DNA of 32,438 bases from an uncultured Bacilli bacterium. GTDB taxonomy: Bacteria > Bacillota_I > Bacilli_A > RF39 > UBA660. The notes under the pieces were generated by a model. The model saw only the letters and a list, made by a program, of their open reading frames with translations, searched no databases and was not told where the DNA came from. The stretch lies in NCBI GenBank assembly GCA_944332435.1, contig CALVJW010000013.1, positions 1-32,438 of the forward strand, read 5' to 3'. Of the stretch, positions 1 through 32,438 are shown in pieces. A program made the position numbers and the translations under genes. Position 1 is the first letter of the stretch; each line of letters starts with the position of its first letter.

Positions 1-264
1 GATGTAATTCCATATGATAAAGAAGATACAAAATTTATTGAAAATGCCCTTAGTCCAGCTAAAAATTTAACGGTTTTAATTATGGATGAGAAGAAAAAAG
101 AAGCTATGGTAATTCTTGATCAAGATAATTTATCAAAAGCGGTTGGTAAAAAGGGATTAAATGTAAGATTGGCGTCACGTTTAACACATTATAAAATTGA
201 TGTTAAAACCTATGAGCAAGCAAGTGAAATGGGTATTAACTTGAAACAGAGTATTGACGAATGA
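1..264 (+). CDS. nusA: Transcription termination/antitermination factor NusA, C-terminal part (5' truncated by window edge)
   Basis: NusA binds RNA polymerase and nascent RNA and modulates pausing, termination and antitermination. The reading frame is open from base 1 and ends in TGA at 262-264, so only the last 87 residues are present. They contain the end of the second KH RNA-binding domain: the run FIENALSPAK, then a KH core with AVGKKGLNVRLASRLT, which corresponds to the family's IGxxGxNxRLA signature, followed by a KIDV strand and a short tail. There is no acidic C-terminal repeat, as is usual in Firmicutes. The stop overlaps the ylxR start by 4 bases (ATGA), so the two genes are translationally coupled. 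An internal ATG at 82 is not a real start. Confidence 0.95.
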   Translation, partial: DVIPYDKEDTKFIENALSPAKNLTVLIMDEKKKEAMVILDQDNLSKAVGKKGLNVRLASRLTHYKIDVKTYEQASEMGINLKQSIDE

Positions 265-521
265 AAACGAAAAAAATACCAATGCGTAGTTGTGTTGTAA
301 CAAGAGAAAAATTTCCTAAAAATGAATTAGTACGTGTTGTAAGAACACCAGAAGGAAATGTTATTGTTGATACAACTGGGAAAGCAAATGGACGTGGAGC
401 GTATTTAAAAAAAGATCTTACAGTATTTGAAAAAGCGCAAAAATCGAAAATATTAAACCGTCAATTAGAAGTAGAAGTAAATGAGAAGATATTTGAAGAA
501 TTAAAATCTTTAATTCAATAA
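261..521 (+). CDS. ylxR: YlxR/RnpM family RNA-binding protein
   Basis: This 86-residue basic protein belongs to the YlxR (DUF448) family, small RNA-binding proteins found next to nusA; the Bacillus subtilis member has been renamed RnpM for its effect on RNase P. Family marks are MRSCVVTREKFPKNELVRVVR near the N terminus (shown here only as the region around residues 8-28) and the hallmark GRGAYL at about residues 45-50. It begins inside the nusA stop (ATGA overlap) and sits 68 bases before infB. The L7Ae-like ylxQ gene that usually follows ylxR in Firmicutes is absent, because infB comes next. Function in this organism is inferred from the family. Confidence 0.93.
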   Translation: MKTKKIPMRSCVVTREKFPKNELVRVVRTPEGNVIVDTTGKANGRGAYLKKDLTVFEKAQKSKILNRQLEVEVNEKIFEELKSLIQ

Positions 522-589
522 TACTGACTGCATAAATTTAATTTGTATACATATGAATAATATATAAATTTAAGAAAGAGGTGATATTT

Positions 590-2707
590 ATGATGAGTGT
601 GTTAGAATATGCACAGGATGTAAATAGAACAGTAGAAGAAATATTAAAAAAGTGTAAAGAACTAGGAATTAATGTAAACGATGAAGATGATATGTTAGAT
701 GAAGAGGGAATTACACTTTTAGATAATGAGATTGAAGCTATTACTGAAGCTGATGAAGAAGATGCGTTAGATGATTTAGTAGAAGAAATTATTGAACAAG
801 AAGAAATTGAAGTGGATAACACTGTAAAAAAACAAAAGTTAAAGAAAAACAATAATCAATCTTCTAGTAAAGCAAGTGTAAATAAAAAGGAATTAGCAAA
901 AAAGAAAAAACAAATGTATAAACATAAAGAAAAATTACAGAGTAATACACCGGCTGTTTCCGATAATGTTATCCTATACCATGAAAATATGACAATCGGT
1001 GATTTGGCGAAAGCATTAAATGTAAATGCTGCAGAATTAATTAAAAAATTATTTTCATTAGGGGTTATGTGTACGATTAATCATTCTTTGAGTTTTGAGA
1101 ATGCTGAAATCTTAGTGGTTGACTATAATAAAGAGTTACGAAGAGAAGAAACTGCAGATGTTACAAACTTTGAAGAATTTGAAATTCATGATGCAATAGA
1201 AGATTTACAAGAAAGACCACCTGTTGTTACAATCATGGGGCATGTTGACCATGGTAAAACAACATTACTTGATACTATTCGTAAAACTAATGTAGCAGAA
1301 GGTGAAGCTGGTGGAATTACGCAAGCAATTAGTGCTTATCAAGTAAAACATAATGGAAAAGCAATTACTTTTATTGATACACCAGGGCATGCGGCATTTA
1401 CAGAAATGCGTGCTAGAGGAGCAAGTATTACTGATATTATTATCATTATAGTTGCGGCTGATGATGGAGTAATGCCACAAACAAAAGAGGCGGTAGATCA
1501 TGCAAAAGCTGCTGGAGTACCAATTATTGTAGCAATTAATAAAATGGACAAACCAGGAGCAAATCCTGAACGAATTATGACAGAACTTTCAGAATATGGT
1601 CTTACACCAGATGAATGGGGTGGAGATACTCTTTATAATCGAATTATTGCTGCAGATGGAACAGGTATTCCAGAATTACTTGAAAATATTACATTAATTG
1701 CGGAAATGCAAGAGTATAAAGCTAATCCAAATCGTTATGCAGTAGGAACTGTTGTAGAATCCAGATTAGATAAACATTTAGGACCAGTAACAACAGTATT
1801 AATTCAAAATGGTACATTAAGATTAGGAGATCCGATTGTTGTAGGTACTGCTTATGGTAAAGTAAGAACATTAAAAAATGATAAAGGACAAGAAATTACT
1901 GAAGCCTTACCTTCTACACCAGTAGAAATTACTGGAATTAATGAAGTACCAAGTGCTGGAGATAAATTTATGGCATTTGAAAGTGAAAAACAAGCTAGAA
2001 GTATTGGAGAGACAAGAAAAGAACAAGCTAAATTACGTGAAAATGCTACAAAAGCGAGTGTTAGTTTAGATGATCTATTCTCTAAAATACAAGAAGGTGC
2101 AAAAGAAATTAATGTTATTTTAAAAGCAGATGTTAATGGTAGTGCGGAAGCAGTAAAAAATTCATTAGAAAAATTGCAAGTAGAAGATGTAAGAGTAAAA
2201 GTAATTCGTAGTAGTGTTGGTTCTATTACGGAAAGTGATATTGTCCTTGCGAAAGCAAGTGATGCTTTAATTATTGGATTTAATGTTAGACCAAATAATC
2301 AAATTAAAGATTATGCAAAGGAAAATGGTGTTGAAATTCGTCTTTATAATATCATCTATAAAGTAGTAGAAGAGATGGAAGCTGCCATGAAGGGAATGCT
2401 AGAGCCAATTTATGAAGAAAGAGTAACTGGTAGTGCTGAAGTTCGTCAATTATTTAAATTTTCTAAAGTTGGAACAATCGCTGGTTCTTATGTAGTAGAT
2501 GGTATCATTAAAAGAGATGCACAAGCTAGAATTATTCGTGATGGAATTGTTATCTATGATGGTAATATTAATTCTATTCAAAGAGGAAAAGATGCTGTAA
2601 AAGAAGTAAAAAAAGGAATTGAATGTGGAATTACCATTGAAAATTATTCTGACATTAAAGAAGGAGATATCATCGAAGCTTACGAAATGGTAGAAATTGA
2701 AAGATAA
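590..2707 (+). CDS. infB: Translation initiation factor IF-2
   Basis: IF-2 is the GTPase that brings initiator tRNA to the 30S subunit and promotes subunit joining. I chose ATG 590 (705 residues, close to the usual Bacillus length) because the ribosome-binding site AGAGGTG at 577-583 lies 6 bases upstream. A GTG at 581 overlaps that site, and ATG 593 is a possible alternative. The N terminus has an IF2_N-like segment (residues ~1-50), then a very acidic stretch and a lysine-rich linker, then a second IF2_N repeat (~120-170). The G domain shows G1 GHVDHGKT at 217-224, G3 DTPGH at 263-267 and G4 NKMD at 317-320, followed by domains II, III and the initiator-tRNA-binding C2 domain. A terminator follows directly. 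Confidence 0.97.
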
Positions 2708-2714
2708 AATTAAA

Positions 2715-2746
2715 AAGTTATCATTAAGAAATGATAGCTTTTTTTG
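2715..2746 (+). terminator. Rho-independent terminator after infB
   Basis: Inverted repeat AAGTTATCATT (2715-2725) and AATGATAGCTT (2730-2740) with a 4-base loop and one G-U pair, followed by a run of T. It ends the nusA-ylxR-infB operon eight bases after the infB stop, so rbfA is not in this transcript. Confidence 0.85.
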
Positions 2747-2820
2747 TTATATGAAGGGAATGAAAAAAAGAATTTTTACCAAAATTTGTAAAATGAATAT
2801 TAGTTAATATTGCAAATGAA

Positions 2821-2857
2821 AAGTTATAGAAAATAGCTTTGTTTTTAGCTATAACTT
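2821..2857. repeat. Inverted repeat in the infB-potA intergenic region
   Basis: Arms AAGTTATAG (2821-2829) and CTATAACTT (2849-2857) are perfect complements around a 19-base centre that can pair further in part. There is no T-run, so it is not an obvious terminator. It lies upstream of the proposed potA promoter and could be an operator or a relic. The rest of 2747-3013 is AT-rich and holds no gene that I can see. Confidence 0.4.
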
Positions 2858-3013
2858 AAAAGTTGGATAATTGTAAAGAGATACCATATTTAATAATATT
2901 GTTATTAATGGCAATCATTAAAATTGTTAATTATCTTTTTAGGATGAAAGGATATGCTAAAAAATTTTTTACTTATCGTATCATAAATTGTTTCATCTCT
3001 ATTTAATTGTATT

Positions 3014-3040
3014 TTGTTTCGTCATAAATCGTGATATACT
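3014..3040 (+). promoter_or_regulatory. Putative sigma-A promoter for potABCD
   Basis: Extended -10: TG at 3032-3033, one base, then TATACT at 3035-3040. A TTGTTT at 3014-3019 could serve as -35 with a short 15-bp spacer. A second TATAAT at 3043-3048 overlaps the likely start region. The potA start is 33 bases further on, with ribosome-binding site AGGAG at about 3062. Confidence 0.5.
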
Positions 3041-3073
3041 TATATAATAAGAACATAGAATAGGAGCGCAGGT

Positions 3074-4165
3074 ATGAAGAAAGTAATTGTTAAATTAGAT
3101 GATGTTAAAAAGTCTTATGGAGATAAAGTAATTATTCCTAAATTAGATTTAGATGTTTATGAAGGAGAGTTTTTAACATTATTAGGTCCTAGTGGATGTG
3201 GAAAAACAACAACACTTCGAATGATTTCGGGAATGGAAAATGTAAGTAGTGGGCATATTTATCTAGATGGTGAAGATGTTACTAATGTTGATGCAACAAA
3301 GAGAGAAGTAAATACGGTTTTTCAAAACTATGCTTTATTTTCACATATGACGATTGAAAAAAATATTAGTTATGGTTTAAAAATTAAAAAAGTACCTAAT
3401 GATATAATTACAAAAAAAGTTAAAGAAATGTTAGAACTTGTGCAATTACAAGGCTATGAGAAACGAAAACCGTCACAACTATCTGGTGGGGAACAACAAC
3501 GAGTAGCAATCGCGAGGGCTCTTATTAATGAACCAAAAGTATTACTTTTAGATGAGCCTTTATCTGCCCTTGATTTTAAATTAAAAAAACAAATGCAAAT
3601 AGAGTTAAAACAACTGCAAAAAAAATTAGGGATTACTTTCATTTATGTAACCCATAATCAAGAAGAGGCATTAACGATGAGTGACCGTATCTTAGTATTC
3701 CGTGGAGGTGTGATAGAACAGGTGGGGACACCTAAAGAATTATATTTACACCCTAAAACAAGATTTGTTGCAGATTTTATCGGTGATTCAAATATCTTTG
3801 ATGGGATTATTACTAAGATAAGTGCTAGTAGTAATACAGCAGAGGTTACTATTAATGATACAGTGAAAGCAATTTTACCAAATAAAAATTATCAAGAGGG
3901 ACTTAAAATTTCTTTAATGTTGCGACCGGAAAATTTAAAATTAGTTGAAAAAGAAACTAGTAAAAATTGTATTCCTGTTAAAATAAAGGAAAATATCTAT
4001 GATGGAGCAACTTCAAAAGTAATAGCAATCACTAATTTTGGCAAAGAATTAAATATAACTTTAGATAGAGATGATAAGATATATCCTGTTAGAAGTACTT
4101 TATTTGTTAAATGGAAAATGGAAGATGCAGTGGTATTGAAAGGGAAAGAAGCAAATGAAGAATAG
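3074..4165 (+). CDS. potA: Spermidine/putrescine ABC transporter ATP-binding protein PotA
   Basis: This is the cytoplasmic ATPase that powers the polyamine importer PotABCD. The 363-residue length is typical. The nucleotide-binding domain shows Walker A GPSGCGKT at 38-45, Q-loop VFQNYALF, signature LSGGEQQRVAIARA from about residue 136, Walker B VLLLDEPLSALD near 157-168 and the switch histidine in YVTHNQEEAL near 190. The C-terminal third (about 240-363) fits a TOBE domain, with LRPENLKL, as in other polyamine and spermidine ATPases. It is the first gene of a tightly coupled four-gene operon and overlaps potB by 11 bases. The family assignment is firm, and the substrate is inferred from the complete PotABCD set and the agmatine/putrescine genes downstream. 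Confidence 0.94.
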   Translation: MKKVIVKLDDVKKSYGDKVIIPKLDLDVYEGEFLTLLGPSGCGKTTTLRMISGMENVSSGHIYLDGEDVTNVDATKREVNTVFQNYALFSHMTIEKNISYGLKIKKVPNDIITKKVKEMLELVQLQGYEKRKPSQLSGGEQQRVAIARALINEPKVLLLDEPLSALDFKLKKQMQIELKQLQKKLGITFIYVTHNQEEALTMSDRILVFRGGVIEQVGTPKELYLHPKTRFVADFIGDSNIFDGIITKISASSNTAEVTINDTVKAILPNKNYQEGLKISLMLRPENLKLVEKETSKNCIPVKIKENIYDGATSKVIAITNFGKELNITLDRDDKIYPVRSTLFVKWKMEDAVVLKGKEANEE

Positions 4166-5015
4166 TAATTCTATTTTTAAAAAAATTACTACGATTCCTT
4201 TAAAATTCTATGCGGGAATTTTAATTTTTCTTCCATTATTATATATCTTTATTCTTAGTTTCTTTCGCAATGATTATTACGGAGGAATCATCCCAGATTT
4301 TACTTTTGATAATTATAGGATGTTAATAGATGTTGTTTATTTAAAAGTTTTTCTTCAATCTTTTTTAATTGCTTTTATTACGACTTTTATTTGTATATGT
4401 ATTTCATATCCTTTTTGTCTGATTATTAAAACAAAGAAAGAAACAACACAAAAACTTATTATGACTTTTGTTATGATTCCCTTTTTAACTAATTCGTTAA
4501 TTCGTACTTATGGGTGGATTGTTTTACTACGTAAGAATGGAGTTATAAATCAATTTTTAATGGGAACACATTTAATTTCTTCCCCACTTTCCTTAATGTA
4601 TAATTATTTCGGAATTGTTATTGGAATGGTTTATACTTTATTACCATTTATGATTCTACCGTTAAATAGTGCTGTGTCAAAACTTGATGACTCATTATTG
4701 GATGCTTCTAAAGATTTAGGAGCTAATCGATTACAAACATTTTTTAAAGTTGTAGTGCCTGAAACGTTACCTGGATTATTTAATGGATCATTAATGGTAT
4801 TTATTCCTGCTATTGGTTTATTCTTTATTTCAGATATTCTAGGTGGCGGTAAATTGATGTTACTTGGAAATTTAATTAAAAATCAATTTTTAACGGCTCG
4901 TAATTGGCCATTTGGGGCTGCTATATCTATTACATTAATTATTATAACTTTCATATTTGTTAAGTTATATAAGAAAATCGGTGGTAAGATGGATGATTTA
5001 GGAGGTGGGTTATGA
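4155..5015 (+). CDS. potB: Spermidine/putrescine ABC transporter permease PotB
   Basis: This is a membrane permease subunit that pairs with PotC to form the polyamine channel. It has 286 residues and about six hydrophobic segments: one near 17-38, a cluster at 65-150 and more after 185. The cytoplasmic EAA loop that docks on the ATPase is visible as LLDASKDLGANRLQTFFKVV at about residues 177-196. The start at 4155 lies inside the end of potA and the stop overlaps the potC start (ATGA), so translation is coupled on both sides. A C-terminal run GGKMDDLGGG follows the last helix. The choice between B and C rests on gene order and on similarity to PotB-type permeases (RTYGWIVLL motif). Confidence 0.92.
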   Translation: MKNSNSIFKKITTIPLKFYAGILIFLPLLYIFILSFFRNDYYGGIIPDFTFDNYRMLIDVVYLKVFLQSFLIAFITTFICICISYPFCLIIKTKKETTQKLIMTFVMIPFLTNSLIRTYGWIVLLRKNGVINQFLMGTHLISSPLSLMYNYFGIVIGMVYTLLPFMILPLNSAVSKLDDSLLDASKDLGANRLQTFFKVVVPETLPGLFNGSLMVFIPAIGLFFISDILGGGKLMLLGNLIKNQFLTARNWPFGAAISITLIIITFIFVKLYKKIGGKMDDLGGGL

Positions 5016-5800
5016 AAAAGAAATATTTGCATAATCTGTTTTTACTCTTGGTTTTTGCTTTTCTTTATTTACCCATCATTGTTCTAGTTATTTTTTCTTT
5101 TAACAGTTCATCATTAAATATTGTCTTTGAGCAATTTACATTTCGTTGGTATCATGTATTGTTAGAAAATAGGAGTTTATTAGAAGCTTTTATGAATACT
5201 ATGATTGTAGCTTTTACAAGTACAATTGTATCTACCATTATTGGGACAATTTCAGCAATAGGAATTAAAAAATATAACTTTATTGGTAAAGAGTTCATTC
5301 AATCTTTATTATATATACCAATTGTTATACCAGAAATAGTACTTGGAATCTCCTTATTATCAATTTATACATTATTTAGATTAGATTTATCATTAGTTAC
5401 GCTTATTATTGCGCATATAACGTTCTCAATTCCATTTGTAATTATTAGTGTTAGAACTATTTTAGATAGTTTACCATCTAACTTGGAAGATGCGAGTAGT
5501 GATTTAGGGGCAAATAAATTTAAAACATTCTGGTATGTAACATTACCATCCATTATGCCAGGTATTACTTCTGGAGCACTTCTTGCCTTTACTCTTTCTT
5601 TAGATGATGTAATTATTAGTTATTTTACTGCCGGACCAGATAGTAATACATTACCACTTAAGATATATTCAATGATTAAAACAGGAATAACACCAGATGT
5701 TAATGCGCTGTCGGCTCTTATTTTAGTTGTGACAATTATTATTTTGATGACTAGTACAGTATTACAGCTTCGCAAATTAAGAAAGGAGACAGAATTATGA
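5012..5800 (+). CDS. potC: Spermidine/putrescine ABC transporter permease PotC
   Basis: This is the second membrane subunit of the polyamine importer (262 residues, about six transmembrane helices). The N-terminal helix with LPIIVLVIFSFNSS is characteristic of PotC/PotI permeases. The EAA loop reads EDASSDLGANKFKTFWYVTL around residues 157-177, and LSLDDVIISYF follows, another conserved PotC segment. A strong ribosome-binding site, GGAGGTGG, lies just before the ATG, inside the end of potB. The stop codon TGA overlaps the potD start. It acts with PotB in the cytoplasmic membrane. Confidence 0.93.
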   Translation: MKKKYLHNLFLLLVFAFLYLPIIVLVIFSFNSSSLNIVFEQFTFRWYHVLLENRSLLEAFMNTMIVAFTSTIVSTIIGTISAIGIKKYNFIGKEFIQSLLYIPIVIPEIVLGISLLSIYTLFRLDLSLVTLIIAHITFSIPFVIISVRTILDSLPSNLEDASSDLGANKFKTFWYVTLPSIMPGITSGALLAFTLSLDDVIISYFTAGPDSNTLPLKIYSMIKTGITPDVNALSALILVVTIIILMTSTVLQLRKLRKETEL

Positions 5801-6822
5801 AAAAGATTGTTATTTTATTAGTAATTATATTCTTAGTAACTGGCTGTACTTCTAAAAATGATGCGGGAGTTGTAAATATTTTAAACTGGTCATCTTATAT
5901 ACCTGATTCAGTTATTCTTGATTTCGAAAAGGAAACTGGTATTAAAGTAAATTATGGTACTTATTCATCTAACGAAGAATGTTTAGCAAAGATTCAATCG
6001 GCTAAACCGGGGACTTATGACTTAATTTTTCCTAGTGATTATATGATTGAATTAATGAAAAAGCGTAATTTATTAGAACCATTAGATCGTGAAAAAATAT
6101 TAAATTGGAATAATATTGCAGATAATTATAGAAGGTTAGATTATGATAAAGAAAATAAATATTCGCTACCATTTTTGGCAGCTACGACTGTAATTGTAGT
6201 AAATCGAGAACATATTAAAGATACAATTACTAGTTATCAAGATTTATTGAAACCTGAATATAAAAATAATATTGTGTTACTTGATGATCAGAGAATTGTT
6301 ATCGGTATGGCTCTCCAAGCTTTAGGTTATGATATGAATGAAACTAATAAAGAAGCATTAAAAGATGCTAAAGAGTGGCTACTTAAGTTAAAAGAAAATG
6401 TTAAGGCCTTTGATAGTGATAGTCCTAAAACTTTTTTTCTAACTAACGAAGTAGACATCGGGGTAATGTGGAATGCGGAAGCAGCTATTGCCAAAAATAA
6501 AAATCCTAATTTAGAAGTTATTTATCCTAAAGAAGGGGTTGCTATTAGTATTGATAATTTTGCTTTGCCTAAAGGAGCTAAGCATAAGGAACAAGCCTAT
6601 CTTTTTATTGATTATATTTTAAGACCAGAAGTGATGCAAGAAATTATAGAAGATTATCCTTATAAAAATGTTAATCAAGCAACGAATCTATTATTATCAT
6701 CAAATTATTTAAATAATCCAGCATCGAATATTCCAGATTATGTTATAAAAAATGGACATTTTGTCAATAATATAGGTGATTCAATCTTAGATTATGATAA
6801 ATTATGGGCAGAAATCAAATGA
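5797..6822 (+). CDS. potD: Spermidine/putrescine-binding lipoprotein PotD
   Basis: This is the extracellular substrate-binding subunit of the polyamine importer, tethered to the membrane as a lipoprotein. The first 17 residues form a signal peptide ending in the lipobox LVTGC, with cysteine at position 17 as the lipidation site. The mature part has the PotD-type opening VNILNWSSYIPDSV, then YDLIFPSDYMIELM and WNAEAAIA, all conserved in polyamine-binding proteins. It has 341 residues, the usual size. It ends the potABCD operon; there is no terminator before the agmatine promoter 20 bases on, so read-through into that module is possible. The ligand could be spermidine, putrescine or agmatine and cannot be settled from motifs alone. 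Confidence 0.92.
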   Translation: MKKIVILLVIIFLVTGCTSKNDAGVVNILNWSSYIPDSVILDFEKETGIKVNYGTYSSNEECLAKIQSAKPGTYDLIFPSDYMIELMKKRNLLEPLDREKILNWNNIADNYRRLDYDKENKYSLPFLAATTVIVVNREHIKDTITSYQDLLKPEYKNNIVLLDDQRIVIGMALQALGYDMNETNKEALKDAKEWLLKLKENVKAFDSDSPKTFFLTNEVDIGVMWNAEAAIAKNKNPNLEVIYPKEGVAISIDNFALPKGAKHKEQAYLFIDYILRPEVMQEIIEDYPYKNVNQATNLLLSSNYLNNPASNIPDYVIKNGHFVNNIGDSILDYDKLWAEIK

Positions 6823-6842
6823 TGCGTTATGGAATATAGAGA

Positions 6843-6871
6843 TTGAAAATTAAAAAACATTGTGCTATGAT
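6843..6871 (+). promoter_or_regulatory. Promoter of the agmatine deiminase module
   Basis: -35 TTGAAA (6843-6848), exact 17-base spacer, -10 TATGAT (6866-6871) preceded by TG one base upstream (extended -10). The predicted transcript starts only a few bases before the strong ribosome-binding site GGAGGAGG (6879-6886), which gives a very short leader. Confidence 0.7.
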
Positions 6872-6892
6872 TATAATAGGAGGAGGATTAGA

Positions 6893-7879
6893 ATGGCAAG
6901 AGTAAAAGATTTTGTGGATACACAAGATTTCACAAAAGAAGAATTGCTTGATATTATGCATTTAGGATTGCTTATTAAGGAAAACATAAAACAAGGTTAT
7001 CCATTAAATGTGTTATATCATAAATCATTAGGGATGATTTTTGAACAATCATCAACTAGAACAAGAGTTTCTTTTGAAACAGCCATGACACAATTGGGAG
7101 GTCATGCGCAATATTTGGCACCAGGGCAAATTCAATTAGGTGCGCACGAATCATTATCTGATACGGCTCGTGTATTATCACGACTTGTTGATATTTTAAT
7201 GGCTCGTGTTCAAAAACATGAAAGTGTGTTTGAACTTGCAAAATATGCTGATATTCCTGTTATTAACGGAATGAGCGATTATAATCACCCAACGCAAGAA
7301 ATGGGAGATATTACAACAATGTTTGAACATTTACCAGCTGGTAAACGTTTAGAAGATTGTAAAGTTGTTTTCGTTGGTGACGCTACTCAAGTTTGTGCAT
7401 CATTAATGATGATTGTTACAAAACTTGGTGGACATTTTGTTCAATTTGGGCCTAAAGGTTTCCAATTAAGAGAAGAACATATTAAAATTGCTGAAGAAAA
7501 CTGTAAAAAATCAGGTGGTAGTTTCTTAATTACAGAGGATGAAGATGAAGCGTTAAAAGATGCTGACTTTATCTACACTGATGTTTGGTATGGCTTATAT
7601 GAAGCAGAATTATCGGAAGAAGAGAGAATGAAAATTTTCTATCCAAAATATCAAGTCGATATGGATATGATAAAGAAAGCCTCTCCAACTGTTAAATTTA
7701 TGCACTGTCTTCCAGCAACAAGAAATGAAGAAGTAACAGATGAGGTAATTGATTCTGAATATTCAATCGTAATCGATCAAGCAGAAAATAGGTTAACTGC
7801 TATGCGAGCACTACTTGTTTATTTCATGGATAAGAGAGATGAAACTGTTGCAATTTGCAACAAAAATTTAGGGAGATAG
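6893..7879 (+). CDS. ptcA: Putrescine carbamoyltransferase
   Basis: This enzyme phosphorolyses N-carbamoylputrescine to putrescine plus carbamoyl phosphate, the second step of the agmatine deiminase pathway. I chose ATG 6893 (328 residues) after the ribosome-binding site GGAGGAGG; the open frame extends upstream to a TTG at 6860 but that part overlaps the promoter. The carbamoyl-phosphate site is STRTR at 54-58, HPTQE at 132-136 and HCLPA at 271-275. The segment [10 protein letters not shown] at 74-83 replaces the ornithine-binding motif and is typical of putrescine carbamoyltransferases such as the Enterococcus faecalis enzyme, as are [18 protein letters not shown] and a C-terminal extension helix. 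The neighbours aguD, aguA and aguC confirm the assignment and distinguish it from arcB at 12.8 kb. Confidence 0.95.
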
Positions 7880-7882
7880 TAT

Positions 7883-9274
7883 ATGGAAAAAGAAAAAAAG
7901 AAATTTAAGTTATTAGATGCGATTTTAGCAACTGTATGTATTACGTTAGTTGCAGAATCCGTTACTCCATCAGCAGCGATTGGTAATTCACAATATTTTT
8001 GGTGGATTTTGTTAATCATCGCGTTTTGCTTACCTTACGGATTAATTTCTGCTGAACTTGGTAGTACTTTTCCAAGCGATGGTGGAATGTATGACTGGGT
8101 AAAACGCGCATTTGGAAAAAAATGGGCAGCTCGTGTTGCTTGGAATTATTGGATTAACTTTCCACTTTGGATTGCATCACTTGCTGTTGCGGTAACAGAT
8201 GTTATTGCTGGTATTTTTGAAATAGAGTTAGGTTTAATTTGGCTAATTGTATTACAACTTGGCTATACTTGGCTAGTTAGTATTCTAGGATGTTTCCGTA
8301 TTGGAGAAAACAAGTGGATTGTTAATATTGGGACTTTATTTAAAATTTTATTTATGGTAGGCCTTGGGTTACTTGGAATTTACGTTTTTGTTAAAACAGG
8401 AGAAAGTGCTAACCCAATTCATAGTGTGGCAGATTTATTTCCAAGTTTTGACTTAGCAGGGTTATCATTTATATCAGTTATTATTTTTAACTTTTTAGGA
8501 TTTGAAGTTGTAGCAACTTATGCTGATGATATGGAAAATCCTAAAAAAGAAATACCAAAAGCACTAATTGTTGGTGGAGCTTTAATGGCAATATTTTACT
8601 TATTACCAGCAACAGGAGTTAATATTGCTATGCCAATTAAAGAAGCTGAATCAGCAGGAATTACTGAAAGTTTCGCAATATTGCTATCTAGTTTAGGAGT
8701 GTCAAGTGGTATTATTAGAACTATTGTAATTACTGTAGGTTTAATGTTTATCTATACAATGGTTGCTAATATCGTATCTTGGTCATTTGGGGTTAACTCA
8801 GTGGCTAAATATTCTGCAGAAGATGGTGGACTTCCAAAAATATTTACTAAAACTAATAAAGAAGGCGTACCATATATGGCATCAATTATTAATGGTGTTG
8901 TTGCTACTGTCATTGTTATTGTTGGTATTGTCCTTGGAGAAATATCTGAAAGTGCTAGTAACTTATTTTGGACATTCTTCTCATTTAGTCTAGTAACTCT
9001 ATTAATTAGTTATATTCCATTATTCCCAGCGTTCTTAAAATTAAGAAAAATTGATAAAACGGAAAGAGCATATAAAGTTCCAGGAGGAAAAATAATAACT
9101 TATTTAATGACTTATATCCCATTTGTTTTATTAATTGCGGGAGTAGTATTTACTTTATTTATTGATTTTACAAAAGAATCAATTATGGCTAATTTACCAC
9201 TTATTGTAGGGGTTGCAGTATCATTTATAATTGAAGAAATTTTAGTACTTAGTGTTAAAAAGGAGAATAAATAG
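7883..9274 (+). CDS. aguD: APC-family amino acid/amine antiporter, probable agmatine/putrescine exchanger
   Basis: This 463-residue integral membrane protein has about twelve hydrophobic segments and the APC-superfamily pattern: an unwound first helix region with SVTPSAAIG, then [20 protein letters not shown] after the sixth helix, which is typical of glutamate/GABA-type and agmatine/putrescine antiporters. It begins 3 bases after ptcA (ribosome-binding site AGGGAG) and ends just before aguA. The module order carbamoyltransferase, antiporter, deiminase, carbamate kinase is the same as in the Enterococcus agu cluster, where the antiporter takes up agmatine and expels putrescine. The transport specificity is inferred from that context. 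Confidence 0.85.
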
Positions 9275-9275
9275 A

Positions 9276-10379
9276 ATGAAAAGATTGAATAGTGTTCCTA
9301 AAGCCGATGGTTTTAGAATGCCTGGGGAATTTGAAGAACATAGAGGAACATATATTATTTGGCCAGAAAGACCTGACAACTGGCGTTTGGGTGGAAAACC
9401 TGCTCAACACGTATTTGTACAAGTAGCAAATACGATTGCAAAATATGAACCAGTAACTGTTTGTGTTAGTAAAGAACAATATTCTAACGCAAGACATTTA
9501 TTAGCTGATAATGTAAGAGTTGTAGAAATGAGTAATAATGACTCATGGATTCGTGACTGTGGGGCTACTTGTGTTGTAAATGATCAAGGAGAAGTACGTG
9601 GAGTAGATTGGAAATTTAATTCATGGGGTGGACTTGTTGATGGACTTTATTTTCCATGGGATCAAGATGATAAAGTAGCACAAAAAATGTGTGAATTAGA
9701 AGGATTTGATTCATATCGCTTAGATGATTTTGTATTAGAAGGTGGATCAATTCATGTTGATGGAGAAGGAACTTTAATGGTAACAGAAGAATGTTTGTTA
9801 TCAGAAGGACGTAATCCACATATGACAAAAGAGGAAATTGAAAAGAAATTATGTGATTATCTAGGATGTGAAAAAGTATTATGGATTAAAGAAGGAATCT
9901 ATAATGATGAAACGAATGGACATGTTGACAATATGTGTAATTTCGTTCGTCCTGGTGTTGTTGCGCTTGCTTGGACAGATGATGAAAACGATCCACAATA
10001 TGCAAGAAGTAAAGCTGCTTATGATTATCTAACAAGCGAGACAGATGCAAAAGGGCGTAAATTAGAAGTACATAAAATTTTAACGCCTAAACCAATTTTA
10101 ATTACAAAAGCAGAAAGTTTAGGAGTAGATGCGATTGATGGAACACTTCCAAGACAAGAAGGAGACCGTCTAGCAGCATCTTATGTGAATTATTATACTG
10201 GAAATGGATTTGTTGCCGTACCAGTATTCAATGATCCACATGATCAATTAGCAATTCAAAAGTTACAAGAATTATATCCTGGCCGTGTAATTGAACCAAT
10301 TTATGCGAGAGAAATCTTATTAGGTGGTGGAAATATCCACTGTATTACACAACAAGTGCCAAGAGGAAACAGAAAATAG
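9276..10379 (+). CDS. aguA: Agmatine deiminase
   Basis: This enzyme hydrolyses agmatine to N-carbamoylputrescine and ammonia. I chose ATG 9276 (367 residues) because AAGGAG at 9260-9265 precedes it; the frame continues upstream into the aguD end, but no ribosome-binding site supports a start there. Conserved family segments are RMPGEFEEH near the N terminus, [20 protein letters not shown] (~87-97), [13 protein letters not shown] (~154-166), [10 protein letters not shown] (catalytic histidine, ~218) and [11 protein letters not shown], with catalytic Cys356. This is a pentein-fold guanidino hydrolase distinct from the arginine deiminase at 11.6 kb. It ends at TAG, whose G begins the aguC GTG start. 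Confidence 0.96.
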
Positions 10380-11311
10380 TGAGTAGAATTGTGATTGCTT
10401 TTGGAGGAAATGCCTTAGGTAACAATCCAAAAGAACAACAAAAATTAATTAAGAATGCAGTAAAAAATGTCGTGCCTTTAGTAAAACAGGGGCACGATAT
10501 TTTGTTAAATCATGGAAATGGACCACAAGTAGGAGTTATTAATCTTGCATTCGAAGATTCTTATGAAAATAAAGATATTCCTTATATGCCATTTCCAGAA
10601 TGCACTGCGATGAGTCAAGGATATATTGGTTATCATTTACAAAAAGGATTACGTGATGTATTAGAAAAAGAAAAAATTCAAAAAGAAATTGTGGCGTTAG
10701 TAACGCAAGTGATAGTAGATTCTAATGATCCATCTTTTCAAAATCCAACGAAACCAGTAGGACCATTTTATACGAAAGAAGTTGCACAAACTTTAATGAA
10801 ACAAACAGGTGAAATATATATTGAAGATTCAGGACGAGGTTATCGCAAAGTGGTAGCAAGCCCTGAACCATTAGAAATTGTTGAATTAAATAGCATTCGC
10901 ACATTATTAGAAACTGGTAGAATTGTTATTGCAGGAGGTGGTGGAGGAATTCCTGTCTTTAAGCAAGGAATTGATAAAAAAGCAACAGCTGTAATTGATA
11001 AAGACTTAGTAAGTTCACTGATGGGAAGAAAGTTAAATGCTGATATCCTAGTGATTCTTACTAATATTAAACAAGCGGAACTTTTTTATGGAACCGATCA
11101 TGCGATAAAACTTGGAAGGGTATCCGTTCAAGAAGTTTTACAATATATTGAAGAAGGCCATTTTGCTAAGGGAAGTATGTTACCTAAAATAAAAGCGGCA
11201 GTTCGTTTTGTAAAAGGAACAGATCATCGGGCAATTATTACATCATTAGAAAATTTAAGTAATGGGCTAAAAGGAATAGAGGCAACAGAAATATACGATA
11301 AAAAGTATTAA
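10379..11311 (+). CDS. aguC: Carbamate kinase of the agmatine module
   Basis: This enzyme transfers phosphate from carbamoyl phosphate to ADP, yielding ATP, ammonia and CO2; it is the energy-conserving step. The 310 residues begin with the amino acid kinase fold motif VIAFGGNALG, followed by HGNGPQVG (~45-52), [12 protein letters not shown] (~76-87), VASPEP (~158-163) and the glycine-rich IAGGGGGIPV (~181-190). The start is GTG at 10379 overlapping the aguA stop as TAGTG, with a purine-rich ribosome-binding site (AGAGGA) about eleven bases upstream, so it is probably coupled to aguA. A second carbamate kinase (arcC) lies 2.5 kb downstream; the two are clearly related but quite diverged. No terminator follows. 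Confidence 0.95.
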   Translation: MSRIVIAFGGNALGNNPKEQQKLIKNAVKNVVPLVKQGHDILLNHGNGPQVGVINLAFEDSYENKDIPYMPFPECTAMSQGYIGYHLQKGLRDVLEKEKIQKEIVALVTQVIVDSNDPSFQNPTKPVGPFYTKEVAQTLMKQTGEIYIEDSGRGYRKVVASPEPLEIVELNSIRTLLETGRIVIAGGGGGIPVFKQGIDKKATAVIDKDLVSSLMGRKLNADILVILTNIKQAELFYGTDHAIKLGRVSVQEVLQYIEEGHFAKGSMLPKIKAAVRFVKGTDHRAIITSLENLSNGLKGIEATEIYDKKY

Positions 11312-11336
11312 TTTTCTAACTAGTAAAAAATAACTG

Positions 11337-11365
11337 TTTACATCTATATTGTTAAGTGTTATGAT
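11337..11365 (+). promoter_or_regulatory. Promoter upstream of the small ORF and arcABCD
   Basis: -35 TTTACA (11337-11342), exact 17-base spacer, -10 TATGAT (11360-11365) with TG at 11357-11358 (extended -10). This is the only clear promoter between aguC and arcA, and it points into the 44-codon ORF, so that ORF and the arc genes probably share a transcript. Confidence 0.7.
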
Positions 11366-11394
11366 AATAATAGAAGATAGTAGTGAGGTATGAC

Positions 11395-11529
11395 ATGAAA
11401 AATTTGATGGTGTTGGTAGGACTATTATTAGTAATGATACTGAAAAATAAAAAAGATAATATAAGGTTACAAGGAAAGTTTGTGCCTTTTTTCTGTTTCA
11501 CGAAGCAAATACTTGGCCGTGGAAGCTAA
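11395..11529 (+). CDS. Small membrane peptide ORF (44 aa) between the agmatine and arginine modules
   Basis: This is an ORF too short for routine calling. ATG 11395 follows the ribosome-binding site AGTGAGG (11382-11388) at a 6-base spacing, 30 bases after a well-formed promoter. The peptide begins MKNLMVLVGLLLVMIL, a single hydrophobic helix, followed by a strongly basic segment KNKKDNIR and a tail FVPFFCFTKQILGRGS. It ends in TAA 49 bases before arcA. A one-helix membrane peptide or a leader peptide for arc expression are both possible. The 3' part (11492-11529) can form two overlapping short hairpins. I recognise no family. The support is position and start signals only, with no homology. 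Confidence 0.45.
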   Translation: MKNLMVLVGLLLVMILKNKKDNIRLQGKFVPFFCFTKQILGRGS

Positions 11530-11577
11530 GTATAAAAAATAGGTTACTAGTAATAGTAGATTAGAAAGGGAGGAATT

Positions 11578-12813
11578 ATGATACAAGTAACAAGTGAAAT
11601 TAAACCATTGAAAAAAGTATTACTTCATAGACCTGGGAAAGAATTATTAAATTTAACACCAGATACGTTGGAACGTCTATTATTTGACGATATTCCTTAT
11701 TTACCTGATGCACAACAAGAACACGATGAATTTGCATCTGTTTTAAGAGAAAACGGTGTTGAAGTAGTATATTTAGAAGACTTAATGAGTGAAGTATTAA
11801 GCTTAAGCGAAGAAATTAAAGAAAAATTTATTCGTCAATTTATGTATGAAGCAGGAATTCGTACACCAAAATATAAAACATTAGTTTTTGATTATTTAAA
11901 TAATATGAAAGATATGAAAGAACTTGTTTTAAAAACAATGGAAGGAATTCAAATTGGTGAATTAGATTCTAAAAAGTGGGTATTTGAAAAGTCTTTAGTA
12001 GATTTAGTAAGTGAAGAATCTAAATTTATTGCAGAACCAATGCCAAACTTATATTTTACACGTGATCCATTTGCTAGTGTTGGACATGGTGTGACATTAC
12101 ATAAGATGTATTCTGAAACAAGAAGTAGAGAAACCATTTACGCAGAATATATTTTTGAATATCATCCAGATTTTAAAGATCAAACAGTGAAATATTATGA
12201 TCGATATTTACCACATCATATGGAAGGTGGAGATGTTTTAAATTTAAATGAACATATTTTAGCAGTAGGTTATTCACAAAGAACAAGTGCGGAAGCAATT
12301 GATCAATTAGCTAAAAATTTATTTAGAGATAAAGATTGTAAAATTGATACTGTTTTAGCGTTTAATATTCCAAGTAGTCGTGCATTTATGCACTTGGATA
12401 CTGTATTTACACAAATAGATTATGATAAATTTACTTATCATCCAGGTATTATGGATACCCTTCAAGTATTTGAAATTACAGAGGGAGATGTTCCTGATAC
12501 TGATGAAGATTTAAATGTAAAAGAAATTAATGATACATTAGAAAATATTTTAAGTCATTATCTAGAAAGAAAGATTACACTTATTCCATGTGCCGGTGGA
12601 GATAAAGTTGCTGCGGAAAGAGAACAATGGAATGATGGATCTAATACATTATGTATTGCCCCAGGAGTTGTAGTTGTATATGATAGAAATAATTTAACAA
12701 ACGATACATTGAGAAAATATGGTATTAAAGTATTAGAAATTCATGGAGCAGAATTATCAAGAGGACGTGGGGGTCCAAGATGTATGAGTATGCCATTAGA
12801 AAGGGAATTGTAA
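11578..12813 (+). CDS. arcA: Arginine deiminase
   Basis: This enzyme hydrolyses L-arginine to citrulline and ammonia, the first step of the arginine deiminase pathway, which supports ATP supply and acid resistance. The 411 residues match the family length. Visible landmarks are the N-terminal [13 protein letters not shown] (~10-22), [10 protein letters not shown] (~160-169, substrate-binding region), MEGGDVLNL (~214-222), [10 protein letters not shown] (catalytic histidine, ~265-275) and the C-terminal [10 protein letters not shown] with nucleophile Cys402. A strong ribosome-binding site (GGGAGG) precedes ATG 11578. The gene leads arcB by 1 base. Together with arcBC and the YfcC-type antiporter it forms a complete pathway. 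Confidence 0.97.
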
Positions 12814-12814
12814 T

Positions 12815-13801
12815 ATGAACTTATCAGGAAGAGATTTCTTAAAATTACTAGACTATTCAAAAGAAGAAATTTTATATTTAATTGATTTAGCAAAAGTATT
12901 AAAAAGAAAAAAGCAAGATGGAGAATCACATCGATATTTAAAAGGAAAAAATGTTGTATTACTATTTGAAAAAGATTCCACTAGAACTCGATGTGCATTT
13001 GAAGTGGGTGCAATGGATCTAGGAATGGGTGTTACTTATTTAGGACCAACTGGTTCACAAATGGGAAAAAAAGAAAGTATTGCAGATACGGCAAGAGTAC
13101 TTTCTCGTATGTATGACGGAATTGAATATCGTGGATTTGAACAAACAATTGTTGAAGAATTGGCAAAAAATTCTTCTGTACCGGTTTGGAATGGTCTTAC
13201 AAACGAGTTTCATCCAACACAAATGCTTGCTGATATTATGACTGTTAGTGAAAATTTTGACACCTTAGAAGGTAGAAAATTGGTATTCTTAGGTGATGGT
13301 AGAAATAATGTTGCCAATTCTCTTATGGTAATATGTTCTAAATTAGGAATTAACTTTACTTGTTGTGCTCCTAATCAATTATTTCCAAATGCAGAATTAA
13401 TTTCACAATGTAAAACATTTGCAGCACAAAATCATTCAGAAATTGTATTAACAGAAAATGTAGAAGAAGCAGTAACAAATGCTGATGTGTTATATACAGA
13501 TGTATGGGTATCTATGGGAGAAGATGCTAGTATATGGAAAGAACGAATTGATTTATTACAACCTTATCAAGTAAATAAGCGAGTAATGAGTATGGCAAAT
13601 CCAAATGCGATTTTCTTACATTGTTTACCTTCTTTTCATGATTTAAATACAAAAATTGGAAAGGAAATATATGACAAGTTTGGCTTAGAAGAGATGGAAG
13701 TATCAAACGAAGTATTTGAATCTAGCCAATCTAAAGTTTTTGACCAAGCAGAAAATCGTTTACATACGATTAAAGCAGTCATGTATGCAACATTGAAATG
13801 A
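12815..13801 (+). CDS. arcB: Ornithine carbamoyltransferase, catabolic
   Basis: This enzyme converts citrulline and phosphate to ornithine and carbamoyl phosphate. It has 328 residues. The carbamoyl-phosphate signature STRTR is at 55-59, HPTQ at 133-136 and HCLP at 269-272. The loop around residues 75-88 reads [14 protein letters not shown], the ornithine-type version, in contrast to the [10 protein letters not shown] segment of the putrescine enzyme at 6.9 kb. It starts 1 base after arcA (ribosome-binding site AAAGGGA) and its TGA stop overlaps the arcC start by 4 bases. It is paralogous to ptcA but diverged. The catabolic direction is inferred from operon context. Confidence 0.96.
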
Positions 13802-14739
13802 AAAAAAGAATTGTTATTGCCTTAGGTGGAAATGCCTTAGGAAATACCCCAAAAGAACAATTAATGTTAGTAAAAAAGACAGCAAAAAATATTGTTGATT
13901 TAGTAGAAGAAGGTTATGACATTGTAGTCACTCATGGAAATGGTCCACAAGTAGGAATGATTAATTTAGCAATGCAAGTATCACATGAAGAGGAAAATAC
14001 CCCAGATATGCCTTTTGCAGAGTGTGGCGCTATGAGTCAAGGGTATATTGGATACCATTTACAACAGTCGATTCAACAAGAATTAGTGAAACGTCATAAA
14101 AGAAAAAATTGTATTACCGTTATTACACAAGTGTTGGTAGATTCAAAAGATAAAGCATTTAAAAATCCAACGAAACCAATTGGTAATTTTTATACAAGAG
14201 AAGAAGCAATTAAAATAGCAAATGAAAATGGTTACATTATGAAAGAAGATGCTGGTCGTGGTTATCGTAGAGTTGTAGCAAGTCCAGAACCAGTCAAAAT
14301 TATTGAAGGAAAAGTAATTAACGAATTATTGTCCAAAGGAAATATTGTAATTGCAGCAGGTGGAGGAGGAATTCCTGTTGTAAAAAGAAGAAATGCCTAT
14401 TATGGAGTGGATGCTGTAATTGATAAAGATAAAACAAGCGCACGTTTAGCACTTGATTTGAAAGCAGATATTTTCTTAATTTTAACGGCAGTAGATAAAG
14501 TATGTATTCATTTTAATACAAAAAATGAAACAGCATTAGATATATTAACAGTGAAAGAAGCAAAAGAATATATCAAACAAAAAGAGTTTAAAGAAGGTAG
14601 TATGTTACCAAAAGTAGAAGCATGTTTAAACTTCGTAAGCCATAAAAGTAATGGTCAAGCCATTATTACATCTTTAAGTAAAGCAAGAGATGCGTTACTT
14701 GGTAAAAATGGTACCTTAATTGTTAGAAGGGAAAAATAG
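13798..14739 (+). CDS. arcC: Carbamate kinase of the arginine module
   Basis: This is the second carbamate kinase in the window, making ATP from carbamoyl phosphate released by ArcB. Of 313 residues, the N terminus reads [12 protein letters not shown], then [35 protein letters not shown] and [14 protein letters not shown], and the C-terminal region has [11 protein letters not shown]. The start overlaps the arcB stop (ATGA), so translation is coupled. It aligns by eye with aguC along its whole length, with the same landmark motifs and many substitutions between them. The duplication is therefore not recent, and each kinase stays with its own module. Confidence 0.96.
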
Positions 14740-14740
14740 T

Positions 14741-16189
14741 ATGGAAAAACAAAAGAAGAAGAAGAAAGGCTTTCTGACGGCTTTCTCAATCATTTTTATT
14801 CTAATCTTTGCTTTAGGTCTTCTTTCTCATTTTTTACCTAAAGCAGAATTTGTCGATGGAGAAATCGTCAATGGTAGTGGAGTAGTAGGAGCTTCCTTAT
14901 CACAAATTTTATTATCTCCTATATTAGGATTTGAAAATGCAATTGATGTTTGTATTTTCGTACTTATTCTAGGTGGTTTTTTAGCAATTGTTAATAGAAC
15001 AGAAGCATTAGAAACGGGAATTAAAGTATTAGTTAAAAAATTAAAAGGACGTGAATTAGTTTTAATTCCAATCTTAATGTTCTTATTCTCAATTGGAGGA
15101 ACAACTTATGGAATGCTAGAAGAAACAGTAGGATTCTATGCCTTATTATCAGCAACTATGGTAATGGCTGGAATGGATACTTTAGTTGCATCTGCAATTG
15201 TATTATTAGGGGCTGGATCAGGGGTACTAGGTTCAACGATTAACCCATTTGCTGTGGGAGCAGCAGTTAGTGCCTTACCAGAAGGAGTAGATGTTAACCA
15301 AGGATTGATTATAGGATTAGGATTAGTATTATGGATTACAACTTATCTTATTTCAACATTCTTTGTTATGCATTATGCAAGAAAAGTAATTAAGAAAAAA
15401 GGCTCTACATTCTTATCTTTAAGAGAAAGAAAGAATATGGAAGCAGAGTATGGGGGACATACTTCTGTTAATTTAGATAAAGTAACATTAAGTAAAAAGC
15501 AAAAAATTACATTAGTTTTATTTGCACTTACATTTATCGTTATGATTGTAGGATTTATCCCATGGGGTGAATTTGGAATTAATATTTTTGATAAAACTAC
15601 AGGTTGGTTAACAGGATCTCCACTTGGATCTTGGTATTTCTATGAAGCAGCATTATGGTTCTTGATTATGTCTGTTTTAATAGGTTTTGTTGGTCGTACT
15701 GGAGAAAAACAATTTGTTGATACATTTATTGATGGTGCTGACGATATGGTTGGAGTAATATTGATTATTGCTATTGCTCGTGGAGCATCCGTATTGATGC
15801 AAGGAACTTACCTAGATAATTTTATTATCTATAATGCAGCTGAAGCACTTAGAAATGTGCCAATTATTGTCTTTACACCATTTAACTATTTAATTCACGT
15901 AGTATTATCTATTTTAGTACCATCAAGTTCAGGATTAATGACATTATCAGCACCAATTGTTGGTCCACTTGCTGACCAATTGGGTTATAGTGTAGAAACA
16001 ACTGTTATGACATTAGTTGCTTCTAATGGACTTGTTAACTTAATTACTCCAACTTGTGGAGCAATTATGGGTGGTTTAGCACTCGCTAAAGTAGAATATT
16101 CTACTTGGGCTAGATGGGCTGCTAAAGTAGTACTTACCATTGCCATTGTTAACATTGTAATATTAACCGTAGCGATGATGATTTTATAA
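14741..16189 (+). CDS. arcD: YfcC-family membrane antiporter, probable arginine/ornithine exchanger
   Basis: This 482-residue polytopic membrane protein has ten or more hydrophobic helices and a lysine-rich start MEKQKKKKKG. It fits the YfcC/C4-dicarboxylate anaerobic carrier family, which includes the streptococcal type of ArcD, and not the APC-type ArcD of Pseudomonas or lactococci. Characteristic stretches are GGFLAIVNRTEALE, GGTTYGMLEE, GAGSGVLGSTINPFA and VPSSSGLMTLSAPIVGPLAD. I chose ATG 14741, after the ribosome-binding site AGAAGGGA and the arcC stop; the frame extends 21 bases further without start signals. As the last gene of the arc operon it most likely exchanges arginine for ornithine. 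That specificity is inferred from context. Confidence 0.85.
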   Translation: MEKQKKKKKGFLTAFSIIFILIFALGLLSHFLPKAEFVDGEIVNGSGVVGASLSQILLSPILGFENAIDVCIFVLILGGFLAIVNRTEALETGIKVLVKKLKGRELVLIPILMFLFSIGGTTYGMLEETVGFYALLSATMVMAGMDTLVASAIVLLGAGSGVLGSTINPFAVGAAVSALPEGVDVNQGLIIGLGLVLWITTYLISTFFVMHYARKVIKKKGSTFLSLRERKNMEAEYGGHTSVNLDKVTLSKKQKITLVLFALTFIVMIVGFIPWGEFGINIFDKTTGWLTGSPLGSWYFYEAALWFLIMSVLIGFVGRTGEKQFVDTFIDGADDMVGVILIIAIARGASVLMQGTYLDNFIIYNAAEALRNVPIIVFTPFNYLIHVVLSILVPSSSGLMTLSAPIVGPLADQLGYSVETTVMTLVASNGLVNLITPTCGAIMGGLALAKVEYSTWARWAAKVVLTIAIVNIVILTVAMMIL

Positions 16190-16212
16190 AAGTAGATTTG
16201 TCTACTTTTTTT
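16188..16212 (+). terminator. Rho-independent terminator after arcD
   Basis: AAAAGTAGA (16188-16196) and TCTACTTTT (16201-16209) form a 9-bp stem with a TTTG loop and a T-run. The left arm overlaps the arcD stop codon. It ends the arginine transcript just before the rbfA promoter. Confidence 0.85.
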
Positions 16213-16225
16213 CTTTTTAATTACA

Positions 16226-16234
16226 TGGTATACT
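16226..16234 (+). promoter_or_regulatory. Extended -10 promoter of rbfA
   Basis: TG at 16226-16227, one base, then TATACT at 16229-16234. No good -35 is visible (T-rich region). The predicted start is near 16241, directly at the ribosome-binding site GAGGTGG, so the leader is very short. Confidence 0.6.
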
Positions 16235-16252
16235 ATTAATGAGGTGGAATAA

Positions 16253-16603
16253 ATGAGTATTAAAATTGAACGTATTGCTAGTATGCTTGAAAAAGAGATT
16301 AGTTATATTTTAATGATGGAAGTAAAAGATGTTGATATTAAATTTGTTACAGTAACTGGTGTAAAAGTATCAAGTGATTTAAGTTATGCAAAAGTATATG
16401 TAACCGTGCTAGATGATAATAAAAAAGAAAGTACGATGAAAGCATTAAAAGATGCTAGTGGATTTATTCGTCATGAACTTTATGATCGAGTAGATATTCG
16501 TCATATTCCAGAACTAGAATTTGTTTATGATGAGTCAATTGCGTATGGGAAAAAGATTGAAGATAAAATTAAGGAAATTCATGAAAAAGAGGAAGAAAAA
16601 TAA
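16253..16603 (+). CDS. rbfA: 30S ribosome-binding factor A
   Basis: RbfA is a KH-fold assembly factor that binds immature 30S subunits near helix 44 and 16S rRNA ends. It has 116 residues, the usual length. Family features are RIASMLEKEISYILMMEVKD at the N terminus, FVTVTGVKVSSDLSYAKVYVTVL in the middle and RHELYDRVDIRHIPELEFVYDESI near the end, with a charged C-terminal tail. In Bacillus it sits directly downstream of infB and ylxP; here 13.5 kb of polyamine and arginine genes lie between them, and it has its own promoter. The next genes are the T-box-controlled deoC and tyrS. Confidence 0.96.
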   Translation: MSIKIERIASMLEKEISYILMMEVKDVDIKFVTVTGVKVSSDLSYAKVYVTVLDDNKKESTMKALKDASGFIRHELYDRVDIRHIPELEFVYDESIAYGKKIEDKIKEIHEKEEEK

Positions 16604-16611
16604 AAATATTT

Positions 16612-16640
16612 TTGACTTTCTAAATAAAATAACATATAAT
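16612..16640 (+). promoter_or_regulatory. Strong sigma-A promoter of the T-box leader
   Basis: -35 TTGACT (16612-16617), exact 17-base spacer, -10 TATAAT (16635-16640). Near consensus and without a TG extension, unlike most other promoters in the window. It begins within 10 bases of the rbfA stop. Confidence 0.85.
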
Positions 16641-16654
16641 AATATTATATTTGA

Positions 16655-16848
16655 TGTGGAAAAATATAAGTAATAATATAACTGGTAAAGAGAAAACTAA
16701 TGGTGGATGAAAATTAGTCAAGGTTAGATTATGAAATACAGATTTGGAGTCAAAACGTAAATTCGCGTTAAGAATGAAGAGCATAAGTATTTATGAAATA
16801 AGGTGGTACCGCGGGGAGACTCGTCCTTATATCTAAATACTTTTTTTT
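16655..16848 (+). promoter_or_regulatory. Tyrosine T-box riboswitch controlling deoC-tyrS
   Basis: A T-box leader reads tRNA charging: uncharged tRNA pairs with the specifier codon and the T-box bulge and stabilises an antiterminator. The T-box sequence GGTGGTACCGCGG is at 16802-16814, with the acceptor-pairing UGGU at 16804-16807, which suits tRNA-Tyr with discriminator A. In stem I a GAGA motif lies near 16690, the distal hairpin has CTAAT/ATTAG arms around GGTGGATGAAA, and the specifier loop holds GAAATACA with a tyrosine TAC codon at 16737-16739. The terminator pairs AAGTATTTA (16785-16793) with TAAATACTT (16834-16842), is helped by ATAAGG/CCTTAT, and ends in a T-run to 16848. tyrS downstream agrees with the specifier. 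Confidence 0.93.
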
Positions 16849-16865
16849 ATTAGTAGGAGGTATCT

Positions 16866-17522
16866 ATGGAAATAAATAATTTAATTGATAGTACAAAATT
16901 AGGATTTACTGTAACAACAGAAGACATTAAAACATTATGTGCGGAAGCGAAACAATATCATTTTGCGAGTGTTTGTGTTCCACCTTGTTATGTAGAATAT
17001 GCCGTACAAGAGTTAAAAGAAAGCAGTATTGCAGTTTGTACTGTTGTAGGATTTCCATTTGGGAATAATACATCAGAAGTAAAAGCATATGAAGCGGAAA
17101 ATGCAATTGCAATGGGTGCTGACGAAATTGATATGGTAATGAATATTGGAGCTTTAAAAGAACAAAGCTATGATTATGTAAAAGAAGATATTGAAGAGGT
17201 AAGAGATGCTTGTAAGGGAAAAACTTTAAAAGTGATTATTGAAACGAGTGTTCTTACAGAAGAAGAAATTCGTAAAGCAACGGATATTTGTAATGAGACA
17301 TATGTTCATTTTATTAAAACTTCCACTGGCTTTGGAAATCGTGGTGCTAGTACAGAAGATATTGAAATTATTAATGAGGAAAAGAGTGATATCTTAGAAA
17401 TAAAAGCAAGTGGAGGTATTAAATCATTGAAACAGGTTGTTGATTTTATGGATATGGGGGTTACTCGTATTGGAACAAGTAGTGGAGTAGAGATTATGAA
17501 AGAAATGGATGGTGAAAATTAA
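16866..17522 (+). CDS. deoC: Deoxyribose-phosphate aldolase
   Basis: DeoC cleaves 2-deoxyribose 5-phosphate to acetaldehyde and glyceraldehyde 3-phosphate in deoxynucleoside catabolism, using a Schiff-base lysine. The 218 residues carry the class I aldolase landmarks LIDSTKLG at the N terminus, VVGFPFGN, GADEIDMVMNIG, VIIETSVL, HFIKTSTGFG with the Schiff-base Lys151, and EIKASGGI with the second catalytic Lys180. A strong ribosome-binding site AGGAGG (16855-16860) follows the T-box terminator. The stop TAA is followed immediately by the tyrS ATG. Its place as the first gene under a tyrosine T-box, ahead of tyrS, is unusual, because it has no evident link to tyrosine metabolism. Acetaldehyde and GAP products would enter central carbon flow (gap is at 30.9 kb). 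Confidence 0.95.
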   Translation: MEINNLIDSTKLGFTVTTEDIKTLCAEAKQYHFASVCVPPCYVEYAVQELKESSIAVCTVVGFPFGNNTSEVKAYEAENAIAMGADEIDMVMNIGALKEQSYDYVKEDIEEVRDACKGKTLKVIIETSVLTEEEIRKATDICNETYVHFIKTSTGFGNRGASTEDIEIINEEKSDILEIKASGGIKSLKQVVDFMDMGVTRIGTSSGVEIMKEMDGEN

Positions 17523-18749
17523 ATGACTTTATTTGAAGAATTAAAATGGAGAGGACTTATTAAAGATATTAGTAGTCCTGAGTTAGAAGAAAAATTAAAC
17601 AAAGGTGGACTTACTTTTTATATTGGTACTGATCCAACTGGGGATAGTTTACATATTGGACACTATTCAACATTTTTAATTTCCAAACGTTTAAAACAAG
17701 CTGGTCATAATCCTATTTTATTAGTAGGAGGAGCAACCGGTTTAATCGGAGATCCTAGGCCTAGTGCTGAACGTGCAATGATTACAAAAGAAGAAGTAGC
17801 ACATAATTTTGAATGTTTGAAAAAGCAAGCACAAAATATTTTTGGATTCGAAGTTGTTAATAACTGGGATTGGTGTAAAGATATTAACTTTATTGACTTC
17901 TTAAGAGATTATGGAAAACACTTTAATGTTAATTATATGCTTAGTAAAGATATTGTATCAAGAAGATTAGAACAAGGAATCACTTATACAGAATTTTCTT
18001 ATATGATTATGCAAGCATTAGATTTTTTACACTTATATCAAACAAGAAATTGTGTAATGCAAGTAGCTGGTCAAGATCAATGGGGAAATATGACGGCTGG
18101 AATTGAATTAATCCGTAAAAAAATAGGGAAAGAAGCATATGCTTTTACTATGCCTCTTGTAACAAAAGCAGATGGGACTAAATTTGGTAAAAGTGAAGGA
18201 AAAGCAATTTGGCTAGATAAAAAGAAAACAACCCCATATGAAATGTATCAATTTTTAATTAATAGTGAAGATTCTAAAGTGATTGATTATTTAAAGACCT
18301 TAACCTTTTTATCAAGAGAAGAAATTGAAACATTAGAAAAATCAAATGAAATAGAGCCTCATCTTAGAAAAGCACATCAAGCATTAGCTAAAGCGGTAAT
18401 TACGGATTTACATGGGAAAGAAGAGTATGAAAACGCTTTAAGAATTAGCGAAGCATTATTTAGAGGTGATATTAAAAAACTTTCTTTGGATGAAATTAAA
18501 GTAGCATTCCAAGATGTACCAAGTTTTGAAATAACAGAGGAAGAAAACATCGTAGACTTTTTAGTAAATCATAAGATTGCTAGTTCGAAAAGAGAAGCTA
18601 GAGAATTTATTGGAGCTGGATCAATAACAGTGAATGGTGAAAAAGTAACAAACTTAGAAACGTCTGTTACAAAAGATATGGCGATTCATAAAGAAGCGGT
18701 TGTAGTACGTCGTGGTAAAAAGAAATATTATGTGGGGATATTTAAATAA
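17523..18749 (+). CDS. tyrS: Tyrosyl-tRNA synthetase
   Basis: TyrRS attaches tyrosine to tRNA-Tyr. The 408 residues include the class I HIGH motif (HIGH at 44-47, in the context GTDPTGDSLHIGH), the tyrosine-binding QVAGQDQWGNMTAG around 180-193 and the KFGKS signature at 220-224, which takes the place of KMSKS as usual in bacterial TyrRS. The C-terminal S4-like RNA-binding domain (~345-408) has KREAREFIGAGSITVNGEKV. It abuts deoC with no gap and depends on coupling, since the only upstream purine-rich site is weak. Transcription is controlled by the tyrosine T-box 0.7 kb upstream. Confidence 0.97.
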   Translation: MTLFEELKWRGLIKDISSPELEEKLNKGGLTFYIGTDPTGDSLHIGHYSTFLISKRLKQAGHNPILLVGGATGLIGDPRPSAERAMITKEEVAHNFECLKKQAQNIFGFEVVNNWDWCKDINFIDFLRDYGKHFNVNYMLSKDIVSRRLEQGITYTEFSYMIMQALDFLHLYQTRNCVMQVAGQDQWGNMTAGIELIRKKIGKEAYAFTMPLVTKADGTKFGKSEGKAIWLDKKKTTPYEMYQFLINSEDSKVIDYLKTLTFLSREEIETLEKSNEIEPHLRKAHQALAKAVITDLHGKEEYENALRISEALFRGDIKKLSLDEIKVAFQDVPSFEITEEENIVDFLVNHKIASSKREAREFIGAGSITVNGEKVTNLETSVTKDMAIHKEAVVVRRGKKKYYVGIFK

Positions 18750-18877
18750 GAATAAAGATGAAACTTACTTATTATGATTATGAAAAATGATTCGAAAAAA
18801 CAAAAGATACCATGGTAATTTTTAAAAAGAAGAATCAAGAACGATAAACATTTAAAAAAAATATTTTGCTTTATGAG

Positions 18878-18909
18878 AAAACGTCTATATGAAAAGTATT
18901 AGACGTTTT
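18878..18909 (+). terminator. Probable terminator after tyrS
   Basis: Ten-base perfect stem AAAACGTCTA (18878-18887) and TAGACGTTTT (18900-18909) with a 12-base loop. The T-run is short, so efficiency is uncertain. The flanking 18750-18877 is AT-rich with no gene that I can see. Confidence 0.55.
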
Positions 18910-18956
18910 AAATTTTGGAAAAATACTAGAAATTTTCACAGTTTCAAGTAAAAATA

Positions 18957-18965
18957 TGATATAAT
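18957..18965 (+). promoter_or_regulatory. Extended -10 promoter of the ATP-grasp gene
   Basis: TG at 18957-18958, one base, TATAAT at 18960-18965. A weak TTCACA at 18935-18940 could be -35 (19-bp spacing). The gene starts 23 bases downstream, after GGAGTG. Confidence 0.6.
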
Positions 18966-18988
18966 TTTGATAGTAATGGAGTGATAAA

Positions 18989-19996
18989 ATGGCAAAGGTT
19001 ATGTATCTTGTAAAAAGAATTAAAAATATGAATTATACAAAGATGTTTGAAGTTGCAAAGAAGGTATCACAAAAAACAAATCAAAATTATATGAAAGTGT
19101 TAATGGATATTATTGGGTGTGGACTTAAATATCAAGCTGGGTATCATGATTATTTAGAATTTGAATTTTATTTATTAAATAAAGAGGAAAGAAAGACATA
19201 TTTAACAAGAGGAATTAATAATGCAATTATAAAAAAATATAATAATAAAGATTCTTTTTATAAATTTGATGATAAAATTGAATTTAATAAAAAGTTTTCT
19301 CCATATTTAGGAAGAGATTGGGTTTATTTAAGGGAGATAAAAGGCGATGAATTCGTTAGTTTCTTAAAAAAGAAGAAAGCCATTATTGTAAAACCAGTAG
19401 ATGGTGAAGGTGGCGTAGGAATAGAAAAAATCAATATCAATAGTAAAACAGATGGAAAAAAACTATATCGTCAGCTTCGTAAATCAAATCAAGTGTTAGT
19501 GGAAGAATTTATTGCACAACATCCAGATATGAATGGATTGTATAAAAATGCCGTAAATACTTTGCGTTTATTTACTTTTATTAAAGATGGGAAAGTTACA
19601 TATTTACAAGGAATTTTAAAAATTGGAAATGGTGGAGTCGTTGATAATTTTTCTAGTGGTGGTATGTATACGTTTGTAAATCAAAATGGAAAAGTAATTG
19701 CTCCTGCGATTGATAAAGATGATAATGTTTATGAAAAGCATCCAAAAACAAAAACAGATATTGTTGGTTTTCAAGTTCCAATGTTTAAAGAAGCTATAAA
19801 ATTAGTGAAAGAAGCAGCAAAAGAAGTTCCAGAAATTGGTTATGTTGGATGGGATGTAGCAATTGGAAAAGAAAAGCCAATGATTATTGAAGGAAATTGT
19901 TTTCCAGGTGTGTTTCAACTTCGCCCAAGTTTTTCAAAAGATAAACAAGGAATTTTACCAAAATATCAAAAAGTTATGGATATTAAAACAAAATAA
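18989..19996 (+). CDS. ATP-grasp protein of the sugar-transfer-associated type
   Basis: This 335-residue protein with an ATP-grasp ligase fold matches the family often found near glycosyltransferases (sugar-transfer-associated ATP-grasp). It starts with a basic helical segment (MAKVMYLVKRIKNMNY). The ATP-binding lysine lies in IVKPVDGEGGVGIEKI (Lys135), the second ATP contact in VLVEEFIAQHPDMN (~171-184), an NTLRLFTFIKDGK segment follows (~190-203), and the metal-binding end is IIEGNCFPGVFQLRP (~297-311). ATP-grasp enzymes join a carboxylate to an amine through an acyl phosphate; the acceptor here is unknown. It has its own promoter and a bidirectional terminator, and no glycosyltransferase or capsule genes are nearby. 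Confidence 0.75.
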   Translation: MAKVMYLVKRIKNMNYTKMFEVAKKVSQKTNQNYMKVLMDIIGCGLKYQAGYHDYLEFEFYLLNKEERKTYLTRGINNAIIKKYNNKDSFYKFDDKIEFNKKFSPYLGRDWVYLREIKGDEFVSFLKKKKAIIVKPVDGEGGVGIEKININSKTDGKKLYRQLRKSNQVLVEEFIAQHPDMNGLYKNAVNTLRLFTFIKDGKVTYLQGILKIGNGGVVDNFSSGGMYTFVNQNGKVIAPAIDKDDNVYEKHPKTKTDIVGFQVPMFKEAIKLVKEAAKEVPEIGYVGWDVAIGKEKPMIIEGNCFPGVFQLRPSFSKDKQGILPKYQKVMDIKTK

Positions 19997-20025
19997 AGAT
20001 TCTAGTGAATTACTAGAATCTTTTT
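19996..20025. terminator. Bidirectional terminator between convergent genes
   Basis: AAGATTCTAGT (19996-20006) and ACTAGAATCTT (20012-20022), an 11-bp perfect stem with loop GAATT and a T-run on the plus strand. The minus-strand gene ends inside it, so it probably serves both directions. Confidence 0.85.
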
Positions 20026-20663
20026 GTTTTAGTATATTCTTTTGGTTTAGAATGAATTTCAAAAACAGTATTTTGTTTCTCACAAAAATCTTTTACGTCA
20101 TTTTGTTTTATTAATTCTTCAGATATAGTATGAGCTTCAATAGTGATACTATCATCTATATTTACTGTCTTTCTTTTTTGTAAGGCATAAGAGATAATTT
20201 GTTCTAAAGTATTAAATTCTTTTTCTAATTCTAATTTGCGAATTTCTTTTCCATATTCAATCATTTTATTGTTTAGTGGTAAAACATGGTTATTAATTTT
20301 TTTAGTAATGATACAATTTAAAGTTATGATAGAGATTATAACTGGTATGATATTAATTGATGGTGCAAATAATATTATAATGATTAAAATTCCTACTGTA
20401 ATTATAGTTCCAAGTCCAAGTCCTACAAAAATACTAAATAGATGTGTTACTAATGTTAGAGTTTTAATTCTTTTTAAATATGGCTTCCATTTTGCTTCTA
20501 AAAATAGTTTTTTATATTCTTCAAAAGTTTTTATTGTTTCTTCTTGCTTTTTTAGGTAATAAGTATTTAAAGGATCTAATTCTTTTAATTCTTCCATTTG
20601 TTTATGTAAGTTTGTTTGTTTTATTTCATATTCTTTTATTAATTTTTCTATTTTTTTCATCAT
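20013..20663 (-). CDS. Hypothetical membrane protein with an N-terminal coiled coil
   Basis: I do not recognise a family. The 216 residues start with a charged helical segment (residues ~1-60, rich in K and E with a coiled-coil pattern). Then come two adjacent hydrophobic spans, roughly 72-98 and 100-117 (GLGLGTIITVGILIIIILF and INIIPVIISIITLNCI), then a second charged helical region and a polar tail. The likely topology is two helices with both ends in the cytoplasm. A ribosome-binding site AAAGGAG lies upstream; two consecutive ATGs (20663 and 20660) are possible starts, and the second has the better spacing. It converges on the ATP-grasp gene. The composition matches the neighbours, so there is no sign of transfer. 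Confidence 0.7.
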   Translation of the reverse strand: MMKKIEKLIKEYEIKQTNLHKQMEELKELDPLNTYYLKKQEETIKTFEEYKKLFLEAKWKPYLKRIKTLTLVTHLFSIFVGLGLGTIITVGILIIIILFAPSINIIPVIISIITLNCIITKKINNHVLPLNNKMIEYGKEIRKLELEKEFNTLEQIISYALQKRKTVNIDDSITIEAHTISEELIKQNDVKDFCEKQNTVFEIHSKPKEYTKTKRF

Positions 20664-20712
20664 GTATCTCCTTTTGATAACTTATATTATAATATCATTG
20701 CTTTTTTGTCAA

Positions 20713-20740
20713 TAAAAAAATCCCATACGGGAATTTTTTT
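20713..20740 (-). terminator. Terminator after rpsD
   Basis: On the minus strand a short GC stem, TTCCCGTATGGGAT region, is flanked by A-rich and T-rich runs (AAAAAAATTCCC ... GGGATTTTTTTATT). It overlaps the rpsD stop. Confidence 0.75.
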
Positions 20741-21338
20741 ATCGGTTGTAGAATTCTACTACCAATGCTTCGTCGATTTCACTATTTAATTCGCTTCTTT
20801 CTGGATATCTAACATAAGTACCACTCATATTAGCTTCATCATAAGTAACGAATTCAACACGGTTGTGAACTGCTTCTAAAGCTTCTTTAACAGCTTTGTG
20901 ATCTTTACTATTTTCTTTAATAGCAATTACATCACCTGGTTTACATCTGTATGATGGGATATTAACTTTTTTACCATTAACAGTGATATGTCCGTGGTTA
21001 ACAAGTTGTCTTGCTCCATTTCTAGTTGTAGCAAATCCTAATCTGTAAACTAAGTTATCTAATCTACTTTCTAATAATTTAAAGAAATCTTCACCATGAA
21101 CACCTTTTAATTTACCAGCATCAATGAAAGTTTTCTTAAATTGTTTTTCATTTAATCCGTACATAAATCTTAATTTTTGTTTTTCTTGTAATTGTGTACC
21201 ATAGTTAGATAATTTTTTCTTACGTCCTTGTCCGTGTTGCCCTGGAGCGTAAGCTCTTTTTAGGTCTTTACCATTTTCTAAAGTAGAGAAACCTAAACGA
21301 CGTGATTTTCTGTTTTTTGGTCCAGTATATCTTGACAT
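20739..21338 (-). CDS. rpsD: 30S ribosomal protein S4
   Basis: S4 is a primary 16S rRNA-binding protein of the small subunit and also represses its own synthesis. The 199 residues begin [16 protein letters not shown], with [15 protein letters not shown] in the N-terminal basic region, and the S4 domain (~90-155) shows [33 protein letters not shown]. It ends with [21 protein letters not shown]. The ribosome-binding site AAGGAGG lies directly upstream. It is transcribed alone, divergently from ezrA, from a consensus promoter, and has a structured 5' leader, as is known for Firmicute rpsD. Confidence 0.97.
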
Positions 21339-21358
21339 CTTCTTCCTCCTTCTAATCT

Positions 21359-21497
21359 CATGTGATTATGAAGGTTATTTTGCCAAATAATAGGGTGTTT
21401 ATCCTATATCTTCGCTTTGCAGCTAAAGTTACTAGTATACCAAATCTGGTGATAAACACGTTATCATTTTCAAAATAACGCTGCTTTCTGTCACATG
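21359..21497 (-). promoter_or_regulatory. rpsD leader, S4-type autoregulatory RNA
   Basis: The 5' untranslated region of rpsD folds into nested helices visible as perfect inverted repeats: CATGTGA (21359-21365) with TCACATG (21491-21497), GTTATTTTG (21374-21382) with CAAAATAAC (21471-21479), and GTGTTTATC (21395-21403) with GATAAACAC (21451-21459). An inner loop of about 47 bases remains. This matches the position and general form of the Firmicute S4 leader, to which free S4 binds to shut off translation. Identity is inferred from position and folding; I could not compare it with a covariance model. Confidence 0.75.
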
Positions 21498-21504
21498 CAT
21501 TAAG

Positions 21505-21533
21505 ATTATATTATTTTTCCCTTGAAAAGTCAA
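21505..21533 (-). promoter_or_regulatory. Sigma-A promoter of rpsD
   Basis: Read on the minus strand: -35 TTGACT (21533-21528), exact 17-base spacer, -10 TATAAT (21510-21505). Near consensus, no TG extension. Transcription would start just before the first leader helix. Confidence 0.85.
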
Positions 21534-21611
21534 GGGTTCTTACCATTATATTTATCCGGTTAGAAAATAATATCAAAAAGAGTGCAAAAAATGTAGAAAG
21601 TGTGGTAGAAT

Positions 21612-21617
21612 TATAAT
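21612..21617 (+). promoter_or_regulatory. Candidate -10 of the ezrA promoter
   Basis: TATAAT at 21612-21617, 14 bases before the ezrA ATG. I see no convincing -35 and no TG extension, so the exact promoter is uncertain. Confidence 0.35.
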
Positions 21618-21631
21618 AGCGAGGTGAGAGA

Positions 21632-23350
21632 ATGAACAATATTGTGTTAATTTTAGTAGCATTATATTTGATTGCAGTAGTCGCAATTGTTGTTACATTG
21701 ACTTTACTTCAAAAAAATAAGAATAAAAAATATAAGAAAAAACTGGAAAATTTAGAATATGAGAAGAATACGATTGATAGTGCACCAATTATGCCAGAAC
21801 TATCAAAAATTGAATCTTATTTAAAAAATGATAAATTAGAAGCAATGTATCAAGAATGGAAGAGAAGACTAGATGATATTAAAGGAAATCAAATTCCTAA
21901 AGTAACTGATATGTTGTTAGAGGCCGATTACTCTTTATCAAAAATGGATTATAAAAGTACACTTTATAAAATTGCTAAACTAGAAATGGAATTATATAAA
22001 GTAAAGGCGAATAGTGAGTTTTTATTAAATGAAATTAAAGAAATTACAACGAGTGAAGAACGCAATCGTGCCATTATTACCAAATTAAAAGCACAATATC
22101 GTGAATTATATAAAAAGTTTACAGAGGAAAAACTTAGTTATGGTGACTTAGCAACTAATGTGACATTGCAGTTTGAAAATATTGCAAAACGATTTGAAGA
22201 TTTTGAAATTGTCATGGAAGCTAATCAGTATACAGAAGTAACACAGATTATTAAAGCAATTGATGATATGCTAAAACATATGGAAATTGTTGTAACAGAG
22301 TTGCCAGATATTATTTTACTTGCGACTAGTATTTTACCAAAGAAAATTGAAGAGATTAAACAAACTTATGATAAGATGGTAAAACAAGGATATCCTCTAG
22401 ATTATTTAAATGTTGAGTATAATATTGAAGAAGCAAATAAAAAAATGAACGATATTATGGATCGTGCAAAAGTATTAAACTTGGAAGATAGTTTATTTGA
22501 ATTGAAAGTACTAGTTGATTATTTTGAATCTATTTTCAATGATTTTGAAAAAGAAGATGTTGATCGTAGTAATTATGAAGAATTAAATGAAATGTTCCAA
22601 GAAAAATTAAATCGTATTAATAAAGTAGTTGGCGATATCTTTGAGCAATTAGATGAAATTAAAACAGGGTATAATTTATCCAAAGCAGATATTAATTTAT
22701 TAAATGAAATTAAGAGCGAACTAGATGTTTTGAATAATGATTATAAAATTTTAATGTCGCATACCGGGAATCATACCTTTGCATATTCTAAGTTGACAAA
22801 GGAAATTGAAAATTTAGTGATTCGTCTTGCCGATATTGAAGAAAACTTAGATACTTCGTTAGAATCAATTGGAACAATGAAAGAAGACGAAGTTCGTGCA
22901 CGTCAACAATTAGAAGAAGTAAAAGTAATTTTACGTGATGCAAAATCTAAAATTCGTGATTATAATTTACCAGTTATTCCTAGATCATATTATATAGAGT
23001 TAAAAGAGGCAGGAGCAGCAATTCGAGAAATTGTAATTGAGTTAGAGAAAAAACCAATCACAATTAGTACGTTAAATACACGTGTTGATACTGCAAGAGA
23101 TTTAGTTTTAAAGTTATTTAGTACTACAAAAGAAATGATGAAAACAGCAATGTTTGCGGAAATGGCCATTGTTTATGGAAATCGATATAGAACTTCAATA
23201 GAAGGTTTAGATAGTAATTTAACACATGCAGAAATGTTATTTTATAAAGGAGAATATAAGAAGTCGTTAGAACTTACAATTAATTGTTTAAATAGAATTG
23301 AACCTGGAATTTACGATAAATTATTAAAATTTTATTCTGACGAAAAATAG
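21632..23350 (+). CDS. ezrA: Septation ring formation regulator EzrA
   Basis: EzrA is a membrane-anchored spectrin-like protein that restrains FtsZ polymerisation away from mid-cell and takes part in divisome assembly. The 572 residues (family about 560-570) start with a single transmembrane helix (residues ~4-26) and a lysine-rich cytoplasmic stretch, followed by long coiled-coil triple-helix repeats to the end. Segments such as EWKRRLDDIKGNQIPKVTDM and GYPLDYLNVEYNIEE resemble EzrA sequences. The ribosome-binding site GAGGTGAG precedes ATG 21632. It stands divergent to rpsD, the same neighbourhood as in Bacillus. Confidence 0.94.
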   Translation: MNNIVLILVALYLIAVVAIVVTLTLLQKNKNKKYKKKLENLEYEKNTIDSAPIMPELSKIESYLKNDKLEAMYQEWKRRLDDIKGNQIPKVTDMLLEADYSLSKMDYKSTLYKIAKLEMELYKVKANSEFLLNEIKEITTSEERNRAIITKLKAQYRELYKKFTEEKLSYGDLATNVTLQFENIAKRFEDFEIVMEANQYTEVTQIIKAIDDMLKHMEIVVTELPDIILLATSILPKKIEEIKQTYDKMVKQGYPLDYLNVEYNIEEANKKMNDIMDRAKVLNLEDSLFELKVLVDYFESIFNDFEKEDVDRSNYEELNEMFQEKLNRINKVVGDIFEQLDEIKTGYNLSKADINLLNEIKSELDVLNNDYKILMSHTGNHTFAYSKLTKEIENLVIRLADIEENLDTSLESIGTMKEDEVRARQQLEEVKVILRDAKSKIRDYNLPVIPRSYYIELKEAGAAIREIVIELEKKPITISTLNTRVDTARDLVLKLFSTTKEMMKTAMFAEMAIVYGNRYRTSIEGLDSNLTHAEMLFYKGEYKKSLELTINCLNRIEPGIYDKLLKFYSDEK

Positions 23351-23491
23351 AAATTATAATATCTTTAAAGTTCACAATAGATAAAAAATATTATTAAAAT
23401 ATTGCAGTTGTGATAAGTAGTAAAACTTTTATGAAAAATATGATAAAGAATTACGGAAATAATTATATTCTGAATTAAACAACAAAGAAAT

Positions 23492-23530
23492 AAAAAATAC
23501 GTTTGTTATAACAACAAGCGTATTTTTTGT
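23492..23530 (+). terminator. Terminator 140 bases after ezrA
   Basis: A strong stem pairs AAAAAATACGTTTGTT (23492-23507) with AACAAGCGTATTTTTT (23513-23528), with one wobble pair, loop of 5 bases and T-run. The 140 bases between the ezrA stop and this hairpin contain no gene. Confidence 0.8.
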
Positions 23531-23560
23531 TTTTTTGATATATATCTTGTTTTTTAACAT

Positions 23561-23733
23561 CTAGATTATTTTGAGAGTGATAAAAATGATTCTCTTTTTT
23601 TTAAGTAATTCATTATGCGATATACCTATTGAACTCAATAAAGTTTCATTAGTATTATCTTTTGTGGAATTATCTATAATATCCCTCGCTTAACTACTGC
23701 ATATTTTTCAATATAGTTCAAAATTTTTGATTT
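23561..23733 (-). pseudogene. Short decayed coding relic, family unknown
   Basis: On the minus strand two fragments join across a one-base frameshift near 23690: first a segment ending IEKYAVVK, then ARDIIDNSTKDNTNETLLSS and GISHNELLKKK. The joined peptide has normal amino acid composition for a soluble protein, unlike the surrounding AT-rich noise, but both frames are broken by stops and upstream fragments are even more decayed. I recognise no family. The true boundary on the left may be 23603, because a plus-strand hairpin begins there. Confidence 0.3.
23573..23602 (+). terminator. Second terminator-like hairpin downstream of ezrA
   Basis: GAGAGTGAT (23573-23581) pairs imperfectly with ATGATTCTC (23586-23594) and eight T follow. 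It is only about 45 bases after the previous terminator, so it is either a backup or the remains of another transcript. Confidence 0.55.
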
Positions 23734-24028
23734 TTATTATTATGTTTTTTGTCAAAATTTTAATTTTTTTAACTGATTAATTTTTTCTTCCACTTAATTA
23801 CCTGTTTTAATAACTTTCATTCTTTCAGTTTTTAAATAGCAAAAAATGTAGACAGTTATTTTGTTATTACTTATCTTATAACTTCACATTTTTGTTAGTA
23901 ATAATTAAACCGTAATTTTGACATTCTACGTCAACTGTCATAGTTCCACGAGTTATACGTTATAATATACTTTTTTGTAAATAGGTACATTTATTATAAA
24001 TATTTAAGTAATAATAACTACTGACTCA
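23734..24028. other. AT-rich region without an intact gene
   Basis: Very AT-rich, with many stops in all frames. Minus-strand fragments such as MTVDVECQNYGLIITNKNVK (about 23930-23872) suggest further coding remains but end quickly. Nothing else is recognisable. Confidence 0.4.
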
Positions 24029-24058
24029 TTGAATTATACTATATTTTTATGATATAAT
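24029..24058 (+). promoter_or_regulatory. Promoter of the Nudix gene
   Basis: -35 TTGAAT (24029-24034), 18-base spacer, -10 TATAAT (24053-24058), with TG at 24050-24051 (extended -10). The leader to the gene is about 90 bases. Confidence 0.65.
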
Positions 24059-24154
24059 TTTAATGGAAGTTTAGCCGAAAAATAAGAATTTATTAAATAT
24101 ATTAAATTTTGTTCAAATTTTGATAACTATGGTGTTTTGAACGGAGTGAAAGCG

Positions 24155-24694
24155 ATGGAAGGTTTTATGGATGAAATGATAGATGTTTTAGATTCTAAAA
24201 CAGGAGCAAAAACAGGAGAAATAATTTCAAAAAATGAAGCACATAAAAATGGGGTGTGGCATGGTTCTATTCATTTATTAATTGTTAATAAAGATAAGAC
24301 TAAAACTCTATTACAAAAAAGATGTGCTGATAAAAAATTATATCCTAACACTTGGGATATTGCTGTGGGTGGCCATATATCAAGTGGTGAAGATGCTAAA
24401 ATATCCGTTGAAAGAGAATTAGAAGAAGAATTAGGTTTAAATCCTAATGATTATAAAATTGAATTTTTAACTAGTGTAAAAGAATCCTTAATAAATGGTG
24501 GAGTTAACAGTAATGAATTTGTTCATATTTTTATAATATACGATGATATTAATATTAATGAAATAACATTACAAAAAGAAGAAGTTAGTGGAGTTAAATG
24601 GGTAGATAAAAATGAATTAAATTATTTTATTGATAACAATTTAATGTTGCCACATGTTGAGGAATATAAAATTTTAAATGAAATTTTAAAATAA
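24155..24694 (+). CDS. Nudix hydrolase, isopentenyl-diphosphate-isomerase-like
   Basis: This 179-residue Nudix protein hydrolyses an X-linked nucleoside diphosphate or a similar substrate. The Nudix box is complete: G-HISSG-E-DAKISVE-RE-L-EE-E-LG-L, which fits GX5EX7REUXEEXGU, around residues 74-96. The N terminus MIDVLDSKTGAKTGE and the RCADKKLYPNTWDIAVGGH segment are typical of the IDI-like/YfcD group of Nudix proteins. I chose ATG 24155 because GGAGTG (24143-24148) lies six bases upstream; the frame extends back to a TTG at 24137 without signals. It is the only intact gene in the relic zone between ezrA and thiI. The substrate is unknown. Confidence 0.85.
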   Translation: MEGFMDEMIDVLDSKTGAKTGEIISKNEAHKNGVWHGSIHLLIVNKDKTKTLLQKRCADKKLYPNTWDIAVGGHISSGEDAKISVERELEEELGLNPNDYKIEFLTSVKESLINGGVNSNEFVHIFIIYDDININEITLQKEEVSGVKWVDKNELNYFIDNNLMLPHVEEYKILNEILK

Positions 24695-24817
24695 AAAATA
24701 ATTTTGCTTGACTTTATGCCTTGCTAAAATTATGTTTAAAAGGTTCTAAAAAAGGAATTTCACTTTATTGGCTCTGCCGATAGTGTAGTGTGTTACCGTT
24801 TTGAAAAAGAGGTTTAT

Positions 24818-24849
24818 AAATCGAGCATTTGAAATTTGCTCGATTTTTT
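24818..24849. terminator. Terminator after the Nudix gene
   Basis: AAATCGAGCA (24818-24827) and TGCTCGATTT (24837-24846), a 10-bp perfect stem, with loop of 9 bases and a T-run to 24849. It is nearly symmetric, so it could also act on minus-strand transcription from the relic at 24882. Confidence 0.8.
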
Positions 24850-24881
24850 CTACATATCAAAATTTCTGTCATCATAATCAT

Positions 24882-25369
24882 CTAATTGGAATATAAATAA
24901 TCATTTATTTCTTGTTCTTTAGAAGTATTATTCGTTATATCATTCAAATCGAAATTATCATATAAATTTTGTGTATAATATTCTCTTAACTCTGATACAA
25001 CATCATTTTTATTTTTTTCAGTTTTTATTTTAGGTAATCTACGAAAGAAGTGTTTTAAAGTTTGTAAAATATTATGAATGATATTATGAAGTCGATTATT
25101 TTCTTTTTGTAATTTTTCATTTTGATATTTTAGTTTTTTAACTTCATCTTGAATATTTCTTTTTTTCGTTTTCTAAATCTTAATATTTAATTTTCTTATT
25201 ATAACTATTAATAAAAATATCATCACATTCTTGAAATATTAAAAAATCATTATTTTTAATATTTTCATTTTCAAAAGTATATTTAACACAAGAAAATCCT
25301 ACATATTATTTCAATCTTTCTTTCTAGTTCTTCATTTATCTTTAATTCTTTAGTTTCTATTGTTAACAT
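24882..25369 (-). pseudogene. Decayed reverse-strand gene with a coiled-coil C terminus, possibly a mobilization (Mob/Pre-type) protein
   Basis: The minus strand carries consecutive fragments in shifting frames. The first starts at ATG 25369 (MLTIETKELKINEELERKIE). The second reads VGFSCVKYTFENENIK and continues to IFQECDDIFINSYNKKIKY. The third is a long C-terminal piece with KKLKYQNEKLQKENNRLHN, IIHNILQTLKHFFRR and DVVSELREYYTQNLYDN, ending at 24882. At least two frameshifts separate them. A leucine-zipper-like coiled coil followed by TLKHFFR resembles, from memory, the tails of plasmid recombination/MobV proteins; this is only a suggestion. The catalytic N-terminal domain is missing. Confidence 0.5.
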
Positions 25370-25398
25370 ATATAATCACTTTCACTTTCTTAAATAAC

Positions 25399-25422
25399 AA
25401 AAAAAACTAACATTTCTGTTAG
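25399..25422 (-). terminator. Minus-strand terminator between the two relic genes
   Basis: Minus strand: CTAACA, loop GAAA, TGTTAG, then a run of eight T (25422 down to 25399). It lies just after the frameshifted gene at 25460-25878 and before the mob-like relic. Confidence 0.85.
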
Positions 25423-25459
25423 CAATTTATTATTCTCGAATAAAAAATTGGAGTAACTA

Positions 25460-25878
25460 TTATTCTGGTGTCCTAAGTCTTTTATAATTTTTTCTATGTG
25501 GATTATTTTTAGTTAATGATAATATTCTGTTCATAACATCTTCTGAAGTATAATTATCATATTTTGGCGCTCTATTAATTTCTGGAATATCAAATAAACC
25601 CAGTATTTTAATTTAATATGATATGTAGCTACACCTTCCGGTGTATTTATACCTGCAATAAAATCGCCTTCATACATTGGATTGTTTTCCTCATCAAAAT
25701 GTTTTTTGAATTTCCACGACAATTCTGGAAAAGTATTATAGATTACGCAAAACAAAATGAATCTTTCCTTATATATTTCTCTAAATGTACGGTGATCATC
25801 ACTGATATCTTTTGATGATATGATACCCATTTTACTATATTTTTTTATTAACTCATTTATTTCTAAGATTTTATTCAT
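25460..25878 (-). pseudogene. Frameshifted phage/plasmid-type gene (WDGH-domain-like)
   Basis: The first frame runs from ATG 25878 for about 93 codons: MNKILEINELIKKYSKMG, then DISDDHRTFREIYKERF, LFCVIYNTFPELSWKFKKHF and VATYHIKLKYW. At about 25598 a single base has been lost: TGG G-TT reads W-D-L-F-D if an A is restored, and the frame then continues FDIPEINRAPKYDNYTSEDV, MNRILSLTKNN and on to TAA at 25460-25462. The restored protein would be about 139 residues and resembles the small WDGH-domain proteins found in phages and mobile elements of Firmicutes, judged from memory. Without restoring the base, the frame runs on to a stop at 25531. A sequencing error is the alternative explanation. 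Confidence 0.55.
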
Positions 25879-26212
25879 ATAAAATTCCCTATACTATTAC
25901 AAATAATATAAAATTGCTTTTGTCAATTTGCAAGTGTGTTTTCTGAATTGCATAAACAACTTAATTTTTATAAATGGTTTATCATAATTTTTTACAAAAT
26001 AAAACTCCAACTACAAAAGTTAGATTGTGGTATCATTCTGGTGGAACTGGAGAGGATTGAATGTATTATAAGAGGTTACTTTACTAGTTGCTCCAAGTTG
26101 GTATTATGCATTGAAAAAATAAACGTAAACATTTGTTTCTAGTACAGTGTTGACTAGTAATGAATCTTTTTATTTAGTCAATATTTAACTATTACTTGTA
26201 TTAGAAATTTCT
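25879..26212. other. AT-rich spacer before thiI, no gene recognised
   Basis: About 330 bases with only short accidental frames on both strands. A minus-strand TTGACA near 25919 could belong to a promoter of the frameshifted gene, but I find no -10 at the right distance. Confidence 0.4.
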
Positions 26213-26240
26213 TTGTAACTATATTAATTTTTGATATAAT
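26213..26240 (+). promoter_or_regulatory. Promoter of thiI
   Basis: -35 TTGTAA (26213-26218), 16-base spacer, -10 TATAAT (26235-26240), TG at 26232-26233 (extended -10). Predicted start about 26247, 15 bases before the chosen thiI ATG. Confidence 0.65.
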
Positions 26241-26261
26241 AGAAAAGAAATGAGGGATAAT

Positions 26262-27443
26262 ATGAAACAATTAATTATGATAAAATATGGAGAGTTAACA
26301 ACGAAAAAAGCGAATCGAAATGTTTTTGTTAATTTGCTTACAAAAAATATTAAATATATGTTACGTAATTTTGAAGTAAGAATTCATAAAGATCGGGTTC
26401 GTATGTATATTGAAGTGTTAGATGGTAAATTTGATGAAGTAGTAGAGGAACTAAAAAAAGTATTTGGGTTGCATGGAATAGTGATTGTAAATCAGGTACA
26501 AACTAATAATGATAGTATTAAAGAAGTGGTTTTAAAGTTAGTGAATGAATCAAACTATCATACATTTAAAATAGAAACAAAGCGTGCAGATAAAACCTTT
26601 CCAATTCCTAGTATGGAATTTAATCGCTTAATTGGTGGTCATGTTTTAAAGAATACTAATTTAAAAGTAGATGTTCATGATCCAGATGTGATGATTCATA
26701 TCGAAATCAGGCAGGAAGGAACTTTTGTTTATACTAGTGAGATACGTGGTGCTGGAGGATATCCAGTTGGAATTCAAGGAAAAGGATTACTGATGTTAAG
26801 TGGTGGAATTGATTCTCCTGTTGCTGGGTATTTAGCATTGAAACGTGGTGTTGATTTGGAATGTCTTTACTTTGAATCTTTACCACATACTAGTATAGAA
26901 GCAAGAAATAAGGTAATTGAACTTGCTAAAATTATTAATCGATATTCTGGTAATATTAAAGTTCATGTAGCAAGTTTTACTAAAATTCAAGAAGCAATTT
27001 ATAAAACAGCTGATGATACTTATATTATTACAATTATGCGTAGAATGATGTATCGAATTGCAGAAAAATTAGCAAAAAAAAGAAATTGTAAAATTATTAT
27101 TAATGGAGAAAGTATTGGACAAGTAGCAAGTCAAACATTAGATAGTATGGCAGTGATTAATCAAGTGACCAATATGCCAGTAATCCGACCTGTTGCTTGT
27201 ATGGATAAATTAGAAATTATAGATTTATCAAAAAAAATTGATGCTTATGAAACAAGTATTTTACCATTTGAAGATTGTTGTACTATCTTTTTACCAAAAC
27301 ATCCAGTTATTCATCCAACTTTGGATAAATGTATTGAAATGGAATCACGTTTTGATTATGAACCATTAATTGAAGAATGTGTTGATACAATTTTAACAAT
27401 TTCTAACTTTGAAGAGCAAAAAGAATATCTTGACTTATTATAA
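26262..27443 (+). CDS. thiI: tRNA 4-thiouridine synthase / thiamine thiazole sulfurtransferase ThiI
   Basis: ThiI adenylates and thiolates U8 of tRNAs and can supply sulfur for thiazole synthesis. I chose ATG 26262 (393 residues), with AGGG at 26253-26256 as ribosome-binding site; the in-frame ATG at 26250 lies at the transcript start. Domain order is a ferredoxin-like part and THUMP domain (~1-165), then the PP-loop pyrophosphatase fold with [17 protein letters not shown] (SGGIDS at 180-185), and [13 protein letters not shown] with the conserved cysteine pair at 339-340. There is no C-terminal rhodanese domain, as in Bacillus. ThiI needs a cysteine desulfurase as sulfur donor; the usual adjacent nifZ gene is absent here. 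Confidence 0.96.
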
Positions 27444-27474
27444 AAAATTCTCAAAAATTTCCAATAAAAAAATT

Positions 27475-27503
27475 GTATGAAAAAACCAAATGTACGCATG
27501 ATA
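27475..27503 (+). promoter_or_regulatory. Putative sigma-G (forespore) promoter of the spore protein gene
   Basis: -35 GTATG (27475-27479), 17-base spacer and -10 CATGATA (27497-27503). This fits the sigma-G consensus (GMATR, 17-18, CATNNTA) except at the second -35 base. It sits 24 bases before the gene and its ribosome-binding site AGGAGG. Confidence 0.55.
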
Positions 27504-27526
27504 TTAGTGTACAGGAGGTGAAACAT

Positions 27527-27736
27527 ATGAATAACAAAAGTACAAATAAATTCGTAGTTCCAGGAGCTAAACAAGCTATCGAACAAATGAAATACGAAAT
27601 TGCTAATGAATTTGGTGTTAATTTAGGACCAGATGCTACTAGCCGTGCTAATGGTACAGTTGGTGGAGAAATTACTAAGAGATTAGTACAAATGGGTGAA
27701 CAACACTTAGGTGGAAGTAACTACCAAGCTAAATAA
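27527..27736 (+). CDS. Alpha/beta-type small acid-soluble spore protein
   Basis: This is a DNA-binding protein that saturates the spore chromosome and protects it; it is degraded on germination by the GPR protease. I chose ATG 27527 (69 residues, family 60-75) after AGGAGGTG; the frame reaches upstream to 27473 but that part covers the promoter. Both family signatures are present: the GPR cleavage region [12 protein letters not shown] (~25-36) and the C-terminal [15 protein letters not shown] (~44-58). It follows thiI by 83 bases, as sspA does in Bacillus subtilis, and has its own terminator. Its presence shows that this lineage sporulates or did so recently. Confidence 0.96.
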
Positions 27737-27745
27737 TGATAAATC

Positions 27746-27786
27746 AAAAAGAGATATTCATGGGTAGATATGAATATCTCTTTTTT
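27746..27786 (+). terminator. Terminator after the spore protein gene
   Basis: Fifteen-base stem AAAGAGATATTCAT region (27747-27761) and ATGAATATCTCTTTT (27770-27784), loop of 8, T-run. Very strong hairpin. Confidence 0.9.
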
Positions 27787-27801
27787 AAGGGAGGATAATT
27801 T

Positions 27802-27885
27802 ATGGAACAAAGAAAGAAACAAAGACGAATAAAAAAAGAATATCAAGCAGGTGTTTCTTACTATAAGAAAGTCTCTAATAAATAA
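27802..27885 (+). CDS. Mini-gene encoding a 27-residue basic peptide
   Basis: ATG 27802 follows an excellent ribosome-binding site AAGGGAGG (27787-27794) with 7-base spacing. The peptide starts MEQRKKQRRIKKEYQ, has nine K and five other strongly polar residues early on, and ends with GVSYYKKVSNK. Another terminator lies 34 bases after its stop, and the spore-gene terminator lies just before it, so it may be reached by read-through from the spore gene or from a weak promoter inside the hairpin. I recognise no family. Candidates are a small spore-associated basic protein or a nucleic-acid binding peptide. Confidence 0.5.
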   Translation: MEQRKKQRRIKKEYQAGVSYYKKVSNK

Positions 27886-27918
27886 TGTGAAGTAAAAAAT
27901 ACACTTAAATGGATATGT

Positions 27919-27944
27919 AAAAAAACTCATTATTGAGTTTTTTT
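27919..27944 (+). terminator. Terminator after the mini-gene
   Basis: AAAAAACTCA (27919-27928), loop TTAT, TGAGTTTTTT and further T to 27944. The hairpin is symmetric enough to serve the minus-strand gene at 28018-28317 too. Confidence 0.8.
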
Positions 27945-28017
27945 GAATGAAAAAATATAGTTAAAAAGAGATAACACTACAATTATATTAGTTGTATTGT
28001 TTTCAATTAAATTTTAA

Positions 28018-28317
28018 CTAGGAATTTATGTTTGTAATTTTATTACAATGTTGAATTCCATTTTTTTTGTAACAACTAAAGTAAAGTTGCTTTTGATTTT
28101 CTTTATCTTTAATTACTGGCTCAGTTGTATAAATAGAAGCATGGTCACTACGTGGGACTTCAATGATTTTAGAACTAACTGCTTGCCATGGATAACCTGT
28201 TAATAATGTTCTTCTAATTGCACCTTTAACTGTAAAAAATAGGTAATATAGTAAAGCACAAATTAAAAAAAAGCAAAGCCAAAAATTTATCGGAATTTTT
28301 GTTTTATTTAGTTTCAT
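28018..28317 (-). CDS. Small membrane-anchored protein of unknown function
   Basis: I do not recognise a family. I chose ATG 28317 (99 residues) over the GTG at 28326, because AGGTGAT (28329-28323) is then a well-spaced ribosome-binding site. After a short basic start (MKLNKTKIPIN) comes one hydrophobic helix (about residues 12-32, ending YYLFFTV), then a soluble region, probably outside the cell, with YPWQAVSSKIIEVPRSDH and two cysteines in the C-terminal part (FSCYKKNGIQHCNK) that could form a disulfide. Its own extended -10 promoter precedes it. It lies between the mini-gene and clpP and points away from clpP's operon partners. Confidence 0.7.
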   Translation of the reverse strand: MKLNKTKIPINFWLCFFLICALLYYLFFTVKGAIRRTLLTGYPWQAVSSKIIEVPRSDHASIYTTEPVIKDKENQKQLYFSCYKKNGIQHCNKITNINS

Positions 28318-28334
28318 AATAATCACCTATTTTC

Positions 28335-28343
28335 ATTATATCA
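28335..28343 (-). promoter_or_regulatory. Extended -10 promoter of the small membrane protein gene
   Basis: Minus strand: TG, one base, TATAAT (28343 down to 28335), with a weak -35 near TTATAC. The leader is very short. Confidence 0.55.
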
Positions 28344-28440
28344 CGTATCATGTTGTGTATAAAGATTTTCAAGTGAAAAAGTTATTTTCTTTATATTTTT
28401 ATGGTAAGTGATCATGGATAAAGATGAACTGATTGTGCAA

Positions 28441-29013
28441 TTATTTTTTTAAAATAGCATCTATTAAACCATATTCTTTTGCTTCTTCTGCAGTCATAAA
28501 ATTGTCTCGATCTGTATCTTTTTCAATCGTTTCTAATGATTGTCCAGTATTTTCAGATAGTATTTGATTTAATTTCTTTTTTAATTTTAATATGTGTTCG
28601 GCAACAATTTTAATTTCTGTTGCTTGACCTTGAGCACCTCCGAGTGGCTGATGAATCATTACTTCACTATTTGGTAGACAAAAACGTTTTTTCTTTGTTC
28701 CAGCAGATAGCAAAAATGCAGCCATACTTGCAGCCATTCCCATACAAATGGTTGATACATCACTTTTAATTAAATTCATTGTATCGTAAATTGCCATTCC
28801 GGCACTAATAGAGCCTCCTGGAGAATTAATGTAGATACTAATATCATCATGGTTTAAGGAGTCTAAATATAATAATTGTCCTACAACGATATTAGCATTC
28901 GCATCAGTAATTTCATCACTCAATATAATAATACGATCTTTTAATAATCGAGAATAAATATCATAAACTCGTTCTCCATTATTACTTTTTTCAATTACAG
29001 TTGGTATTAACAC
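28441..29013 (-). CDS. clpP: ATP-dependent Clp protease proteolytic subunit
   Basis: ClpP forms the two-ring serine peptidase chamber that works with ClpX or ClpC. I place the start at GTG 29013 (190 residues): the sequence then begins [10 protein letters not shown] like the family, and the purine-rich AGAAAGGG lies 8 bases upstream. An ATG at 29040 would add nine residues and lacks a ribosome-binding site. The catalytic triad is Ser96 (GMAASMAAF), His121 (MIHQPLGG) and Asp170 (DTDRDNF). The INSPGGS loop and [10 protein letters not shown] end are conserved. I see no clear CtsR box in the upstream 140 bases. Confidence 0.95.
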
Positions 29014-29124
29014 ATTATTCACCCTTTCTAACTTTATCATAGTAATTTTTAATAAAAATATACATAGTATGATATGACAAAGTTTTTTGGTTATTATTTT
29101 TTTTGTCGAAAGAATAGAAAAGAT

Positions 29125-29153
29125 GTGACAAAAAGATATTTATTTGATAAAAT
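29125..29153 (+). promoter_or_regulatory. Promoter of the nucleoside kinase (and gap) transcript
   Basis: -35 GTGACA (29125-29130), 17-base spacer, -10 TAAAAT (29148-29153), TG at 29145-29146 (extended -10). The GTG start of the kinase is 29 bases further on. Confidence 0.6.
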
Positions 29154-29182
29154 AAATATGAATAGAATAAGAGGGATGGAAA

Positions 29183-30847
29183 GTGAGTTTATTAAAAGTT
29201 AATTATAAAGATATTATTACGAAAACTTATGAACCAAACACAAGTTTTTTAGAAATTAGTAAAGACTTTAAAAATTATTATAATTTTCCGGTATTAATTG
29301 CAAAAGTAAATAATCATATTGCGAGTTTAAATGATACTGTTACACGTGATTGTAAAGTAAGCTTTTATGATCGTAGTTCTCACGTGGGACATTTTGTTTA
29401 TGAAAATACAGTACAATTTATTATGATTGTTGCTATTAAAAAGATATTAGGGAGAGATACAGAAGTTAAAATAGAACATTCTATTGATAACGGAGTATAT
29501 TGTGAAATTACTAATCGAGATATTAATATTGATACAATTCATAAGATTGAATCAAAAATGGCGGATATTGTAGCAGACGGATTAACAATTCATAAAGTGA
29601 GTGTTTCACGCGTTGATGCAATGCAGTATTTTAAGAATATCGGACAATATGATAAAGTAAAAGTCTTGAGATATATTAGTAATACTTATGTTAATTTGTA
29701 TCGTTTAGATAATATTTATGATTATTTTTATGGAGAACTCGCACCAAATACGAAAAAAATTGATGATTTTAAAGTTACTTACATTAAAAATAATGGTTTT
29801 GTACTTAGTTATCCAACAATTTCTGTTCCAGAATGTACACTTGATTATAGACATCACAAAAAATTATTTGATAAATTTTTAGAGTTTACGGAATGGGGTA
29901 GAATCTTAGAAGTAGAAAATGCAGCAGATTTAAATGAATATGTGTCAACTGGAAAGTATGATGATTTAATTCGGATTTCAGAAGCATACTTTTCAGGTCA
30001 ATTATCAGAAATTGCTGACCAAATTTATGAAAATCGAAAAAATATTAAATTGGTATTGATTGCTGGGCCTACTTCTAGCGGAAAAACAACAACATCTAAA
30101 AAGTTAGAAGTATATTTGAAGAGTAAAGGAATTATTACTCATCAAATCTCTGTTGATGATTATTTTGTTGATCGTGCTCGTACACCACGAGATGAAAATG
30201 GAGAGTTAGATTTCGAATCATTACGAGCAATTGATGTAGATGCCTTTAATCGTGATTTGACGAAATTATTAGACGGTGAAAGAGTATTACTTCCAGAATA
30301 CAATTTTATTTCTGGTAAACGAGAATATAAAAAGAAATGGTTACAGTTAAAAACAGATAATGATATTATCATTGTGGAAGGATTACATGGATTAAATGAA
30401 GAACTTACAATGTCAATTGAAAGGCGAAATAAATTTAAGATTTATTTAAGTCCATTAACACAATTAAATATTGATAACCATAGCAGAATTCATACAAGTG
30501 ATGCGAGAAAACTAAGAAGAATTGTCAGAGACAATCGCTCTCGTGGATATTCAGCAACGGAAACATTAAAAATGTGGAATAAAATTCAAGAGGGAGAAAA
30601 TAAATATGTTTTCCCATATCAGGATGAAGCAGACGTTATAATTAATTCTGCTCTGGTATATGAATTAGGAATTTTAAAAACTTATGCAGAGCCGTTATTA
30701 TTCTCTGTTGATGAAACAGAAGAAGTATATCCGGAAGCATTACGCTTAATTAATTTTTTACGTAATTTTTTACCAATTCCTAGTGAAGAAGTACCAAATG
30801 ATTCAGTACTTCGTGAATTTATTGGTAATAGTTGTTTTCAAAAATAA
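29183..30847 (+). CDS. Large nucleoside kinase (uridine kinase/PRK-type with N-terminal threonyl-tRNA-synthetase-like domain)
   Basis: This 554-residue protein has an N-terminal half related to the TGS and second additional (SAD-like) domains of threonyl-tRNA synthetase (FYDRSSHVGHFVYENT and VSVSRVDAMQYFKNIGQYDK region) and a C-terminal P-loop kinase half. Walker A is AGPTSSGKTTTSKK (residues ~294-307), followed by ISVDDYFVDR and IVEGLHGLNEEL, as in uridine kinases and phosphoribulokinases. Members are annotated as nucleoside kinase in Firmicutes; they phosphorylate a nucleoside, but the substrate is not fixed by motifs. The start is GTG 29183 after GAGGGAT. gap follows 32 bases later with no terminator, so they are probably cotranscribed. 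Confidence 0.85.
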   Translation: MSLLKVNYKDIITKTYEPNTSFLEISKDFKNYYNFPVLIAKVNNHIASLNDTVTRDCKVSFYDRSSHVGHFVYENTVQFIMIVAIKKILGRDTEVKIEHSIDNGVYCEITNRDINIDTIHKIESKMADIVADGLTIHKVSVSRVDAMQYFKNIGQYDKVKVLRYISNTYVNLYRLDNIYDYFYGELAPNTKKIDDFKVTYIKNNGFVLSYPTISVPECTLDYRHHKKLFDKFLEFTEWGRILEVENAADLNEYVSTGKYDDLIRISEAYFSGQLSEIADQIYENRKNIKLVLIAGPTSSGKTTTSKKLEVYLKSKGIITHQISVDDYFVDRARTPRDENGELDFESLRAIDVDAFNRDLTKLLDGERVLLPEYNFISGKREYKKKWLQLKTDNDIIIVEGLHGLNEELTMSIERRNKFKIYLSPLTQLNIDNHSRIHTSDARKLRRIVRDNRSRGYSATETLKMWNKIQEGENKYVFPYQDEADVIINSALVYELGILKTYAEPLLFSVDETEEVYPEALRLINFLRNFLPIPSEEVPNDSVLREFIGNSCFQK

Positions 30848-30879
30848 TAAGTGATAATTAGAAAAGAGGAAATAAAAGA

Positions 30880-31893
30880 ATGATAAAAGTAGCAATAAAT
30901 GGATTTGGAAGAATTGGAAGATTAGTATTCCGTATTATGGAAGAAAATCCTAACTTTGATATTGTGGCAATTAATGATTTAACAGATGCAGAGCAACTAG
31001 CTTATTTATTAAAATATGATACGTCACATCGTAATTATCGTGTAGATGAAATTAGTCATGGTGAAGGATTTATTCAAGTTGGTTCTCATCAAGTAAAAGT
31101 ATATAGTGAAACAGATCCAACAAAATTACCTTGGAAAGAATTAGATATTGATATTGTATTTGAATGTACAGGTCGTTTTGTAAAAAAAGAAGATGCTAGT
31201 ATGCATATTACAGCAGGAGCAAAAAAAGTTCTTATTTCTGCCCCTGGTAAAGGTGATATGAAGACGATTGTGTATAACGTAAATAATAATACCTTGGATG
31301 GTAGTGAAGAAGTAATTAGTGCAGCTAGTTGTACAACAAATTGTTTAGCACCTGTAGCAGATGTACTAAACCGTGAGTTTGGAATTGAAAAAGGGTATAT
31401 GACAACCGTTCATGCTTATACAAATGATCAAGCAGTATTAGATGTTGCTCATAAAAAAGGAATTAAAGCTCGTCGTGGTCGTGCAGCAGCTGCCAATATT
31501 GTACCATCTAGTACAGGAGCTGCTAAAGCAGTAGGATTAGTATTACCTGAGTTACAAGGAAAATTAGATGGTAGTGCTCTACGTGTTCCAACTACTACTG
31601 GTTCTGTTGTTGATTTAACTGTTGAGTTAAAAAGGAATACAACAGTAGAAGAAATTAACGAAGCATTTAAAAAATATGCAAATGAAACATTAGGTTATAC
31701 AACGGATCCAATTGTTTCTAGTGATATTATTGGATCAGAGTATGGAAGCTTAGTAGATGGATTACTTACTAGTATTTTAGAAGTAGATGGAAAACAATTA
31801 GTTAAAGTAGTATCTTGGTACGATAATGAAATGAGCTATAGTGCTCAAATGGTAAGAACTGCTTTATATATTGGAAATTTGATGAATAAATAG
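30880..31893 (+). CDS. gap: Glyceraldehyde-3-phosphate dehydrogenase, type I
   Basis: This enzyme oxidises glyceraldehyde 3-phosphate to 1,3-bisphosphoglycerate with NAD in glycolysis. The 337 residues open with the Rossmann motif INGFGRIGRLVFR; AINDLTD supplies the aspartate that favours NAD over NADP. The active-site motif is SAASCTTNCLAPVADV with Cys151, and TTVHAYTND holds the catalytic histidine near 178. ATAARGRAAAANIVPSSTGAAKAVG-type phosphate loop is present (ARRGRAAAANIVPSS), and it ends with SWYDNEMSYS. It is likely cotranscribed with the nucleoside kinase. No pgk or tpi follows; a terminator and a new promoter come next. Confidence 0.97.
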   Translation: MIKVAINGFGRIGRLVFRIMEENPNFDIVAINDLTDAEQLAYLLKYDTSHRNYRVDEISHGEGFIQVGSHQVKVYSETDPTKLPWKELDIDIVFECTGRFVKKEDASMHITAGAKKVLISAPGKGDMKTIVYNVNNNTLDGSEEVISAASCTTNCLAPVADVLNREFGIEKGYMTTVHAYTNDQAVLDVAHKKGIKARRGRAAAANIVPSSTGAAKAVGLVLPELQGKLDGSALRVPTTTGSVVDLTVELKRNTTVEEINEAFKKYANETLGYTTDPIVSSDIIGSEYGSLVDGLLTSILEVDGKQLVKVVSWYDNEMSYSAQMVRTALYIGNLMNK

Positions 31894-31922
31894 ATATTTC
31901 TTTCATTAGTAAAAATAAAGAT

Positions 31923-31955
31923 AGGGGGGGACGATTTAGGTCTCGCCCTGTTTTT
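31923..31955 (+). terminator. Terminator after gap
   Basis: AGGGGGGGAC (31923-31932) pairs with GTCTCGCCCT (31940-31949), one mismatch and one wobble, loop of 7 bases, followed by GTTTTT. The most GC-rich hairpin in the window. Confidence 0.8.
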
Positions 31956-32014
31956 ATAGAAAAACGATTTATAAAAGAAGTGAAATGAGATAGAAAAATG
32001 TTGAGAAAATGATA

Positions 32015-32043
32015 TTGATAGTAAACTTATAAAATGATATACT
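32015..32043 (+). promoter_or_regulatory. Promoter of the pilin-like gene
   Basis: -35 TTGATA (32015-32020), 17-base spacer, -10 TATACT (32038-32043) with TG at 32035-32036 (extended -10). The ATG lies 30 bases after the hexamer. Confidence 0.75.
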
Positions 32044-32073
32044 AAAGTTAGAATAGAGGGAGTGGATAAAAGA

Positions 32074-32438
32074 ATGAATCAAAAAAGATATCAAGGATTT
32101 ACGTTAATTGAACTCTTAGCAGTCATTGTCATACTGGCAGTTATCGCTTTAATCGCAACACCGCTTATTATGAATGTCATTAATGATGCGAAAAAAGGAG
32201 CTGCAAGAGATGCAGGATATAACGTCATAAAAGCAGGAGAACTAATGGCAGCAAATGAAGGAATGGATGGTGCAACGCCACCATATCATTATGATGAAAC
32301 AAGTAATTTAGATATGAAAGGAACAATTCCAACAAAATTTACTTTAGATATTAATGAAGACATGGATACACAACTAAAAGCATGGTTAAATGGATACTGT
32401 GTCGTAAAAGAATATGGAAATGAAACAGTAACGATTGA
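32074..32438 (+). CDS. Type IV pilin-like / type II secretion pseudopilin protein (3' truncated by window edge)
   Basis: The frame is open from ATG 32074 to the end of the window (121 codons so far) after the ribosome-binding site GAGGGAGTGG. The N terminus is a class III (type IV prepilin) signal: short basic leader MNQKRYQG, cleaved after Gly8, then FTLIELLAVIVILAVIALIA with the methylated Phe and the conserved Glu5 of the mature protein. The following region, LIMNVINDAKKGAARDAG, is the usual amphipathic alpha helix. The globular part contains a PPYHYDETSNLDM segment and one cysteine so far. The subtype (competence pseudopilin, major pilin or secreted variant) cannot be decided without the C terminus and neighbours. 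Confidence 0.85.
   Translation, partial: MNQKRYQGFTLIELLAVIVILAVIALIATPLIMNVINDAKKGAARDAGYNVIKAGELMAANEGMDGATPPYHYDETSNLDMKGTIPTKFTLDINEDMDTQLKAWLNGYCVVKEYGNETVTI

Follow-up and report, generated by a model that had tools for sequence, protein, structure and literature searches.

Our preferred reading of the 44-codon frame preceding the arginine deiminase gene arcA is that it is an upstream open reading frame (uORF) within a genus-specific, structured 5' leader of approximately 200 nt on the arcA-argF-arcC-transporter transcript, acting in cis if it acts at all; from sequence comparison and RNA folding models, we give this reading a probability of about 0.48. Within the window (the whole 32,438-nt stretch of DNA analyzed here), the uORF runs on the plus strand from an ATG at 11395 to a TAA at 11527-11529 and encodes MKNLMVLVGLLLVMILKNKKDNIRLQGKFVPFFCFTKQILGRGS; initiation at a GTG in the same frame (11383) would lengthen the product to 48 aa. 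It lies in a 266-nt gap with a carbamate kinase gene (10379-11311) on the 5' side and arcA on the 3' side, and 48 nt separate its stop from the arcA start. The initial annotation had described a 44-aa frame at this position as the first coding unit of the arginine transcript, and both points held. Comparisons were made between the window species (G000) and a congener (G001; GTDB record CALVRW010000020.1, "uncultured Bacilli bacterium"), and the features are as follows.

11337-11365, plus strand: extended -10 promoter, TTTACA-N17-TATGAT with TG (TTTACA starts at 11337, TATGAT ends at 11365)
11365-11384, plus strand: presumed initial transcribed bases TAATAATAGAAGATAGTAGT, placed from the -10
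11376-11429, plus strand: P0, predicted with RNAfold, a 5' helix (11376-11384 with 11421-11429) around the uORF Shine-Dalgarno (SD) and start, with an inner helix (11391-11396 with 11410-11415)
11385-11388, plus strand: uORF SD, GAGG, 6 nt 5' of the ATG, identical in the congener
11395-11529, plus strand: uORF, 44 codons plus TAA, 73% amino acid identity to the congener
11463-11488, plus strand: predicted hairpin P2, a 10-bp stem with a single bulged U, paired with a probability of 0.97 and 0.94 in the two species
11509-11533, plus strand: predicted hairpin P3, 9 bp, covering the uORF end and stop codon, pair probability 0.98 and 0.99
11544-11559, plus strand: segment (inverted repeat I2) predicted to pair with 11421-11434 or to form a small local hairpin
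11563-11573, plus strand: arcA SD, AGAAAGGGAGG, from sequence and comparison with the congener
11578-12813, plus strand: arcA, arginine deiminase (NCBIfam TIGR01078, 534.5 bits, above the cut-off of 489.1)
12815-13801, plus strand: argF, downstream of arcA, same order in the congener
13798-14739, plus strand: arcC, downstream of argF, same order in the congener
14741-16189, plus strand: YfcC-like transporter (YfcC model, 170.5 bits, below the cut-off of 500), same order in the congener

The uORF has both a promoter and an SD of its own in the arcA 5' leader, as expected of a regulatory uORF. The extended -10 promoter with a 17-bp spacer and the well-spaced ribosome-binding site (RBS) proposed initially were both confirmed: the string TTTACA-17-TGTTATGAT matches at 10 of 12 positions and is the top promoter-like site within 10379-12813, and in the congener the -10 region is identical and the -35 reads TTTACT. 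Judged from the -10, the transcript probably starts at about 11368-11372. The uORF itself is probably translated. Dinucleotide shuffling of the 266-nt gap produced an ATG frame of at least 44 aa in 1.0% of trials, and such a frame with an SD-like motif in 0.1%; because the initial annotation had scanned many intergenic regions, the latter figure is corrected to a few percent, and the rarity is suggestive, not decisive.

The distribution of the uORF is narrow. A protein search found a credible peptide homologue in only one of 60 relatives, the congener (E = 5e-16), and when GTDB contigs were probed with an ArcA fragment, the congener alone among the matches listed carried the uORF. No peptide homologue was found in IMG/VR, the peptide matched nothing in Pfam or NCBIfam, and a search of 386 family genomes with the leader DNA returned low-complexity matches only, beyond the two species themselves. 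The arcA gene is present in 69 of those 386 genomes, and among the 65 arcA leaders compared (2 of the genus and 63 outside it) none of the 63 others held such an ORF, their 5' UTRs being shorter or the gap missing altogether. On conservation of the frame, a check that had been suggested initially, promoter, RBS, start, stop, and frame are all kept in the one congener, and no homologue adjoins arcA outside the genus. By this comparison the uORF leader is genus-specific, most arcA genes of the family doing without one, and the most economical account is that the genus gained approximately 150 nt between the arcA transcript start and the arcA RBS, producing a leader that folds and carries the uORF. 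The carbamate kinase gene, the uORF, and arcA come immediately after infB in the congener, which at this locus lacks the window's polyamine-transporter and agmatine-deiminase genes; because the uORF is nonetheless kept before arcA, it belongs with arcA and not with the agmatine genes. The polyamine transporter and agmatine deiminase block itself, which lies between infB and the carbamate kinase gene in the window only (3074-10379, compared with 8697-8843 of locus L100), has by this comparison been gained or lost between the two species.

Substitutions between the two species fall differently in the uORF than in its neighbors. The uORF has 16 substitutions, 4 synonymous and 12 non-synonymous (dN 0.124, dS 0.167, dN/dS 0.74), whereas infB, arcC1, arcA, argF, arcC2, and the transporter have dN/dS values of 0.03-0.09 (dS 0.26-0.66, dN 0.01-0.06), with 0.07 for the arc transporter. 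Amino acids in the uORF thus change several-fold faster than in the neighboring genes, and synonymous sites change more slowly. Purifying selection at an omega of 0.2 or lower is rejected by so few synonymous changes (P = 0.012) and an omega of 0.3 only weakly (P = 0.07), so that values of 0.3-0.5 remain compatible, and the observed ratio is not distinguishable from 1. The codon-level conservation on which the initial annotation had proposed to test the peptide was not seen. Codon usage of the uORF (-4.03) equals that of open shuffles (-4.03) and differs from that of the genes (-3.58, sd 0.14).

At the level of DNA, identity between the two species is 88% in the uORF, 27/28 in the 5' UTR, and 42 of 45 aligned bases in the segment after the ORF, compared with 50% in the arcD-rbfA intergenic region, our yardstick, which is barely alignable. 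The leader is therefore conserved above both an ordinary intergenic region and the synonymous sites of the genes, and the 135 nt of the uORF are free of indels while its flanks have two. From this comparison, the amino acid sequence of the uORF appears largely not to be under selection: the bases are conserved and the amino acids are not. The initial annotation had held that a frame lost in close relatives, or kept only as DNA, would tell against the peptide; the frame was not lost, but conservation of the DNA above the codons comes close to the second outcome. A minus-strand ORF at 11352-11501 was also considered and set aside, as the third codon of its frame is a stop in the congener.

The same figures bear on a rather unlikely alternative, in which the genus gained an AT-rich spacer of approximately 150 nt before arcA that happens to be open behind an SD-like GAGG, and is perhaps translated, with neither peptide nor fold of any consequence. 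In simulations, a frame of this kind stayed open after 16 random substitutions with P of 0.33-0.47, and because 33-47% of simulated frames stay open, the intact frame in the congener is weak evidence for a selected uORF. A dN/dS compatible with 1, codons like those of open shuffles, and absence from the 63 other family leaders all fit such an incidental frame. Conservation of the leader DNA above its neutral yardsticks does not, however, and neither do the lack of indels between flanks that have them, the rarity of such an ORF with an SD among shuffles, and the avoidance of paired bases by substitutions described below.

The initial annotation had also proposed a small membrane peptide, possibly an accessory of the exchanger. 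A young and rapidly changing small membrane protein, or a peptide resembling a signal peptide, such as one that serves the downstream transporter, would agree with the promoter and RBS, with the retention of start, stop, and frame, and with conserved peptide blocks (MVLV.LLLV, KNKKDN, RLQG, FVPFF, and KQILGRG). The hydrophobic stretch that had been noted does exist, at residues 4-16 with a mean Kyte-Doolittle value of 3.33, and a 13-aa peak of this height occurs in only 0.03% of shuffles. At 13 residues, however, it is short of the roughly 18-20 expected of a membrane span, and 13% of open shuffles attain its mean over 19 aa (1.39). Given that 12 of the 16 changes are non-synonymous and the ratio is far from that of the transporter, that third positions are unusually conserved and codons unlike those of genes, and that the peptide matches no Pfam or NCBIfam family and has no homologue next to arcA beyond the genus, we consider this explanation improbable, and the proposal of an exchanger accessory was not borne out. 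With just one other species known to carry the uORF, and with amino acids that have varied freely, it more probably belongs to a folded leader RNA with a regulatory role than encodes a conserved small membrane protein.

Folding of the leader agrees in part between the two species. P3 has an unchanged stem, and P2 differs by a single change from A-U to G-U. P0 folds at -9.5 in G000 and -11.1 in G001 when the stretch is taken in isolation with RNAfold, but in the whole-leader ensemble it is favored only in G000 (0.75, compared with 0.08 in G001). The whole-leader folds accordingly differ, with P0 in G000 and a long-range pairing to the segment before the arcA SD in G001; this pairing (11421-11434 with 11544-11557) was rejected as a conserved state, having a probability of 0.73 in G001 and 0.00 in G000. 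Across P0, P2, and P3, all 34 base pairs remain standard in both species, two of them through one-sided changes, in a comparison of two sequences only. Both leaders fold slightly better than their shuffles, with modest z-scores (-2.1 and -2.9).

Substitutions in the leader avoid the paired bases. None of the 56 bases paired in both species (pair probability >0.8 in each) is substituted, compared with 20 of 155 elsewhere (Fisher, 0.0015; 0.009 under rotation of the substitution pattern), whereas with the fold of G001 alone the avoidance is not significant at most thresholds, including >0.8. Conservation of the leader bases suggests a cis-acting role at arcA. In the G000 ensemble the SD of arcA is mostly unpaired, and thus no simple off-state is evident in that species. 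A candidate anti-SD, CCUUUUUUCU, was rejected because it pairs with the arcA SD at just 0.02 in free ensembles, reaching 0.20 (G000) and 0.65 (G001) only under a constraint that keeps the first half of the ORF unpaired. Rfam covariance models for riboswitches, T-boxes, and other leaders gave nothing credible at 11250-11650, and the Rfam scan found no T-box in the arcA leader. Apparent copies of P2 plus P3 elsewhere were also discarded, as a covariance model of the two hairpins gave 22 further matches in the 386 genomes (E <= 0.1 per genome), below the approximately 39 expected by chance.

Metabolite-sensing arrest peptides such as SpeFL are encoded by uORFs that precede amino acid catabolic genes. 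TnaC is described as a peptide of the same kind (PMC8429421). A leader peptide sensing arginine or ornithine, through stalling at Arg codons or through a nascent chain with bound ligand, could control arcA in a similar way. The uORF shares with TnaC and SpeFL its place ahead of amino acid catabolic genes and opens a transcript for arginine catabolism; neither Arg codon (AGG24, CGT42) differs in the congener, nor does the C-terminal QILGRG, and P3 extends over the last part of the ORF. Unlike those systems, the peptide sequence varies between the two congeners. There are only two Arg codons in 44 (4.5%), close to the 3.5% of the window's genes and not in a run, so the codon excess of a trp/his-type attenuation leader is absent. 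No terminator-like site was found in 10379-12813, and hence no intrinsic terminator with an exclusive antiterminator. Attenuation by arginine starvation would also have the wrong sense, as it would induce a catabolic operon just when arginine runs short.

Two mutually exclusive hairpins had been suggested across 11492-11529, and both can form in this species, the main fold at -10.8 and the alternative at -6.7 with the main hairpin forbidden. As a switch the pair does not survive the comparison: in the congener the alternative is gone (-0.6) and the hairpin at 11509-11533 is kept and stronger. Taken with the codon counts and the lack of a terminator, this makes arginine sensing by the peptide very improbable, and the earlier suggestion of a leader that senses arginine or charged tRNA found no support in the codons.

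Under our preferred reading of a structured leader with an embedded uORF, ribosomes would begin on the uORF inside or beside P0, traverse P2 and P3, and terminate within P3 at a stop 48 nt from the arcA start. Translation of the uORF may in this way shift leader folding and so affect how efficiently the arcA mRNA is translated or how stable it is. A model for this is mgtQ, an intergenic uORF before Salmonella mgtB whose translation frees the downstream RBS (PMC8092293), and by analogy translation here could rearrange the leader ahead of arcA. Both have a small ORF ahead of an operon gene with overlapping stem-loops, but mgtQ has 8 codons and a demonstrated function, whereas the ORF here has 44 codons, is predicted only, and is followed by an arcA SD that is not clearly sequestered in G000. 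Translational attenuators of the ermCL type similarly have a structured leader in which a uORF with its own SD precedes the main ORF (PMC10219788); the ermCL peptide is conserved and drug-stalled, unlike the arcA-leader peptide, which is unconstrained and without a known ligand. Control of arc operons by ArgR/AhrC, ArcR/FNR-like, and CcpA proteins (e.g., PMC5452487 and PMC5039431) has the same target but works through protein regulators at the promoter. Nothing on point for a leader peptide or uORF before arcA appeared in the literature searched, which covered a minority of subscription papers.

A fuller version of this reading is doubtful: that P0, P2, P3, and the embedded uORF form a new cis-regulatory leader, evolved in one genus of small-genome Bacilli, that gates arginine deiminase synthesis, with translation of the uORF and not its peptide setting the fold before arcA. 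If the leader works, an energy-yielding arginine operon would have acquired a uORF leader recently and in a limited lineage, and the gain of a regulatory uORF would be easy to trace, as relatives carry arcA without it. The locus is a modest case, useful as an example of a small ORF whose DNA, and not its protein, is conserved.

Several further features were seen at arcA loci outside the genus. One other long arcA leader (L068, in G327) has a possible 20-aa uORF with a TTG start (MEITVKKFLLCELFSSILTK) directly after AATAGAGG, unrelated in sequence. Nine loci in other genera (L033, L037, L040, L045, L070, L080, L089, L095, and L096) have a short hairpin at the extreme 5' end of the arcA mRNA, alike in shape and different in sequence (e.g., TAGTAG-GGGAA-CTACTA, GATAATAG-GGAGG-CTATTATC, and TAATAGCC..GGCTATTA). 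The differences are apparently compensatory, and the hairpin could be an mRNA-stabilizing or operator element.

An ATAATAG- or ATAGTAG-like motif is frequent where transcription is presumed to begin, a few bases past the -10, in promoters of this lineage, including those of ptcA (before 6893), arcA (11360-11373), the gene at 18989, and ezrA (before 21632), and many arcA promoters across the family. As ATARTAG also occurs at ptcA, ezrA, and other window promoters, it was rejected as specific to arcA and is probably a general start-site feature. A whole-genome count of the ATAATAG-like pattern gave no excess over the reversed control (14 versus 19); the motif may be limited to real promoters, or may reflect composition. 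Elsewhere in the window, a T-box leader precedes deoC-tyrS (16648-16831, plus strand; GGTGGTACCGCG; 91.7 bits, E = 5.4e-21), which a default Rfam scan misses because its score falls just under the gathering score of 93. At the end of the window of this small-genome Bacilli assembly, positions 32062-32436 contain the first part of a prepilin resembling type IV pilins (GFTLIELLAVIVILAVIALIATP).
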